Source: Pseudoxanthomonas wuyuanensis
GTDB taxonomy: Bacteria; Pseudomonadota; Gammaproteobacteria; Xanthomonadales; Xanthomonadaceae
Reading direction: 5' to 3'
Assembly (NCBI RefSeq): GCF_900215535.1
Contig: NZ_OCND01000008.1
Location: 62,001-126,000, forward strand
Length of the DNA: 64,000 nt
Below the pieces are notes generated by a model. The model was not told the origin of the DNA and ran no database searches. It worked only from the letters and a program-made list of their open reading frames with translations. Both the position numbers and the translations under genes were made by a program. Below are positions 1-64,000 of the stretch, one piece after another. Every line of letters begins with the position of its first letter. Position 1 is the first letter of the stretch.

Positions 1-1
1 G

Positions 2-556
2 GTGCGGCGCGGGCGCCATGAGCGCCTGGAGGAAGTCTTTTCCACCATCGAAGATCGCGCGCGCCATCTTGAGGGCTTCATCCGCGGCTACGCGCGCTTT
101 GCCAAGCTGCCGCAGCCGCAGTTGCAGACCGTGCAGTGGGACCACTATCTGGCCGGACTGCAGCGCCAGATTGCGTTCACGCTGGAGCCCTGCGAACCCG
201 GCCTGAGCAGCCGCATCGACCCGGCCCAGTTGGAGCAGGCGCTGTTGAACCTGCTGAAGAACGCCCACGAGGCCAGCGGCGATGCGGACATGCAGCAGCC
301 GCACCAGGTCAGCGTACGCCTGAGCCGGCTGCCGGAATGGCTGCGGCTGGAGGTGATGGACCGCGGCAGCGGCATGAACGAGTCCGTGCTGCAGAACGCG
401 CTGGTGCCGTTCTATTCGACCAAGCGCAACGGCACCGGCCTGGGCCTGGCGCTGACCCGCGAGATCGTCGAAGCCCACGGCGGCCGGCTGTCGCTGCACA
501 ACCGCGAAGGCGGCGGGCTGTGCGTTGCCATCCAGTTGCCGGATTCACCCGCGTAG
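2..556 (+). CDS. Sensor histidine kinase, C-terminal part (5-prime truncated by window edge)
   Basis: The reading frame is open from the window edge, so only the last 184 codons are present. They contain a HATPase_c domain: N box around residues 80-91 (LLNLLKNAHEA), G1 box DRGSG at 120-124, an F-box-like VPFYSTK at 135-141 and the G2 box GTGLGLAL at 144-151. The visible N-terminal part looks like the second helix of a dimerisation domain; the phosphoacceptor histidine must lie upstream of the window. By family knowledge this is the ATP-binding half of a two-component sensor that autophosphorylates and passes phosphate to a response regulator. Ligand and partner cannot be told. The stop codon TAG lies inside the head of a REP palindrome. 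Confidence 0.9.
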   Translation: MRRGRHERLEEVFSTIEDRARHLEGFIRGYARFAKLPQPQLQTVQWDHYLAGLQRQIAFTLEPCEPGLSSRIDPAQLEQALLNLLKNAHEASGDADMQQPHQVSVRLSRLPEWLRLEVMDRGSGMNESVLQNALVPFYSTKRNGTGLGLALTREIVEAHGGRLSLHNREGGGLCVAIQLPDSPA

Positions 557-574
557 GGCGGGCTTCAGCCCGCC
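552..574. repeat. GTAG-headed REP palindrome
   Basis: GTAG at 552-555 is followed by GGCGGGC (557-563), loop TTCA, and GCCCGCC (568-574). This is the layout of short REP elements frequent in Stenotrophomonas and Xanthomonas. The kinase stop codon TAG is part of the GTAG head, so the element abuts the coding end exactly and may act as a terminator or 3-prime stabiliser. Confidence 0.6.
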
Positions 575-680
575 GTCGTACATTCGGACATGTGGTTGCC
601 GCGGAATTACAGAGGGCCTTCCCGTCGTTTCCTACCAAGGCCTTCCCATTGGCTCCCGCAACTGCCTGCTCCGTTGCCCG

Positions 681-2045
681 CTATTTCTTCACCGGCCGCC
701 GCCAACCTTCGATGGTCCCCTGGCGCGCGCGCGCCACGGTCAGTTCTTCCGCCGGCGCATGCTTGGTGATCACCGACCCGGCACCGATGGTCGCGTTCCT
801 GCCAAGCGTGACCGGCGCCACCAGCGACGAATTGGAGCCGACGAAAACGCCATCCTCGATGGTGGTGGTGAACTTGTTCACGCCGTCGTAGTTGCAGGTG
901 ATGGTGCCGGCGCCGATGTTGACCTTGCTGCCGATCTCCGCATCGCCCAGGTAGCTCAGGTGATTGGCCTTGCTGCCAACACCCAGCCTGGCCTTCTTGG
1001 TTTCGACGAAGTTGCCGATATGCACGCCGTCGGCCAGCACCGTGCCCGGGCGCAGCCGCGCGTACGGGCCAATCTGCGCGGCGCCTTCGGTCACCACACC
1101 GTCCAGGTCGCAATGCGCGCGCACTTCGGTGCCGGGTCCCAGCTTCACGTCCTTCAGGCGGGTGAATGGTCCGATGCGGACGCCATCGGCCAGTTCCACG
1201 GTGCCCTCCAGCACCACATTGGCGTCGATTTCGACATCGCGGCCCACCGTCACCGTACCGCGCTGATCGAAGCGTGACGGATCCAGCAGGCGCGCGCCCT
1301 GCACGCACAGCGCACGGGCGGCGCGCTGCTGATAGGCGCGTTCCAGTTGCGCCAGCTGCCAGGGATCGTTGGCGCCTTCGGCCTCGATGGGATCGGTCAC
1401 CAGCACCATCTCGGCCGGGGTGAATTCCCGGGCCGCCGACGCGAACACGTCGGTCAGGTAATACTCGCCCTGTGCGTTCTCGTTGGACAGGGCCGACAGC
1501 CAGCGCTTCAGCGCGGTGGACTCGGCGGCGATGATGCCGGTATTGACGGTGCGGATCTGGCGCTGCTCGTCGCTGGCATCCTTGTGCTCCACGATGGCCG
1601 CTACGCGCCCTTCCACGTCGCGGACGATGCGGCCATAGCCGCTGGGGTCTTCGGGTTCGGCCACCAGCACCGCCAGTCGGCCCGGCGCTTCCAGCAGCCG
1701 ACGCAGCGTCTCCGGCCGGGTCAGCGGTACATCGCCGTACAGCACCAGCACCGTGGCCGCATCCGGCACGCCCGGCATCGCCTGCACGACCGCGTGGCCG
1801 GTGCCCAACTGCTGCGCCTGTTCGGCCCACAGCAGATCCGGCTGATCGGCAAACGCCGCCAGCACCTGCTCGCCGCCGTGTCCGTAAACGATATGGATGC
1901 CCGCGGGGTCCAGCGCGCGCGCCGCGGAAACCACATGTGCCAGCATCGGCCGTCCGGCGATGGGTTGCAGCACCTTGGGCAGCGCCGACTTCATCCGCTT
2001 GCCCTCGCCGGCCGCAAGGATGATGACGTGTAGTGGTTGGGCCAT
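681..2045 (-). CDS. glmU: Bifunctional UDP-N-acetylglucosamine pyrophosphorylase / glucosamine-1-phosphate N-acetyltransferase
   Basis: The 454-residue protein matches the usual GlmU length (456 in E. coli). The N-terminal half is a nucleotidyltransferase with the motif LAAGEGKRM at residues 10-18; the C-terminal half from about 250 is a left-handed beta helix built of hexapeptide repeats, the acetyltransferase. It acetylates glucosamine-1-phosphate and then makes UDP-GlcNAc, the cytoplasmic precursor of peptidoglycan and LPS. I start at [13 protein letters not shown] (2045); an in-frame ATG 17 codons upstream would add an unrelated leader. It is divergent from the GtrA-like gene, with about 60 bp between them. 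Proximity to the atp operon is common in gammaproteobacteria. Confidence 0.97.
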
Positions 2046-2104
2046 ACGATGGTTCCAATGCTCTTGCTGGATTCGGCTGATTCTAAGCCACGACAACGGT
2101 TAGC

Positions 2105-2521
2105 ATGCAGGTCCATCCCGACTCGCTATCTCGTGACATGACGCTTTTTCGCCAGGGAGGCCATTTCATTCTTGTCGGCCTGCTGCAGTTGGCGCTCGAC
2201 TGGGCTCTTTTTGTAGCGCTTACCTGGCTGGGGATGGGTGCAGGGCCCGCAAATCTATCCGGCCGCGTCTGCGGTGCCTTGCTGGGTTTCTGGCTCAACG
2301 GCCGGATGACGTTTGCCGCACAGGGCAAACCGCGGCTGGGATGGCGCCGTTTTGCGCGCTTCCTGGCCGTCTGGCTGGCACTGACCCTGATCAGCACCGT
2401 GGCGGTGACCTGGGTCGCCCATGGGCTGGGGATGCAGCAGGCCTGGCTGGCCAAGCCGTTGGTAGAAGGAGTGCTGGCGGTGATCGCGTTCTTCCTGTGG
2501 CGGCACCTGGTCTACCGCTGA
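2105..2521 (+). CDS. GtrA-like small membrane protein
   Basis: The 138-residue protein has four predicted hydrophobic segments (about 17-37, 41-60, 77-98 and 110-130) separated by short basic loops, the pattern of the GtrA family (PF04138). GtrA-like proteins are thought to move undecaprenyl-phosphate-linked sugars across the inner membrane, but many members are uncharacterised. The start may be the ATG at 2105 or an in-frame ATG 11 codons later (2138); neither has a strong Shine-Dalgarno. It is divergent from glmU and stands alone, so there is no glycosyltransferase partner to indicate a substrate. Confidence 0.75.
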   Translation: MQVHPDSLSRDMTLFRQGGHFILVGLLQLALDWALFVALTWLGMGAGPANLSGRVCGALLGFWLNGRMTFAAQGKPRLGWRRFARFLAVWLALTLISTVAVTWVAHGLGMQQAWLAKPLVEGVLAVIAFFLWRHLVYR

Positions 2522-2700
2522 CTCGGCCGGAAACCGGACCCGCGTAGGAACGGCCTCCGGGCTCCTTGGCGGCGGACACATACGGAAAAAGCAGGAGCTC
2601 GCGTTGGGGACGGCACGTCTATCGCCGAGGCGGCGCTTCTGCCCATCGAGGACGGCGCACCTACTGTCAGATACGGCGCTCCTGCGAACACCGTCCAAAC

Positions 2701-2725
2701 GAAAACGCCGGCACTTGGCCGGCGT
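2701..2725 (-). terminator. Intrinsic terminator of the atp operon
   Basis: An 8-bp perfect stem (2705-2712 with 2718-2725, loop 2713-2717) lies 26 bp past the atpC stop. Read on the minus strand it is followed by TTTTC GTTT. The position and polarity fit a Rho-independent terminator for the whole operon. Confidence 0.85.
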
Positions 2726-2750
2726 CTTCGAATGCGCAGCTGTCCGAGGC

Positions 2751-3176
2751 TCAGTGCTTCAGATTCTTGCGCAGGCGCTCCAGGGCGCTGAGCTGGGCGA
2801 TGCTCATCGCCAGCTGGGCCTGCGCTTCCTCGGCGCTCATCTTCGGGTCGCGGTGGGCCAGCACGCGTTCGGCTTCTTCCTTGGCCTTGCGAACCGAGGC
2901 TTCGTCGATGTCCTGCGCGCGGATGGCAGTGTCGGCCAGCACGGTCACGACCTGCGGCTGCACTTCCAGGATGCCGCCGGAGATGGCGAAATCCAGCTGC
3001 TCGCCATTGGCCTGCGTCACCACCACCTTGCCCGGCTTCAGGCGGGTGATCAGCGGCGCGTGCTTGGGCGCGATGCCCAGTTCGCCCAGTTCGCCGGTGG
3101 CCACGACCAGGGTGGCTTCACCGTGGAAGATCTCCTGCTCGGCGCTGACGATGTCGCAACGGATGGTGGTGGTCAT
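2751..3176 (-). CDS. atpC: ATP synthase epsilon chain
   Basis: The 141-residue protein has the typical epsilon layout: an N-terminal beta sandwich (start [14 protein letters not shown]) with the conserved stretch [10 protein letters not shown], and a C-terminal helical hairpin. In F1 it sits on the central stalk with gamma, couples rotation and inhibits ATP hydrolysis. It is the last gene of the operon, 104 bp after atpD, an unusually wide gap filled by an imperfect inverted repeat. A terminator follows. Confidence 0.97.
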
Positions 3177-3201
3177 GGATCTGTCTCGCTTTGTTGCGAT
3201 A

Positions 3202-3280
3202 GGAGGAGTGAGTGGAGAGGAGTGAGAAGTGAATGAAGGCTTCTACTCACGCCTCACTTCTCTACCCTCGTTACTCGCTC
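3202..3280. repeat. Inverted repeat of short G/A-rich units in the atpD-atpC gap
   Basis: Left arm 3202-3237 is made of GAGTGAG, GAGAGGA and GTGAGAA-like heptads; right arm 3243-3280 is the approximate complement (for example CTCACTTCTC). The arms can pair imperfectly into a long hairpin in the atp mRNA. It is one of several repeat hairpins in atp intergenic gaps, each with a different unit. Confidence 0.65.
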
Positions 3281-4753
<1,473 letters not shown>

Positions 4754-4762
4754 TCATTCAGT

Positions 4763-4838
4763 AAAGGGCAAATGGTGAAGGGTGAAGAAGGGCACCTGGC
4801 TCCGGTTCTCACTCTTTACGGTTCACTCTTTACCCTTT
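4763..4838. repeat. Inverted repeat of GTGAAGG-like units in the atpG-atpD gap
   Basis: Left arm 4763-4791 starts AAAGGGCAAATGGTGAAG and continues with GTGAA units; right arm 4806-4838 (TTCTCACTCTTTACGG onward, ending TACCCTTT) is its approximate complement. The loop is about 14 nt. The imperfect hairpin occupies most of the gap between the gamma and beta genes. Confidence 0.65.
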
Positions 4839-4846
4839 GTCGCTCC

Positions 4847-5710
4847 TCAGACCGCCGCCGCGCCGCCGACGATTTCTGAGATTTCCTGGGTGATCGCCGC
4901 CTGCCGGGCCTTGTTGTAGACCAGTTGCAACGTGTCGATCAGCTTGCTGGCGTTGTCGCTGGCGGCCTTCATGGCCACCATGCGCGCCGCGTGCTCGGAC
5001 GCGATGTTCTCCAGCACCGCCTGGTACACCAGCGATTCGATGTAGCGCGTGATCACATGCTCAAGCACGGTCGCGGCATCGGGTTCGTAGATGTAGTCCC
5101 AGTCGTGGCGCGCGACCTGGGTCCCAGCGGCCGGCAGCGGCAGCAACTGGTCGAAGGCGGCTCGCTGGGTCATCGTGTTGACGAAGTCGTTATAGACCAG
5201 ATACACGCGGTCCAGCTTGCCCTCGGTGTAGGCATCCAGCATCACCTTGATCACGCCGATCAGCTGGTCCAGCTTGGGGTCGTCGCCCAGGTGCGAAACG
5301 CTGGCCAGCATGTTGACCTTGATCCGGCGGAAGAACACCGAGGCCTTCTGGCCGATGGTGACCACGTCGATTTCGGCGCCTTTGTCCTGCCAGCCGCGCA
5401 CTTCGCCCAGCGTCTTGCGGAACAGGTTGTTGTTCAGGCCGCCGGCCAGGCCGCGATCGGAAGAGATGATGATGTAGCCGACGCGCTTGACGTCCTGGCG
5501 CTCGACCATGAACGGATGCTGGTAATCGGTATGGGCCTGGGCCAGATGGCCGATCACCTGTTTCATCGCGCGCGCATACGGGCGCGAGGTCTTCATCCGC
5601 TCCTGCGCCTTGCGGATCTTGGAGGCCGAGACCATCTCCAGCGCGCGCGTCACCTTGCGGGTGTTCTGCACGCTCTTGATCTTGGTTTTGATTTCGCGTC
5701 CGCCTGCCAT
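4847..5710 (-). CDS. atpG: ATP synthase gamma chain
   Basis: The 287-residue protein is of normal gamma length. It begins [17 protein letters not shown], and its C-terminal helix contains the conserved [19 protein letters not shown]. Gamma is the rotating shaft connecting the c-ring to the alpha3beta3 head. A short AAAGAG precedes the ATG. It lies between atpA and atpD, with repeat-filled gaps of about 150 bp on both sides. Confidence 0.97.
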
Positions 5711-5720
5711 CTCTTTAATC

Positions 5721-5857
5721 CGGGGCTCGGGACTCGGGACTCGGGACTCGGAAGAGCCCGCTCACGAATCGCCTTTGTTGCTCGTTTCCGGTACAGGGGT
5801 TTCGGATCTTCAGGATCCCGCTTGCGCGAGTCCCGAGTCCCGAATCCCGAGTCCCGG
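5721..5857. repeat. Heptad-repeat hairpin in the atpA-atpG gap
   Basis: Left arm 5721-5751 contains three exact tandem copies of the heptamer GGGACTC; right arm 5827-5857 contains the complementary heptamer CGAGTCC/CGAATCC four times. The arms are nearly perfectly complementary over about 30 nt, and the 7-nt periodicity allows several pairing registers. About 75 nt separate them. It fills the gap between the alpha and gamma genes. Confidence 0.8.
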
Positions 5858-5863
5858 CGCCTT

Positions 5864-7411
<1,548 letters not shown>

Positions 7412-7472
7412 TTGTCTGGTTCCTGTTTCGTGCGCCGCAACCTGCGGCGCGCGGATTCTTTAAAGGTCTTTC

Positions 7473-7555
7473 GGGAATGGAGAATCGAGAATGGAGAATG
7501 GTCAAAGCGGCATGCCGTGCCTCTACGATTCCCTATTCCCTATTCCCTATTCCCC
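7473..7555. repeat. Heptad-repeat hairpin in the atpH-atpA gap
   Basis: Left arm 7473-7501 is a tandem of GGGAATG/GAGAATC/GAGAATG heptads; right arm 7528-7555 has four units of ATTCCCT. The two arms pair over about 28 nt with few mismatches. The loop, about 26 nt, contains the palindrome GGCATGCC. The element is directly upstream of the atpA ribosome-binding region. Confidence 0.8.
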
Positions 7556-7561
7556 GCTTCA

Positions 7562-8089
7562 TCAATTCGCCAGCGCCGTCTGCAGCCGGTTCAACTTGCC
7601 CTTCAACGAGCCGTCGATGACCACCTCGCCGGCATCGATCACCGCGCCGCCGATCAGCGACTCGTCGATCGCGGTGTCGATCTCGACTTCGCGGCCGAAG
7701 CGCTTTTTCAGCGCCGCCTTGATGGCCTCCAGTTCGCCCGCCGGCAATGCCGTGGCCGAAATGATCCTGGCCTTGACCAGGCGCTCGGATTCGGCGCGCA
7801 GATCTTCGTAGAGGCCGGCGATTTCCGGCAGCTGCGACAGGCGGCGGCCGTCGGCCAGCACGGTCAGGAAGCGGGTGAACGATTCGCTGGCGCCCGCCGG
7901 CGCCAGCAGCGCCACCGCATCGGCCTGGGCCAGTTGCGGATTGGGCAGCAGCGCGGCCACGCGCGGGTCGGCCGCGGCCTGTGCGGCGAAGCCCAGCGCA
8001 TCCGACCACGCGGCGAAGCTGCCTTCATCGCGCGCAACCGCGAAGGCGGCGCGGGCGTAGGGACGTGCAACGGTGAGGGCCTGGCTCAT
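7562..8089 (-). CDS. atpH: ATP synthase delta chain
   Basis: The 175-residue protein is of standard OSCP/delta length. It has an N-terminal helical bundle (start MSQALTVARPYARAAFAVAR) and a C-terminal part with DESLIGGAVIDAGEVVIDGS, typical of the family. Delta links the peripheral stalk b2 to the F1 head. Its start lies 3 nt after the atpF stop, suggesting translational coupling. Confidence 0.96.
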   Translation of the reverse strand: MSQALTVARPYARAAFAVARDEGSFAAWSDALGFAAQAAADPRVAALLPNPQLAQADAVALLAPAGASESFTRFLTVLADGRRLSQLPEIAGLYEDLRAESERLVKARIISATALPAGELEAIKAALKKRFGREVEIDTAIDESLIGGAVIDAGEVVIDGSLKGKLNRLQTALAN

Positions 8090-8092
8090 CGA

Positions 8093-8563
8093 TCAGATCT
8101 CTGCGGCCAGCTCGTCGAGCAGCGCCTTGTGGGCGTTGGCGTCGATTTCGCGCTTGAGCAGCTTCTCGGCGCCGCTGACCGCCAGCGCCGACACCTGCTT
8201 GCGCAGATCTTCGCGGGCGCGGGTGGTCGAGGCTTCGATCTCGGCTTCGGCCAGCGCCTTCTGGCGATTGGCTTCGGCGATGGCGTCGTTCTTGGCCGCA
8301 TCGATGATCTGGTTGGCGCGCAGATGCGCCTGATCGATGATTTCGTTGGCCTTGGCGCGCGCCTCTTTCAACGCCTCGTTGACCTTTTCCTGCGCCTGCG
8401 CCAGATCCTTCTGGCTGCGATCGGCAGCGGCCAGGCCTTCGGCGATTTTCTGCTGGCGCTCTTCGATGGCGTTCAGCAGCGGCGGCCAGATTTTGGTCGC
8501 GATAATCCAGATCAAACCGGCAAAAGCCAGCGCCTGGGCGATAAGAGTCAGACCGATGTTCAT
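8093..8563 (-). CDS. atpF: ATP synthase subunit b
   Basis: The 156-residue protein matches the E. coli length. It has one N-terminal membrane helix (about 5-25), followed by a long charged helix rich in A, E, K and Q that forms the peripheral-stalk coiled coil. It begins [19 protein letters not shown]. Two copies connect subunit a in the membrane with delta and alpha. A GGAAGGG/CCCTTCC hairpin lies in the 105-bp gap to atpE. Confidence 0.96.
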
Positions 8564-8615
8564 GGGATTCGCTCTACGTGTGGTGCTGCCAGGGACGGGC
8601 GCATGCGGCGCCCCT

Positions 8616-8657
8616 CCCTTCCGTCTCCGGGAAGGGTCAGCCGATGGCGACCCTTCC
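8616..8657. repeat. Alternative hairpin between atpE and atpF
   Basis: CCCTTCC (8616-8622), GGAAGGG (8630-8636) and CCCTTCC (8651-8657) allow the middle segment to pair with either neighbour. It lies just after the atpE stop in the atp mRNA. Comparable hairpins downstream of atpE stabilise or define mRNA ends in other bacteria; that role is inferred here. Confidence 0.45.
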
Positions 8658-8668
8658 GCGAGGCTTCA

Positions 8669-9824
<1,156 letters not shown>

Positions 9825-9851
9825 GTGTCCTGAACCTTCGTTAGTAGGAAA

Positions 9852-10220
9852 TTATTGTCGCCTGGCCGCAGCCAGCACCTGTGCCGCAAGACCGGTGAGC
9901 AGGCCGGCCATCAGCGGCAGGGGCGGCAGTTTCCAGGCCCCCAGGCCGACCAACAGCACGGCAAACACCACCGCCCATTTCAGAACCACGCCCGCCAGCA
10001 GCCGCAGCATGGCGGCACCGGCGGGAATCACCCCGCCCCCCAATGCCAGCCTGGCGGCCACCAGGCCACCGGCCAGCATCGCCAGGCCTCCCAGCGCCGC
10101 CGCCAGCGCCTGGGGCAGCCCCCGGAGCAGGAACAGCGCCGCGACCAGCCCCACCGCCAGCAGCTGGTAGGCTGCGGCGCGCAATGCCAGCCGCCGGCCC
10201 ACAGCGACGGAATTCAGCAC
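9852..10220 (-). CDS. atpI: ATP synthase subunit I
   Basis: The small, strongly hydrophobic protein (about 122 residues, four membrane segments) is the first gene of the atp operon, as expected for AtpI, which assists c-ring assembly. I prefer the GTG start at 10220 (VLNSVAVGRRLALR), preceded by AGGA at good spacing. A longer frame could start with TTG at 10277, but that codon lies at a likely -10 box (TATACT, 10279-10284), so the longer form would begin upstream of the mRNA. Confidence 0.85.
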   Translation of the reverse strand: MLNSVAVGRRLALRAAAYQLLAVGLVAALFLLRGLPQALAAALGGLAMLAGGLVAARLALGGGVIPAGAAMLRLLAGVVLKWAVVFAVLLVGLGAWKLPPLPLMAGLLTGLAAQVLAAARRQ

Positions 10221-10278
10221 ACGTAAGTCCTGGGAATGGCGGGGTACAAGGCCCGAAAGCGCCTCGCCGAGCCGCAAA

Positions 10279-10308
10279 AGTATAGCAGGGCGCCGTTTTC
10301 AGCGACAA
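10279..10308 (-). promoter_or_regulatory. Putative sigma-70 promoter of the atp operon
   Basis: Read on the minus strand, TTGTCG (10303-10308) is separated by 18 bp from TATACT (10279-10284). Transcription would begin near 10272, about 50 nt before the GTG chosen for atpI. The -10 box is a near-consensus match; the -35 box matches at four of six positions. Confidence 0.5.
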
Positions 10309-10896
10309 CCGCCAAAGGTCGCAGAAACCGGGATCCGGCCACCCGCCGGGGCCAGGATGTCGCAAGGACAGGCTCGACGGCCCGGCTGGGCACGCGTTTT
10401 CCCTGTTCATTTTTTTATCGGGAATTTTCCGGAACTTTGACGAATCCGCCCTGTCAGTTTCTGCAAGGTCTGCCATCAACTTCCTCGTCCGATGCTCCGT
10501 TGCAGACCTCCCGAAGCCCCGCGGCCCTGCCCGGGGCTTCGTTCTTTCCGCCACGATCATGACGTGACGCTCGCTTTCATGGCTCGCCATGCTGGGTCTC
10601 CTGCGCAATGGCCGGTTCGCCTTCACCGGCCGCCATGATCGCCGCGGCTGCACGGCCGCGGAATTACCTGCCAGGTAATCGTTCGCTTCCCGGCGCGTTG
10701 CGCGCCTCGGGGCGGGAAGCGGCGAGTCGTTGCGGTTCGCCAGGTCGCGCCACCGACAGCATCGGCTACCGCAATGCGCGTCGCGTGTTCACTTCATCTC
10801 CACCGGAAGTCCCGCACGGTAATCGCACTTACCGTTTGCGGCATTCCCGGCACATCGCTCGCGGGCTGCCGCCATCAAAACAAGGAGATGCACACG
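10309..10896. other. About 590-bp intergenic region between atpI and the outer-membrane protein gene
   Basis: I find no convincing coding sequence here. It holds a low-complexity AT-rich patch (TTTTTTATCGGGAATTTTCC near 10410-10430), the plus-strand terminator-like hairpin at 10512-10547, and an inverted repeat CGCTTCCC/GGGAAGCG near 10683-10722. The segment just upstream of 10897 presumably holds the promoter of the outer-membrane protein gene. Confidence 0.5.
10512..10547 (+). terminator. Orphan intrinsic terminator, possible end of a small RNA
   Basis: CGAAGCCCCG (10512-10521) pairs perfectly with CGGGGCTTCG (10532-10541) and is followed by TTCTTT. It points to the plus strand, but no plus-strand gene ends here: atpI reads the other way and the next gene starts about 350 bp on. 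It may terminate an unannotated small RNA from the region around 10440. Confidence 0.45.
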
Positions 10897-11694
10897 ATGC
10901 GTTTGTTTTTTTCCGTCATCGCCGGCCTGGCGGCATCGATTGCGATACCTGCGCAAGCCCAGCAGGACGATCGTTTCACCCTGCGCCTGGGCGCAATGAA
11001 TGTCGACGCACAAGGCGAACTCAGCGGCGTCACCGGATTTGCCGGCGAAGATTTCAGCTTTTCCGAGGATTTCGATTTCGGCAGCAAGGAAGTGGTGCCG
11101 CGCGTGGACGGCGTTTTCCGTTTCGGGCAGCGCAACCGGCTGATCTTCGACTACTTCCAGTACGACAAGGATCAACGGGCCACGCTGGGCAGCGACCTTT
11201 CCTACGACGGCGTCACCATTCCCGCCGGCAGCTTCGCCAAGGGCAAGGTCAAGTTCCAACTGGCCAGCCTGATGTACGACTTTGCGGTGGTCGATACGCC
11301 GACCTTCAACCTGGGCCTGCAGATCGGCGCCGAATGGGCCAAGCTGGAAGGCCGCGTCTATGCCGAGGCCGGCGATGACCGCTACCAGGCGCGCTCCAGC
11401 GACGACGGTTATGCGCCGGTGGTCGGTGTGCGCCTTACCGCCACTCCGAACGAGCGGTGGCTGTTCAATCTGCAAGGCCAGTACCTGGATGCGGACTGGG
11501 GCGACTTCGGCGATTACCAGGGCGATATCACCCGCGCCAATGCGATTGCCGAGTACCGCTTCACGCCCCGGTTTGGCGCCTTCGTCGGCTATGACTGGTT
11601 CAAGCTGGATGTCGAACGCAGCGGCAGCGACGGCCTGCTGGGCCTGGATCAGCGCTTCAAGGGCCCGGTGGCCGGCATCACGCTGGCATTCTGA
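10897..11694 (+). CDS. Outer-membrane beta-barrel protein, unknown function
   Basis: The 265-residue protein has a signal peptide (MRLFFSVIAGLAASIAIPAQA, cleavage after AQA), then alternating amphipathic strands with many aromatic girdle residues. It ends in GITLAF, a C-terminal phenylalanine typical of BAM-assembled barrels. Size suggests an 8-stranded barrel. The start at 10897 has AAGGAG 9 nt upstream; an ATG three codons earlier overlaps that site and is less likely. No specific family or ligand is recognised. Confidence 0.8.
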   Translation: MRLFFSVIAGLAASIAIPAQAQQDDRFTLRLGAMNVDAQGELSGVTGFAGEDFSFSEDFDFGSKEVVPRVDGVFRFGQRNRLIFDYFQYDKDQRATLGSDLSYDGVTIPAGSFAKGKVKFQLASLMYDFAVVDTPTFNLGLQIGAEWAKLEGRVYAEAGDDRYQARSSDDGYAPVVGVRLTATPNERWLFNLQGQYLDADWGDFGDYQGDITRANAIAEYRFTPRFGAFVGYDWFKLDVERSGSDGLLGLDQRFKGPVAGITLAF

Positions 11695-11811
11695 GCCTCC
11701 CAGGCCCAGCCCCCGCTTCGGGCTGCCGCTATGGTTGCGGCCCGAAGCGATAGCCAACACCTATTGATTGGCCCGAAAACTTGCATTGGACTCGGGGCCG
11801 ACCATCCCCAT

Positions 11812-11830
11812 AATGAGAACAACTCTCATT
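11812..11830. promoter_or_regulatory. Probable Fur box
   Basis: AATGAGAACAACTCTCATT has perfect 7-nt inverted half-sites (AATGAGA and TCTCATT) and closely resembles Fur boxes of pseudomonads and xanthomonads. It overlaps a possible -10 (CATAAT, 11809-11814) of a TTGGAC-17-CATAAT promoter. Bound Fur-Fe(II) would block transcription of the small membrane gene starting 13 bp downstream. Confidence 0.65.
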
Positions 11831-11842
11831 TGATGTCCTGCC

Positions 11843-12058
11843 GTGAACAAGACCCTCAGCTTTGCCGCACTGCACTTCACGGTCGCCTTTCTGCTGGGCT
11901 GGCTGTTCACCGGCAGCTGGCTGGTCGGCGGCGCGCTGGCGCTGGTGGAACCGGCCTGCAACACGGTGGTATTCCATTTCCACGAAAAGGTGTGGAAGCG
12001 GATCGAGCAGCGGCGGGCCCAGCGCGCTCAGCAGACCGCCGCGGCGGTGATGTTGTGA
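11843..12058 (+). CDS. DUF2061 family small membrane protein, probably iron regulated
   Basis: The 71-residue protein begins GTG AAC AAG. It contains two hydrophobic segments (about 5-21 and 25-42), the conserved EPACNTVVFHFHEKVW of DUF2061, and a basic tail. The function is unknown. No clear Shine-Dalgarno precedes the GTG, and if the proposed promoter is right the leader is only about 20 nt. The Fur box immediately upstream suggests expression under iron limitation. Flanking sequences are noncoding and REP-containing, so it is monocistronic. Confidence 0.75.
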   Translation: MNKTLSFAALHFTVAFLLGWLFTGSWLVGGALALVEPACNTVVFHFHEKVWKRIEQRRAQRAQQTAAAVML

Positions 12059-12078
12059 GGCAAAAGGAATGGCAATAC

Positions 12079-12149
12079 TTGTGGGAGCGGCGCAAGTCGC
12101 GATGAGACTCTACCGGTAAAGCCCCGTCGCGACTTGCGTCGCTCCTACA
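12079..12149. repeat. Inverted pair of REP elements
   Basis: TTGTGGGAGCGGCGCAAGTC (12079-12098, core continuing to GCGA) faces its complement TCGCGACTTGCGTCGCTCC at 12127-12145 (extending to 12149). The pair lies in the tail-to-tail gap between the DUF2061 and lpdA genes. The same family recurs at 29.3, 30.0, 36.0, 36.1 and 41.4 kb, and a matching RAYT transposase gene lies at 29.5 kb. Confidence 0.85.
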
Positions 12150-12180
12150 CGACATGGAAGCGCTATATGCCCCCACAAAC

Positions 12181-12209
12181 GACACCGGCCCGCAATGCGG
12201 GCCGGTGTC
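12181..12209 (-). terminator. Terminator of the aceF-lpdA operon
   Basis: A 13-bp perfect stem (12181-12193 with 12197-12209, loop AAT) stands about 30 bp beyond the lpdA stop. On the minus strand it is followed by GTTTGTGG. The stem is strong but the U-tract is short. Confidence 0.7.
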
Positions 12210-12240
12210 ATAACAGCACCTGCAGCGCTACGCTGCAGAC

Positions 12241-14058
12241 TTATTTCTTCTTCGGGATATACAGATCGGTGATGGTGCCGTCGTAGACTTCGGCGGCCAT
12301 GCCGACCGATTCGCTGAGGGTGGGATGCGGGTGGATGGTGTGGCCGATGTCCTCGGCTTCGGCGCCCATTTCGATGGCCAGCGCGATCTCGCTGATCAGA
12401 TCGCCGGCGTGCACGCCGACGATGGCGCCGCCGATGATGCGGTGGCTGGCTTCGTCGAAGATCAGCTTGGTGAAGCCTTCGCCGCGGCCGATGCCGACCG
12501 CGCGCGCCGAAGCCACCCATGGGAACTTGCCGACGCCCACCTTCAGGCCCTTGGCCTTGGCTTCGTTCTCGGTCACCCCGACCCAGGCGATTTCCGGATC
12601 GGTATAGGCCACCGACGGGATCACCCGCGCCACCCATTCCTTCTTTTCCCCGGCCGCCACTTCCGCCGCCAGTTTGCCCTCGTGGGTGGCCTTGTGCGCC
12701 AGCATCGGCTGGCCGACCAGATCGCCGATGGCGAAGATGTGCGGCACGTTGGTGCGCATCTGCAGATCCACCGGGATGAAACCGCGGTCGGTCACCTGCA
12801 CGCCGGCCTTGTCGGCGTCCAGCTTGCCGCCATTGGGAGAGCGCCCGACCGCGACCAGCACGCGATCCCAGGTACCCGATTCCAGTTCCGGCTTCTGACC
12901 TTCGGTCGCGCTTTCGAACGACACCGCGATGCCCTTCTTCGATGCCTCCACCTTGGCCGCCTTGGTCTTCAGGTGCACGGCCACGCCCTGCTTCTTCAGC
13001 CGGTCGGCCAGCGGTTTGACCAGGTCCTTGTCGGCGCCCGGCATCAGCTGATCCATGAATTCGACCACGGTCACTTCGCTGCCCAGCGCGCGGTACACGG
13101 TGGCCATTTCCAGGCCGATGATGCCGCCGCCGACCACCAGCAGCTTCTTGGGTACGTCCTGCAGTTGCAGCGCGTCGGTCGAATCCATCACCCGCGGATC
13201 GTCCCACGGGAAATTCGGCAGTTTCACCGCCTGGCTGCCGGCGGCGATGATGCATTGCTCGAAACGCAGCAGCTGGGTCTTGCCGTCGGCACCGGCGATT
13301 TCCAGCTCATTGGGCGAAACGAACTTGCCCACGCCCTGCACGGTGCGCACCTTGCGCTGCTTGGCCATGCCGGCCAGGCCCTTGGTGAACTGGCCAACCA
13401 CCTTGTTCTGCTTGAAATCGCGCAGCTTGTCCAGATCGATCTTCGGCTTGCCGAAGTCCACGCCGATGTCGGCCGAATGCGATGCTTCTTCGATCAACGC
13501 CGCCGCATGCAGCAGCGCCTTGGACGGAATGCAGCCGACGTTGAGGCAGACCCCGCCCAGCGTGTCGTAACGTTCCACCAGCACCGTGTCCAGGCCCAGA
13601 TCGGCGGCGCGGAACGCGGCGGTATAGCCGCCGGGACCGGAACCCAGCACGACAATGCGGCATTCGATATCCGCGGTTTTCCCGGTGCCCAACGCCGGCT
13701 TCGGCGCCGAGGTGGGCGGTGCGGCAGGCGCGGCCGGGGAAGGCGTCACCGGCGCCGGCTTGGCCGCTTCGGCCGCGGCCGGCGCGGGAGCGGCCGGTGC
13801 CGCCGGCGCAGCGCCAGCGCCCTCGCTTTCCAGCACCGCCACCACGCTGCCCTCGGACAGTGTGTCGCCCAGCTTGACCTTCAGCTCCTTGACCACGCCC
13901 GCGACAGACGAAGGCACTTCCAGCGTGGCCTTGTCCGATTCCAGCGTCACCAGGCCCTGATCCTTCTGCACCGTGTCGCCGACGGCGACCAGGATTTCGA
14001 TGACGGGCACATCGGTGTAATCGCCGATGTCGGGGACTTTGACTTCTATCACTGCCAT
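12241..14058 (-). CDS. lpdA: Dihydrolipoyl dehydrogenase (E3) with N-terminal lipoyl domain
   Basis: The 605-residue protein is a fusion. Residues 1-80 form a lipoyl domain with the lipoylation site [10 protein letters not shown] (K43), followed by an Ala/Pro-rich hinge (about 82-125) and a full E3 flavoprotein from about 130. The E3 part shows GSGPGGY for FAD, the redox disulfide in GGVCLNVGCIPSK, and the catalytic HPHPTLSE near the C terminus. It reoxidises dihydrolipoamide with NAD in the pyruvate dehydrogenase complex. It lies 19 bp after a small secreted-protein gene and downstream of aceF. Its lipoyl domain is almost identical to that of AceF. Confidence 0.96.
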   Translation of the reverse strand: MAVIEVKVPDIGDYTDVPVIEILVAVGDTVQKDQGLVTLESDKATLEVPSSVAGVVKELKVKLGDTLSEGSVVAVLESEGAGAAPAAPAAPAPAAAEAAKPAPVTPSPAAPAAPPTSAPKPALGTGKTADIECRIVVLGSGPGGYTAAFRAADLGLDTVLVERYDTLGGVCLNVGCIPSKALLHAAALIEEASHSADIGVDFGKPKIDLDKLRDFKQNKVVGQFTKGLAGMAKQRKVRTVQGVGKFVSPNELEIAGADGKTQLLRFEQCIIAAGSQAVKLPNFPWDDPRVMDSTDALQLQDVPKKLLVVGGGIIGLEMATVYRALGSEVTVVEFMDQLMPGADKDLVKPLADRLKKQGVAVHLKTKAAKVEASKKGIAVSFESATEGQKPELESGTWDRVLVAVGRSPNGGKLDADKAGVQVTDRGFIPVDLQMRTNVPHIFAIGDLVGQPMLAHKATHEGKLAAEVAAGEKKEWVARVIPSVAYTDPEIAWVGVTENEAKAKGLKVGVGKFPWVASARAVGIGRGEGFTKLIFDEASHRIIGGAIVGVHAGDLISEIALAIEMGAEAEDIGHTIHPHPTLSESVGMAAEVYDGTITDLYIPKKK

Positions 14059-14077
14059 TCGATTCTCCTGATGCCGC

Positions 14078-14734
14078 TCAGCCGTTGCTGTCGGCGAGCG
14101 ATTGCTGCAAATTTTCCAGCGACGCTTCCAGCTTGAGCCAGCGCCGCTCGCGCTTGCTTTGCTTGTCCGTCGTGGCCTCGATCATCAGCGCGGCCTGCTC
14201 CAGCATGCGCTCGGTCGGCCCGCAGCCGGGGATGGCGCCGCTGAAGCGCTCGCCGTCGACGACGAACGAAAGCACATTGCCTTCCTGCACGCCGGCCGCC
14301 AATTCCGCCGGCACCGCCTGCTCCAGCGATTGCCGCCACAGCGCGACCAGCCGCTGGGCCAGTTCCGCCGGGATAGGCGCTTCGTGCTGCCGTGCGGGTT
14401 GTTCGACCCGCAGCTGGACGCCGCCGCGACTGCCGCTGTTGCTCCAGTTGTAGACGCGTTCTTCGGCCTGGCTGTGACGCAGCATCCATTGCGCGCCGGC
14501 TACGCCAGGGGTCAGCGAGAGGCCGGTTTCCTTGCCGCGGCTGGGCAGCCAGACCAGCGACAGCGCCGGTTGCGCCTGCTCGTGAAACAGCTGCTCGACC
14601 GCATTGCCGTAGTTGTCGGTGGCCGGCGGCCAGCCCCGGCCCAGATCGACCTGGCACTGGCGCGCCTGCGCGCCGGATGAGATCAGTACCGCTGCCGCCA
14701 GCAGCGTGGTCGCAGCGGCAACGCGGCGCCTCAC
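14078..14734 (-). CDS. Secreted protein of unknown function between aceF and lpdA
   Basis: I place the start at GTG 14734, which overlaps the aceF stop (GTGA), giving 218 residues. Residues 1-24 look like a signal peptide ([18 protein letters not shown], then AQA). The mature part has cysteines near the start ([10 protein letters not shown]) and at [13 protein letters not shown], and a charged, probably helical C terminus rich in K, R, E and Q. No family is recognised. It sits inside the pyruvate dehydrogenase operon, overlapping aceF and 19 bp before lpdA, although an exported protein has no evident role in that complex. Confidence 0.7.
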
Positions 14735-16161
14735 AGCAGCACGCGGCGCATATCGGCCAGCACCTGGCCCAGATAAGCGGTGAAACGGGCGGCCGAGGCG
14801 CCATCGATGACGCGGTGGTCGTAGCTCAGCGACAGCGGCAGCAACAGGCGCGGGGCGAACTGCTTGCCGTCCCAGACCGGCTGGATCGACGATTTGGACA
14901 CGCCCAGGATGGCCACTTCCGGCGCATTGACGATGGGGGTGAACGCGGTGCCGCCGATGCCGCCCAGCGAGGAAATCGAGAAGCAGCCGCCGGACATTTC
15001 CGCCGGCCCCAGCTTGCCGTCGCGGGCTTTCTTGGCCAGTTCGCCGGTTTCCTGCGCCAGTTCGATCACGCCCTTCCTGTCGACATCGCGGATCACCGGC
15101 ACTACCAGTCCGTTGGGCGTATCGGCGGCAAAGCCGATGTGGAAGTACTTCTTCAGCGTCAGGTTCTCGCCGCCGGCGTCCAGCGAGGCGTTGAAGTCGG
15201 GGAATTTCTTCAGTGCCGCCACGCTGGCCTTGAGCAGGAACGCGAGCATGGTCAGCTTGATGCCGGCCTTCTCGTTTTCCTTGTTGAGCTGCACGCGCAA
15301 GGCTTCCAGATCGGTGATGTCGGCATTGTCGTGCTGGGTGACGTGCGGAATCATCGCCCAGTTGCGCGCCAGGTTGGCGCCGGAGATCTTCTTGATGCGC
15401 GGCAGCGGCTTGACTTCGATCTCGCCGAACTTGGCGAAGTCGACCTTCGGCCACGGCAACAGATTGAGACCTCCGCCCGCGGCAACGGCAGCGGGCGAAG
15501 CTGCTGCCGCCGCACCGCCGGCCAACGCGGCCTTGACGTAGCGCTGCACGTCTTCCTTGCTGATGCGGCCGGCGCGTTCGCTGCCCTTGACCTGGTTCAG
15601 GTCCACGCCCAGCTCGCGCGCGAACAACCGCACCGCCGGGCTGGCGTGCGGCACCTTGTCCGGCATCACGCGCTCGGCGTTGAATTCGACCGGCGGGCTG
15701 TGCGGCGGCGAGGCTTCCGGATCGATGCCGGGCTTGCTGTCCAGCACCCGCGAGGCGGCCGGCTGCGCCTGCTCGATTTCGCGCTGGGCGATCTTGTCGG
15801 GCTGTTCGGCGACGGCCACCGGCTCGACTCCCCGGTCGGGCTCGACCGCGGGGGCCGCCGGTTCGGGCTTCGGTGCGGCTGGCGCCGCCGGCGCGGCGGC
15901 GGGCTTGGCTTCGGCGGCTTCGCCGGTCTCGATCAGCGCAACCACCGCGCCTTCGGAAAGTTCATCGCCCAGCTTGACCTTCAGTTCCTTGACGACGCCG
16001 GCGAACGGCGCCGGCACTTCCAGCGTGGCCTTGTCCGATTCCAGCGTAATCAGGCCCTGGTCCTTGCTGACGGTATCGCCGACGGCGACCAGCACTTCGA
16101 TGACGGGTACGTCGCTGTAGTCACCGATGTCGGGAACACGCGCTTCCTTGATTTCGGCCAT
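14731..16161 (-). CDS. aceF: Dihydrolipoyllysine acetyltransferase (E2) of pyruvate dehydrogenase
   Basis: The 476-residue protein has one lipoyl domain (1-80, [10 protein letters not shown] with K44), an Ala/Pro hinge, a peripheral-subunit-binding domain (about 158-210, containing [15 protein letters not shown]) and a catalytic domain ending with the acetyltransferase motif DHRVIDG near residue 449. E. coli AceF has three lipoyl domains; this one has a single domain, with another on E3. It transfers acetyl groups to CoA in the cytosol. The E1 gene aceE is not adjacent in this window. Confidence 0.97.
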
Positions 16162-16200
16162 TCGGAACTCCAGCGATTCGATTCGATAAGGGGAACCCCT

Positions 16201-16229
16201 ATTGTGGCCATACGCGCGCTATGCGCCAA
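16201..16229 (-). promoter_or_regulatory. Possible promoter of the aceF operon
   Basis: On the minus strand TTGGCG (16224-16229) is followed after 17 bp by CACAAT (16201-16206), about 40 bp upstream of the aceF start. Each box matches the sigma-70 consensus at four of six positions. This is a pattern match only. Confidence 0.3.
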
Positions 16230-16374
16230 CCTCTGGCGGCAATTATTTTTGTCCTGGCGCGGGACATCGCTCGCTGAAAACGACAACGCCCGCAACCTTG
16301 ACGGCCACGGGCGAGCGGAGAACGGCCAGATCCAGCGATGCTATCGGGCACTGGTATCGTTTTGGTCCGGCGCC

Positions 16375-17136
16375 CTAGTCCTGCGCGTCTTGGTCGTCCG
16401 GCTTGTTCTCCAGCAGGTTCAGCGCGCCGCCGTTGGGCAGACGATACGCCAGCGCATTGTCCAGGCGATCAAGCCCCGACAACGCTTCGCACAGGCGCTC
16501 GGCGCGCTTTTCCAGCGCCTTGGCGCGCGGTTCGACCCGCGCCTCGATTTCCTTGTCCAGGTTTTCCATCTTCTTGAGCCGCTCGGCGTCGCCGCTGAAA
16601 GCGGCACTGATCGCGCCGCCGACGATGTCGCCGATCAGCAGCGGCACGACTTCGGCCACCGCCTCACCGATGCCGTCGCCCAGATCCTTGCTGCTGAAAC
16701 GATTGGCGCGAATCGAGCTGGCCAGCCGCGCATCCACCGTCTTGCGGGCCTTGTCCAGCGAAGCGCGGGTGCGGTCCGGGTGGCTGCTGAACCCTGCCGC
16801 GACTTCGCCCAGTGCCGTGAAAGCGATGTCGGCGGCATCGCGGCCGATTTCCTGCGCCAGCGGCATGGCCGCGCGCGCGCCGCGCTCGAACTCGGCGATA
16901 CGCCGCTGGTCGGCGGCGTCCAGTTGCACCCAGCGGTCGTCGACGAACAGCCTGCCCTGTCGCAGCACCACCCACTTCGGCTGGCCGCCGTCGCGGGTGA
17001 AGATGACGCTCTTGTCGTTGATGGTGAGATCGTAGTCGCTTTCGATGTCGCAGCTGATATTGCGCGCCTGCGCGGTCGCCGCCAGCAGCAGCGGAACGGC
17101 GGCAACGGCGGCGCGGCGGAAAAGGCGATGGCGCAT
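16375..17136 (-). CDS. DUF2884 (YggN-like) periplasmic protein
   Basis: The 253-residue protein has a signal peptide (RRAAVAAVPLLLAATAQA), then a domain beginning NISCDIESDYDLTIND that matches the DUF2884/YggN family. A long helical C-terminal half with heptad-like charged residues (about 180-240) suggests a coiled coil. Function is unknown for the family. The start ATG at 17136 has GGGAG 9 nt upstream. It is probably its own unit, since the gap to aceF is about 210 bp. Confidence 0.8.
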   Translation of the reverse strand: MRHRLFRRAAVAAVPLLLAATAQARNISCDIESDYDLTINDKSVIFTRDGGQPKWVVLRQGRLFVDDRWVQLDAADQRRIAEFERGARAAMPLAQEIGRDAADIAFTALGEVAAGFSSHPDRTRASLDKARKTVDARLASSIRANRFSSKDLGDGIGEAVAEVVPLLIGDIVGGAISAAFSGDAERLKKMENLDKEIEARVEPRAKALEKRAERLCEALSGLDRLDNALAYRLPNGGALNLLENKPDDQDAQD

Positions 17137-17351
17137 GACCCGGCTCCCGGTACAAGGACGGACGCCAGCATGCCATCTTCCCGCTGCCGACGTGCCGTGC
17201 CGAAGGAGGGCATGACTTCCGTCCCAGGATCGGTTGCTTGGGTAGACCATCGAGCCGGCTCCGACCGGCAGATGGTGCGGGAGCGGCCGACCCGCCGCTC
17301 CCGCCGAAAAAGCCACTGGTTGCGGACCGGTTCGCCGACACCCGCAAGCAA

Positions 17352-17864
17352 TCAATAGTCGGCAAGCACCCGCCAGTGTTGCCACAGCCGCTCCAGGCTG
17401 AAGCCGGCATTGGCCGGACTGGTGGATGGCAGCGCAAACACGTCGATGCCTGCCAGCGCGTCCGCCGGCAACTGCGGTTGCAGGTGCCTGGCGAATGCCT
17501 GTGCGGCCTTGCCGCCGTTCAGTGCGATGGCGCGCAGCCGCGGCAATGCCGGCAGGCGTGCGCCGATCGGATTGATCACTTCGCTGCCGCGGACGATGGC
17601 CGAGTCCAGGCTGCCGGCGCGCCGGCACTGGCCAATCACGTCCCACAGTCCGAACCCGGCCGCCTGCAGCGCCGCCAACCGTTGCGGATAGGCCAGCGCC
17701 GGATCGAAGCGGCAGATCTGCGCCAGCAACGGCCAGAACCGGTTGCGCGGATGCGCGTAGTACTGCTGCACCGACAACGATGCGTCGCCGGGCATCGAGC
17801 CCAGGACAAGGACGCGGCAATCGGCCGCGATATGCGGCGGCAATCCCAACAGCAAGTTGCTCAT
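17352..17864 (-). CDS. Hypoxanthine/deoxyinosine DNA glycosylase, UDG family 6
   Basis: The 170-residue protein has the UDG-fold motifs LVLGSMPG (about 20-27), AHPRNRFWPLL (37-47) and a late LPSTSPAN, which together mark hypoxanthine-DNA glycosylases. They remove deaminated adenine (hypoxanthine) and sometimes uracil from DNA. I use MSNLLLGLPPH as start (17864); the frame extends upstream without conserved sequence. It begins 4 bp after the stop of the DMT transporter, so the two are probably cotranscribed. Confidence 0.85.
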   Translation of the reverse strand: MSNLLLGLPPHIAADCRVLVLGSMPGDASLSVQQYYAHPRNRFWPLLAQICRFDPALAYPQRLAALQAAGFGLWDVIGQCRRAGSLDSAIVRGSEVINPIGARLPALPRLRAIALNGGKAAQAFARHLQPQLPADALAGIDVFALPSTSPANAGFSLERLWQHWRVLADY

Positions 17865-17868
17865 CGCA

Positions 17869-18324
17869 TCAACCGGCCGCCGCCTGCCATGGCCGGACCA
17901 CCAGCAGCGCACCGGCCGCCACCAGCACCGTCCCGATCACCCGCATCGCGTCCACCGGTTGCCGTGCGTGCAGCACGCCGTAGTGATCCAGCAGCAGCGA
18001 ACCCAGCAGCTGGCCGAACACGATCAGGCAGATCAGCGAAGCGGCGCCGGTGCGGGGAATCAGCAACGTCGCCGCGGCCACATAGACCGCGCCGATGGCG
18101 CCGCCGGTCCATGCCCACCACGGCACTTTCGCCAACGCTTCGAACTGGAAACCCGGCCGCGACAACAGCCACCACGCCAGCAGCACCAGCGTGCCGATCG
18201 AAAACGACGCCAGTGCGGCGAACACCGCGCCGAAGGTCTGCTTACCCAGCGATGCGTTGATCAGCGCCTGCAACGGCAGCAACGCGCCGATGAAGACCGC
18301 CAGGCCGAAGCTTGCCAGTTTCAT
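17869..18324 (-). CDS. YdcZ-type (DUF606) DMT-superfamily membrane protein
   Basis: The 151-residue protein has five predicted membrane helices and the conserved ALINASLGKQTFG and VFGQLLGSLLLDHYG of the YdcZ/DUF606 family. These are half-size relatives of drug/metabolite transporters; substrates are mostly unknown. The start MKLASFGLAVF at 18324 is followed by the glycosylase gene only 4 bp after the stop. Confidence 0.85.
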   Translation of the reverse strand: MKLASFGLAVFIGALLPLQALINASLGKQTFGAVFAALASFSIGTLVLLAWWLLSRPGFQFEALAKVPWWAWTGGAIGAVYVAAATLLIPRTGAASLICLIVFGQLLGSLLLDHYGVLHARQPVDAMRVIGTVLVAAGALLVVRPWQAAAG

Positions 18325-18446
18325 GTCTGTGCCCTTGTGCGAACCAGTCCGCACAATACCCAATGGCAGCCGCGGCCGCGAATGCATCCGATGCTCTCTG
18401 TGCGGTGCGCGCCCAAGGGGCTGTTTCCATTTCCCGAGTAGGCCGC

Positions 18447-18570
18447 GTTGGGTCTGGTAAGCCGTCAGTGGGCGTTGCGCGGCGCAGCGCCTGACTGGCC
18501 GTCAGAGCCTGCCCCTGCGAAGGCAGGGGTCAAGCCGCGCGGCGGCCGCTGGCGGCTTACCAGACCCAAC
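18447..18570. repeat. 18-bp perfect inverted repeat with internal hairpin
   Basis: GTTGGGTCTGGTAAGCCG (18447-18464) recurs as its exact complement at 18553-18570, enclosing about 88 bp. Inside lies another short hairpin of GCCTGCCCCTGCGAAGGC type, a sequence also found in the repeat at 33.2 kb. No gene overlaps it convincingly. Confidence 0.75.
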
Positions 18571-18578
18571 CCGAAGGG

Positions 18579-18673
18579 CCGGATTTGCGCGCGCCCGGGA
18601 CGGTGTCATCGCTCGGGCGTGGACCAACGTCCACTTCCTCGCTCTTCCTTGCCCCGAACGCGCGCAAATCCGG
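18579..18673. repeat. 15-bp perfect inverted repeat adjoining the previous one
   Basis: CCGGATTTGCGCGCG (18579-18593) has its exact complement at 18659-18673, with a spacer of 65 bp. It starts 9 bp after the end of the preceding inverted repeat, giving two large hairpins in tandem. The region between the DMT transporter start and otsB (18325-18766) holds nothing else that I can identify. Confidence 0.7.
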
Positions 18674-18766
18674 CGCGACCTGCTCGGGAAACGGCAACAG
18701 CCCCTAGCATGACGGATGTGATGATGTCTGCACGAACCGTCCGGCCGATTGGGGCACAATACCGCG

Positions 18767-19552
18767 ATGGCAGCCGGAACCCCCCTGTACCGTCCGCCGC
18801 CCCCACTGCTGGACGATGCCTGCGCATTGTTCCTCGACGTGGACGGCACTCTGCTCGAATTCGCGTCCCAGCCGGACCGCGTCCGCCTGCCGCCGCAGGC
18901 GCTTGCGGTCATCGAGACGCTGAGCGATCGCCTGCAAGGCGCGTTGGCGCTGGTCAGCGGCCGTCCGCTGCACGAGCTGGACCGGTTGTTCTGGCCGTTG
19001 CAGCTGCCCGCAGCCGGCCTGCACGGCCATCAGTTCCGCGGTAGCGAAACTTCTCCCGGCAGTACGGTCCCCGAAGCCCTGTCGCATTTCAAACGCGAGG
19101 CGTTGGCGCTGGCGCGGCGCCACCAGGGTGTGATGGTCGAGGACAAGGGCAGCCACCTGGCCCTGCACTGGCGCGGCGCGCCGCATGCCGCCGAACAGGT
19201 GCGCGCGCTAGCCGCTGCCCGCATCGGCGACATCGCCGGTTATCGCCTGCAACCCGGCGACCATGTCGTCGAACTGGTCCCGGCCGACGTCGACAAGGGA
19301 GGCGCGGTGCGGACACTGATGCGGGAACGGCCGTTTCTCGGCCGCACGCCGGTGTTCGTGGGCGACGACCTCACCGACGAGTACGGATTCGCCGCGGTCA
19401 ATGCCAACGGCGGGTGGAGCGTGCTGGTCGGCCGGCGCGACGACAGCCACGCCAACTACGGCCTGGCCGACCCCGGCGCCGTTCACGCATGGCTACGCGC
19501 GAATGCGGAAAATCCGGCGTCGGCCTTCAGTCCCCCAACGGAGCAGACCTGA
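18767..19552 (+). CDS. otsB: Trehalose-6-phosphate phosphatase
   Basis: The 261-residue HAD-superfamily protein has LFLDVDGTLLEF with nucleophile and acid/base D24 and D26, and the late Mg-binding motif GDDLTDEYGF. It dephosphorylates trehalose-6-phosphate to trehalose. I use the ATG at 18767; a TTG six codons upstream is in frame but less likely. Its stop overlaps the next start by one base, and the operon otsB-GH15-otsA is translationally coupled. Trehalose is an osmotic and desiccation protectant. Confidence 0.95.
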   Translation: MAAGTPLYRPPPPLLDDACALFLDVDGTLLEFASQPDRVRLPPQALAVIETLSDRLQGALALVSGRPLHELDRLFWPLQLPAAGLHGHQFRGSETSPGSTVPEALSHFKREALALARRHQGVMVEDKGSHLALHWRGAPHAAEQVRALAAARIGDIAGYRLQPGDHVVELVPADVDKGGAVRTLMRERPFLGRTPVFVGDDLTDEYGFAAVNANGGWSVLVGRRDDSHANYGLADPGAVHAWLRANAENPASAFSPPTEQT

Positions 19553-21333
19553 TGATCGAATCCAGCCTTGACCTCGGCGTCATCGGCAACGGCAGCTTCG
19601 GCGCCCTGGTCGATACCTGCGGAAAAGTGGTCTGGAGCTGCCTGCCCGCGTTCGATGGCGACCCGGCATTCTGCAGCCTGCTGTCGCCGCGCGATCACGA
19701 CGGCGGCGATTTCGCCATCGAACTGGAAGACTTCGCCGGAAGCGAACAGAACTATCTCAACAACACCGCCATCCTACGCACCGTGTTGCGCGACCGCCAC
19801 GGCGGTGCGGTGGAAATCATCGATTTCGCCCCGCGCTGGCGCCAGCACGACCGTTTCTACCGCCCGGTCATGCTGATCCGGCAGGTGAGCCCGCTGGCCG
19901 GCAGCCCGCGCATCCGCGTACGCGCGCGTCCGCTGGCCGACTGGGGCGCACGACTGCCGGAAACCACCTGGGGCAGCAACCATATCCGCTGGCTGCTGCC
20001 GGACTTCACCCTGCGCCTGACCAGCGATGTGCCGGTGCGCTTCATTCGCGACGAATCCCCGTTCGTACTGACCCATCCGGTGCACCTGGTGCTGGGCGCG
20101 GACGAATCGCTGACCCGCGGCGTGGCCGGCTTCGTGCGCGAGGCGCAGGAACGCACCGCCGCCTACTGGCGCGAATGGGTACGCTACCTGTCGGTGCCGC
20201 TGGACTGGCAGGAAGCGGTCATCCGCAGCGCGATAACGCTCAAGCTGTGCCAGTACGAGGACAGTGGGGCGATCATCGCGGCAATGACCACCTCGATTCC
20301 GGAAGCGCCGAATACGCCGCGCAACTGGGACTACCGCTATTGCTGGCTGCGCGATGCCGCGTTCGTGGTACGGGCCTTGAACCGGCTGGGGGCGACCCGC
20401 AGCATGGAAGAGTTCCTGCGCTACATCTTCAACATCGCCACCAGCGACGGTTCGCTGCAGCCGCTGTACGGCATCGATTTTTCCGAACAGCTGCATGAGC
20501 ACGAAGTCCAAAGCCTGGCCGGCTACCGCGGCATGGGGCCGGTGCGGCGCGGCAACCTGGCCTGGGTGCAGAAGCAGCACGACGTCTATGGCAGCGTGGT
20601 GCTGGCCTCGACCCAGCTGTTCTTCGATCAGCGCCTGGCCGATCCGGGCGATGCCAATGCCTTCCACCGGCTGGAACCGTTGGGTGAGCACGCCTACGCG
20701 CTGCACGATCAGCCCGACTCCGGGCTGTGGGAATTCCGCGGCCGCGCCGAGGTGCATACCTATACCAGCGTGATGTGCTGGGCCGCCTGCGACCGCCTGG
20801 CCAAGATCGCCGCGCGGCTGCAACTGGGCGATCGCGCCGCGCACTGGCGCCAGCGCGCCGACCGCATCCGCGAACGGGTCATCGCCGAGTCCTGGAGCGA
20901 GAAGCACGGCCATTTCACCGACACTTTCGCCGGCGAGCGGCTGGATGCGTCGCTGCTGCTGCTGGCCGACCTGGGTTTTATCGCACCGGAAGACCCGCGC
21001 TTCATCGCCACCGTCGAAGCCATCGGCCGCGTGCTCAAGCGCGGCGACGCGCTGTTCCGCTATATCGCCCCGGACGATTTCGGCGCGCCGGAAACCAGCT
21101 TCACGCTGTGCACGTTCTGGTATATCGACGCGCTGGCGGCGATAGGCCGCAAGGACGAGGCGCGCGAGTTGTTCGAGCGCATCCTCAAGCGCCGCAATCA
21201 CCTGGGCCTGCTGTCGGAAGATCTGGATTTCGACGATGGCGAAGCCTGGGGCAATTTTCCGCAGACCTATTCGCATGTGGGTTTGATCATCGCCGCGATG
21301 CGGCTGTCGCGCTCCTGGCAGGAGGCCTCATGA
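19552..21333 (+). CDS. Glycoside hydrolase family 15 protein
   Basis: The 593-residue protein has the small N-terminal beta domain of bacterial GH15 enzymes (start MIESSLDLGVIGNG) and an (alpha/alpha)6 catalytic barrel with the signature RNWDYRYCWLRDAAF near 255-270. Members are glucoamylases, glucodextranases or, in actinobacteria, trehalases. There is no signal peptide, so it is cytoplasmic. The ATG overlaps the otsB stop (TGATG) and its own stop overlaps the otsA start (ATGA), so all three are made together. Context suggests a substrate in trehalose or glucan turnover. Confidence 0.92.
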   Translation: MIESSLDLGVIGNGSFGALVDTCGKVVWSCLPAFDGDPAFCSLLSPRDHDGGDFAIELEDFAGSEQNYLNNTAILRTVLRDRHGGAVEIIDFAPRWRQHDRFYRPVMLIRQVSPLAGSPRIRVRARPLADWGARLPETTWGSNHIRWLLPDFTLRLTSDVPVRFIRDESPFVLTHPVHLVLGADESLTRGVAGFVREAQERTAAYWREWVRYLSVPLDWQEAVIRSAITLKLCQYEDSGAIIAAMTTSIPEAPNTPRNWDYRYCWLRDAAFVVRALNRLGATRSMEEFLRYIFNIATSDGSLQPLYGIDFSEQLHEHEVQSLAGYRGMGPVRRGNLAWVQKQHDVYGSVVLASTQLFFDQRLADPGDANAFHRLEPLGEHAYALHDQPDSGLWEFRGRAEVHTYTSVMCWAACDRLAKIAARLQLGDRAAHWRQRADRIRERVIAESWSEKHGHFTDTFAGERLDASLLLLADLGFIAPEDPRFIATVEAIGRVLKRGDALFRYIAPDDFGAPETSFTLCTFWYIDALAAIGRKDEARELFERILKRRNHLGLLSEDLDFDDGEAWGNFPQTYSHVGLIIAAMRLSRSWQEAS

Positions 21334-22694
21334 GCCGATTGGTGGTGGTATCGAACCGGGTCGCAGTACCAGGCGAGAACCGCGCCGGCGGGCTGGCCGT
21401 AGGCCTGCTGGCGGCCTTGCGCGAACGCGGCGGGCTGTGGTTCGGCTGGAGCGGAAAGATCGCCAGGAACGGCGGCACCCTGCACGAGCAGACCGACGGC
21501 GACATCCGCTTCGTCACCATGGACCTGAGCCGCAGCGACCATGACGACTATTACAACGGATTCGCCAACCGCACGCTGTGGCCGCTGCTGCATTTCCGCC
21601 TGGATCTGGTCGACTACGATCGCGGCAAACGCGAAGGCTATCGCCGGGTCAATGCGCTGTTTGCCGAGAAGCTGGCGCCGCTGCTGCGCGACAGCGACAC
21701 GGTCTGGATCCACGACTACCATCTGATTCCGCTTGCGGCAATGCTGCGCGAGCGCGGCATCGGCTGCCGGATCGGCTTTTTCCTGCATGTGCCGATGCCA
21801 TCGGCCGACCTGGTGGTGGCCATGCCCGAGCACGCGCGGCTGTTCTCGTCGCTGTACGCCTACGACCTGGTCGGCTTTCAGACCCGGCGCGATTGCGATC
21901 GGTTCGCCTCGTACGTGCGTCTGTTCGGCGGCGGACGCATCGTCGGCGACGATCTGCTGGAGGCCCCGGACGGGCACCGTGTTCGCACCGGGGCGTTTCC
22001 CATCAGCATCGACACGCAGCTGATCGCCAGCCAGGCCAAGGCGGCGACCGGCAAGGCGGCGGTGCGCGCTCTGCGCAAGAGCCTGGAGCCGCGGCAGCTG
22101 GCCATTGGCGTGGACCGGCTGGACTACTCGAAAGGCATACCGGAACGCTTTCTTGGCTTTGAGCGCTATCTGCAACGCTATCCGGAACAGAAGGGCAACC
22201 TGACCTACCTGCAGATTGCGCCGATTTCGCGCGGCGAGGTGGCCGAATATCAGACCTTGCGCAACCAGTTGGAACAGATGGCCGGCCACATCAACGGCAA
22301 CCACGCCGCGCCGGACTGGACGCCGTTGCGCTACGTCAACCGCAACTTCGCCCACGCCACGCTGACCGGTTTCTACCGCATGGCGCGCATCGGTCTGGTC
22401 ACGCCGCTGCGCGACGGCATGAACCTGGTCGCCAAGGAGTTCGTGGCAGCGCAGGACCCGGACGACCCCGGCGTGCTGGTGCTGTCGATCCTCGCCGGCG
22501 CCGCCGATGAGATGAAGGAGGCGCTGATCGTCAATCCGCACGACCTGGACGGCGTGGCCGATGCCATCGCCACGGCCTCGACCATGCCCAGGGACGAACG
22601 CATGGAGCGTTGGCGGACGATGATGGAACATCTGCAGAAGAACGACATCGGCGCATGGCGGCAGCGCTACCTGGCGGCGCTGGAGTCGGATTGA
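21330..22694 (+). CDS. otsA: Trehalose-6-phosphate synthase
   Basis: The 454-residue GT20 enzyme starts [14 protein letters not shown] and contains the donor and acceptor sites of OtsA: the glucose-6-phosphate site around [11 protein letters not shown] and a C-terminal [11 protein letters not shown] stretch for the nucleotide sugar. It joins UDP-glucose and glucose-6-phosphate. The order otsB-GH15-otsA is inverted relative to the enterobacterial otsBA layout by the inserted hydrolase. The ATG overlaps the preceding stop. Confidence 0.96.
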
Positions 22695-22873
22695 GCGCGG
22701 CCCTCAGTCGGCGCATGTTTCCGGTCCCGCGCCGGCAATACCCCGCAATACCCCGCAGCGCGTATCGCCCGATTCTGTCTTCAGGATTCAGTTTCACCGC
22801 ACAGCCGCACGCGGCCGCAGAAGCCGCCGTAGAAAGCCGCAGCAAACGGTCAAACCAGAGTGGAGGGAACACC

Positions 22874-25261
22874 ATGCAACCGACGAAACCGATCCGCTAT
22901 GCCCTGTCGATGGCCATCGCCTTGGCGCTGGCGCCCGCCCATGCCCAGGACACGGCACCCGCAGCCGCGCCGGCAAGCCAGGACCAGGCGACCACGCTGG
23001 ATGCCATCGTGGTCAGCGGCACCGCCCAGTTCAAGGGCGTGCGCAAGCGCGATGCCAGCTTCTCGATCACCACTGCCACCCCGGAGCAGATCCAGGAAGC
23101 GGTGCCGCAGAGCACCGCCGACCTGTTGAAGATCGTGCCCGGCATCTGGGCCGAATCCACCGGCGGCGGCACCGGCGCCAACATCTTCGTGCGCGGCATG
23201 CCGTCCGAAGGCGATGCCCCGTTCGTCACCGTGCAACTGGATGGCTCGCCGCTGTTTCCGCCGCCAACGCTGTCGTTCCTCGAGAATTCCACGCTGTTCC
23301 GCACCGACGACACGGTGGAGCGGCTGGAAGTGCTGCGCGGCGGCTCCAGCCCGATCTTCTCCAACGGCCAGGCCGGCGCCACGGTCAACTTCATCCAGAA
23401 GCGCGGCCAGGACGAGGCCGAGGGCAGCGTGCGCCTGACCGTCGGTTCCGACAGCCTGCGCCGGGTGGACATCTTCAACAGCGGCCCGATGGGCAATGGC
23501 TGGTACTACAGCGTCGGCGGCTTCTACCGCATCACCGACGGCGTACGCGACCCCGGCTTCTACGCCGACAACGGCGGCCAGTTCAGCGCCACCCTGACCA
23601 AGCGCTGGGACAGCGGCGAATTCAACCTGTATGCGCGCCACACCGACGACAACAACGCCTTCTATACCGCCATCCCGCTGCTTTCCAGCAACAATGGCAA
23701 CGACCTGTCCGATTTCCCCGGCCTGGACGCGCAGACCGGCACACTGATGGGGCCGGACTTCCGCCACGTCACCCTGCCGGTCGGACCCGATGGCCAAACC
23801 ATCACCCGCGACCTGGCCGATGGCCGCGGCGTCAACATCGACGTGTTCGGCGGCTCGCTGGACTGGAACGTCGGCGACTGGACCATCAGCGACCGCTTCA
23901 ACGTGCTCAGCGGTTCTGCGCCCACCAATGCGCTGTTCACCGGCGCTCTGCCGCAGACGCTGGACGCCTACATCGCCGGCTTCGGCAGCACCGGTACCGC
24001 CACCTTCAGCAACGGCGGCGGCGCGGTCGCCCCCGGCCAGCAGGTGCTGACCGCCGGCTGGTGGGTGGTGGACAAGGAACTGAATTCGTTCACCAACGAT
24101 CTGCGCTTCAGCCGCGAACTGTTCGCAGGCAATACGCTGACCTTCGGCGCCTACTACGCCAGGTACTCCTCGCGCGATACCTGGTACCTGGGCAACAACA
24201 TGCTGCTGACCGCCGAGAACAACGCCCGGCGCATCGATCTGGTCCTGGACGACGGTCGCGTGGTCAGCAGCAACGGTTTTGTCGGCACCTCGTTCTTCTC
24301 GCTGCGGGCCAACTACGACGGTCAGAACACCGCGCTATTCGTCGCCGACGAGTGGCAGCTCAACGAGCGCCTGCGGCTGGACCTGGGCGCACGCTACGAG
24401 CGGCAGGAGATCGACGGCACCGTGTACGACGTGGCCAGCATCGATCTGGATGGCGACCCCAACACGCTGTACGACAACGAGACCTCGATCTCGCTGGATA
24501 CTTCGCGCCGCATCGATCAGAACGACAGCAAGCTCTCGTGGACGGCGGGCCTCAATTTCGCCCTCAACGACAACAACAGCCTGTTCGCGCGGATCAATTC
24601 CGGCTACAAGTTCCCGGCGTTCGACAACCTGCGCGACGGCCAGGATGCGGTGCAGGAAGTGGATCAGTACGAACTTGGCCTGAAGTCCGGCAGCGCGCTC
24701 TACGACCTGTATTTGACCGCGTTCTACAACGACTTCAAGAACTCGCCGTTCCAGGCGTTCCTCGACGACGGCACCAACTTCACCACCGTGGGCGATTCGC
24801 GCGCCTACGGGCTGGAAGTGGAAGGCGCCATCCGTCCGTTCGGCGGTTTCGAACTGGCGATGACCGGTGTCTGGCTGGACGCCAAGTACAAGAACTACGA
24901 GAACTTCACCGGCAACCAGGTGATGCGCCAGCCGAAGCGGCAGTACCGGGTCACTCCCAGCTACTACTGGGCCTTGCCGTTCGGCGATCTGAAACTGTTC
25001 GCCACCTACTCGTATATCGGCGATCGTTACGCCGACCTGGCCAACACCCAGGTTCTGCCGGCGTACGACACGCTCGATGCCGGCGCCAACCTGCATGTCG
25101 GCGACAACTGGGAGTTCACCCTCAGCGGCAGCAACGTCACCGACGAACTGGGCCTGACCGAAGGCAACGTGCGCGTGCCCGGCGCAGCCACCGGCGGCGT
25201 GTTCATGGGGCGCCCCATCGCCGGCCGCCAGTACCAGTTCTCCGCCGCCTACCGGTGGTAA
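22874..25261 (+). CDS. TonB-dependent outer-membrane receptor
   Basis: The 795-residue protein has a signal peptide ending AHAQ, a short N-terminal stretch with TTLDAIVVSGT that may serve as TonB box, a plug domain (about 55-180, with NIFVRGMP and VERLEVLRGG) and a C-terminal barrel ending YQFSAAYRW. Such receptors import siderophores, vitamins or carbohydrates using TonB energy. Xanthomonads often use them for plant or microbial sugars, but no substrate is evident. GGAGGGAA precedes the ATG at 22874. It follows otsA by 179 bp and has its own terminator. Confidence 0.92.
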   Translation: MQPTKPIRYALSMAIALALAPAHAQDTAPAAAPASQDQATTLDAIVVSGTAQFKGVRKRDASFSITTATPEQIQEAVPQSTADLLKIVPGIWAESTGGGTGANIFVRGMPSEGDAPFVTVQLDGSPLFPPPTLSFLENSTLFRTDDTVERLEVLRGGSSPIFSNGQAGATVNFIQKRGQDEAEGSVRLTVGSDSLRRVDIFNSGPMGNGWYYSVGGFYRITDGVRDPGFYADNGGQFSATLTKRWDSGEFNLYARHTDDNNAFYTAIPLLSSNNGNDLSDFPGLDAQTGTLMGPDFRHVTLPVGPDGQTITRDLADGRGVNIDVFGGSLDWNVGDWTISDRFNVLSGSAPTNALFTGALPQTLDAYIAGFGSTGTATFSNGGGAVAPGQQVLTAGWWVVDKELNSFTNDLRFSRELFAGNTLTFGAYYARYSSRDTWYLGNNMLLTAENNARRIDLVLDDGRVVSSNGFVGTSFFSLRANYDGQNTALFVADEWQLNERLRLDLGARYERQEIDGTVYDVASIDLDGDPNTLYDNETSISLDTSRRIDQNDSKLSWTAGLNFALNDNNSLFARINSGYKFPAFDNLRDGQDAVQEVDQYELGLKSGSALYDLYLTAFYNDFKNSPFQAFLDDGTNFTTVGDSRAYGLEVEGAIRPFGGFELAMTGVWLDAKYKNYENFTGNQVMRQPKRQYRVTPSYYWALPFGDLKLFATYSYIGDRYADLANTQVLPAYDTLDAGANLHVGDNWEFTLSGSNVTDELGLTEGNVRVPGAATGGVFMGRPIAGRQYQFSAAYRW

Positions 25262-25270
25262 GCAGCAACG

Positions 25271-25300
25271 CGCCGGACCGCATGCGCTGTCCGGCGTTTT
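25271..25300 (+). terminator. Terminator of the TonB receptor gene
   Basis: CGCCGGAC (25271-25278) pairs with GTCCGGCG (25289-25296), followed by TTTT (25297-25300), 10 bp after the stop codon. Confidence 0.85.
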
Positions 25301-25604
25301 CCTGCCACGCATAGTCCCGAGTCGCCGCGGCCATGCCGCGGCCTTCAGCGGCGCCCGGATGCGCGGCGACGGAAGCTCCGCCCATTCACCTTGCAGTTTG
25401 CCGCCCGCGGCAAGCCGGGCGCAGACCTTTGCCGTTCGTGTCCGTTGCCGCCACATCAGTGAAAGAAGGATGAACCCGGCGACTGATCATGCCGAGGGTT
25501 GGGATCCGTTCACTTCACCCGGGGGGCGGGGTTCATGCGCCGATGGTTACGGTGCGCTCGCCCTCTCCGGGCTTCGAACTAAAAACACAATCAGGAGCTC
25601 CCCC
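25301..25604. other. Noncoding leader region upstream of the OmpW-like gene
   Basis: About 300 bp without a credible coding sequence. It has the palindrome CCGCGGCCATGCCGCGG near 25326-25342 and presumably the promoter of the OmpW-like gene. I see no clear -10/-35 pair. Confidence 0.4.
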
Positions 25605-26237
25605 ATGACTTCTCTTCGTTCCCTCGGCATTGCCCTGGTTTCCGTCCTGGCCGTTTCGCCAGCCGCCTTCGCGCAGGACAGCGATGGCGACAGAGCCGCC
25701 GGCAAGCGCTTTGCCGTCGTCGGCAGCGCCACCATCCTGCAACCGAATTCGGACCCGCTGCCCGGTTCGCGACTGGACATCGATGGCGACGTGGCGCCGA
25801 CCATCAGCGCCAGCTGGTACGCCACCGACAACATCGCCATCGAGCTGTGGGGCGCCGCCGACAAGTTCAACCATCGCGTCAAGGGCGATGGCGGCAAGAT
25901 CGGCACCGTCGATCAGCAGCCGATCGCGCTGAGCGGCCAGTACCACTTCGGCGCGCCGGACAAGGTGATGCGTCCGTTCGTTGGCCTGGGCTATTACGAG
26001 TCCAACTTCAGCAACGAGCGCATCGGCGGCGACGGCCCGCATGTGGGCCTGGAAACGGCCAAGGGCGCCATCGCCACCGCCGGCGTGGATTTCAACATCA
26101 ACAGCCGCTGGTTCGCCCGGGCCGATGCCCGCTACATGAAGGGCGACGCCAAGCTCCGCGAAGCCGGCGTCGGAACCGGCGAGGAACTGACGATGGACCC
26201 GTGGACGGTCGGCGTGGGCATCGGCGCCCGCTTCTGA
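25605..26237 (+). CDS. OmpW-family outer-membrane protein
   Basis: The 210-residue protein has a signal peptide (ALVSVLAVSPAAFAQ), then an eight-stranded barrel pattern with the OmpW-like segments QYHFGAPDKVMRPFVGLG and DPWTVGVGIGARF, ending in phenylalanine. OmpW forms a narrow hydrophobic channel in the outer membrane; its ligands are small hydrophobic molecules in studied cases. AGGAG precedes the ATG by 8 nt. A strong hairpin follows the gene. Confidence 0.88.
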   Translation: MTSLRSLGIALVSVLAVSPAAFAQDSDGDRAAGKRFAVVGSATILQPNSDPLPGSRLDIDGDVAPTISASWYATDNIAIELWGAADKFNHRVKGDGGKIGTVDQQPIALSGQYHFGAPDKVMRPFVGLGYYESNFSNERIGGDGPHVGLETAKGAIATAGVDFNINSRWFARADARYMKGDAKLREAGVGTGEELTMDPWTVGVGIGARF

Positions 26238-26275
26238 TCCGCAGCCCGGGCTGCCGGCCCGGGATCTATTAATCG

Positions 26276-26304
26276 ACGGGCGGCGGAGTAGATCCGCCGC
26301 CCGT
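26276..26304 (+). terminator. Hairpin terminator after the OmpW-like gene
   Basis: ACGGGCGGCGGA (26276-26287) pairs perfectly with TCCGCCGCCCGT (26293-26304) across a 5-nt loop. A good U-tract is missing (TGCCGT follows), so termination may be inefficient or Rho assisted. Confidence 0.6.
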
Positions 26305-26411
26305 TGCCGTATGCGGCGCCGCGCGCCACTGGCGCTTGCCGTCCGCTGGACGATAACCTGGTCTTCGCGCCTGGGCGGCTAGGCTGGAGTCCCTTTCACG
26401 AGGAGATCGCC

Positions 26412-26702
26412 ATGCCTACCGTGCGCCTGCGGGTCACCGCCAACGAAGACGACAACCGCGCCCTGATGAATGCGCTGCTGGCCATCGAAGGCATCGAGCA
26501 TGTCGAGGAGGTTGCGGATCTGATGCCGCATCTGGACGACGACGACTCCAGTTCGGCCGGCCTGCCCGACGACGCTTCGCCCGGCTACCACCAACTCGAA
26601 ATCGAAGCGCCCAACGACGAGGGCGTGCGCCGCGTGCACGATCTGGTCGAACGCGCGGCAGATCAGCTATCGCTGGTGATCGAGATCGTCGAGGAGTTCT
26701 AG
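26412..26702 (+). CDS. Small acidic protein of unknown function
   Basis: The 96-residue cytosolic protein starts MPTVRLRVTANEDDNRALM after a good AGGAG. Its alternation of strand and helix (VRLRVTA, NALLAIEGIEHVEEV, YHQLEIEAP, VRRVHDLVERAADQ, LVIEIVEEF) suggests a ferredoxin-like fold such as HMA or ACT domains, but there is no metal-binding CxxC. The middle has an acidic loop DDDDSSSAG. I do not recognise a named family. It is convergent with the following membrane-protein gene. Confidence 0.65.
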   Translation: MPTVRLRVTANEDDNRALMNALLAIEGIEHVEEVADLMPHLDDDDSSSAGLPDDASPGYHQLEIEAPNDEGVRRVHDLVERAADQLSLVIEIVEEF

Positions 26703-26720
26703 GCGCTACCGTCAATCGGG

Positions 26721-27260
26721 TTATCGCCAGTGCCGCGCCCAGCGCGCCAGCCGCCGTTTCAGTCCCCACTGATAGGCCAGGTAGTAGCCCAACAACAGTC
26801 CGGCCACACCGACCAGGCTGCCATGGCCATCCAGGCCGGCGATGGCCGTGTCGGCACCTTGCCAATGCCAGTACAACTGCAGAAAACCCAGCACGATGCG
26901 GCCGGCCACCACCGCGGTCAGCGCCAGTACCAGCCACGGGTCGGGTTGGTAGTACAGGCCATGCGGGGTGATTTCGAACCGGCTGATCCACAGCCCGATC
27001 AGCCCCAGCACGCTGCCCAGCGCAAGCCCGCCGGCAGCATGCAGCAGGCTGCCGGGCCACCAGTAGCCGCCGATGGCGCTGACGGCAACGAAAATCGCCA
27101 CCGACAGCGCCAGCACCCATGCATTGACCGAGACCAGCCACGGCCGCGCCAGCCGGCGCGCCTTGCCATAGCGGTAGCGTTGCCACAGCGACAAGGGCAA
27201 CAGCACCACCCACAGCGCAAGCAGGATCAGCAACAACAGCGGAATCAGCAGCAGCGGCAT
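26721..27260 (-). CDS. Integral membrane protein of unknown function
   Basis: The 179-residue protein has about five hydrophobic segments, beginning MPLLLIPLLLLILLALWVVL. Conserved-looking polar residues include RYRYGKARRLARPW after the first segment and FEITPHGLYYQPDPW near 98-112. The arrangement recalls DUF1453/CcdC-like membrane proteins, but I am not certain of the family. It lies between the small acidic gene (convergent) and the EamA transporter, 45 bp downstream of the latter on the same strand. Confidence 0.65.
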   Translation of the reverse strand: MPLLLIPLLLLILLALWVVLLPLSLWQRYRYGKARRLARPWLVSVNAWVLALSVAIFVAVSAIGGYWWPGSLLHAAGGLALGSVLGLIGLWISRFEITPHGLYYQPDPWLVLALTAVVAGRIVLGFLQLYWHWQGADTAIAGLDGHGSLVGVAGLLLGYYLAYQWGLKRRLARWARHWR

Positions 27261-27305
27261 GCCGCCATCATGCCGCAAAGCCGGTGACTGGCTCGTTTCG
27301 GCAAC

Positions 27306-28187
27306 TCACGGATGCTCCGCCTCGACGTGGACCTTTTCGCGCCGCAGCAGATAGAACCCGCTGGCAACGATGATGCCCGCGCCGATCCAGGTCACCCCGT
27401 CTGGCAACACGCCCCATAGCGCCACATCCAGCATCACGCCCCAAAGCAGCGCGGTGTATTCCAGCGGCGCAATCAACGATGCCTCGCCACGCCGGAACGC
27501 TTCGGTCAGCGCGACCTGCGCCAGCGATCCCGCCACCCCGACCCCGGCAATGACCCAGATGTCGCTGCCGGCCAGCGGCTTCCAACCCGGCAACGCCAGC
27601 AGGCAGGCGCCCAGCGACAACAGGACCATGAACCAGAACACCAGCGCCTGGGTACTGTCGCGCTGGGCCAGCATCCGCACGGTGATGGCGCCGACGGCAT
27701 AGCAGATCGCGGCGATCAGGACCGCCAGGCCACCGGCGGTCATCATGCCTTCGCCGGTCGGGCGCAGAATCACCAGCACGCCCGCCAGGCCAATGACGAT
27801 CGCGACCCAGCGTCCGCCGCCGATCTTTTCCTTCAGCAACGGTCCGGCCATCGCGGTCACCAGTAACGGCGAGACGAAGAAGATGGCATAGGCGGTGGAC
27901 AGCGGCATCGTGCGCAGCCCGTAGACGAACCCGACCATCATCGCCACACCCAATGCCCCGCGCAGCAGGTGCAACGGCCAATGCACGCGCAAAAGGCTGC
28001 GCAGCGGAACCGTCGCCAGCACCCAGGCCGACACCAGCGGCAACGACGACAGCCCGCGCAGGGCCGCCAACTGCAACGACGGATAGCGCGGCGAAAGCAG
28101 CTTCAGGCCCGCATCCATCAATGCGAACATCAGTACCGCCAGCAGCATCAGGATGGAGGCGTAGACATGGGGGTGGCGGCGGTTCAT
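27306..28187 (-). CDS. EamA/DMT-family transporter
   Basis: The 293-residue protein has ten predicted membrane helices in two EamA repeats; the first runs from MLLAVLMFALMDAGLKLL, the second from about residue 150. Such proteins export amino acids, metabolites or drugs from the cytoplasm. No substrate can be inferred. It is divergent from yajQ with about 80 bp between them. Confidence 0.88.
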   Translation of the reverse strand: MNRRHPHVYASILMLLAVLMFALMDAGLKLLSPRYPSLQLAALRGLSSLPLVSAWVLATVPLRSLLRVHWPLHLLRGALGVAMMVGFVYGLRTMPLSTAYAIFFVSPLLVTAMAGPLLKEKIGGGRWVAIVIGLAGVLVILRPTGEGMMTAGGLAVLIAAICYAVGAITVRMLAQRDSTQALVFWFMVLLSLGACLLALPGWKPLAGSDIWVIAGVGVAGSLAQVALTEAFRRGEASLIAPLEYTALLWGVMLDVALWGVLPDGVTWIGAGIIVASGFYLLRREKVHVEAEHP

Positions 28188-28266
28188 GCGCCATTATCGC
28201 AATCTGGCCGGTGCAAACCAGCGCAGCGCGGTAAAATCGCCGCCAGTCATCCCCCGGATCCGAGCC

Positions 28267-28749
28267 ATGCCCTCTTTCGATGTCGTTTCAGAAGTCGACC
28301 GCCATGAACTGACCAACGCGGTCGACCAGGCCAACCGTGAGCTGTCCACCCGCTTCGACTTCAAGGGCGTGGACGCCAAGTTCGTGTTGGACGAGAACAT
28401 CATCAGCCAGTCCGCGCCCAGCGACTTCCAGCTCAAGCAGATGTCCGACATCCTGCGGGCGCGCCTGATCGCCCGCGGTATCGACGTGCGCTGCCTGGAA
28501 GAAGGCGAGGTGGAAACCAATCTGGCCGGCGCGCGGCAGAAGATCACCGTCAAGCAGGGGCTGGAGCAGAAGATTGCCAAGAAGATCGCCGCCGCGCTGA
28601 AGGAGGCCAAGCTGAAAGTGGACAGCCAGATCAACGGCGACAAGTTGCGGGTGAACGGCAAGAAGCGCGACGACTTGCAGGAGGCCATCGCCCTGCTGAA
28701 GAAGGGCGACTTCGAGCTGCCGCTGCAATTCGACAACTTCCGCGATTGA
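28267..28749 (+). CDS. yajQ: YajQ family cyclic di-GMP-binding protein
   Basis: The 160-residue protein starts MPSFDVVSEVDRHELTNAVDQ and ends LPLQFDNFRD, hallmarks of YajQ. The fold is two ferredoxin-like domains. The Xanthomonas campestris homologue binds cyclic di-GMP and modulates a LysR-type regulator of virulence genes; the same role is inferred here from similarity. The stop overlaps or nearly touches the next gene, indicating coupling. Confidence 0.93.
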   Translation: MPSFDVVSEVDRHELTNAVDQANRELSTRFDFKGVDAKFVLDENIISQSAPSDFQLKQMSDILRARLIARGIDVRCLEEGEVETNLAGARQKITVKQGLEQKIAKKIAAALKEAKLKVDSQINGDKLRVNGKKRDDLQEAIALLKKGDFELPLQFDNFRD

Positions 28750-28751
28750 AC

Positions 28752-29324
28752 GTGGCCCCATTGCCGCCCGCGCCCGTGACTGCCGGTACCGACATCGATC
28801 CCATCGCCGCCACCCGCCGCTGGCTGGAGCGGGCGGTGATCGGCCTGAACCTGTGCCCGTTCGCCAAGGCGGTGTACGTGAAGCAGCAGGTGCGCTTTGT
28901 GCTGAGCGATGCCACCACGCCCGAGGCGCTGTTGGAGGAACTGGCCGAAGAGCTGGTGCTGCTGCGCGATGCCGACCCGGATCTGGTGGATACCACGCTG
29001 CTGGTGCATCCTGACGTGCTGACCGATTTCCTGGACTACAACGATTTTCTCGACAACGCCGACGCCGCCATCGAGGCGCTGGATCTGCAGGGCGTACTCC
29101 AGGTGGCCAGCTTCCATCCCGATTACCGGTTCGCCGGCACCGCGCCGGACGATATCGGCAACTACAGCAACCGCTCGCCCTACCCCACCCTGCACCTGCT
29201 GCGCGAAGCCAGCATCGACCGCGCGGTGGAGGCCTACCCCGACCCGGACGCGATCATCGAACGCAATCTGCAGACGCTGGACAAGTTGGGCCATAGCGGC
29301 TGGCGCGAGTTGTTCGCCGATTGA
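28752..29324 (+). CDS. DUF1415 family protein
   Basis: The roughly 190-residue protein contains WLERAVIGLNLCPFAKAV, the conserved DUF1415 segment with a cysteine, and FHPDYRFAG plus NRSPYPTLHLLRE. Its role is unknown. The start is either GTG 28752 or TTG 28746, the latter overlapping the yajQ stop (TTGA). Either way it is cotranscribed with yajQ. Confidence 0.85.
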   Translation: MAPLPPAPVTAGTDIDPIAATRRWLERAVIGLNLCPFAKAVYVKQQVRFVLSDATTPEALLEELAEELVLLRDADPDLVDTTLLVHPDVLTDFLDYNDFLDNADAAIEALDLQGVLQVASFHPDYRFAGTAPDDIGNYSNRSPYPTLHLLREASIDRAVEAYPDPDAIIERNLQTLDKLGHSGWRELFAD

Positions 29325-29340
29325 GCGCCGCAGACTTTCC

Positions 29341-29366
29341 TGTGGGAGCGACATAAGTCGCGACGC
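29341..29366. repeat. REP element flanking the RAYT gene (left)
   Basis: TGTGGGAGCGACATAAGTCG at 29341-29360, continuing CGACGC, is a single REP copy located about 95 bp downstream of the RAYT stop. Confidence 0.8.
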
Positions 29367-29417
29367 TTTACCACTGCACCCAGTCGCCGCGGCCGAGTTG
29401 TCTATCGCGACTCAGCC

Positions 29418-29435
29418 GTACCGGCATGCCGGTAC
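29418..29435. repeat. 18-bp palindrome next to the RAYT gene
   Basis: GTACCGGCATGCCGGTAC is a perfect 18-bp palindrome 26 bp from the RAYT stop. A closely related palindrome (GTGCCGGCATGCCGGCAC) is found embedded in a REP copy at 36.1 kb, so it may be a second REP class handled by the same transposase. Confidence 0.6.
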
Positions 29436-29461
29436 GATTCCCATACTCGATCACCGACTGC

Positions 29462-29914
29462 CTACAACCAGATCGAATCCCAGTAAGGGTAGTCGCCGAT
29501 ACTGGCTGCCAGCCCCGCCCTGAGCGGGTTTGCCACGATGTATCTGGCCGCAGGCCGTACTACCGCTTCGGTACGGATGGCACGATCATGAAACCCCTTT
29601 TCCCACACCGCCTGGATGGCTGGATGTTCCGCCCTGATACGGCGCGCGCTGGTGCTCTTCAGCTTTTGCACGACGATCGAAAGGCTGTCCATGGCACCCA
29701 GTTCAATCAGGCCGTGCCAATGGTCGGGCATGAGTACCCAGGCCAGCAATCGCGACCTGTACCAGAGGCGGCGATCGGTCAGAGCCTGCGCGGCTTGTCG
29801 CGCGATATCATGCTCTTCAAACAGCCTGATACGGGCTGCGGTGATGAATGTCACCAGGTAGATCTGGCCAGCGACGGAAACCCGGCCTTTCCTTGGCGCG
29901 GCGTAGCCCTGCAT
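29462..29914 (-). CDS. REP-associated tyrosine transposase (RAYT)
   Basis: The 150-residue protein belongs to the IS200/IS605-like Y1 transposase group. It has the HUH-type motif MPDHWHGLIEL (H-W-H binds the metal) and a candidate catalytic tyrosine in AARYIVANPLRAGL. I start at MQGYAAPRKGRVSVAG (29914), the usual N terminus of RAYTs; the frame extends 11 codons upstream. RAYTs act on single-stranded REP DNA and are thought to spread REPs. REP copies flank the gene on both sides, as expected. The gene appears intact. Confidence 0.9.
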   Translation of the reverse strand: MQGYAAPRKGRVSVAGQIYLVTFITAARIRLFEEHDIARQAAQALTDRRLWYRSRLLAWVLMPDHWHGLIELGAMDSLSIVVQKLKSTSARRIRAEHPAIQAVWEKGFHDRAIRTEAVVRPAARYIVANPLRAGLAASIGDYPYWDSIWL

Positions 29915-30016
29915 GCAGGCATCTCGATTACGGACGATGCAGCGCATTTTCGGTGGGGACCCGATCAGCTTCTATCGGGTATCGACCCGTTTCATTGTCA
30001 GGATGTTCTGAAACCG

Positions 30017-30077
30017 TCGCGACTGACGTCGCTCCCACACGTCCGTCAATCCTGTGGGAGCGACGTCAGTCGCGACC
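30017..30077. repeat. Perfect inverted pair of REP elements upstream of the RAYT gene
   Basis: TCGCGACTGACGTCGCTCCC (30018-30037) is followed after about 15 bp by its exact complement (30054-30077, beginning TGTGGGAGCGACGTC). The pair lies 100 bp upstream of the RAYT start and just past the rsuA stop at 30085, so it could serve both as transposase substrate and as rsuA 3-prime hairpin. Confidence 0.85.
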
Positions 30078-30084
30078 GTAACAA

Positions 30085-30789
30085 TCAGCCGGCAGCGAAC
30101 AAATTGCGAAGATCCGCCTCATCCAGCTCCCGCCACCGCCCCGCCGGCAGGTCCCCCAGCTCCAGGCCGCCGATGCGGCTGCGGTGCAGCGCCTCCACAT
30201 GGTTGCCGACGGCGGCGAACATGCGCCGCACCTGGTGGTAGCGGCCTTCGGTCAGGGTCAGCCGGGCGTGGCGCGCGTCGATGGCTTCAAGGCCCGCCGG
30301 CGCCAGCGGGGTCTGCTCGGACTCCAGCATCAGCGTACCGCTGGCGAACAGCGCGGCCTCGTCGCCGCGCAGGTCCTGCGCCAGGGTCGCTTCGTAGACC
30401 TTGGCCAGTTTGGATTTGGGCGAAACGATCCGGTGCAGCAACGCGCCGTCGTCGGTCATCAGCAGCATGCCGCTGGTATTGCGATCCAGCCGGCCCACCG
30501 GCGACAGCAGCGGCGAGCGCAGGCGGAAGCGCGGCGGCAGCAGGTCGTAGATGATGCGGCCGGGGTCCTTGGTCGAGCAGGTATAGCCGACCGGCTTGTG
30601 CAGCAGAATCAGCAGGCCCGGCGGCGGGTCCAGCGGCTCGCCATCGACGCGGATGTTGTCGTGATCGACCGGATCGTCGGCGTACAGCACTTCGCCCTGG
30701 GCATCGGTCACCCGGCCCTCGCGGAACATCGACGCCACCTGCTTGCGGCTGCCATAGCCCAGGTTGGCGATGTGCTTGACGATCTTCAC
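30085..30789 (-). CDS. rsuA: 16S rRNA pseudouridine synthase RsuA-like
   Basis: The 234-residue protein has an N-terminal S4 RNA-binding domain (1-60, VKHIANLGYGSRKQ) and the catalytic motif GRLDRNTSG with D102, the same position as in E. coli RsuA. Family members isomerise uridine 516 of 16S rRNA. RluB/E/F paralogues share the motif, so the exact target uridine is not certain. The start overlaps the rsmC stop by 4 bp, so two small-subunit rRNA modification genes form one operon. Confidence 0.9.
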   Translation of the reverse strand: MKIVKHIANLGYGSRKQVASMFREGRVTDAQGEVLYADDPVDHDNIRVDGEPLDPPPGLLILLHKPVGYTCSTKDPGRIIYDLLPPRFRLRSPLLSPVGRLDRNTSGMLLMTDDGALLHRIVSPKSKLAKVYEATLAQDLRGDEAALFASGTLMLESEQTPLAPAGLEAIDARHARLTLTEGRYHQVRRMFAAVGNHVEALHRSRIGGLELGDLPAGRWRELDEADLRNLFAAG

Positions 30790-31865
30790 CGCGCCGGCCT
30801 CCGGTTGACCGCCGGATTGGCCTTGAGCGCCTCGATCGCCTTGAAACCGTCGCGCTCGGCCAGGACGCGCACCTGCCCGAAACCGGCGTTGAGGGTTTCC
30901 TCATAGGGAAGATGGCGATTGGCCACCAGCCATAGGCGGCCACCGGGCTTGAGCGATTCGGCGGCTACCGCGATGAACCGGCGGCCGATATCGGGGCGGT
31001 CGGCGCGGCTCTGGGTATGGAACGGCGGATTGCTGACGATGAAATCGTAGCGTTGCGGCAATCCGCTGGTGACGTCGTGCCAGCGGTAGTCCACCTGCGC
31101 CAGCGTGGCATGGCCGGAAACATTCTGCCTTGCCAGTTGCAGCGCGCGCGCTTCGGCTTCGTACAGGTCCAGCGCCTGCACCTTCGGGCAGCGCGCCAGC
31201 ACTTCAGCCGACAGATAGCCGTAACCGGCACCGAGATCGGCGCCATGGCCGGCGATATCGGCAGGCAGGTGCTCAGCCAGCAGCGCCGAAGCCGGGTCGA
31301 TGCGATCCCAGGCGAATACCCCCGGCCGGCTGATAAAGCGCCCGCCCAGGATCGGACGCGGCGCGTCCAGCGCCAACCACCTGTCCAGCAGCGCCGCATC
31401 GTGGCTGCCGTCGAGCGGACGCGTCCAGAACACACGGCAATGGTTCTTGCTGAGGCAACCTCCCAGGCCGGCAAGCTGCTTCAGATCGCTTTCGCCCGAC
31501 TTGGCGCCTTCGTTGTTGCCGATGCTGGCGACGACGATGCCGCCAGGAGCGGCCAGCGCAACTGCGCGCGCCAACAATGCACGCGCTTCGTCGCGCTGCC
31601 GGGGCGGCAATACCAGTACCAGCGGATAGCGCGTTGCGGTGGCCGGACTCGCTTCCGGCACTACCTGCAGGCCGGAGCGCTGGAGTTCATCGGCAAACGG
31701 TTTGAAGCTCTGCTCGCAAACCAGTTGCGAAAGCGGAAACTGCCGCAACGCCGCGCCGTCGCGCGCGCGCAGGAACAGCACCGGTCCGTCGGGCCAGCAA
31801 AGAGCGCCGTTGGTAAACGGCAGCAACAGCGAATCCAGTGCGGGGTCGGAATGGGAAGAGGCCAA
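30786..31865 (-). CDS. rsmC: 16S rRNA guanine-N2 methyltransferase RsmC-like
   Basis: The 359-residue protein has the RsmC two-domain layout: a degenerate N-terminal methyltransferase-like domain and a functional C-terminal one with the SAM-binding GADLGAGYGYLS and catalytic VSNPPFHTQ. RsmC methylates G1207 of 16S rRNA. The gene overlaps rsuA by 4 bp, supporting a shared ribosome-maturation role. RlmG is the nearest alternative assignment. Confidence 0.88.
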   Translation of the reverse strand: MASSHSDPALDSLLLPFTNGALCWPDGPVLFLRARDGAALRQFPLSQLVCEQSFKPFADELQRSGLQVVPEASPATATRYPLVLVLPPRQRDEARALLARAVALAAPGGIVVASIGNNEGAKSGESDLKQLAGLGGCLSKNHCRVFWTRPLDGSHDAALLDRWLALDAPRPILGGRFISRPGVFAWDRIDPASALLAEHLPADIAGHGADLGAGYGYLSAEVLARCPKVQALDLYEAEARALQLARQNVSGHATLAQVDYRWHDVTSGLPQRYDFIVSNPPFHTQSRADRPDIGRRFIAVAAESLKPGGRLWLVANRHLPYEETLNAGFGQVRVLAERDGFKAIEALKANPAVNRRPAR

Positions 31866-31989
31866 GGCGCATCACAGGGTTAAAAGCTGGCGACGATTCT
31901 ACCCGCGGCATCGCATACGCAGCTCACCGCGCGCTTGGCGACGCAATCCGACCGCTGGTCGGGATCGCGATACCGTTGTTAAAAAATAG
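31866..31989. other. Divergent intergenic segment
   Basis: About 120 bp between the rsmC start and the putative leader promoter. I see no coding sequence. It presumably contains the rsmC promoter on the minus strand; a TTGTTA at 31976-31981 on the plus strand is followed 17 bp later by only a weak -10. Confidence 0.35.
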
Positions 31990-32018
31990 TTGCGCAAACA
32001 AAACAACCCGCGTATCGT
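31990..32018 (+). promoter_or_regulatory. Possible promoter of the 41-codon leader
   Basis: TTGCGC (31990-31995), 17 bp, TATCGT (32013-32018). Transcription would start near 32025. A small GC hairpin with seven T residues (CGCCC ctgc GGGCG, then TTTTTTT, 32029-32050) follows almost at once; it resembles a terminator but would be at the very 5-prime end of the RNA. Confidence 0.35.
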
Positions 32019-32069
32019 GCGCGGCCTTCGCCCCTGCGGGCGGTTTTTTTCCAGTATCGAAATCAATCC

Positions 32070-32195
32070 ATGAAACCGAACTTCGTCACCGCGATCCTGT
32101 TTGCCCTGTGGCCACGCCACGGCGCGGATGCGCGTGCGCGGCAGTCCTGCCTGCGCGGCGAACGCAACCGGTACCTGGACACCTGCTACGGCTGA
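32070..32195 (+). CDS. Putative 41-residue leader peptide or small protein
   Basis: A short frame beginning ATG AAA CCG AAC and ending TGC TAC GGC TGA encodes 41 residues with six to eight arginines and two cysteines (C27, C39). There is no strong Shine-Dalgarno. Its stop codon is 8 nt before a hairpin set with attenuator architecture ending in nine T residues. It could be a leader peptide whose translation controls readthrough, or a stand-alone small protein. No homologue is recognised by eye. Confidence 0.4.
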   Translation: MKPNFVTAILFALWPRHGADARARQSCLRGERNRYLDTCYG

Positions 32196-32202
32196 ACTCC
32201 CT

Positions 32203-32277
32203 GGGAGATCGGCCACCCCGATCTCCCGAGGCAACGCGAACGCCCTCGGGTCGCAAGTCCCGGGGGCGTTTTTTTTT
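32203..32277 (+). promoter_or_regulatory. Attenuator-like set of mutually exclusive hairpins with intrinsic terminator
   Basis: Segment 1 GGGAGATCGG (32203-32212) pairs perfectly with segment 2 CCGATCTCCC (32218-32227). Segment 2-3 alternative: CCCGAGG (32225-32231) pairs perfectly with CCTCGGG (32244-32250). Terminator: 32239-32250 pairs with 32259-32270 (12 bp, one T-G pair), followed by T residues to 32277. The overlap makes 2:3 an antiterminator against both 1:2 and 3:4, the classical attenuator layout. Confidence 0.65.
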
Positions 32278-32814
32278 GGCGTTCGCAAGGGATGCGCATG
32301 CATCGAAAGAGTTCAGCCAGTCCAATCAACGGAATCCAGTTTCCGCCCTGAGAGCCTGGTCGCGATTCTGGTGAAGTCGCGCCGGGAACTGCCGGCATGC
32401 AGGACAAGGAAGAGCGAGGGAGCGTATGCCGATACGCGACTGAGCGATGACGCCGGCCTGCGTGGCGGCAGACCCGGCCCGCAGGGTGGTCGCAAAGCGA
32501 CCACGCGATTGCGCCAGAGTCGCAGGCTCTCCCGCCTCCGGTGTGCCTGAGCGCCTGCCGAAGCAGAGGCGCAGCGGCAACGGGCGCAATGCGCCGCGTT
32601 GTGATGCTTCGACGCGAGCGGCGCGAATGGATTGGCGAAGAGATAGGGCGCGTTGCGCCTACATGCATTGCCGGTTGGCGACAGCCGGCAATACGGAGCA
32701 TCGATCGAACACGTTTCAGCGGTGCGGGTTCCCGCTTTCGCGGAGCGGGCCCGTCCGGTGCGCGCGGCGCTGCCGTGGCGTATGCCGAGACGTGGGAGAA
32801 GGTGTTTCGCGAGC
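32278..32814 (+). other. Hairpin-rich noncoding region upstream of the tRNA-like elements
   Basis: No credible protein gene is seen in these 537 bp. They hold many short perfect hairpins: GCGTAT-GCCG-ATACGC (32422-32437), CCTGCG/CGCAGG (32457-32485), GTGGTCGC-AAA-GCGACCAC (32486-32504), GGCGC-aat-GCGCC (32584-32595), GGCGC-gtt-GCGCC (32647-32659), TTGCCGG/CCGGCAA (32668-32691) and CCCGCT/AGCGGG (32731-32749). Density and spacing suggest a structured RNA, or the precursor part of the downstream RNA array. The promoter of the array is not identified. Confidence 0.45.
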
Positions 32815-32883
32815 GGACGAAAGCTCAGCGGTCGAGCAGCGGCGAAAGCCGTTGGCGCCGGTTCGAATCCGGTTCGTCCACCA
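32815..32883 (+). ncRNA. Anticodon-less tRNA-like RNA with encoded CCA
   Basis: These 69 nt fold as a cloverleaf. Acceptor GGACGAA (32815-32821) pairs perfectly with TTCGTCC (32873-32879), then discriminator A and CCA. D-stem GCTC/GAGC (32823-32826, 32834-32837) closes a 7-nt loop with GG. The anticodon position has a 5-bp stem GCGGC/GCCGT capped by a GAAA tetraloop (32844-32847) instead of a 7-nt anticodon loop. The variable loop is 5 nt. The T arm is CCGG-TTCGAAT-CCGG with a normal T loop but only 4 bp. It cannot decode a codon, but should look like tRNA to RNase P, CCA and T-loop-binding enzymes. The slipin and rtcB genes follow on the same strand. Confidence 0.7.
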
Positions 32884-32956
32884 CTGGATAGCTCAGTTGG
32901 GTAGAGCAGCAGATTTCTAATCTGTCGGTCGCGGGTTCGACTCCCGCTCCAAACCA
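32884..32956 (+). tRNA. Degenerate tRNA-Arg(UCU)-like element with shortened acceptor stem
   Basis: It begins directly after the CCA of the preceding element. D arm GCTC/GAGC (32891-32894, 32904-32907), anticodon arm GCAGA-TTTCTAA-TCTGT (32909-32925) with anticodon TCT, 5-nt variable loop, and T arm GCGGG-TTCGACT-CCCGC (32931-32947) are all canonical. The acceptor is not: CTGGA (32884-32888) faces TCCAA (32948-32952), giving 4 pairs and a C/A mismatch, before ACCA (32953-32956). A standard 7-bp register gives only 4 of 7 pairs. It may be a decaying tRNA gene or a deliberate mimic. Confidence 0.65.
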
Positions 32957-33037
32957 TGACCTGTCACGTCATGACACAGGGACGAAAGTCCCAACCAGGA
33001 AACGCCCCATGCGGCGTTCCGTATCCGCGCAACGGAA
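32955..33037 (+). ncRNA. Series of small hairpins following the tRNA-like elements
   Basis: In order: CATGAC/GTCATG (32955-32960 with 32968-32973); GGGAC-GAAA-GTCCC (32979-32992); AACGCC/GGCGTT (33001-33006 with 33013-33018); TTCCGT/ACGGAA (33017-33022 with 33032-33037). The GAAA hairpin repeats the loop seen in the anticodon-less element. They look like a continuation of a structured transcript; no protein is encoded. Confidence 0.45.
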
Positions 33038-33214
33038 TGTGCGGCACGGAGCAAGGCAGCGGCGGTGCGGCCGCAGCCGCGTCCCGGATGCGGGCGGAAC
33101 GGTATCGAAGTCGTCGCGGTGGAGTATCGCCGCATCGACGGGCATGCCGGACTCCCCGCGGACGGCGCGCGATAGCCGCCGCATCGGCGTCAAGGGGCGT
33201 TTCCGCCTTTTCGA

Positions 33215-33327
33215 CCCCTCCCCTTGCGAAGGCAGGGGGAGGTTGGGAAGGGGTGCCGTCGAATCAGGCATGCGCCTGCGACCACGCAACCCCTCCCCCA
33301 ACCCTTCCCTGCCTTCGCAGGGGAGGG
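33215..33327. repeat. About 40-nt near-perfect inverted repeat of CCCTCCCC...GCGAAGGCAGGG type
   Basis: Left arm 33215-33254 and right arm 33288-33327 are complementary with a few mismatches, separated by 33 bp. The core CTGCCTTCGCAGGGG is an intergenic repeat type seen in this family and partly also at 18.5 kb. It lies about 75 bp upstream of the slipin start; apart from it, 33038-33403 contains no gene I can identify. Confidence 0.75.
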
Positions 33328-33403
33328 AGCTACGCGGCAACCGATCCGCCGCGGGCAGCTTCAGCCAACGGATCGGACCACCAGAGCCAACAAGGAGATA
33401 ACC

Positions 33404-34528
33404 ATGTTCTGGACCAAGAGGGTCGTGATCGGCGACGGCGAGCGCGGCCTGGTATTTCGCAACCGTCGCTTCGAGCGCGTGCTCGCGCCGGGCGTCCACA
33501 AGCTGTTCGATCCGCTGAACCGGATCGCCGTGGTTGTGCACGCCATCGCCAGGCCCGAATACGCCGGCAACGACGCCGACGTCTTGATTGCGCTGATAGG
33601 CGCCGACCTGTCCGCGCACTTCACGCTGGCCGATACCGGCATGCAGCAGGTCGGCCTGGTGTCGAAGAACGGCAAGCTTGAGGACGTGCTGGCGCCGGGT
33701 ACCCGCAAGCTGTACTGGCGGGGCGTGGTGCAGGTGGACGTGCGGATGGTGTCGCTGGCCGACTCGCTGGAAGTCGAGGTGGCCGTGGTCAAGCGCCTGC
33801 GTCAGCTCGGTTCGCTGGCCAAGGTCGCCGTGGCGGTGGACGTGCCGATGGAATCGGCCGGCCTGCTGTTCATCGACGGCAAGCTGGTGCGCACGCTGGG
33901 CGCGGGTGCGTACGCTTTCTGGAATTTCCAGAAGAACGTATTCGCCGAAGTGATCGACCTGCGCGTGCAGTCGCTGGAAGTCTCCGGCCAGGAATTGCTG
34001 ACCAGGGACAAGGTGTCGCTGCGCGTCAACCTGGCCGCCAGCATGCGCGTGACCGACCCGGTCGCCGCGCGTACCCAGGTGGCCAAGTACGGCGATCACC
34101 TGTACCGCGAGCTGCAGTACGGCCTGCGCAAGGCGGTTTCCGCCAAGACGCTGGACGAACTGCTGGGCGACAAGGCATCGCTGGACGCCGACATCTTCGC
34201 CTACGTGCGTGGCCAGCTGGCCGGCCTGGGTGTGGAGGTGCTGGGCGTGGGCGTGAAGGACGTGATCCTGCCGGGCGAGATGAAGGACATCCTCAACGGC
34301 GTGGTGCAGGCGGAGAAGACGGCCCAGGCCAACGTGATCCGCCGCCGCGAGGAAGCCAACGCCACGCGTTCGCTGCTCAACACCGCCAGGTTGATCGAGG
34401 AAAGCCCGGTACTGATGCGCCTGAAGGAACTGGAAGCGCTGGAGAAGATCACCGAGAGGATCGACAAGCTGACCGTGTTCGGCGGCCTGGATGGCGTGCT
34501 GAAGCAGTTGGTGAGTTTGAAGCAATAG
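33404..34528 (+). CDS. Slipin / SPFH (band 7) domain protein
   Basis: The 374-residue protein has an N-terminal part MFWTKRVVIGDGERGLVF, a second segment with SPFH features around 110-270 (ALGVEVLGVGVKDVILPGEMKDILN-type ending), and a C-terminal helix with EKTAQANVIRRREEANATR, typical of slipins. No clear N-terminal membrane helix is visible, so membrane association may be peripheral. AAGGAG precedes the ATG. The gene is followed by rtcB on the same strand, a pairing seen in bacterial RNA-repair loci. SPFH proteins form oligomeric scaffolds on membranes. Confidence 0.85.
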   Translation: MFWTKRVVIGDGERGLVFRNRRFERVLAPGVHKLFDPLNRIAVVVHAIARPEYAGNDADVLIALIGADLSAHFTLADTGMQQVGLVSKNGKLEDVLAPGTRKLYWRGVVQVDVRMVSLADSLEVEVAVVKRLRQLGSLAKVAVAVDVPMESAGLLFIDGKLVRTLGAGAYAFWNFQKNVFAEVIDLRVQSLEVSGQELLTRDKVSLRVNLAASMRVTDPVAARTQVAKYGDHLYRELQYGLRKAVSAKTLDELLGDKASLDADIFAYVRGQLAGLGVEVLGVGVKDVILPGEMKDILNGVVQAEKTAQANVIRRREEANATRSLLNTARLIEESPVLMRLKELEALEKITERIDKLTVFGGLDGVLKQLVSLKQ

Positions 34529-34531
34529 CAC

Positions 34532-34579
34532 CTGCCCCTTCCCCGCTCACCCCGCGTGAACGGGAGAGGGGGCAGTTTT
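34532..34579 (+). terminator. Terminator-like hairpin between slipin and rtcB
   Basis: CTGCCCCTTC (34532-34541) pairs with GAGAGGGGGCAG (34564-34575) with one wobble, and the stem is followed by TTTT (34576-34579). It would partially terminate transcription before rtcB or process the mRNA, giving less rtcB than slipin. Confidence 0.5.
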
Positions 34580-34601
34580 GACAGCAACGGAAGAAAACAT
34601 C

Positions 34602-35822
34602 ATGAACGCACAGAATTTCGAACTGCTGCACGCCGAAGGCAGCGCCACGCCGATCAAGGGCTGGGTGCGCGGCGTGCCGCTGGAAGCGCAGGCGCACGAG
34701 CAATTGCGCAATATCGCTTCCATTCCCTTCGTCGGGCCGTGGGTGGCGGTGATGCCGGACGTGCACCTGGGCAAGGGCGCCACCGTGGGTTCGGTGATTC
34801 CGACCCGCGGTGCGATCATTCCGGCCGCGGTTGGCGTGGACATAGGTTGCGGCATGGCTGCGGTGCGCACCACGCTGCGCGCCAGCGACCTGCCCGACAA
34901 CCTGGCGCAGTTGCGCAACAGCATCGAGCGCAGCGTGCCGGTCGGCAACGGCCGTGGCGGCGAACACCGCAAGCTGCCGGACAGCATCCAGACCCGTATC
35001 GCCGAATCCGGACTGGTGCCGCGGCTGGAGGCGATCAAGGCCAGGCACCGCCGCATCCGCACCGACAAGCTGGACTGCCAGATCGGCACGCTGGGCGGCG
35101 GCAACCACTTCATCGAGATCTGTCTGGACGAGACCGATGCGGTGTGGGTGATGCTGCACAGCGGATCGCGCGGCACCGGCAATCTGATCGGCACTTACTT
35201 CATCGAGCGGGCGCGCGAGCAACTGGCGCACCGTGTGCTGGGTTTCCACCTGCCGGACAAGGACCTGGCCTTCTTCATGGAAGGCGAGCCGCTGTTCGAG
35301 GACTATGTGGAAGCGGTTTCGTGGGCGCAGGACTACGCCCGCGCCAACCGCGAGGCGATGATGGCGCGGGTGCTGGCGGAGATGCGCCACCGCTTGCCGA
35401 AGTTCCAGTTGGAGAAGCTGGCGGTCAACTGCCACCACAACTACGTGCAGAAGGAAACGCACGGCGGCGAGGAACTGCTGGTCACCCGCAAGGGCGCGGT
35501 CAGCGCGCGCGCAGGCGAGCTGGGCATCATCCCGGGCAGCATGGGCACGCGCAGCTATATCGTGCGCGGCAAGGGCAATGCGGACAGCTTCCACAGCTGC
35601 AGCCACGGCGCCGGCCGCGTGATGAGCCGTACCGCCGCGCGCCAGCAGATCACCTTGCAGCAGCACCGCGAAGCCACCGCGCATGTGGAGTGCCGCAAGG
35701 ACGCGGCGGTCATCGACGAATCGCCGGCCGCCTACAAGCCGATCGATGCGGTGATGGCTGCGCAGAGCGATCTGGTGGAAGTGGTGCACACGCTGCGCCA
35801 GGTGGTCTGCATCAAGGGGTGA
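34602..35822 (+). CDS. rtcB: RtcB-family RNA ligase
   Basis: The 406-residue protein carries the RtcB signature residues: MPDVHLGKG (51-59), GVDIGCGM with metal-ligand cysteine C83, GGGNHFIEI, HSGSRG, GSMGTRSYIVRG and SCSHGAGRVMSR with the guanylylated histidine. It ligates RNA 2,3-cyclic phosphate or 3-phosphate ends to 5-OH ends using GTP and Mn. Length about 406 fits the shorter bacterial RtcB branch. The ATG at 34602 has GGAAG 12 nt upstream. No rtcA or rtcR is present in the window. Context with slipin and tRNA mimics points to repair of cleaved tRNAs. Confidence 0.94.
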   Translation: MNAQNFELLHAEGSATPIKGWVRGVPLEAQAHEQLRNIASIPFVGPWVAVMPDVHLGKGATVGSVIPTRGAIIPAAVGVDIGCGMAAVRTTLRASDLPDNLAQLRNSIERSVPVGNGRGGEHRKLPDSIQTRIAESGLVPRLEAIKARHRRIRTDKLDCQIGTLGGGNHFIEICLDETDAVWVMLHSGSRGTGNLIGTYFIERAREQLAHRVLGFHLPDKDLAFFMEGEPLFEDYVEAVSWAQDYARANREAMMARVLAEMRHRLPKFQLEKLAVNCHHNYVQKETHGGEELLVTRKGAVSARAGELGIIPGSMGTRSYIVRGKGNADSFHSCSHGAGRVMSRTAARQQITLQQHREATAHVECRKDAAVIDESPAAYKPIDAVMAAQSDLVEVVHTLRQVVCIKG

Positions 35823-35867
35823 GACAAGGCACGCTTTGCCCGGCACCGCCGCGCAGCCTTGGCGAAC

Positions 35868-35993
35868 GCCCGGCCATGGATGGCCGGGCCGGGCTTTCCG
35901 ACGCCGCCGACGTTGCGCCAGGGACGGCAACGCGACACCGCCCAGAAGATGTCCAACCTGCCAGCCGCCCGGCAACGGGCGGTTCTTTTTTTT
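35868..35993 (+). terminator. Hairpins and intrinsic terminator after rtcB
   Basis: A 10-bp stem GCCCGGCCAT/ATGGCCGGGC (35868-35889) is followed about 75 bp later by CCGCCCG-GCAA-CGGGCGG (35965-35982), a GNRA-capped stem with a TTCTTTTTTTT tail. The second is a strong Rho-independent terminator for the slipin-rtcB transcript. Confidence 0.85.
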
Positions 35994-36002
35994 TCCGCCC
36001 CC

Positions 36003-36025
36003 GTAGGAGCGACGTAAGTCGCGAT
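36003..36025. repeat. REP element
   Basis: GTAGGAGCGACGTAAGTCGC followed by GAT, a single REP copy right after the rtcB terminator. Confidence 0.8.
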
Positions 36026-36118
36026 GGCGCCCCGATAGCCGTTGTGCGCACGATGAAGAGCGCGCCGCAGCACGCGCCGGATGGCGAACAGTCAAGTTTC
36101 GCCATCCGGGCTTTTCCC

Positions 36119-36206
36119 TGTAGGAGTGGTGCCGGCATGCCGGCACCGGTAAGTCGCGATGAGGCTTTCCCATGAAAGCTTCATCGCGACTTACGTCGCT
36201 CCTACA
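36119..36206. repeat. REP pair with an inserted palindrome in one copy
   Basis: The left copy is interrupted: TGTAGGAGTG is followed by the palindrome GTGCCGGCATGCCGGCAC (36129-36147 region) before GTAAGTCGCGATGA resumes. The right copy (36182-36206, TCATCGCGACTTACGTCGCT onward) is a normal inverted REP. It lies just beyond the ABC permease stop. Confidence 0.75.
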
Positions 36207-36218
36207 GGGTGAGAACCC

Positions 36219-38720
36219 TTAACCCTGCAGCTCCCGCAACGTCACCGATGGCGGCACATCCAGCACCTTGCGGGTGGCGAACAGGCCGGCGGCCAGCGCC
36301 GCCAGCGTGCCCAGCCCGCCGCCGACAGCGGCCAGCTGCCAATTGGCCTGCCAGGGCAGATCGAAGACCCGGGTGGCGATGACGCCTGCCAGCACCGAGG
36401 CTGCGATGGCCGCCACCAGTCCGGACAGCAAACCGATCGCGGCGAACTCCGAAGCCTGCGCCAGCCGCAGTTGCCGGCGGCTGCCGCCGAGCACGCGCAT
36501 CACTCCGCCTTCCAGCAGGCGCTCGTCCTGGCTGGCGCTGATCGCCGCCAACAGCACCAGCACGCCGGCCAGCAGCGAAAACCAGAACACCACCTGCACC
36601 ACGGTCGAGACCTGATCGGCGGTGCTGCGTACCTGCTTCAGCACCGCATCGACATCGATGACCGAAAGGTTGGGGAATTGCCCGACCAGTTCGCGGGTGA
36701 ACGTGGTGCGTTCCGGCGGCACGCTGACCGCGGTGATGTAGCTGGCCGGATAGCCGTCCAGCGAGCCCGGCGAGGCGACCACGAAGAAGTTGGGCCGGAA
36801 GCTCTCCCAGTCCACGCTGCGCAGGCTGGTGATGCGGCCTTCGAATGTCTGCCCGGCGATATCGAAGGCGATACGATCGCCCAGCTTCCAGTCCAGCGAT
36901 TCGGCAAAACCCTCCTCCACCGACAGCTCCGGCGAGGACGGCACCCGATCGCCCCAGAACTCGCCGGCGGTCACCACATTGTCCGCGCGCAGTTCGCTGA
37001 CCACCGACAGGTTGAACTCGCGGTCGGCGCGGCGCTGGCGCTGTGGATCTTCGCCTTCGTAGTCGGCGGCGCTGACCGGTTGGCCGTTCCGTTCGATCAG
37101 ACGGCCGCGGATCATCGGGAACAGCGCCGGCTCGCCCAGGCCCTGCGCCTGCATGAACTCGCGCACCGGCTGCAGCTGATCCTGCTGCACATTGATGATG
37201 AAGCGGTTGGGCGCGTCGGCCGCCAACGCCAGCTGCCAGCGGTCCAGCAGATCGGTGCGCACGAACGTCAGCAGCAGCAATGCCATCAACCCCAGCCCCA
37301 GCGCGGAAATCTGCGCGATGCTGGTGCCGGCGCGGCGGCTGACATTGGCCAGCCCGTAGCGCAGGCTGCCGCGCAGGCGCGAACGCAGGCGCCGCACCGC
37401 CACGATCAGCAACCAAGCCAGCCCGGCCAATACCGCCAGGGTGATGGCAATGCCGGCCAGCATCGCGGTGCCCAGCACCGCCGAACCGGCCTTCCACCAC
37501 AGCAGCGCCGCCAGCCCGACGAATCCCGCCAGCGCCACCAGCCAGGCGCTGGGTTCGGTCGGGTCCAGGTCGCGCCGCAGCACGCGCAACGCCGGCACCC
37601 GGCGCAGCGCCAGCACCGGCGGCGCACCGAATGCCAGCAGCACGATCAGACCCACGCCGTAGCCCTGCAGCGCCGGCAACCAACCGGCGGCGGGAATGGA
37701 AATCTTCATCGCCTGCTGCAACCAGCCGCCGATCGCCCACTGCAGCGCGAACGCGATCGCCACGCCGACCGTGCAGGCGGCAAGCCCCAGCAGGATCAGT
37801 TCGCCAACATGAATCCCGACCAGCGTGCGCTGGCTGGCGCCCAGGCAGCGCATCACCGCAGTGCCGGACAGATGCCGCTCGCTGTGCCGGCGCGCGGCCA
37901 TGGCCACGGCCACCGCCGCCAGCACCACCGACACCAGCGCCGCCAGTCCGAGGAAACGGCCGGCGCGGTCCAATGCCGAGCGCACTTCCGGACGCGCGTC
38001 CTGGATCGTTTCCAGCCGCTGCCCGCGCGCCAGCGCATCGCGCGCGGTGGCGGTGAAGGTTTCCACCGCATCGGCATCGCCGGCCACCACCAGCCGGTAG
38101 CGGATGCGGCTGCCTTCCTGCACCAGGCCGGTGGCCGGCAGATCGGCCAGATTGAGGAATACCTTGGGCGCGACGTTGAAATAGTCCAGCGCCGCATCCG
38201 GCTCCTGCGTCACCAGCGCAGTCAGCCGCAACTGCGACGTGCCGATGCCGATGCTGTCGCCCAGCCTGGCGCCCAGCGTATCGGCGCCGGCCTGGCTCAT
38301 CCACAGCGTACCCGGCGCGGGAACGCCGGCGGCATCGCGTTCGCTGCCGGCATCGCTGTCGATGACGCGGAAACTGCCTCGCAGCGGGAATCCTTCGCCC
38401 AGCGCGCGCAGATCGCCCAGCCGTAGTTCCTCGCCGGCGCGAATCATGCTGGGGAATTCCTGCGTCTGGGTCACGCGCAATCCGGGCGCGCCGGCGGCAT
38501 CGCGCACTGCGCCGGCGATGGGCGCATCGCCGCGGATCACCACATCGCCGCCCAGCAACCGGTTGGCTTCGATGGCCAGCGCGCGCTCGGCGCGGTCGGT
38601 GACGAAACCCACCGCGGTCACCGCCACCACCGCCAGCACCAGTGCGGCAAACAGGATGCGGATGTCGCCGGCCGCCAGATCGCGGCGCAGTTGCCGCCAG
38701 GCCAGAGCCAGGATCCTCAT
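36219..38720 (-). CDS. ABC transporter permease, FtsX/YbbP type
   Basis: The 833-residue protein has an N-terminal membrane helix ([15 protein letters not shown], then LFAALVLAVVAVTAVGF), a large extracytoplasmic region and two FtsX-like blocks of membrane helices (about 255-470 and 700-833), the layout of E. coli YbbP. With the adjacent ATPase it forms a MacB-like mechanotransmission or lipid-handling ABC system of uncertain substrate. The start overlaps the ATPase stop by 4 bp. The group ybbP-ybbA next to divergent tesA is conserved across proteobacteria. Confidence 0.88.
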   Translation of the reverse strand: MRILALAWRQLRRDLAAGDIRILFAALVLAVVAVTAVGFVTDRAERALAIEANRLLGGDVVIRGDAPIAGAVRDAAGAPGLRVTQTQEFPSMIRAGEELRLGDLRALGEGFPLRGSFRVIDSDAGSERDAAGVPAPGTLWMSQAGADTLGARLGDSIGIGTSQLRLTALVTQEPDAALDYFNVAPKVFLNLADLPATGLVQEGSRIRYRLVVAGDADAVETFTATARDALARGQRLETIQDARPEVRSALDRAGRFLGLAALVSVVLAAVAVAMAARRHSERHLSGTAVMRCLGASQRTLVGIHVGELILLGLAACTVGVAIAFALQWAIGGWLQQAMKISIPAAGWLPALQGYGVGLIVLLAFGAPPVLALRRVPALRVLRRDLDPTEPSAWLVALAGFVGLAALLWWKAGSAVLGTAMLAGIAITLAVLAGLAWLLIVAVRRLRSRLRGSLRYGLANVSRRAGTSIAQISALGLGLMALLLLTFVRTDLLDRWQLALAADAPNRFIINVQQDQLQPVREFMQAQGLGEPALFPMIRGRLIERNGQPVSAADYEGEDPQRQRRADREFNLSVVSELRADNVVTAGEFWGDRVPSSPELSVEEGFAESLDWKLGDRIAFDIAGQTFEGRITSLRSVDWESFRPNFFVVASPGSLDGYPASYITAVSVPPERTTFTRELVGQFPNLSVIDVDAVLKQVRSTADQVSTVVQVVFWFSLLAGVLVLLAAISASQDERLLEGGVMRVLGGSRRQLRLAQASEFAAIGLLSGLVAAIAASVLAGVIATRVFDLPWQANWQLAAVGGGLGTLAALAAGLFATRKVLDVPPSVTLRELQG

Positions 38721-39448
38721 GCGGGAACATCCGCGGCCGGTACCAGTCGACCGCTGTCCAACCGCAACACATGCCGGCAGCGTACCGCCAGGTGTTCGTC
38801 ATGAGTGACCAGCACCAGCGTGGTACCGCTTTCGGCGTTCAACGCGAACAGCAGCTCGATGATCGCCTGCCCGGTGTGGGTATCCAGGTTGCCGGTCGGT
38901 TCGTCGGCAAACAGCAGCGACGGCCGGGTCACGAAGGCGCGTGCCAGCGCCACCCGTTGCTGTTCGCCGCCGGACAGCTGGCGCGGATAGTGCCCCAGCC
39001 GTTGCGACAACCCCACCTTGTCCAGGATTTGCCGCGCCGGAGTCTGCGCGTCGGCATCGCCGCGCAGCTCCAGCGGCAGCATCACGTTCTCCAATGCGGT
39101 CAGCGACGGCAACAGCTGGAAGCTCTGGAACACGAAGCCGACCTTGTCGCCGCGTATCCGCGCGCGTCCGTCCTCGTCCAGCGCAGACAGGGTTTCGCCA
39201 TCCAGTACCACCGTACCGCTGCTGGGCGCGTCCAATCCCGCCAGCAACGACAGCAGCGTGCTCTTGCCCGAGCCGGAGGCGCCGACGATGGCAACGGTAT
39301 CGCCATGCTCGATGCGGAAACCGATGCCATCCAGGATGGTCAACTCGCCACCGGGCAACGGCACGCGTTTGCCCAATGCCGACACCTGCAGCGCCGGGTT
39401 CACCGGCGGTTGGGGAAGTTCAGTGCGCAGCCCGCTTGAATCGGCCAT
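38717..39448 (-). CDS. ABC transporter ATP-binding protein, YbbA type
   Basis: The 243-residue ATPase has Walker [10 protein letters not shown] (56-64), signature LSGGEQQR, Walker B LLFADEPT and the H-loop LVTHDE. It is closest in layout to YbbA/LolD-like ATPases that work with FtsX-type permeases. I start at [13 protein letters not shown] (39448), preceded by AGAGGA. It is translationally coupled to the permease downstream and divergent from tesA by 48 bp. Confidence 0.93.
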
Positions 39449-39496
39449 GATGTTCCTCTGGTTATTTTCCCAATCATCATCGGGAGAACGGATTAA

Positions 39497-40189
39497 ATGT
39501 TCTTTAATAAACTTCGGTATGGGGGCAACCGCGCCCGCGTGCAATGTGCCATTGGTTGGCTGGCGCTGGTCCTGCTTGCGCTGGCCGCGCTGCCGGCCAT
39601 GGCGCAGACCGCTGCGGCTGCCGCCGCCGCCACCGCGCCGGCCCGCACCATTCTGGTGATGGGCGATTCGCTCTCGGCCGCCTACGGCCTGTCGGCCTCG
39701 CAGGGCTGGGTGGCGTTGACCGCCGAACGCGTAAGCCGGACCAAGCCCGGCTGGCGCGTGGTCAACGCCAGCATCAGCGGCGAAACCACGGCCGGCGGCG
39801 CATCGCGTATCGCTGCCGAACTGCAGCGGCACCGCCCGGCGGTAGTGGTGATCGAACTGGGCGCCAACGACGGCCTGCGCGGGCTTTCGCTGCAACAGAG
39901 CCGGGCCAATCTGGACAGGATGATCCAGGCCGCGCAATCGGCCAAGGCGCGCGTGCTGCTGATCGGCATGCGCATCCCGCCCAACTATGGTCCGGACTAC
40001 ACCCGCGGGTTCGAGGAAAACTTCACGGCCCTGGCCAAGCAGCGCCAGGTCGCGCTGCTGCCGTTTCTGCTGGAACCGGTGGCGCTGGACCGCGATGCCT
40101 TCCAGGCCGACAACCTGCACCCGGTGGCCAGCGCGCAGCCGAAGCTGCGCGATCACGTATGGAAGGCGCTGGAACCGCTGCTGAACTGA
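39497..40189 (+). CDS. tesA: GDSL-family arylesterase / lysophospholipase TesA
   Basis: The 230-residue protein has a signal peptide (about 18-37, ending AMAQ) and SGNH-hydrolase blocks: VMGDSLSAAYGL with nucleophile S58, GAND, and DNLHP with the catalytic Asp/His. TesA is a periplasmic esterase, thioesterase and lysophospholipase. It stands divergently from the YbbA/YbbP genes as in many gammaproteobacteria. An alanine-rich linker follows the signal peptide. Confidence 0.93.
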   Translation: MFFNKLRYGGNRARVQCAIGWLALVLLALAALPAMAQTAAAAAAATAPARTILVMGDSLSAAYGLSASQGWVALTAERVSRTKPGWRVVNASISGETTAGGASRIAAELQRHRPAVVVIELGANDGLRGLSLQQSRANLDRMIQAAQSAKARVLLIGMRIPPNYGPDYTRGFEENFTALAKQRQVALLPFLLEPVALDRDAFQADNLHPVASAQPKLRDHVWKALEPLLN

Positions 40190-40319
40190 ACGCGCCGTAG
40201 GATTTTTCCTACACGATGATGCGGGCTCTCCCTAATGTGATTTCCGGCACATGCGGTCAGGCTATCCCCACCGCGCGAGCTCCCGTTCCTGGGCCTCGTA
40301 CCGTAGGAGAGGGAAAACC

Positions 40320-40529
40320 ATGTCACGTCTTCTGTTTACCATCGCCGCCCGGACCAGCGGCTGGCAGCTGTATGAGGGCGAGCATGGCCGCTCGTGGTTC
40401 GAGCACCTGGGCGATGCCCGCGAGAACGCCAAGCTGTTGGCCGCCACGCTGCATGAGCATCACGGCATCCCCACCGCGGTGGTGATGGACATGGGCCGCG
40501 AATCGGTGCTGCTGGCCCGGCACGGCTGA
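40320..40529 (+). CDS. Small conserved protein, DUF2188-like
   Basis: The 69-residue cytosolic protein starts MSRLLFTIAARTSGWQLYEG and reads like a short DUF2188 domain (strand, strand with W, helix DARENAKLLAATLHEHH, final strands). AGAGGGA is placed well before the ATG at 40320. Function is unknown. It is monocistronic, with a long untranslated 5-prime region of about 130 nt after tesA. Confidence 0.65.
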   Translation: MSRLLFTIAARTSGWQLYEGEHGRSWFEHLGDARENAKLLAATLHEHHGIPTAVVMDMGRESVLLARHG

Positions 40530-40763
40530 GGATCCGTCCAAGGCCCCGCTGCGCTTGCCATCCGGCGCGCCGTGCCCCGGGTGCCGATGTCCCCGCAGGT
40601 ACACCTGCGCGCTCTGCCATTACCTACGCTCTGCGCGCAGCCAGCCTCGCCTGGCTGCGCATGCGACAGGGGTTGAACAGGTCCCGGGGCAGTCCGACGG
40701 GCTGCTGTCCGCTGTCTTCCCGGGCATGCCATCATCGGCGCATCGGCTACGGAGCGATTGGCG

Positions 40764-41261
40764 ATGGGCAAACAGGCATTCGAGGCATCGCTGGCGGAAG
40801 GCCGCCATCGCGATCTGGCACGCATGGCGGGCGACTGGTCCGGCAGCTTCCGGTTATGGTTCACGCCCGACGAACCGGCCTGCGAGGCGCCGCAGCGCGG
40901 CCGCATCCGTTCCGTGCTGGGCGGGCGCTTCCTGCTGCACGAGTATGAGAGCCGTTTCAACGACGAACCGATCGAGGGCATCGCGCTATACGGTTTCCAC
41001 CTGGACGAGAACGCGTGGCAGACCGCGTGGGTGGAGAGCTTCGGCACCGGCACGCAACTGATGTTCTGCGCGGGTTCCGGCGACGACCCGCGCCTGAATG
41101 TGCTGGGCAGCTATGGCGACGGCCAGGGCGGTCCGCCCTGGGGCTGGCGCACGCGGCTTGAACAACCGGACGACGACACGCTGGTCATCACCATGTTCAA
41201 CATCACGCCCGCGGGCGAAGAAGCCAAGGCGGTGGAAACCCGCTATCGCCGTATCGGATAA
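40764..41261 (+). CDS. DUF1579 family protein
   Basis: The 165-residue protein has the DUF1579 pattern: MAGDWSGSFRLWF near the start, LGGRFLLHEYES, GIALYGFHLDENAWQTAWVES and a C-terminal MFNITPAGEEAKAVETRY. The fold is a calycin-like barrel and function is unknown. GGAG lies 9 nt before the ATG at 40764. A REP pair follows the gene. Confidence 0.8.
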   Translation: MGKQAFEASLAEGRHRDLARMAGDWSGSFRLWFTPDEPACEAPQRGRIRSVLGGRFLLHEYESRFNDEPIEGIALYGFHLDENAWQTAWVESFGTGTQLMFCAGSGDDPRLNVLGSYGDGQGGPPWGWRTRLEQPDDDTLVITMFNITPAGEEAKAVETRYRRIG

Positions 41262-41366
41262 GAACACCCACGGATCCGCTTCAGCTGCCGACGCACCCCG
41301 CCGTGCATGGCCGCTGCGCGGGGAACTTGGCCCGGCCTGCTCGGATCTCCGCATTCCAATCTGTCC

Positions 41367-41455
41367 TTGTAGGAGCGACGTAAGTCGCGACTGCGCCACG
41401 CTAGCCATCATTGACCGCTAGCGGAATGCGGTCGCGACTCACGTCGCTCCTACAA
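41367..41455. repeat. Inverted pair of REP elements
   Basis: TTGTAGGAGCGACGTAAGTC (41367-41386, extended to 41391) faces its near-exact complement (41431-41455, GTCGCGACTCACGTCGCTCC onward). It lies in the convergent gap between the DUF1579 and DsbA-like genes. Confidence 0.85.
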
Positions 41456-41475
41456 GCAAGCGGCCCGGCTCGGCA

Positions 41476-42138
41476 TCAGGCGGATGCGGCGATACCCGAC
41501 AGCTGCCGCAATGCCTGTTCGAATACTTCGACCGGCTGCCCGCCCTGCACCAGGTGACGGCCGTTGAAGATCACCGACGGCACCGCCTGAATGCCTTGCT
41601 GGCGATAGAAAGCCTCCTGCGCGCGCACCGCGTCGGCGTAGTCGTCCGCGGCCAGGACGGCACGGGCGCGGGCGCCATCGAGCCCGGCATGTTCGGCCAC
41701 CGCCGCCAGCACCTGGTGCGAAGACACATCTTCGCCTTCGGTGAAATACGCGCGCAGCAGGGCATGCTTCAACGCACGCTGCCGGGCAGCGCCCTGCTCG
41801 CCGGCCCAATGCAGCAGGCGATGGGCATCGAAGGTGTTGTAGATGCGGCGCCGGCGGTCCATATCGAAGACGAACCCCAATGCCAGGCCGCGGACGCGAA
41901 TGGCTTCGCCGTTCTGAGCGACCTGAGCTTCGGCGATGCCGTACTTGCGGGTCAGATGTTCGGTGACATCCTCGCCTTCGGCCGCCATCTGCGGGTTGAG
42001 CTCGAACGGCTGGAAGTGCAGCTCCACCTGCAGGTCATCGCCGACCCGCGCGATGGCCTGTTCCAGCGCACTCAGGCCGACGGCGCACCAGGGGCAGACC
42101 ACATCGGAAACGAAATCGATTTTGACGGACTGCGGCAT
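41476..42138 (-). CDS. DsbA-family oxidoreductase, FrnE-like
   Basis: The 220-residue protein has a thioredoxin fold with the active-site CPWC at 15-18 and the sequence FQPFELNPQMAAEGED typical of FrnE-like proteins. There is no signal peptide, so it is cytoplasmic. FrnE-type enzymes are disulfide isomerases or oxidoreductases linked to oxidative stress in some bacteria. It is on the same strand as the aldo-keto reductase, 54 bp downstream of it. Confidence 0.88.
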   Translation of the reverse strand: MPQSVKIDFVSDVVCPWCAVGLSALEQAIARVGDDLQVELHFQPFELNPQMAAEGEDVTEHLTRKYGIAEAQVAQNGEAIRVRGLALGFVFDMDRRRRIYNTFDAHRLLHWAGEQGAARQRALKHALLRAYFTEGEDVSSHQVLAAVAEHAGLDGARARAVLAADDYADAVRAQEAFYRQQGIQAVPSVIFNGRHLVQGGQPVEVFEQALRQLSGIAASA

Positions 42139-42192
42139 CGGAAGTTTCCGGTAGTAAGTGGTAGCCGATGAGGATCGGCGGCGATTCGAACA

Positions 42193-43227
42193 TCACACCG
42201 GCGTGGGATTGCGGTACTTGAAGCCGGCCTGATGCCAGTACGGATACGGTTTGGTGACCGCGCTGGCGGCGTCCAGCCTGGCCACCTGCCCGGGCGTCAG
42301 GTTCCAACCCACCGCACCCAGGTTCTGCTTCAGTTGCTCCTCGTTGCGCGCGCCGATCACCACGGTCGACACGGTGGGACGCTGCAGCAGCCAGTTCAAT
42401 GCGATCTGCGGCAGCGTCCTGCCGGTCTCGGCGGCGATTTCGTCCAACGCATCGACGACGCGATAGAGATGCTCTTCATTCACCGGCGGGCCGGATTCGA
42501 TGCTGGCGGCCGAATGCAGGCGACTGGTTTCCGGCAGCGGCTGGCCGCGGCGGATCTTGCCGGTCAGGCGGCCCCAGCCCAGCGGGCTCCATACCACCGC
42601 GCCGACGCCCTGGTCGGCGGCCAGCGGCATCAGCTCCCATTCGTAGTCGCGGCCGATCAGCGAGTAGTAGGCCTGGTGCGCGACATAGCGCGACCAGCCG
42701 TAGCGGTCGGCCACCGCCAGCGACTTCATCAGGTGCCAGCCGGAGAAGTTGGATACGCCCAGGTAGCGCAGCTTGCCGGCGCGCACCAGATCGTTGAGCG
42801 TGGACAGCACTTCCTCGACCGGCGTGCGCGCGTCGAAACCGTGCAGCTGGAACAGATCGATGTAGTCGGTGCCTAGCCGCCTCAGCGCCGCATCCACCGC
42901 ATCGATCAGATGGTAGCGGGAGGAGCCGACCTGGTTCTCGCCATCGCCGAAGCGGAAGGTCGCCTTGGTCGAAACGATCAGCGAATCGCGCGGCCTGCCC
43001 TTGATGGCCTCGCCCAGAATCGATTCGGCCGCACCCTTGGAATAGACATCGGCGCTGTCGAACATGTTGAGGCCGGCATCCAGGCACAGATCGACCAGCC
43101 GGCGCGCTTCGGCCACATCGGTGCTGCCCCAGGCGCTGAACAGCGCGCCCTGGCCGCCGAACGTGCCGGTGCCGAGAGAGAGGACGGGAACGCGGAAGCC
43201 GGAGGCGCCAAGATAACGATGTTCCAT
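42193..43227 (-). CDS. Aldo-keto reductase
   Basis: The 344-residue protein is a TIM-barrel AKR with the catalytic tetrad in context: FDSADVYSKGAAE (Asp, Tyr), LIVSTKATF (Lys) and DLFQLHGFD (His). The C-terminal IGARNEEQLKQNLGA binds NADPH. It resembles the YajO/voltage-gated K channel beta branch. It reduces aldehydes or ketones. Nearby CMD, SDR and AraC-family genes suggest a detoxification cluster. Confidence 0.92.
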   Translation of the reverse strand: MEHRYLGASGFRVPVLSLGTGTFGGQGALFSAWGSTDVAEARRLVDLCLDAGLNMFDSADVYSKGAAESILGEAIKGRPRDSLIVSTKATFRFGDGENQVGSSRYHLIDAVDAALRRLGTDYIDLFQLHGFDARTPVEEVLSTLNDLVRAGKLRYLGVSNFSGWHLMKSLAVADRYGWSRYVAHQAYYSLIGRDYEWELMPLAADQGVGAVVWSPLGWGRLTGKIRRGQPLPETSRLHSAASIESGPPVNEEHLYRVVDALDEIAAETGRTLPQIALNWLLQRPTVSTVVIGARNEEQLKQNLGAVGWNLTPGQVARLDAASAVTKPYPYWHQAGFKYRNPTPV

Positions 43228-43390
43228 GATGCGGGATCCGAACGGGGGAGTGGGCTATTGCACCTCCGCCTGCGCATGCAGCGCAAGCGCGGGCGATGGA
43301 ATGCTCTGTTGTGGGGCCTCCGTTGCGCTCCAGCTTCTGCCAGGGTGATGCGACTCGCCCTCCGCTACGCCGACGCAGCGCGCCGGAGCC

Positions 43391-43870
43391 TCATTGTCGC
43401 GCGCTGTCCCGTCTACGCTCGGCGAACAGCTCGCTCAATGCCTGCGCCGCGTCGATCGCGCGCGGAAACCCGGCATGCACCGTCGTCAGGTAGACCACTT
43501 CCTTCAGCTCGTCCTCGCTGACGCCCAGGTTCAGCGCATAGCCGGCGTGGATCTTCAGATACGCCAGATTGCCCTGCGCGGCGAACGCCGACACCGTGAC
43601 CAGCTGGCGGGTGCGGGGATCCAGCACCGGACGGCCCCACACCTCACCCAGCGCATAACCGGCAATGGCATCGGCCAGGAAGGGGAATTCCCCGCGCAGC
43701 GCTTCCAGCGTCGGCTGCGGCTGGCCGGCATTGAGCGTGGCGACGATGGCCTCGCCGCGCTGAATGCGCTCGCTTTCAGGCGCCTGGGCGTGGGCGCTGC
43801 CGGCTGCGATCGCCACCACGGTGGCGGCGATCCGCCATTTCTTCAGGCTGGGTAGCTTGCTGGATTTCAT
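43391..43870 (-). CDS. Carboxymuconolactone decarboxylase-family protein with signal peptide
   Basis: The 159-residue protein begins with a signal peptide (KKWRIAATVVAIAAGSAHAQ) and contains the CMD fold: DPRTRQLVTVSAFAAQGN, AGYALNLGVSEDELKEVVYL and HAGFPRAIDAAQAL. The CxxC of AhpD-type peroxidase partners is absent, so it is not AhpD. Export to the periplasm is uncommon for this family. It sits between the aldo-keto reductase and the SDR gene on the same strand. Confidence 0.85.
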   Translation of the reverse strand: MKSSKLPSLKKWRIAATVVAIAAGSAHAQAPESERIQRGEAIVATLNAGQPQPTLEALRGEFPFLADAIAGYALGEVWGRPVLDPRTRQLVTVSAFAAQGNLAYLKIHAGYALNLGVSEDELKEVVYLTTVHAGFPRAIDAAQALSELFAERRRDSARQ

Positions 43871-43918
43871 CGTGACACCTCGTTCGCGGTGACGGCACGC
43901 CCGCAGCGGCTTGCCGGT

Positions 43919-44653
43919 TCAGTAGGCGCTGGCGGTCGGGCGGACGATGATTTCGCTGACGTCCACCTCATCCGGCTGCTCGATGGCATAGGCAATCGCG
44001 CGGGCGATCGCTTCGGCCGGGATGGCGGTCTTGCGGAATTCTTCCATGCCCTGCCTGGCAGCCGGGTCGGTGATGCTGTCGGCCAGCTCGGATGCGGTGA
44101 CGCCCGGCGAAATCACGGTGACGCGGATGTCCCGGCTTTCCTGGCGCAGGCCTTCGGAAATGGCCAGTACCGCGTACTTGGTCGCGCAGTAGACGGCGGC
44201 GGTGGGATAGACCGCGTGGCCGCCTATCGAGGACAGATTGACGAAATGGCCGCCGCCTTGCGCCTTCATCAGCGGAAGGCCGGCGGCGATGCCATGCAGC
44301 ACGCCGCGGATGTTGACGTCGATCATCCGGTTCCACTCGTCGATCTTCAGCGCATCCAGCACCGACAGCGGCATCACCCCGGCGTTGTTGACGACGACAT
44401 CGACGCGGCCGAACTGCTCCTGCGCGAATGCGATGAGATCCTGCACGTCTTCCAGCCGGGTCACATCGACCGCGCTGTAGCGGGCCTGTCCGCCCTGGGC
44501 CTGGATGTCCGCGGCCAGCTTCTGCAGGCGGTCGGTGCGGCGCGCGGCCAGTACGACGCGCGCACCGCGCTGCGCCAGCAGGCGTGCGGTGGCTTCGCCG
44601 ATGCCGCTGCTGGCACCGGTGACGACGACGACTTTTTCTTCGATTCCGGACAT
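43919..44653 (-). CDS. Short-chain dehydrogenase/reductase
   Basis: The 244-residue classical SDR has TGASSGIGEA for nucleotide binding, NNAG, and the catalytic Tyr-Lys in YCATKYAV. Start MSGIEEKVVVVTGASS at 44653. Arg residues after the second strand (LAARRTDRL) suggest NADPH. The substrate is unknown. It is divergent from the AraC-type regulator by about 206 bp and probably controlled by it. Confidence 0.92.
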   Translation of the reverse strand: MSGIEEKVVVVTGASSGIGEATARLLAQRGARVVLAARRTDRLQKLAADIQAQGGQARYSAVDVTRLEDVQDLIAFAQEQFGRVDVVVNNAGVMPLSVLDALKIDEWNRMIDVNIRGVLHGIAAGLPLMKAQGGGHFVNLSSIGGHAVYPTAAVYCATKYAVLAISEGLRQESRDIRVTVISPGVTASELADSITDPAARQGMEEFRKTAIPAEAIARAIAYAIEQPDEVDVSEIIVRPTASAY

Positions 44654-44859
44654 GATGATTTCTCGCGGGATGAGGCCGGCACGGAAGGCCGGCATGTGGC
44701 CAGTCTGCGGACGGCGCGGTCTTCGCCGATATCCGGTTCCTCCTCGGTTCTTGCCCGATCCTGCACGGCCCCCGGTTCCCCGCTTTTGGCTGCAATCTGC
44801 TGGCGTAGACTCGCCATCAGGGACAACCCCACCCCCAAGGCGGATTATCCGAGGAATCC

Positions 44860-45774
44860 ATGAGCACCGACGATCAAGGCTTATCGGCCAAGCGCGCCGA
44901 ACTGGCGGCGCTGATTGAACGATTCACCGACGGCGACGGCATCCACGAGACGCCCATCGAGGGCCTGCGGTTCGCGCGCATAGGCGCCCCCAGCGAACCC
45001 ATGCGCGGCGTGCAGGAGCCTTCGCTGTGCCTGATCGTGCAGGGCGCCAAGCAGGCCATGCTGGGCAACGAGATCTACGAATACGATGCTTCGCGCTATC
45101 TGGTCGCATCGGTGGATCTGCCGGTCACCGGCCGGGTCACCGTTGCCAGCCCGGAGATGCCTTACCTGTGTTTCGTGCTGAGGCTGTCGCCCGGCGACAT
45201 CGCCAGCCTGGTCACCCAGGCCGAGACTGCGTCGGCACCGCTGCCTCCGCCCTCCCGCGGCCTGTCCGTCAGCCAGTGCGACCCCGAGCTGCTGGACGCG
45301 GCGCTGCGTCTGACCCGCCTGCTGGGAGCGCCGCAGGACATTGCGCTGCTTGCGCCGCTGGTCATCCGCGAAATCCTGTACCGCCTGCTGCGCAGCGGAC
45401 AGGGCGGCATGCTGCGCCACATCAGCATCGCCGACAGCCAGGGCCATCGCGTGGCCAAGGCCATCGGCTGGCTGCGGCGCAACTTCCACCAGCCGCTGCG
45501 GATCGAGCACATCGCCCGCGAAGTGCATATGAGTCCTTCGGCGCTGCACCATCATTTCAAGGCCATCACCGCAATGAGCCCGTTGCAGTACCAGAAGCAG
45601 CTGCGCTTGCAGGAAGCGCGCCGGCTGATGCTCAGCGAAGTGCTGGACGCGGCCACCGCCAGCCACCGGGTCGGCTACGAAAGCCCTTCGCAGTTCAGCC
45701 GCGAATACAGCCGCATGTTCGGCGCGCCGCCGCTGCGCGATGTAGAGCGGTTGCGCAGCAGCGCTGCCGGATGA
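44860..45774 (+). CDS. AraC-family transcriptional regulator with AraC_N domain
   Basis: The 304-residue protein has an N-terminal cupin-like AraC_N domain (about 20-170, with SLCLIVQGAKQAMLG) and a C-terminal double HTH (about 200-300, MSPSALHHHFKAITAMSPLQYQK). Regulators of this subfamily (as YqhC) commonly sit beside aldehyde reductase genes and activate them. The divergent SDR, CMD and AKR genes fit that picture. GAGG precedes the ATG. Confidence 0.93.
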   Translation: MSTDDQGLSAKRAELAALIERFTDGDGIHETPIEGLRFARIGAPSEPMRGVQEPSLCLIVQGAKQAMLGNEIYEYDASRYLVASVDLPVTGRVTVASPEMPYLCFVLRLSPGDIASLVTQAETASAPLPPPSRGLSVSQCDPELLDAALRLTRLLGAPQDIALLAPLVIREILYRLLRSGQGGMLRHISIADSQGHRVAKAIGWLRRNFHQPLRIEHIAREVHMSPSALHHHFKAITAMSPLQYQKQLRLQEARRLMLSEVLDAATASHRVGYESPSQFSREYSRMFGAPPLRDVERLRSSAAG

Positions 45775-45878
45775 ATGCCGCCCAACGCGTTGCGGCCGCC
45801 AGGCCCGCAACGCGTTGCCGGGCGTATGGCGCGGGCGCAGAATCGGAGTCGGGCTTCAGGCAACGTGAGGAGACACCG

Positions 45879-46436
45879 ATGAAACGCTTATCCCTGATGG
45901 TGGCTCTGGCGCTGGCCATGGCGCTCAGCGCCGCGGCGCAGGCCAAGAGCCGCAATGTCACCGATCCCGATATCCCGCGCGAATTGCCGGCCAGCGGCCC
46001 GGTCAGCGTGCAATGGACCGATCCGGCCGAGTTCTCCGAGCTGCGCTACAGCGGCAACCGCTGGGAGGCGCAGCGCGGCAACTGGGTGGTGGATCTGGCC
46101 AAGTACATCCAGACCCAGGCCGCCAAGCGCCTGGATGCCGGGCAGCAGTTGCAGGTCACCATCACCGACATCAGCCGCGCCGGTACCTATCTGCCGGTCG
46201 CCGGCCCGCGGGTCCACAACGACGTGCGCATCGTCAAGGATCTGTACCCGCCGCGGATGACGCTGAACTTCAGGCTGTCGGACGCCAACGGCAACGTGCT
46301 GTCCGAGGGCGAACGCAAATTGCGCGACAGCAGCTTCCTGATGAATGCCAGCATCAACGACACCGATCCGCTGCGTTACGAGAAGCGCATGCTGGACGAC
46401 TGGATGCGCAACGAGTTCGGCGCCAAGGACAGCTGA
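45879..46436 (+). CDS. DUF3016 periplasmic protein
   Basis: The 185-residue protein has a signal peptide (MVALALAMALSAAAQA) and the DUF3016 body: VQWTDPAEFSELRYS near the start, QQLQVTITDISRAG and the C-terminal KRMLDDWMRNEF. Function is unknown. AGGAG precedes the ATG by 8 nt. It is a single gene between the AraC gene and msrB. Confidence 0.85.
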   Translation: MKRLSLMVALALAMALSAAAQAKSRNVTDPDIPRELPASGPVSVQWTDPAEFSELRYSGNRWEAQRGNWVVDLAKYIQTQAAKRLDAGQQLQVTITDISRAGTYLPVAGPRVHNDVRIVKDLYPPRMTLNFRLSDANGNVLSEGERKLRDSSFLMNASINDTDPLRYEKRMLDDWMRNEFGAKDS

Positions 46437-46562
46437 CACCTGCTCCTGCACGGCGCGCATCGGCCGGCCGTGCAGGAGGCTCTCCATCTGGGGAAGAGCC
46501 GGCGGGTGCGTCCCGCCGCGAGCGGCTACTGTATCCTCCGGGCCGTCCCTCTGGAGCCCGCC

Positions 46563-47030
46563 ATGCATGCTTTCGATCTGACCCCACCCAGCCAGGCCCA
46601 GCGCCAGGCGCTGGCCGCGCAGCTCAGCGACGAAGAACGCCGGGTGCTGCTGCAGCACGGCACCGAAGCGCCGTTCTGCGGCGTGTTCCTCGACAACAAG
46701 CTGGACGGGGTCTACACCTGCCGCCTGTGCGGGCTGCCGCTGTTCCGTTCCAGCGCCAAATTCGATTCCGGCACCGGCTGGCCGAGTTTCTTCGCGCCGT
46801 ACGATCCGGCGCATGTGAAAACCATCCGCGACACCAGTCACGGCATGGTCCGCACCGAAATCGTCTGTGCGCGCTGCGACAGCCATCTGGGTCATGTTTT
46901 CCCCGACGGGCCGCCGCCGACCCATGAGCGCCACTGCCTGAACTCGGTGTCGCTGGCCTTCACCGAACGCGGCCAGCGCCTGCCCGACCCGCTGCAACGT
47001 GGTGGCGCCGAGGCCGCGAACGCCGACTGA
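46563..47030 (+). CDS. msrB: Peptide methionine-R-sulfoxide reductase
   Basis: The 155-residue protein has zinc-binding CRLCG and [12 protein letters not shown], the substrate site SGTGWPSFF and the catalytic cysteine in RHCLNSVSL. It reduces methionine-R-sulfoxide in oxidised proteins. No signal peptide, so cytoplasmic. GGAG precedes the ATG at 46563. Confidence 0.96.
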
Positions 47031-47119
47031 ACCGACCTGGCCGGCGGCTTGCGCCGGCAGCGCTCAAGTATCGGTTGCGGCTGCCGAAACCGGGATATCT
47101 CCCTGCTTCGTCCGCTGTC

Positions 47120-47974
47120 ATGCTCATCATCGTGGGTTTCATTGTCGTGATCGTCAGCGTGCTGGGCGGTTACGTCGCCGCGCACGGCAAGCTCGGCGCG
47201 CTATGGCAGCCTTACGAATTGCTGATCATCGGCGGCGCGGCACTGGGCGCGTTCCTGATCGGCACGCCGATGAAGACGGTCAAGGCGACCTTTGCGGCCA
47301 TTCCCGCCACGCTCAAGGGCGTGCGCTACAAGTCCAGCGATTATCTGGACGTGCTGACCCTGGTCTATGAAGTGTTGAACAAGGCGCGCCGGGAAGGTTT
47401 CATCGCGCTGGAATCGCATATCGATGCGCCCGCCGGCAGCGACGTGTTCAACAAGTACCCCAAGGTGCTGGCCGATCACCACCTGATGGACTTCATGACC
47501 GACTGCCTGCGCCTGATGGTCGGCAACAATATCGAGCCGCATGAGCTGGAACCGCTGCTGGAGCTGGAACTGGAAAAGCACCACCACGAGATGATGGCGC
47601 CGGCGCATGCGCTGGCCAAGGTCTCCGATGCGCTGCCGGGTTTCGGCATCGTTGCCGCGGTGCTGGGCATCGTCATCACGATGGGTTCGATCGGCGGCCC
47701 GATCGAAGCGGTTGGCGCGCACGTGGCCGGCGCACTGGTCGGCACCTTCCTGGGTATCCTGCTGGCCTACGGCTTTGTCGGTCCGCTGTCGGCGGCGGTG
47801 GAGGCCCAGGCCGAGCAGGACGGCCGCATCTACGAGTCGGTCAAGACCGCGTTGCTGGCCTGTCTGCGCGGCTACAACCCGAAGGTGGCGCTGGAATTCG
47901 CGCGCAAGACATTGCCGACGGCGGTGCGCCCGCAGTTCAGCGATTTCGAGAATCACCTGAAAGTCATTCGGTAG
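47120..47974 (+). CDS. motA: Flagellar motor stator protein MotA
   Basis: The 284-residue protein has four membrane helices and the conserved MotA blocks MLIIVGFIVVIVSVLGGY, GNNIEPHELEPLLE and GFGIVAAVLGIVITMG (with the functional prolines in the latter region). With MotB it forms the proton-driven stator. The start at 47120 lacks a strong Shine-Dalgarno. It is followed 6 bp later by motB. No other flagellar gene is nearby, as in other xanthomonads. Confidence 0.95.
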   Translation: MLIIVGFIVVIVSVLGGYVAAHGKLGALWQPYELLIIGGAALGAFLIGTPMKTVKATFAAIPATLKGVRYKSSDYLDVLTLVYEVLNKARREGFIALESHIDAPAGSDVFNKYPKVLADHHLMDFMTDCLRLMVGNNIEPHELEPLLELELEKHHHEMMAPAHALAKVSDALPGFGIVAAVLGIVITMGSIGGPIEAVGAHVAGALVGTFLGILLAYGFVGPLSAAVEAQAEQDGRIYESVKTALLACLRGYNPKVALEFARKTLPTAVRPQFSDFENHLKVIR

Positions 47975-47980
47975 GAAACC

Positions 47981-48937
47981 ATGGCCGACAAACCAACCGT
48001 CGTCGTCGTCCGCCGGGTGCGCAAGGTCGCCGGCGGCGGCCATCACGGTGGCGCGTGGAAGGTCGCGTTCGCCGACTTCGTCACCGCGATGATGGCGTTC
48101 TTCCTGGTGATGTGGCTGGTCGCGGCCACCTCCAGGCAGGAGCGCGCGGCCATTTCCGAGTACTTCCGCAACCCCAGCCCGGTGGCCGGCAAGAACATGA
48201 CCCCGGCGACCGGCGCGCTGGGCCCGGGCGGCGCCAGCACGTCGATGATCGCGCTGGGCGGCACCATGGACATCCCGCGCGGCAGCGGCGAGGACCCGCA
48301 CGGCAAGGCCGGCGCTGCCGCATCCGATGCGGCCGACGACAGCAGGGCGCTGGAATCGCTGATGCAGGCGCTGGAGGAAGCCATCAGCAAAAGCCAGGCG
48401 CTGGAACCTTTCAAGGACCAGTTGCTGCTGGACCTGACCCCGGAAGGCCTGCGCATCCAGATTGTCGACAAGCACAACCGGCCGATGTTCGACCTGGGCA
48501 GCGCGGCGCTCAAGCCTTACACCTCCGAGATCCTGCACGAGCTGGCCGGCTTCGTCGGACAGGTGCCCAACACGATCAGCATCACCGGACATACCGACAT
48601 CAGCCACTACACCGGCAAGCGCGGCTACTCCAACTGGGAACTCAGCGCCGACCGCGCCAACGCCGCGCGCCGTGCGCTGGTCGACGGCGGTCTGCAGGAA
48701 GACAGGGTTTCGCGAGTGGTCGGGCTGTCTTCGTCGGTGCTGTTCGACAAGAGCAATCCGGCCAATCCGATCAACCGCCGCATCAGCATCGTGGTGATGA
48801 CCCATGCTGCCGCCGATGCCATCACGCAGGATGGCCTGCCATTGGCGCTGGGGCCCAGCCTGGCCGATGCCGACGTGCAAATGCCGCCCGCCGCCGCCCT
48901 GCCGGTGAATCCGTCCGGCGCGATGCCGCCGCCCTGA
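47981..48937 (+). CDS. motB: Flagellar motor protein MotB
   Basis: The 318-residue protein has a single N-terminal helix containing WKVAFADFVTAMMAFFLVMW, with the proton-carrying aspartate in FADF, and a C-terminal OmpA-like peptidoglycan-binding domain (about 155-270: ITGHTDISHYTG and NWELSADRANAARRAL). It anchors the stator to the cell wall. The last 50 residues are Ala/Pro rich. Confidence 0.96.
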   Translation: MADKPTVVVVRRVRKVAGGGHHGGAWKVAFADFVTAMMAFFLVMWLVAATSRQERAAISEYFRNPSPVAGKNMTPATGALGPGGASTSMIALGGTMDIPRGSGEDPHGKAGAAASDAADDSRALESLMQALEEAISKSQALEPFKDQLLLDLTPEGLRIQIVDKHNRPMFDLGSAALKPYTSEILHELAGFVGQVPNTISITGHTDISHYTGKRGYSNWELSADRANAARRALVDGGLQEDRVSRVVGLSSSVLFDKSNPANPINRRISIVVMTHAAADAITQDGLPLALGPSLADADVQMPPAAALPVNPSGAMPPP

Positions 48938-48985
48938 GTTCGCATCCGGTTAGCCGGTTCGATGGGCAGGGCTTATCCTTGCCGT

Positions 48986-49759
48986 ATGCCGATCCGTACC
49001 GTTGCCGCCACCCGCTATGTCACCCCGTTGCGCGAAGGCGGGTCGATGCCCGCCGTCATCGAAGCCGATGACGACGGCATGTACGTGCTCAAGTTCCGCG
49101 GCGCAGGCCAGGGGCCGAAGGCGTTGATTGCCGAACTGGTGGCCGGCGAGATCGCCCGTGCGCTGGGTCTGCCCATTCCCGAGATCGTCTTCGTCGAGCT
49201 GGATCCCGAGCTGGCGCGTACCGAAGGCGATCCGGAAATCCAGGATCTGATCCGCGCCAGCGCAGGACTCAACCTGGCGCTGGACTATCTTCCCGGCGCG
49301 ATCAACTTCGACCCCGTGGCCGAGCCGGTGGACGCGGATCTGGCCTCGCGCATCGTCTGGTTCGATGCGCTGGTCAGCAATGTCGACCGCACCCCGCGCA
49401 ACACCAACCTGCTGGTGTGGCACCGCCAGCTGCAGCTGATCGATCACGGCGCGGCGCTGTACTTCCATCATGGCTGGGACGGCAGTATCGACGGCGCCGA
49501 CCGCGCCTTTGCGCTGATCCGCGACCATGTACTGCTGCCGTGGGCCGGACGGCTGGCCGAAGCGGATCCCGAGCTGGCGGCAAAGCTGCCCGAGCCGGTA
49601 GTCGCCGCCATCGTCGAGGCGATACCCGACAGTTGGCTGCAGGGGCCCGACGCCTTCGCCGACCCGCCAACGCAGCGGCAGGCCTACCGCGCCTACCTGC
49701 AGCGCCGGCTGGCGCAGCGCAAGACCTTCGTCGAGGAGGCCATCCGTGCACGCGCATGA
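48986..49759 (+). CDS. HipA-like kinase (short form)
   Basis: The 257-residue protein has HipA-like kinase elements: VLKFRGAGQGPKALIAELVA (ATP-binding lysine region), the catalytic loop FDALVSNVDRTPRNTNLL and the metal-binding LIDHGAAL. It lacks the N-terminal HipA subdomain and there is no HipB-type antitoxin next to it. It is followed by DUF3037 and DUF4031 genes with overlapping ends, a recurrent trio. Whether it phosphorylates tRNA synthetases like HipA is unknown. Confidence 0.85.
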   Translation: MPIRTVAATRYVTPLREGGSMPAVIEADDDGMYVLKFRGAGQGPKALIAELVAGEIARALGLPIPEIVFVELDPELARTEGDPEIQDLIRASAGLNLALDYLPGAINFDPVAEPVDADLASRIVWFDALVSNVDRTPRNTNLLVWHRQLQLIDHGAALYFHHGWDGSIDGADRAFALIRDHVLLPWAGRLAEADPELAAKLPEPVVAAIVEAIPDSWLQGPDAFADPPTQRQAYRAYLQRRLAQRKTFVEEAIRARA

Positions 49760-50153
49760 CAGCTACGACTACGCAGTGATCCGGGTTGTGCCGCGGGTCG
49801 AACGCGAGGAGTTCGTCAACGTCGGCATCATCCTTTCCTGCGAGCGCAGCGGCTATCTGCAAGCGCGCATCGAAGCGGACCCGGCACGGCTGCTGGCGCT
49901 GGATCCGCAACTGGATCTGGAATCGCTGCAACGCCACCTGGACAGCATTCCGCGCATCTGCCGCGGCGGCGCCGAGGCCGGGCCGATCGGCCTGCTGCCG
50001 CAGCGCGCGCGTTTCCACTGGCTGACCGCCAGGCGCAGTTCGATCATCCAGACCTCGCCGACCCACATGGGCAAGTGCGGCGACATGGACGCCGTCATGG
50101 AGCACCTGATGCAGCGCATGGTGCGGGTGGCTCCGGCGAAGGCTGGGCGATGA
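49746..50153 (+). CDS. DUF3037 family protein
   Basis: The 135-residue protein starts with GTG inside the end of the HipA-like gene (14-nt overlap) and reads MHAHDSYDYAVIRVVPRVE, then EFVNVGIILSC, the DUF3037 signature. It ends in the C-terminal pattern SSIIQTSPTHMG. DUF3037 proteins are regularly encoded with HipA-like kinases and may be their partner. The stop overlaps the next ATG (ATGA). Confidence 0.85.
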   Translation: MHAHDSYDYAVIRVVPRVEREEFVNVGIILSCERSGYLQARIEADPARLLALDPQLDLESLQRHLDSIPRICRGGAEAGPIGLLPQRARFHWLTARRSSIIQTSPTHMGKCGDMDAVMEHLMQRMVRVAPAKAGR

Positions 50154-50434
50154 GCGTCTATGTCGACGATGCGGTGGTGCTGTGGCGCGGCCAGCGCTGG
50201 GCGCATCTGATGGCCGATACGCTGGAGGAACTGCATGCCTTCGCTGCGCGGCTGGGCATTCCAAGGCGCGCGTTCCAGAACAAGACCAGCGGCGCGCACT
50301 ATGACGTGCCGGCGCCGCTGCGCGAACAGGCCATCGCGCTGGGAGCGGTGCCGATATCGCGGCACCGCGACCGCGAGCTTGTCCGCGCCATCATCCGCCG
50401 GGCCAAGGCGCAGGGGCGCGGAGAGAGCCCGTAG
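50150..50434 (+). CDS. DUF4031 family protein
   Basis: The 94-residue protein begins MSVYVDDAVVLWRGQRWAHL and contains HAFAARLGIPRRAFQ and HYDVPAPLREQAIALGA, the DUF4031 pattern. The aspartates in YVDDA and conserved His residues suggest a metal site. Function is unknown. It is the third gene of the kinase-DUF3037 operon. Confidence 0.88.
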   Translation: MSVYVDDAVVLWRGQRWAHLMADTLEELHAFAARLGIPRRAFQNKTSGAHYDVPAPLREQAIALGAVPISRHRDRELVRAIIRRAKAQGRGESP

Positions 50435-50496
50435 CGGGCGGATTTTCCCTCCGCCCTCTGCCAACCCTGCGTAGGACCGGGATGGCGCCCCCCACC

Positions 50497-51045
50497 TCAG
50501 AACGCGTCGCTGCCGGGGCGTATCTCTATGCCCAGCATGACCGCCAGCTGCTGCATGCCTTCGTCGTCGCGGCTGAGCGCGATCCAGCCGGCGTACGCGT
50601 CGCCATCGGTGTTCCAGGTCCACAGCGTATAGCCATGCTCGCGCAACCGGTCGTAGGCCCTGGCCATCAGCATCGGCACGTCGACATCGTCCAGGAAGTC
50701 CTCATCGCTGGGGTCGCCGCCCCAGTCGATGACGATGTTCCAGCGCGCGGCCAGCTGGTTGAGGCTGTCGATCAGCGATTCGGTGTCCTTCCAGTCCACA
50801 TAGAAACCGGAGGTCCAATCGATGGCATCCTTCAGGATCCACACCGGATCTTCGGCCTCGCCATCGGCCAGCGCATCGCGATAGGCGGCGAACTGGCGCA
50901 GCGCGGTTTCCTCGTCGCCCGGGTTGATCAGCAGCAGCAGATTCCAGATCAGCGCCTGCTGATCGTCGGCGTCCGCGCCGTCCTCATCGTCGCCGGGCTC
51001 GTCGTAGCCATCGTCGCTTTCGAAATCGTCATCGGGCAGTTGCAT
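50497..51045 (-). CDS. Acidic cytosolic protein, probable DUF6630 family
   Basis: The 182-residue protein has a very acidic N terminus (DDDFESDDGYDEPGDDEDG), followed by a folded part with LIWNLLLLINPGDEETAL, WILKDAIDWTSGFYVDWKD and YTLWTWNTDGDAYAGW. It resembles the DUF6630 family, though I rely on memory for that. I choose MQLPDDDFESDD (51045) as the start. It is convergent with the DUF4031 gene and divergent from the DUF3297 gene. Confidence 0.7.
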   Translation of the reverse strand: MQLPDDDFESDDGYDEPGDDEDGADADDQQALIWNLLLLINPGDEETALRQFAAYRDALADGEAEDPVWILKDAIDWTSGFYVDWKDTESLIDSLNQLAARWNIVIDWGGDPSDEDFLDDVDVPMLMARAYDRLREHGYTLWTWNTDGDAYAGWIALSRDDEGMQQLAVMLGIEIRPGSDAF

Positions 51046-51192
51046 CGTCGTTCTCGCGCGGCGGTTGCGCGGATCCTGCCGGTTTGCGCCCGGCAAGGGA
51101 AGCGGCGCATGCCTGCACCGGGTTTGGACCGGACCGCTGCGCCGTTTATCCTAGTCGTCCACGCGGTGCGCCGCATGACCTGAAATCCGACG

Positions 51193-51435
51193 ATGAGCGA
51201 GACCCCTCCCGACCGCCTGGCCACCGACCCGCGCAGCCCCTTCCATGACGCCGAAATGCTCGAGCGCGGCATCGGCATCCGTTTCAACGGCGTGGAGCGC
51301 GACAACGTGGAGGAGTACTGCATCAGCGAGGGCTGGATCCGGGTGCCGGTCGGCAAGTCCAAGGACCGCCGCGGCAATCCGATGACGCTGAAGGTCAAGG
51401 GCACCGTGGAAGCCTGGTTCCGCGAAGCCAAGTAG
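51193..51435 (+). CDS. DUF3297 family protein
   Basis: The 80-residue protein reads MSETPPDRLATDPRSPFHD, then RGIGIRFNGVERDNVEEYC and WIRVPVGKSKDRRGNPM, which is the DUF3297 pattern, a short conserved cytosolic protein of proteobacteria with unknown role. The ATG at 51193 is preceded by a weak ribosome site. It converges with the antiporter gene. Confidence 0.9.
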   Translation: MSETPPDRLATDPRSPFHDAEMLERGIGIRFNGVERDNVEEYCISEGWIRVPVGKSKDRRGNPMTLKVKGTVEAWFREAK

Positions 51436-51471
51436 GCGGTTGCGGCTGGAACGCCGGATCGCCGGTCGCGC

Positions 51472-52722
51472 TCAGCCCGACGCGCGTTGCCTGCGCTGGC
51501 GGCGGCGGTCCAGCCAGCCCATCGCCGGCTTGGCGCTGATGCCATGCAGCAGGATCGACAGCAGGACGACCAGGCACACCACCGACCAGAGCCTCTCGGC
51601 CTCGGGGAAATCCGCGTGGTTGATGGCGAATGCCAGGTAGTACAGCGAACCGATACCGCGCACGCCGAACACCGCAATGGCCCATTGATCGCCCTGGCGC
51701 AGGCCTGAACCCGCCATGCCCAGCCAGCCCGCCAGCGGCCGCACCAGCAGCACGAAGGCCAGTGCGAATCCCCATTCGCGCAACGTCGGCATGCCGAGTT
51801 GGCCGCTGACCAGCACGCCACCGAACAGAATCAGCAGCAACGCCATCAGCAGCCGTTCGCACTGCTCGGCGAACAGGTTCAACGTGGTGTGGTACTCGTG
51901 GTTGCGCTCGTGCTGGCGCACCACCACCGCGGCGACGAAGACGGCCAGGAAGCCATAGCCGCCGCACAGTTCGGCCACGCCATACACGAACAGGGTGATC
52001 GCCAGCGCGGTCAGGCCGTCGCTGCCGGCGGAAATGCGCGGACTGCGCTGGCTGCGGAAAATCAGGTGCATCAGCGCGTAGCCGACCAGCCAGCCGATGC
52101 CTGCCCCGGCAACGACCCGCCACAGCGCATCCAGCAGCAGCCAGCGTTGCCATTGCATCGGCTCGCCGCCGGTTGCCGCGGCCGCCAGCGCGACGGCCAG
52201 CCAGACGAACGGAAACGCCAGTCCGTCGTTGAGGCCGGCCTCGGACGTCAACGCGAAGCGCACCGGGTCTTCGCCGCCCTTGCCGGGCGCGTGCACCTGC
52301 ACATCCGACGCCAGCACCGGATCGGTCGGCGCCAGCACCGCGCCCAGCAGCATTGCGGCGGCCACGCCATAGCCCAGCAGTTGCTGGCCCAGCACGGCCC
52401 CCGCGGCAATCGTCAGCGGCATCGTGATGGCCAGCAACCGCCAGGTCAGACGCCAGCGCCGCCAACCGAATACGGTGTCGATACGTAGACCGGCGCCGAC
52501 CAGCGCCACCAGCACCGCCAGCTCGGTCAGGTGTTCGGCAACCACCGGGAACCGCATCGGATCGGCCGGCGGCAACGGCAGCGGCAATGCGTACAGGGCC
52601 GCGCCTACCGCCACATACAGCATCGGAAAGGTCAACGGTTGCCGCTTGAGCAGATGCGGCAACCAGGCCGCGCCCAACAAAGCCAGCCCCACCAGGGTCA
52701 ATGCCAGCTTGTAGGTATCCAT
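51472..52722 (-). CDS. CPA1-family cation:proton antiporter
   Basis: The 416-residue membrane protein has about 12-13 helices with CPA1 landmarks: LGAVLAPTDPVLASDVQV (unwound helix region), SEAGLNDGLAFPFVW (Asn-Asp pair for electroneutral exchange) and FGVRGIGSLYYLAFA. It exchanges Na or K for protons. I start at MDTYKLALTLVGL (52722). Unlike many NhaP proteins it has no long cytosolic tail. Single gene. Confidence 0.9.
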   Translation of the reverse strand: MDTYKLALTLVGLALLGAAWLPHLLKRQPLTFPMLYVAVGAALYALPLPLPPADPMRFPVVAEHLTELAVLVALVGAGLRIDTVFGWRRWRLTWRLLAITMPLTIAAGAVLGQQLLGYGVAAAMLLGAVLAPTDPVLASDVQVHAPGKGGEDPVRFALTSEAGLNDGLAFPFVWLAVALAAAATGGEPMQWQRWLLLDALWRVVAGAGIGWLVGYALMHLIFRSQRSPRISAGSDGLTALAITLFVYGVAELCGGYGFLAVFVAAVVVRQHERNHEYHTTLNLFAEQCERLLMALLLILFGGVLVSGQLGMPTLREWGFALAFVLLVRPLAGWLGMAGSGLRQGDQWAIAVFGVRGIGSLYYLAFAINHADFPEAERLWSVVCLVVLLSILLHGISAKPAMGWLDRRRQRRQRASG

Positions 52723-52888
52723 GGCCTGTCCGTGATTGGCAGCCCTCACTATGCCGCAGCGGCCGCAAAGTGGACGTGATAGCGCAGGGCGACGTCCGTG
52801 GCCGAGCGGGCGCCGGGCGGCCAAATGGCGAGGGGCAGGCGCAACCGCGGCGGCGCGACGGGCCGGCTGGCCCGCCGTCCCAATCGCG

Positions 52889-54157
52889 TCAGGCCGAGCG
52901 CTCTGCGCAGGTCTGCGCGCGCGCCAGCATCAGCGTGCGTTCGCGTGCGTTGTTGGTCAACGTGGCGGCGCGTTCGAACTCGTGGCGCGCTTCCTGAAGA
53001 CGGCCCAGCTGTTCCAGCAGATCCCCGCGCACCGCCGGCAACTGCGGGTAGCCGCGCAGCAGCGGTTCATCGCCCAGCGTTTCCACCAACGCCAGGCCGG
53101 CGGCAGGTCCGGTCGCCCTGCCCAGCGCGACCGCCCGGTTCAGTTCCACCACCGGGGAAGGCATCACTTCGGCCAGCGTTTCATACAGCGCGGCGATACG
53201 CGGCCAGTCGGTGTCCTGGGCCCGCAATGCGCGCGCATGGCAGGCGGCAATCGCGGCCTGCAGCGTGTAGGCGCCCTGCGCTCCGCCCAGTTGCAGCGCC
53301 CGCTCCAGCGCCACCAGCCCGCGCCGGATCTGCAGGCGATCCCAGCGGCTGCGGTCCTGCTCCAGCAGCAGCACCGGTGCGCCGTCGGCCGCGGTGCGCG
53401 CCTTGGCGCGCGAAGCCTGCAGCTCCATCAACGCCAGCAGGCCATGCACTTCCGGCGCCTGCGGCATCAACCCCGCCAGTACCCGTCCCAGCCGCAGCGC
53501 CTCTTCGCAGAGTGCCGGGCGCATCCAGTCGTCGCCGGCGCTGGCCGAGTAGCCCTCGTTGAAGATCAGATAGATCACCCCCAGCACCGATTCCAGCCGT
53601 TCTTCCAGATCCGGCTTGCGCGGCACTTCGAATGCCACCTGTTTCTGCGTCAGCGTGCGCTTGGCGCGCACGATGCGCTGGGCGATGGTGGGTTCGGACT
53701 GCAGGAACGCGCGGGCGATCTCTTCGGTGCTCAACCCGCCCAGCAGGCGCAGCGTCAAAGCGACCTGCGACTCGGTCGACAGCACCGGATGGCAGGAGAC
53801 GAACACCAGCCGCAGCAGATCGTCGCCGATATCGTCCTCCAGCCGGTCGTCATGGTCAGGGCCGGCCACGGTCTGCCCTTCCAGTTCGTAGGCCAGCTCT
53901 TCGTGCTTGCGCTGATGCAGCTGGCGCTGGCGCAGGCGGTCGATGGCGCGGTGCTTGGCCGCAGCCATCAGCCAGGCGGCAGGGTTGTCCGGCACTCCGG
54001 ACTCGGGCCAGCGCTCCAGCGCGGTCACCAGCACATCCTGGGCCATTTCCTCGGCCAGCCCGACATCGCCCAGCATGCGTGCGATGCGCGCGATCAGCCG
54101 CGGCGATTCCATCCGCCACAGCGCGTCGATGGTGCGATGGATGTCCGTCGCGGTCAT
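52889..54157 (-). CDS. ECF-type RNA polymerase sigma factor with C-terminal extension (ECF42-like)
   Basis: The 422-residue protein is an ECF sigma factor with sigma2 (about 15-85, EEMAQDVLVTALERWP and AAAKHRAIDRLR) and sigma4 (about 120-175, LRLLGGLSTEEIARAFLQSE), followed by a roughly 200-residue TPR-like extension (DUF6596). That extension and nearby YCII/DGPF genes mark the ECF42 group, which has no anti-sigma factor. Upstream in the same operon are a two-helix membrane protein and a DGPF protein. A matching ECF promoter precedes the operon. Confidence 0.9.
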   Translation of the reverse strand: MTATDIHRTIDALWRMESPRLIARIARMLGDVGLAEEMAQDVLVTALERWPESGVPDNPAAWLMAAAKHRAIDRLRQRQLHQRKHEELAYELEGQTVAGPDHDDRLEDDIGDDLLRLVFVSCHPVLSTESQVALTLRLLGGLSTEEIARAFLQSEPTIAQRIVRAKRTLTQKQVAFEVPRKPDLEERLESVLGVIYLIFNEGYSASAGDDWMRPALCEEALRLGRVLAGLMPQAPEVHGLLALMELQASRAKARTAADGAPVLLLEQDRSRWDRLQIRRGLVALERALQLGGAQGAYTLQAAIAACHARALRAQDTDWPRIAALYETLAEVMPSPVVELNRAVALGRATGPAAGLALVETLGDEPLLRGYPQLPAVRGDLLEQLGRLQEARHEFERAATLTNNARERTLMLARAQTCAERSA

Positions 54158-54234
54158 AAGGGCCGATCAGACCATCGCGACCGGTGCCGCGCAAGTGTTG
54201 GCTATCCAATCCCCGGGCCGACATGTCGCCGCTC

Positions 54235-54504
54235 TCATGCCCACGGCCAAGCCAGCCACGCCAATAGCGACAACGCCGCGGCCAGGCCGATTGCCAACAC
54301 CAGGACGACCACCGCCGATCCGCTCATCCGCCGTCCCACCGGAGCGCGTCTGCCCGAGACTTTTCCGCCGTCCTTGCCTGATGCGGTGTCGCCATGGCGG
54401 CGCGCCAGTCCCGCGTACGCCGAAAGCGCCAGCAGGTTCAGGTACAACACCGTGCAGGCGAACAGGCAGGTTTCCAGTTCAGCGAAGGTCGACCACTGTC
54501 CCAT
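54235..54504 (-). CDS. Two-helix membrane protein in the ECF sigma operon
   Basis: The 89-residue protein starts MGQWSTFAELETCLFACTVL at 54504 with AGGA 8 nt upstream. It has an N-terminal hydrophobic segment (about 12-32), a charged basic linker (GKDGGKVSGRRAPVGRRM) and a second membrane helix (about 62-85). It lies 14 bp after the DGPF gene and 77 bp before the sigma gene. It is unlike known anti-sigma factors in lacking an N-terminal ZAS-type domain. Function is unknown. Confidence 0.6.
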   Translation of the reverse strand: MGQWSTFAELETCLFACTVLYLNLLALSAYAGLARRHGDTASGKDGGKVSGRRAPVGRRMSGSAVVVLVLAIGLAAALSLLAWLAWPWA

Positions 54505-54518
54505 GCGCCCGGTCCTGA

Positions 54519-54941
54519 TCAGATCTGCTGGGCACCGGTTCGGTCGCGCAGCCGCTGTTCCTGCTGGCGCAGTTCCGGGGTCAGCGCCTCGCCGAAGTCC
54601 TCGGCCTCGAAGACCGGCCGCAGTTCGACTTCTTCGCCGCCATCGAACGGCGCGCGCTTGAGCCACTCGATGGCCTCTTCCAGCGAGCGCACCTGCCACA
54701 GCCAGAATCCGGCAATCAGCTCCTTGGTTTCGGCGAACGGGCCGTCGATCACGCTGCGCTGCGCGCCGTCGAAGCGCACCCGCGCACCGCGCCGGCTCGG
54801 GTGCAGGCCTTCGCCGGCCAGCATGATGCCGGCATTGACCAGTTCCGCGTTGTAGCGGCCCATGGCCTCCAGGCATTGCTGATCCGGCATTGCGCCGGCT
54901 TCGGATTCGGCGTTTGCCTTGACGAGCACCATCACTTTCAT
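54519..54941 (-). CDS. YCII-related (DGPF) domain protein
   Basis: The 140-residue protein has a dimeric ferredoxin-like YCII domain with the hallmark DGPFAETKELIAGFW at about 66-80. DGPF proteins of unknown activity are typical partners and targets of ECF42 sigma factors. The ATG at 54941 follows GGAGAACA. It is the first gene after the TGTCGA-N17-CGTC promoter, so it is presumably under sigma control. Confidence 0.9.
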   Translation of the reverse strand: MKVMVLVKANAESEAGAMPDQQCLEAMGRYNAELVNAGIMLAGEGLHPSRRGARVRFDGAQRSVIDGPFAETKELIAGFWLWQVRSLEEAIEWLKRAPFDGGEEVELRPVFEAEDFGEALTPELRQQEQRLRDRTGAQQI

Positions 54942-55015
54942 CGTTGTTCTCCAGTCGGGTTGATGGGTTCAGGACCGGCGCGACGCGCTGGCGCTTGCCT
55001 GCCTTCATTCAACAC

Positions 55016-55042
55016 GACGAACGGCGGCGATGCGGATCGACA
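55016..55042 (-). promoter_or_regulatory. Putative ECF sigma promoter (autoregulation)
   Basis: On the minus strand TGTCGA (55037-55042) is followed after exactly 17 bp by CGTC (55016-55019). From memory of published ECF42 work, TGTCGA at -35 is the group motif; the CGTC -10 is usual for ECF promoters. It lies about 75 bp upstream of the first gene of the operon. No TGTCGA precedes the divergent DGPF gene. Confidence 0.6.
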
Positions 55043-55312
55043 ACCGCGGCCAAAGATTCGGTCATGAGAAGCTCGCGCCTAGGACGGCGCTCCTGCAGGA
55101 ACCACGGCGCCGGGTGGCTTCAAACGCCGGCTTGCCGCTGGACGGCCCCCTACCTGGGAGCGGAGAACCGGAGTTTCGGCCGGACAGCCGCCAGCCGATT
55201 CATCCGCTGCAGCGCGATGGCCCGCGACAGGCCACCTTCCGGATAACGGATCCGGTGCGTTATCGGGCATCATTCGCGCTGGCGTTCCGGCTTTTCAACC
55301 ATGGAGCAAGAC

Positions 55313-55687
55313 ATGCAATACCTGTTGCTGGTCTACACCGACCCCGCTTTGCTGGAGGAACTTCCCGCCGATGAATACGACCGGCTGATGCGCGGTTGCC
55401 TGACCCACGCCGATGAGCTGCGCGAGCAGGGCAAGCTGCTGGGTTCGCAACAACTGGAACCCGCCGCCACCGCCAAGGCCGTGCGCGTTCGCAACGGCCG
55501 CGCCACGGTGCTGGACGGGCCGTTTGCCGAAACCAAGGAAATGCTGGCCGGCTTCAACCTGATCGAAGCCGACAGCCAGGAGGAAGCGGTGCGCATCGCC
55601 CACGAATTCCCCTGGACCCGGTACGGCTGCATCGAAGTGCGCCCGGTCCACGACATGGATGCCGAACGCAGGCGTGTAGGCGCCTAG
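55313..55687 (+). CDS. YCII-related (DGPF) domain protein, second copy
   Basis: The 124-residue protein starts MQYLLLVYTDPALLEELP and has the motif DGPFAETKEMLAGFN at about 69-83. It is divergent from the ECF operon, so it may be part of the same response but driven by another promoter. I use the ATG at 55313, with GGAG 6 nt upstream; an ATG four codons earlier overlaps that site. The 371-bp divergent gap contains the ECF promoter and otherwise only degenerate REP-like sequence. Confidence 0.88.
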   Translation: MQYLLLVYTDPALLEELPADEYDRLMRGCLTHADELREQGKLLGSQQLEPAATAKAVRVRNGRATVLDGPFAETKEMLAGFNLIEADSQEEAVRIAHEFPWTRYGCIEVRPVHDMDAERRRVGA

Positions 55688-55812
55688 GTCGGGCCCCGGC
55701 CCGCCGCCCGACCATTCGCACAGCCGCCGTTCTCTGCCGCAGTCGCCTTTTCCTAGACACCGCACCGATGTTCGTGTTCTCCAGCCAAACCCCGCGATGC
55801 CTTAGCACCTGC

Positions 55813-56409
55813 ATGCTCCGGCTGTTACCGGTCAGCCTGATCCTGTTGCTGGCCGCCTGTTCCGCGCCGGCGCCGCTCGAATCGCGGGTCAGGATTATCG
55901 ACAACGATCCCACCCTGAGCTTCGTCAGCCTGGTGTCGGCCGACGGCATCGCGCTGGCCTCGGCGGTGGGCAACCTCAACCGCAACGGCTGCTGCCTGCG
56001 CCTGCCCGGGCGCTGGCGCCAGGACCTGACCGTGGCGCTGGCGTGGAAGCGCTGCCGCCCGCAACACGATCCGGAAACCCAGCTGATCGTCCGGACGCTG
56101 TGCGAAGAGCACTACCGGGATGTGCCGGTGCCTGAGTACCCGGCGCTGGAGTTCCAGTTCTACGTCCACCTGCTGCCCGACAACGACGCCATGCTGGTCG
56201 CCAGCCATCTGCCGCCGGACGACCCGTCCTACCCGGGCCCGCCGCTGCGCGAGAAGGATTACTACGCCGACCTGGAAGCCTACGAGGCCCGGCTGCGCGA
56301 GCGCGGCAACCAGCAGCGCGAGTGGGAGCAGGCGGTGCGACTCAAACGCGCCGAGCATGACGGCCGCGGCGAAGACGCAGCATCGGCGCGGCGCTGGCAG
56401 CCCTGGTAA
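55813..56409 (+). CDS. DUF3304-type lipoprotein
   Basis: The roughly 198-residue protein starts MLRLLPVSLILLLAACSAP with lipobox LAAC, so it should be lipidated and exported. The mature domain has paired cysteines (NGCCLRLPGRW, WKRC, TLCEEHYRDVPVPEY) and a highly charged C-terminal helix. The domain resembles DUF3304. An upstream in-frame ATG (55768) would add 15 residues before the signal and is less likely. Function is unknown. Confidence 0.75.
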   Translation: MLRLLPVSLILLLAACSAPAPLESRVRIIDNDPTLSFVSLVSADGIALASAVGNLNRNGCCLRLPGRWRQDLTVALAWKRCRPQHDPETQLIVRTLCEEHYRDVPVPEYPALEFQFYVHLLPDNDAMLVASHLPPDDPSYPGPPLREKDYYADLEAYEARLRERGNQQREWEQAVRLKRAEHDGRGEDAASARRWQPW

Positions 56410-56452
56410 GCGCGGCCTTGCCGGCCGGCGCCCGCTGTTCCCGAAGCCCGCC

Positions 56453-58555
56453 CTACTGCAATGTCATCGGCAGATCGCGGCCGGCGCTGGCCACGTTGCC
56501 GCTGTAATCCCGCGCGGTGATGCGCAGCGTGTAGTCGCCGGCGGGTAGCTCGCCCGGCTGCCACCGCCCGGTGGCCAGCTGCCCGTCGCGCACGGTGTTG
56601 GTGACCAGATACTGGAAGCGGGTGATCGCGCTGCCATGGACGGTAACGCCGCTGCCGGGGCCATAGGCAATCTTGACCGCATCCGCATCGGCCGGCATGC
56701 GGTTGAACTCGATGGTCATCCGCGGCGTTTCGTAGCCCGGCAACGGCACCTCATCCGCGTCCAGGATCTGGTAGCCCAGCGCATGCAGGCCCAGCCGGCG
56801 GCGGCGCAGGTTGCGATCGACCTGGTCCCAGGCGTCGACCACGATCTGCACGCCGGCCGGATCGCGCGGCACGATCAGCCGGCCGTCGCGCTTCAGCGAC
56901 AGCGGCTGCTCCTGCACGTCCAGCAACTGGATGCCGTCGATGCGCGGCGGATAGCTGTCGGCGTAGTTGACGAAACCCAGCGCGACCGCGTTGCGCTCGA
57001 AACCGGCCGCGCCCACGCTCAGGTGCACATGCGCCAGCGGATTGATCGTGCCCAGCACATCACCGGCGGCGAAGCGCGTGCCGCGCAGCACGCGGATACG
57101 CTCCGGCTTGCCGTCTTCATCGTGCAGCAGATGGAAACGCTGCGGGTCGATGACCCGGCCCTGCGCAGTGCGGCCGACCCGCATGTGGATGTAGCTCAGC
57201 GTATCGACCGCCATGCCTTCGCCCAGTTCGCCCAGGCCCCAGCTGGCGGACGGGCTGCTGACCTTGCCATCGGCGATCGCCAGCACCTCGGCGCCGACAT
57301 CGCCGCGGATGTCCAGGCCGCTGTGCAGGTGATCGCGGTTTTCGCGCTGGTAGTTGCCGCGCACCTCGCCCAGCGTGCCGACCACTTCGTGCCAGCCGGT
57401 CTGCGGGCGCAGCGGCCAGCGGCCCTGGGTGTCGGGCAGCGGATTGTCTGCCGCCGGGCCGACGGTGGCAGCTGCCCCGGCGGCGCCGGCGGCCAGCGGC
57501 GCAATCCGGTGAACGCGGTAGCTGGAGGCATCGGTGACGTGCACGACGCCATCAGCATCGAGCGCCAGTCCGGACGGCCGCGCCAGCCGTTGCTCCTGCA
57601 CGCCGCCGGTCAGCACATGCCAGCGGCCATCAGGGGCCAGTTGCAGCACCCGCCCGCGCGCCATTTCGCCGACATAGAGCATGCCGTCATGGCTGACCGC
57701 CAGACTCAGCGGCCGGCGCAGCAGCGGTTGCCGGTCGCCAGGCTCGGCACGCAGCAGCGTGGTCACCTCGCCGCTGCGGGAAAGCCGGCGGATCGCATTG
57801 TTGCGGGTATCGGCAATCCACAACCGGCCCTGCGCATCCAGCGCCAGCCCGGTCGGCGTATCGAAACGCGCAACGCTGCCGGTACCGTCCTGATAGCCCG
57901 GCCGCTCGCCGCCGGCCAGCGTGCTGACCTGGCCGTCCGGCGCGATCGCGCGGATGCGGTCGTTGTAGGTGTCGGCCACGTACACCTGCCCACTGGCGTC
58001 GACCGCCACGCCGATGGGCCCGTTGAACTGCGCCTGCGCACCGGGGCCATCGTTGAATCCCGCCTGGCCGGTGCCGGCCAGCGTGGTGACAGCGCCCTGC
58101 GGCGTGATCTTGCGGATGGCGTGATTGCCGGTGTCGGCCACGTACAGATTGCCGAACGCATCCAGCGCCAACCCGGACGGCGTATGCAAGGCCGCCGCTT
58201 CGCCAATGCCATCGGCAAAGCCTTCGGCGCCGCCGGCCAATGTGCTGACCGTGCCATCGGGCGCAATCTTGCGGATGCGGTTGTTGTCGCCGGCATCGGC
58301 GATATAGCGGGTGCCGTCGGCGGCCACCGCCAGCCCGTACGGATCGGCAAAGCGCGCCTGCAAGGCGGGGCCATCGCGCAGGCCGTGGACGCCGTCGCCA
58401 GCGCTCAGCTGCAACTGCGCGGTCCAGCCGAAGGGAGTGGCCGCGGGGCCAGAAGGTGCAGGCGGTCCCTCGGGTTCGCTGTCGAACACGAAGGTGGCGG
58501 CCAGCGCGGCGCCCATCAGCGCCACCACCAGCCACAGCCAGGATCGTCGGGTCAT
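56453..58555 (-). CDS. NHL beta-propeller protein fused to an M23 (LytM) peptidase-like domain
   Basis: The 700-residue protein has one N-terminal membrane anchor (about 4-22, WLWLVVALMGAALAATF), then an NHL-repeat propeller (about 45-375; units such as GLALDAFGNLYVADTGNHAI recur six or seven times), then a LytM-like domain (about 410-560) with HSGLDIRG and HVHLSVG, the H-x3-D and HxH zinc ligands. A C-terminal Ig-like region (about 565-700) ends the protein. It faces the periplasm. It is probably a cell-wall endopeptidase or binding protein. The start at 58555 avoids an unconvincing upstream extension. Confidence 0.85.
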   Translation of the reverse strand: MTRRSWLWLVVALMGAALAATFVFDSEPEGPPAPSGPAATPFGWTAQLQLSAGDGVHGLRDGPALQARFADPYGLAVAADGTRYIADAGDNNRIRKIAPDGTVSTLAGGAEGFADGIGEAAALHTPSGLALDAFGNLYVADTGNHAIRKITPQGAVTTLAGTGQAGFNDGPGAQAQFNGPIGVAVDASGQVYVADTYNDRIRAIAPDGQVSTLAGGERPGYQDGTGSVARFDTPTGLALDAQGRLWIADTRNNAIRRLSRSGEVTTLLRAEPGDRQPLLRRPLSLAVSHDGMLYVGEMARGRVLQLAPDGRWHVLTGGVQEQRLARPSGLALDADGVVHVTDASSYRVHRIAPLAAGAAGAAATVGPAADNPLPDTQGRWPLRPQTGWHEVVGTLGEVRGNYQRENRDHLHSGLDIRGDVGAEVLAIADGKVSSPSASWGLGELGEGMAVDTLSYIHMRVGRTAQGRVIDPQRFHLLHDEDGKPERIRVLRGTRFAAGDVLGTINPLAHVHLSVGAAGFERNAVALGFVNYADSYPPRIDGIQLLDVQEQPLSLKRDGRLIVPRDPAGVQIVVDAWDQVDRNLRRRRLGLHALGYQILDADEVPLPGYETPRMTIEFNRMPADADAVKIAYGPGSGVTVHGSAITRFQYLVTNTVRDGQLATGRWQPGELPAGDYTLRITARDYSGNVASAGRDLPMTLQ

Positions 58556-58979
58556 GCATGTCTTTGCGGCAGAAGCGAGCGCGCACGATAGACGTTCGGG
58601 CGCGGCATGGAAAGCATTGGCACCGCCGCTGCCGCACGACGCGTTGCATCGTCGCCGGCGAGGGTGTGCGCCGTGCTTTCTGTTTGCAACAGGTTGCGGC
58701 CGCACCAGTGGCTGAACGCACTATCCACGTAAATGAATGTAGCTGCGGTCCTGAGTGGCGTCGAATCTCAGCCATGAAGATTCCCCAGACAGGCACCGCT
58801 GTGACCCGGCGCCAATCAGGTCTTCGGTTGCGGCAACCCGCTTTCCACGCAATGTAATCGCCAATTCGCTCGGCAGGTTCTGCGATAAACGAGGGCCCGC
58901 AAACGTAATAAAAATGTAAAGCTCCCCGGCGGCCATACCCACGGCCGCGAACGATTACCAAGAGAGGGAGAATCCATCC
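58556..58979. other. Divergent intergenic region before the second TonB receptor
   Basis: About 420 bp without a gene. It contains an AT-richer patch with GTAATAAAAATG near 58906-58917 that may hold the receptor promoter; TTGCGG (about 58829) and TGTAAT (58854) are a weak alternative. I find no Fur box. Confidence 0.4.
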
Positions 58980-61472
58980 ATGTTCCAGCACAGCCTTTGC
59001 GGCCTGACGGTGGCCATCGCCACGGTCCTGGCCAGCGCCGCCTTCCATCCCGTCCACGCGCAGACGTCGCCCGCCCCTGGCAGCAGCGAGACCACCACAC
59101 TGGATCAGATTGTCGTGGTCGGCACCCGCGTGCGCGGCCGCACTGCCGAAGAAACCGCCGCCCCGGTGGACGTGATCGGCAAGGAGGAGCTCAACGCCAC
59201 CGGTGCGCTCGAGATAGGCCAGGTGCTGCAGATGCTGGAGCCCTCGTTCAACTTCTCGCGCACCTTCGTCAGCGACGGTACCGACATCCTGCGCCCGGCC
59301 ACGCTGCGCGCGTTGGGACCGGACCAGGTGCTGGTGCTGGTCAACGGCAAGCGCCGCCACCAGCAGGCGCTGGTCAACGTGCAGCAGACCATCGGCCGCG
59401 GTTCGGCCGGCACCGACATCAACGCCATTCCGATCTCGGCGATCGAGCGCATCGAGGTGCTGCGCGACGGTGCGGCGGCGCAGTACGGCTCGGACGCCAT
59501 TGCCGGCGTCATCAACATCATCCTGAAGAAACAGACCGATCACACCGACGTATCGATCCAGGGCTCGCAGTACTACGCCGGCGACGGCGAGATGCTGCAC
59601 GGCTCGATCAATACCGGCTTCAAGCTGGGCGACGACGGTTTCATCAACCTGTCGGCCGAAGCGCGCAACCGCAACGAGACCAACCGCGCCGGCCCCGACA
59701 GCCTGCGCGTGGACCCGCCGCGCGTGACCCAGCGGCTGGGCGACGCCGATGCCAAGGACTACTACCTGTGGCTCAACGGCGGCTTGCCCGCCGGCAGCGG
59801 CGAGCTGTACTGGTTCGGCGGCGTATCCAAGCGCGAAGGCGATTCGGCCGGCTTCTTCCGCAGTGCCGGCGACAACCGCACCGTGCCGGATCTGTATCCC
59901 GATGGCTTTCTTCCCAACATCCTGACCACGGTGGAAGACGCCTCGCTGGCGGTCGGCTACCGCGCGCCGCTGGGCGAGAACTGGGACTGGGACATCTCGG
60001 TCAACCATGGCCGCAACAAGTTCGGTTTCGAGGAGAGCAATTCGGTCAACGTGAGCTGGTGGTACGAGCCGGCGCCCGGCGGCGGCATCTACGGCGAATC
60101 GCCGACCTCGGCCGACACCGGTACGCTGGAGTTCGACCAGACCACGTTCAACCTGGACTTCCGCGGCACCGTCAACGGGTTCGGCGGCCGTCCGCTGTCG
60201 CTGGCCACCGGTTTCGAATGGCGGCAAGACAACTACCGCATCAAGGCCGGCGATCCGGTGTCGTACACGTACGGCCGCAGCAATGATCGCAGCATCGTCA
60301 TCGTCGGCCAGACCGGCGACATCGCCCAGCCCGGCATCCAGGGTTTCCCCGGCTTCTCGCCCAACGAAGCGGTCGACGACGGCCGCCACAGCATGGCGGT
60401 GTACTTCGACGCCGAAACCAACCTGACCGACCGTTTCCTGGTGGCCGGTGCGGTGCGCTTCGAGGACTACTCGGACTTCGGCAACACCACCATCGGCAAG
60501 CTGTCGGCGCGCTTCGACGCCAGCGAGCAGTTCGCCGTACGCGGCACCGTGTCCACCGGCTTCCGCGCGCCCGGCGTGCAGCAGCTGTTCTACAGCCAGC
60601 GTTCGACCAACCTCAACGCCGCCGGCGAGCTGACCGACACCCTGACCGCGCGCCAGGACAGCGAAGTCACCCGCGCGTTCGGCATCGAACCGCTGCAGGA
60701 AGAAACCTCGACCAGCGGCACGCTGGGCTTTGTCTGGAAGCCGAACGAGCGCTTCTCGCTGACTGCCGATCTGTTCCACATCGACATCGACGACCGCATC
60801 ATCTTCTCCAGCAATATCCAGCCCGAAAGCACCGGCAGCGATGGCTTGCCTTGCGATGCGGGCAACGCCAACTGTCCGATCCGCGCCATCCTGGATCCGA
60901 TCGGCGTCGGCCAGGTGCTGTTCTTCACCAATGCCATCGACACCCGCACCACCGGCCTGGACATCGTGGCCAACCACCACACCGAGTTCGACGGCGGCTC
61001 GCGGCTGGACCTGACCGCACTGCTGCATTTCAACAAGACCGAGGTCAAGGCGCGGCGCTCGCAGTCGGCCATCCTGCCGCCGGAAGCGCTGTTCGACGAC
61101 ACCCAGGTGACGCTGGTGGAGGAAGGCCAGCCGGGTTCGCACCATGTGCTGCAGGCGGTGTACAGCACCGGCAACTGGCAATGGACCGGCCGCGCCAACT
61201 ATTACGGCTCGGTCACCGGCGAAGGCTTCACCCCCGGCATCAAGCAGACCTGGGGCGGCAAGACCCTGTTCGACCTGGGCGTGCGCTATGCGTTCTCCGA
61301 CAATCTGCAGCTGACCGTGGGCGGCAACAACATCTTCGACACCTACCCGGACAAGTGGGACGAGGATGACGGCTTCCCGTTCCCGCAGCTGGGCTTCAAG
61401 TACGGCTGGGAAACGATGCCGTTCGGCATGAACGGCGGCAGCTACTACGTGCGGCTGGATTACCGGTTCTGA
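58980..61472 (+). CDS. TonB-dependent outer-membrane receptor
   Basis: The 830-residue protein has a signal peptide ending VHAQ, a possible TonB box TTLDQIVVVGTR (about 39-50), a plug domain with VLVLVNGKRRHQQALVN, IERIEVLRDGAAAQYGSDAI and IINIILKK, and a barrel ending YYVRLDYRF. This plug pattern is common among xanthomonad carbohydrate or peptide receptors. The only cysteine pair (CDAGNANC) is in an external loop. GGAG precedes the ATG. A strong hairpin follows the gene. The ligand is unknown. Confidence 0.93.
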   Translation: MFQHSLCGLTVAIATVLASAAFHPVHAQTSPAPGSSETTTLDQIVVVGTRVRGRTAEETAAPVDVIGKEELNATGALEIGQVLQMLEPSFNFSRTFVSDGTDILRPATLRALGPDQVLVLVNGKRRHQQALVNVQQTIGRGSAGTDINAIPISAIERIEVLRDGAAAQYGSDAIAGVINIILKKQTDHTDVSIQGSQYYAGDGEMLHGSINTGFKLGDDGFINLSAEARNRNETNRAGPDSLRVDPPRVTQRLGDADAKDYYLWLNGGLPAGSGELYWFGGVSKREGDSAGFFRSAGDNRTVPDLYPDGFLPNILTTVEDASLAVGYRAPLGENWDWDISVNHGRNKFGFEESNSVNVSWWYEPAPGGGIYGESPTSADTGTLEFDQTTFNLDFRGTVNGFGGRPLSLATGFEWRQDNYRIKAGDPVSYTYGRSNDRSIVIVGQTGDIAQPGIQGFPGFSPNEAVDDGRHSMAVYFDAETNLTDRFLVAGAVRFEDYSDFGNTTIGKLSARFDASEQFAVRGTVSTGFRAPGVQQLFYSQRSTNLNAAGELTDTLTARQDSEVTRAFGIEPLQEETSTSGTLGFVWKPNERFSLTADLFHIDIDDRIIFSSNIQPESTGSDGLPCDAGNANCPIRAILDPIGVGQVLFFTNAIDTRTTGLDIVANHHTEFDGGSRLDLTALLHFNKTEVKARRSQSAILPPEALFDDTQVTLVEEGQPGSHHVLQAVYSTGNWQWTGRANYYGSVTGEGFTPGIKQTWGGKTLFDLGVRYAFSDNLQLTVGGNNIFDTYPDKWDEDDGFPFPQLGFKYGWETMPFGMNGGSYYVRLDYRF

Positions 61473-61486
61473 TCGGCTGACGTGGC

Positions 61487-61520
61487 GGCGGGAAGGCGGC
61501 TTGCTGGCCGCCTTCCCGCC
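61487..61520 (+). terminator. Strong hairpin after the TonB receptor gene
   Basis: GGCGGGAAGGCGGC (61487-61500) pairs perfectly with GCCGCCTTCCCGCC (61507-61520), loop TTGCTG, 14 bp past the stop. There is no U-tract, so it may be a 3-prime stabiliser or bidirectional barrier rather than a classical terminator. Confidence 0.6.
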
Positions 61521-61604
61521 GGCGGTGCGGGTCTGCAATGATTCCCGCCCTACCTGGCCTGCGTTGCGATCTGCGCGAACCGACAACCCAATGAATGACC
61601 TTCC

Positions 61605-62117
61605 CTAGATCTGGGCGGCCATCTCCACCAGTTTGGCCACGGTATTCATATTGCGGGCGGTGCCGGCCTTGGCGGCGGCAATGACCAGCTTCGAATCGGC
61701 CATGCCGTCGCCGTAGTGGACGTAGATTTCGCGCGCACCGAGAACGATCTCCTCATCCTTGCGATGCCTGACCATCGACAAGGTATCGGCCGGCGGCGCC
61801 CGGTCCAGGAAAATCGCGACGACGCGGTTGCGGGCCGCATCCGGAAACGGATCGGCCGCCAGCACCTGCGCCATCTCCGCAGCGGCGCGCACGACTACGC
61901 CGACCGGCTTGCCGGCGTAGTCGGCAAGCCGGCTCTCCAGCGCGGCCTTGACCTGCCGCTCGCTGGCGGTACTGCGCATGACCACGTTTCCGCTGGCGAT
62001 ATAGGTGCGTACCTGCTGGAAACCGGCGTCCTCGCACATCGCGCGCAACTGCGCCATCGGCAGCTTGCCGGTACCGCCAACGTTGACCGCGCGCAGCAGG
62101 ACGACATAAGCCGTCAT
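61605..62117 (-). CDS. DUF1697 family protein
   Basis: The 170-residue protein reads MTAYVVLLRAVNVGGTGKLP, then YIASGNVVMRS and ARNMNTVAKLVEMA, the DUF1697 pattern, a ferredoxin-like fold of unknown function. The ATG at 62117 overlaps the stop of the upstream permease (ATGA), so both are cotranslated. Confidence 0.92.
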   Translation of the reverse strand: MTAYVVLLRAVNVGGTGKLPMAQLRAMCEDAGFQQVRTYIASGNVVMRSTASERQVKAALESRLADYAGKPVGVVVRAAAEMAQVLAADPFPDAARNRVVAIFLDRAPPADTLSMVRHRKDEEIVLGAREIYVHYGDGMADSKLVIAAAKAGTARNMNTVAKLVEMAAQI

Positions 62118-63220
62118 GGTTCGTCCTGCTTGGCACGCGCGGCGGCGACAACCGGCAACGGGCCTTCGCCGGCCAGCCGGCCGTTGCGCGACATCATCAC
62201 CGCAATCGGCCGGGTGGCGGCGAATTCGGAAAACACGATCACCAGCACCGCGGTGATGGGCACGGCCAGGAAGGCGCCGGGAATGCCCCACAGCCCGCCC
62301 CAGATGGTCAGGCTGGCCAGGATGACGAACGGGCTGAGGTTCAGCGATTTGCCCATCAGGAACGGGTCCAGGAAATTGCCGATGACGAACTGCGCCGCCG
62401 ACAGCAGCACCAGCAGCGTGATCACGGTACCCACGTCGCCGAACTGCACGATGCCCCATGTCACCGGAAACAGTACGCCGAGGAACGAGCCGATGTAGGG
62501 CACATAGTTCAGCACGGCAATCAATACCGCCCAGAACGCGGCGAACTCCACGCCGGCCGCCGCCATGATCGCCCAGCTGACCACGCCCAGGACGATATTG
62601 ATGAAGGTCTTGACGCCCAGGTACTGGCCGATGCGCGCATTGATGCGGCTGATCACCTGGCGTACGCGCGCCCCGTCGGCGGGATCGCTGGACAGGTTGT
62701 CCAGCTTGTGCCTGAAGAACCGCTGTTCGATCAGCAGGAAGGTCACGTACAGAAAAACGATCAGCAGCATCGTCATGATGCCGGTGACCGACACCACCGT
62801 GCTGCCGACCAGATCCTGCAAGCGTATCGGTTCCAGCAGGTGCTGCCGCAGCACGGTCCAGGTGGGCGCGGTCTCCACGCCAAGGAAGGCCGCGGCCTGC
62901 TGGATGCGGTCCAGCAGGCTGTCCTGGTAGCGCGGCGCCAGCTGCACCACCTTGCCGATGTTGCTGATCACCAGCGACACGCACGCCGCCAGCACGCCGC
63001 CGATGCCCAGGACCGACAGCAGGTAGCGCAACTGCACCGGCAACCGCGGCCCGATACGCGGCACCCGCTCCAGCGCCCTGACCAGGCCGACGATGATGTA
63101 GGCCACCAGCACGCTGAACACGATCGGCACGAACACCAGCCGGCCGATGTAAAGCACCCAGCCCACCATCAGCGCCAATCCGGCGCCGTAGAAGAAGGAC
63201 TGCAGTCGGTTGTCGCTCAT
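62114..63220 (-). CDS. AI-2E family transporter (YdiK/PerM type)
   Basis: The 368-residue membrane protein has seven to eight helices and the family block VLNYVPYIGSFLGVLFPVTW followed by GNFLDPFLMGKSLNLSPFVI. Members export AI-2, or act as Na/H antiporters or sugar-lipid permeases; the name does not prove quorum signalling. I start at MSDNRLQSFFYGAGL (63220). It is the first gene of a two-gene operon with DUF1697. Confidence 0.9.
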   Translation of the reverse strand: MSDNRLQSFFYGAGLALMVGWVLYIGRLVFVPIVFSVLVAYIIVGLVRALERVPRIGPRLPVQLRYLLSVLGIGGVLAACVSLVISNIGKVVQLAPRYQDSLLDRIQQAAAFLGVETAPTWTVLRQHLLEPIRLQDLVGSTVVSVTGIMTMLLIVFLYVTFLLIEQRFFRHKLDNLSSDPADGARVRQVISRINARIGQYLGVKTFINIVLGVVSWAIMAAAGVEFAAFWAVLIAVLNYVPYIGSFLGVLFPVTWGIVQFGDVGTVITLLVLLSAAQFVIGNFLDPFLMGKSLNLSPFVILASLTIWGGLWGIPGAFLAVPITAVLVIVFSEFAATRPIAVMMSRNGRLAGEGPLPVVAAARAKQDEP

Positions 63221-63442
63221 CGTGGTTCTGCGTCTTTGCGCCTGGGCCGGAAAGCATGGCACTTGTGGCGTGAATCGGGCGTGCCTGGCGGGGGACGGCG
63301 GCGACCGGCCGTTTGCGTCCGTCGCCATCGGGCACGCCATGATGCAGGAAAAGGCGACCGGCTTGCCAGGCGACTGCCTTCACGGGTGCGCACGGCACTA
63401 TTCGTTTACCCTGTCCACGCATTGCGCTGCCGCGGGAGATTC

Positions 63443-64000
63443 ATGAAGACCTGTCGTCCACTGCATCAGATGCTTGCGCTGGCATTGTCGTTGGCGCTGC
63501 TGGCCCAGACCGCATGCGCGCCGCCGGCCAGGCAGGCCGCGGCCCCCCATCAGCACGGCCTTGCCGGTGCTCCGCTCACCCCCGATCTGGCCTATCCGGA
63601 ACTGTTCCAGGCGGTGCAGCAGCGCTGGGTGTTCGACGATCAGAAACAGTTCGTCGACGCGCTGCCGCTGAAGCCGCCCGCGCAGATCCGTGCCGACTAC
63701 CTGGACCAGCGCGGCCGCTCCGGATTCGATCTCAAGGAATTCGTCGCCGCGAATTTCGAAACCGCGGACGCGGCCGAAACCGCACAGATCCGCGCCGGCA
63801 CCGCCTTGCGCCCGCATATCGATGCGCTGTGGCCGGTACTGACCCGTCGTTCCGCGCAGGTGCCGCCGCACAGCAGCATGCTGCCGCTGCCGCACGCTTA
63901 TGTCGTGCCGGGCGGGCGCTTCCGCGAGCTTTACTACTGGGATTCGTATTTCACCATGCTGGGTCTGGTCGAAAGCGGGCAGACCCGGCTCTCGCGGCAG
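63443..64000 (+). CDS. treA: Periplasmic trehalase, N-terminal part (cut by window end)
   Basis: The frame is open to the window end (186 codons seen). It starts MKTCRPLHQMLALALSLALL, a signal peptide with a possible lipobox (QTAC), then the GH37 features DSLPL-like FVDALPLKPP and the trehalase signature PGGRFRELYYWDSYFTMLGL near residues 156-175. It splits extracellular trehalose into two glucose units. GGGAGA precedes the ATG. It complements the cytosolic otsB-GH15-otsA set 41 kb away. Confidence 0.93.
   Translation, partial: MKTCRPLHQMLALALSLALLAQTACAPPARQAAAPHQHGLAGAPLTPDLAYPELFQAVQQRWVFDDQKQFVDALPLKPPAQIRADYLDQRGRSGFDLKEFVAANFETADAAETAQIRAGTALRPHIDALWPVLTRRSAQVPPHSSMLPLPHAYVVPGGRFRELYYWDSYFTMLGLVESGQTRLSRQ

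Follow-up and report, generated by a model that had tools for sequence, protein, structure and literature searches.

A putative multi-domain RNA with tRNA-like modules upstream of a bacterial slipin gene

The window, a 64,000-nucleotide stretch of Pseudoxanthomonas wuyuanensis DNA (NCBI RefSeq GCF_900215535.1, contig NZ_OCND01000008.1, positions 62,001 to 126,000 of the forward strand), contains a series of predicted RNA modules followed by genes for a slipin and for the RNA ligase RtcB. An earlier reading of the DNA from its letters alone (the sequence-only reading) had placed a tRNA mimic upstream of both genes on the same strand, and this arrangement is confirmed. The features are, in window coordinates:

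32667..32692, + strand: HP1, an 11-bp hairpin with a GCGA tetraloop, in some genera only (read from the sequence)
32710..32794, + strand: 5' domain, a three-way junction P1/SL0/P2 (covariation in alignment A3)
32710-32717 pairing with 32787-32794, + strand: P1, part of the 5' domain
within 32718-32755, + strand: SL0, part of the 5' domain
32757-32786, + strand: P2 (GGU..AU bulge..GCC), part of the 5' domain
32815..32883, + strand: el1, tRNA-like, with encoded CCA, T arm and GAAA-capped anticodon arm (Rfam RF00005; covariation in alignment A5)
32884..32952, + strand: el2, tRNA-like, with anticodon loop TTTCTAA and a 4-bp acceptor, without a clean CCA (Rfam RF00005)
32955..32973, + strand: el3, a free hairpin CATGAC-CTGTCAC-GTCATG, its loop CTGTCAC being that of tRNA-Asp(GUC) of the same genome
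32979..32992, + strand: el4, a GGGAC-GAAA-GTCCC hairpin (sequence, alignment)
33404..34528, + strand: slipin, SPFH/Band 7, 374 aa, the conserved partner gene (Pfam Band_7 6.3e-31)
34602..35822, + strand: RtcB RNA ligase, an optional neighbor (Pfam RtcB 3.4e-126)

El1 had been described as a 69-nt anticodon-less tRNA mimic, and its sequence is as claimed; a 7-bp acceptor (GGACGAA/TTCGTCC), discriminator A and encoded CCA can be read directly, together with GG in the D arm, the T loop TTCGAAT and a 5-bp arm, including one G-U pair, that is capped by GAAA in place of a 7-nt anticodon loop. The Rfam tRNA model RF00005 scores el1 at 42.7 bits, above its gathering score of 29 (window E 1e-05), and ARAGORN called no tRNA anywhere in the window. 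The fold is considered to be more than chance because it is retained in 18 relatives (A5) with a covariation of 0.480 versus 0.159 when shuffled, and with both-side changes at 7/7 acceptor pairs; the outermost acceptor pair is unpaired in 8/14. CCA follows the el1 acceptor in 50 of the 75 loci parsed, L139 and L147 being left out of this parsing.

On comparative grounds the cloverleaf is genuine, yet it belongs with other modules to a conserved RNA that spans 32710-32992, in which the three-way junction is followed by el1, el2, el3 and the GAAA hairpin el4. Rather than a single 69-nt mimic, the leader is predicted to have several domains, with a second cloverleaf, an upstream junction and downstream hairpins; covariation is strong in el1, el2 and the 5' junction. 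The leader DNA is matched in 73/247 Xanthomonadaceae genomes at E<=1e-15 (70 of the 73 were retrieved for analysis; two loci were entered twice, as L004/L094 and as L008/L111). Conservation upstream of slipin-rtcB pairs, whose lack would have spoken against the sequence-only reading, was found, as was covariation of the cloverleaf. Many of the Xanthomonadaceae matches start 3' of HP1, for which compensatory changes were judged by eye in L006 and L008.

In A3 (21 relatives, with the window itself left out), both-side changes occur at 7/8 pairs of P1 and 4/5 pairs of SL0, the covariation of the 5' domain is 0.377 versus 0.121 shuffled, and P2 is nearly without variation; the 5' domain of the window has a fold z of -2.41. 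A relaxed P2 pattern was not found in 7/22 slipin loci, six of which belong to another proteobacterial class (at a guess, the Alphaproteobacteria). In L205 the pattern hit an incorrect stretch, R2 locating P2 there at 57.6 bits, and the match in L217 is probably misplaced too. SL0 of the window is longer than in most relatives.

El2, which the sequence-only reading had overlooked, scores higher against RF00005 than el1 (55.7 bits), and both elements display the D, T and acceptor arms of a tRNA cloverleaf; our own model R1 scores el2 at 89.7 bits, the window belonging to the R1 training set. Four acceptor pairs hold and CCA is not conserved, which falls short of the 7-bp acceptor and CCA of a tRNA; the anticodon stem shows both-side changes at 5/5 pairs. 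Judged from the alignment, the anticodon loop is hypervariable within an otherwise nearly frozen cloverleaf, with a mean of 1.49 bits per column versus 0.18 in the T arm, 0.43 in the D arm and 0.05 in the 5' acceptor; the stem (1.05), variable arm (0.79) and 3' tail (1.3 bits) vary as well. The 41 distinct 7-nt loops give 29 triplets, the anticodon not being conserved among orthologues. These loops equal real tRNA loops in 4/41 cases against a shuffled-column mean of 2.8 (p 0.30), which is no excess, and U33 is present in 28/45 unique 7-nt el2 hairpins and so often absent; for both reasons the variability could reflect relaxed constraint. Parsing of el2 gave no result in 6/77 loci; in L099 and L139 it picked up el1 in place of el2, and these two supply the 4-nt loop and one 6-nt loop but none of the 41 7-nt loops.

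The loop of el3 equals a real tRNA loop in 48/76 loci (Asp 27, Glu 15, Tyr 3, Gly 2, Lys 1), or 46/74 after removal of two repeated loci; the set covers 76 of 77 loci, with L139 left out, and 68 of the hairpins were picked by script, some being chance picks. The Asp and Glu loops are carried on several differing stems. Under a stricter column shuffle 5/21 distinct loops match against a mean of 1.4 (p 0.005); a p of only this size is weighed here among the points against a role of the loops as bait.

Band_7 is found in 19/19 aligned slipins at E<=1 (best 6.1e-35). The structure model of the slipin (pLDDT 82.5) begins with small β modules, and inspection by eye revealed no clear N-terminal membrane helix, which makes the proposed role of slipin as a membrane scaffold doubtful. 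A search of 398 Pseudomonadota genomes yielded 23 slipin genes, 22 of which have an R1 match upstream on the slipin strand, 17 of these outside the family used to build R1; the 23rd (L222) has just 103 nt of upstream sequence, too little for the R1 test. An R1 match alone is not proof of orthology because R1 is close to the general tRNA model. The comparisons show the fold of the modules and the constant place of the RNA upstream of slipin; this position is also compatible with a cis-acting leader. The spacing from el2 to slipin ranges from 180 to 922 nt (21 loci), and in the window a repeat (33222-33322) lies between the RNA and the gene. The Clostridia record L238 has T arms and this P2 motif upstream of its slipin, which suggests that the module may cross phyla. 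Titles and abstract openings in the open-access papers searched gave no report of a tRNA-like RNA with slipin, which does not prove its absence from print.

The explanation we place first, tentatively, is that slipin and a structured noncoding RNA of ~280 nt are transcribed together and function as a ribonucleoprotein (RNP), in which the anticodon loops of the RNA serve as bait or decoy. The RNA would be excised from the slipin transcript, el1 and el2 resembling substrates of RNase P and RNase Z; a slipin oligomer would hold it, perhaps via the nearly invariant P2 helix. The exposed anticodon-type loops of el2, el3 and possibly SL0 would then be offered to enzymes that act on anticodon loops, above all anticodon nucleases; el1 could not be cut there because it has no such loop. 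A decoy role, as suggested by the sequence-only reading, is plausible. Within RtcR/RtcB repair operons the module may occupy the place of Ro60 and Y RNA; it also exists without such operons. Replacement of Ro60 is suggested because the two proteins never occur together among the 80 top-ranked rtcB loci out of at least 589 (slipin in 19, Ro60 in 15, both in 0; P of zero overlap 0.011); some of these loci end at contig ends, so a gene scored as missing may lie outside. Counted against this explanation are the invariant loop in E. coli, the P2 pattern absent in 7/22 loci and the option of relaxed constraint.

Alternatively, the slipin mRNA may have the element as its 5' leader, which would sense damage in cis, nuclease cuts in its anticodon loops switching expression of slipin (and rtcB); it could replace RtcR where RtcR is absent. 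The upstream position in all 22 testable loci agrees with this, as do the lack of RtcR in the window's own genome and a pattern search that found no sigma-54 site in the 7 slipin-bearing rtcB loci of Xanthomonadaceae. We nonetheless consider it unlikely and favor action in trans because the el2-slipin spacing is loose and, in the window, interrupted by the repeat; the RNA is also kept in the 11/19 slipin loci (best 80 of at least 589 rtcB loci) that have RtcR, 6/11 with a sigma-54 site by pattern, and incidental rather than systematic inspection noticed no conserved terminator or start-site switch. RtcR was matched in 6/41 genomes searched, in 5/41 above the cut-off. It is improbable that the sole purpose of el1 and el2 is to let RNase P and RNase Z trim the slipin transcript by cutting at them; the full acceptor-T domain of el1 and its frequent CCA would suit such punctuation, which leaves unexplained the hypervariable anticodon loops, an el3 with real tRNA loops and the covarying 5' junction.

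The sequence-only reading had also proposed that the RNA tethers RtcB, and many slipin genes do adjoin rtcB; this, or a role of the RNA as RtcB substrate, is now highly improbable. Among the 8 slipin genomes of the other class RtcB is found in 1/8, and RtcA and TROVE in 0/8, so that element and slipin occur without RtcB in seven; the element also lies upstream of slipin in two loci where slipin follows rtcB and rtcA, L030 (Microbulbifer) and L036 (a gammaproteobacterial MAG). Slipin is absent from 61 of the best 80 (of at least 589) rtcB loci, and 4 of these 61 have a tRNA-like element of >=35 bits upstream on the rtcB strand. The genomic comparisons thus identify slipin, not RtcB, as the apparent constant partner of the RNA. 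That these are ordinary or decaying tRNA genes located here by chance is scarcely credible, even though Rfam calls el1 and el2 tRNA, the full-length tRNA model is matched by some of the other-class copies, and further tRNA-like genes form upstream arrays in L078, L232 and L233, for el1 has no anticodon here, el2 varies in its anticodon but hardly at all in its body, compensatory changes are not expected under decay, and the linkage to slipin spans classes.

Among the closest known systems is Ro60 (Rsr) with YrlA-type Y RNA, where RtcR/RtcB operons likewise encode a tRNA-like RNA together with its partner protein; Hughes et al. 2020 proposed that the tRNA-like domain of YrlA acts as a competitive inhibitor (PMC7790460). 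The protein there is TROVE and here SPFH, and the YrlA model places T before D, whereas the tRNA modules here are tandem and in normal order; hypervariable anticodon loops and occurrence without rtcB also distinguish the present RNA, which scores 27 bits against YrlA RF02553 (gathering 69), no family-level match. Family searches of the window's own genome found no Ro60/TROVE, in agreement with the sequence-only reading, and neither RtcR nor RtcA, both of which an RtcR-regulated rtcBA operon would require; with the 8 other-class genomes included, Ro60/TROVE is found in 0/9. The vault protein MVP shares with the slipin model an SPFH-type fold preceded by small β modules and followed by a long helix (whole-chain TMq up to 0.48, top among the 50 Foldseek matches listed, yet 17.7 Å rmsd); vault RNA is bound by TROVE-bearing TEP1 (PMC7916137). 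In Anabaena, PMC10272220 describes a trcR deletion in which slipin alr0740 and rtcB rise and a tRNA array is derepressed, and in a second study rtcB and the same slipin changed, with a caution about an erythromycin effect (PMC9938897). The shared response of tRNA array, rtcB and slipin to loss of one repressor supports a stress context for the slipin module; the Anabaena trn operon differs in having 26 tRNA genes on a megaplasmid, where adjacency to slipin is not established. Stomatin/slipin, HflK and QmcA share Band_7 with the window slipin by sequence and fold matches, but the latter has two extra N-terminal β modules, no evident membrane helix and a linked RNA.

A broader reading, somewhat unlikely, is that of a new class of bacterial RNP, in which a soluble SPFH oligomer carries tRNA-like RNA on a vault-like plan, with an origin independent of Ro60-Y RNA. 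Its fast-diversifying anticodon loops would be bait or sensor, caught up in an arms race against the anticodon nucleases that serve in phage defense or as bacteriocins and toxins, and RtcB, RtcA and RtcR would be optional repair and alarm additions. Many SPFH proteins are not known to have a clear function, and an RNA partner would give one SPFH branch a testable role in tRNA damage; if true, it would be a second solution besides Ro60-Y RNA, would account for what precedes some rtcB operons, and would offer a natural record of the anticodon loops that bacteria defend. The module should be amenable to study in a laboratory species, since about 30% of complete E. coli genomes (1624/5426) have a reduced form. 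Two of the E. coli strains listed, the K-12 derivatives DH1Ec169 and NEB5-alpha, match just the opening 109 of 835 query bases. The E. coli leader retains a single T arm plus a hairpin of anticodon type, whose loop is identical in 12/12 usable aligned sequences (L244 left out).

The tRNA mimic that the sequence-only reading had reported upstream of slipin and RtcB was confirmed on inspection of the sequence at 32815-32883, with all of its described parts present. Conservation begins well 5' of this element in aligned upstream regions from Pseudoxanthomonas, Dyella, Lysobacter, and Stenotrophomonas loci; the modules and genes of the locus are as follows:

32710-32794, (+), 5' domain (P1, SL0, P2)
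32815-32883, (+), el1, the reported tRNA mimic with a GAAA-capped anticodon arm
32884-32952, (+), el2, a second tRNA-like element
32955-32973, (+), el3, a free anticodon-type hairpin
33404-34528, (+), slipin
34602-35822, (+), RtcB

A DNA search of 247 family genomes gave a match at E<=1e-15 in 73; the set of 77 loci (two of them repeats) combines 70 of these 73 with seven from the RtcB scan. P1, SL0, and P2 form a three-way junction in the 5' domain, with 95.2% of cells paired and a covariation of 0.377, against 0.121 for shuffles and 0.065 for the best slid version; both-sided changes occur at 7/8 pairs of P1 and 4/5 of SL0, and P2 is almost without variation and carries an AU bulge (21 sequences). 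A 350-nt fold from the window has a z of -2.41. The 3' sequence of P2, GCGTATGCCGA (32777-32787), recurs upstream inside GCGTATGCCGATACGC (32424-32438). A long inverted repeat of ~100 bp (33222-33328) with many weak microRNA-family matches separates the RNA from slipin; it resembles a repetitive intergenic element.

Rfam identifies el1 as a tRNA (42.7 bits) and matches el2, directly behind it, at 32885-32951 (55.7 bits); ARAGORN called neither as a tRNA in the window. Among the 45 tRNA matches of its own genome el1 is the lowest-scoring and el2 ranks 39th; the stretches of this genome examined by ARAGORN contain 43 tRNAs with 41 distinct anticodon loops. The covariation of el1 is 0.480 compared to 0.159 when shuffled (18 sequences), with only 78.7% of anticodon arm cells paired, since short or irregular arms are frequent; in the window the anticodon loop is absent. 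For el2 the values are 0.319 and 0.110 (24 sequences, three rows of them inexact). By eye, six related loci (L009 from Stenotrophomonas, L142, L143, L149, L151, and L152) have lost the usual el1 D arm, display a different hairpin instead, and retain el2 and el3.

The best 80 of at least 589 rtcB loci were scored by tblastn for slipin, RtcR, RtcA, Ro60, and nucleotidyltransferase, and for tRNA-like elements by Rfam or R1, our model of el2. Slipin is present in 19 of these best 80, and 18 of the 19 feature a tRNA-like element 5' of slipin on the same strand (Rfam 7/7, R1 11/12); the 19th, L044, contains by reading a P2 region, T arm, and anticodon-type hairpin. Where slipin is placed after rtcB and rtcA (L030 from Microbulbifer and L036, a gammaproteobacterial MAG) the element precedes slipin. 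Ro60 is found in 15 of the same 80 and never with slipin, for which P 0.011 is a guide only, as the counts were made by hand on related loci. By hand count, four of the 61 rtcB loci without slipin (L021, L050, L060, L064) have a tRNA-like element of >=35 bits 5' of rtcB on the same strand; that of L050 looks like an ordinary tRNA-Pro. In the Sphingomonadales loci (L060:2540-2617, L064:3651-3727) a tRNA-Pro(UGG)-like gene lies shortly 3' of a sigma-54-like site and heads the Rtc operon, ahead of Ro60 or rtcB. A tRNA-Asp(GUC)-like gene sits between Ro60 and rtcB at L021:4538-4614, a gap that in L014 and others is occupied either by a Y RNA or by a tRNA-like match of low score. A nucleotidyltransferase gene (L237:9128-9919; tblastn matches in rtcB loci) is recurrent in Rtc operons.

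A slipin search not selected by rtcB (398 Pseudomonadota genomes, E<=1e-40) found 23 genes, 22 of them with an R1 match 5' on the same strand, 17 outside the family used to build R1; the 23rd, L222, has just 103 nt of upstream sequence. R1 is near the general tRNA model and a match by itself is no proof of orthology; the tandem order, weak el2 acceptor, and, in many, P2 helix strengthen the case. R2, our model of the 5' domain, matches 12/23 loci at E<=0.01, and a relaxed P2 pattern 15/22, of which one or more are probably chance matches. An rtcB match is absent from the short stretch around slipin in 9/23; larger stretches for eight of the nine (all but L215) revealed rtcB in L232, placed together with rtcA 5' of the RNA and slipin, and in none of the other seven (L226-L231, L236). 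Eight slipin genomes belong to another class, probably Alphaproteobacteria (G690, G753, G788, G851, G869, G902, G925, G944); seven of their slipins have an R1 match, the remaining one being L222, and whole-genome searches found RtcB in one of the eight and RtcA and TROVE in none.

A relative is encoded by nine plasmid-collection records, and the leader is present in 1624/5426 complete E. coli genomes. In the E. coli record examined in most detail, yjbD and lysC flank the cassette, in which slipin comes after the leader and a nucleotidyltransferase directly after slipin. A single T arm and an anticodon-type hairpin are present, as is the sigma-54-like site TGGCACGCTTCTCGCA; R1 detects no cloverleaf in this leader, just a T-arm piece of 12.9 bits. 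In the single Clostridia record, L238, the region 5' of slipin contains CGGTGCG...GCGTATGCCG and two T arms, and R1 matches it weakly (17.6 bits).

Variation in el2 (69 distinct sequences) is highest in the anticodon loop, with a mean entropy of 1.49 bits per column, followed by the 3' tail (1.3), anticodon stem (1.05, as compensated pairs), variable arm (0.79), D arm (0.43), T arm (0.18), and 5' acceptor (0.05). Loops are 5 to 8 nt long, and 41 distinct 7-nt loops carry 29 triplets; only 4/41 are identical to a tRNA loop of the P. wuyuanensis genome, not above column shuffles, thus the loop is hypervariable yet no exact mimic. Directly 3' of el2, el3 forms a hairpin with a 7-nt loop in 68/76 loci, and its loop is identical to a real tRNA loop of the P. 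wuyuanensis genome in 48/76 (46/74 once the two duplicate loci are excluded). Of the 48, 27 match Asp, 15 Glu, three Tyr, two Gly, and one Lys. Counted by distinct loops, 5/21 are tRNA-identical, against means of 0.07 for within-loop shuffles and 1.4 for column shuffles (p 0.005 for the latter). Loops of the Asp and Glu types are carried by several different stems, which argues against a DNA operator.

Hughes et al. 2020 (PMC7790460) demonstrated sensing of tRNA fragments by RtcR, and proposed that the YrlA tRNA-like domain is possibly a competitive inhibitor of an anticodon nuclease. The slipin-linked RNA, which occurs alongside that pathway or in its place, has actual anticodon-type loops plus a form that lacks one, so that a putative role as bait or decoy is the simplest single account; slipin, to judge by linkage, would hold the RNA. 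The main rival is a cis-acting damage sensor, in which the RNA would be a leader of the slipin mRNA; however, spacing from el2 to slipin is loose (180-922 nt, 21 loci) and 11 of the 19 slipin loci also have RtcR yet retain the RNA, so we lean towards a putative trans-acting RNP. In a betaproteobacterial MAG (L078:1488-1997) and two further genomes of the class (L232:10550-10832, L233:10373-12541), ARAGORN detected arrays of three to seven extra tRNA-like genes 5' of the slipin leader; these could be either spare tRNAs or more bait.
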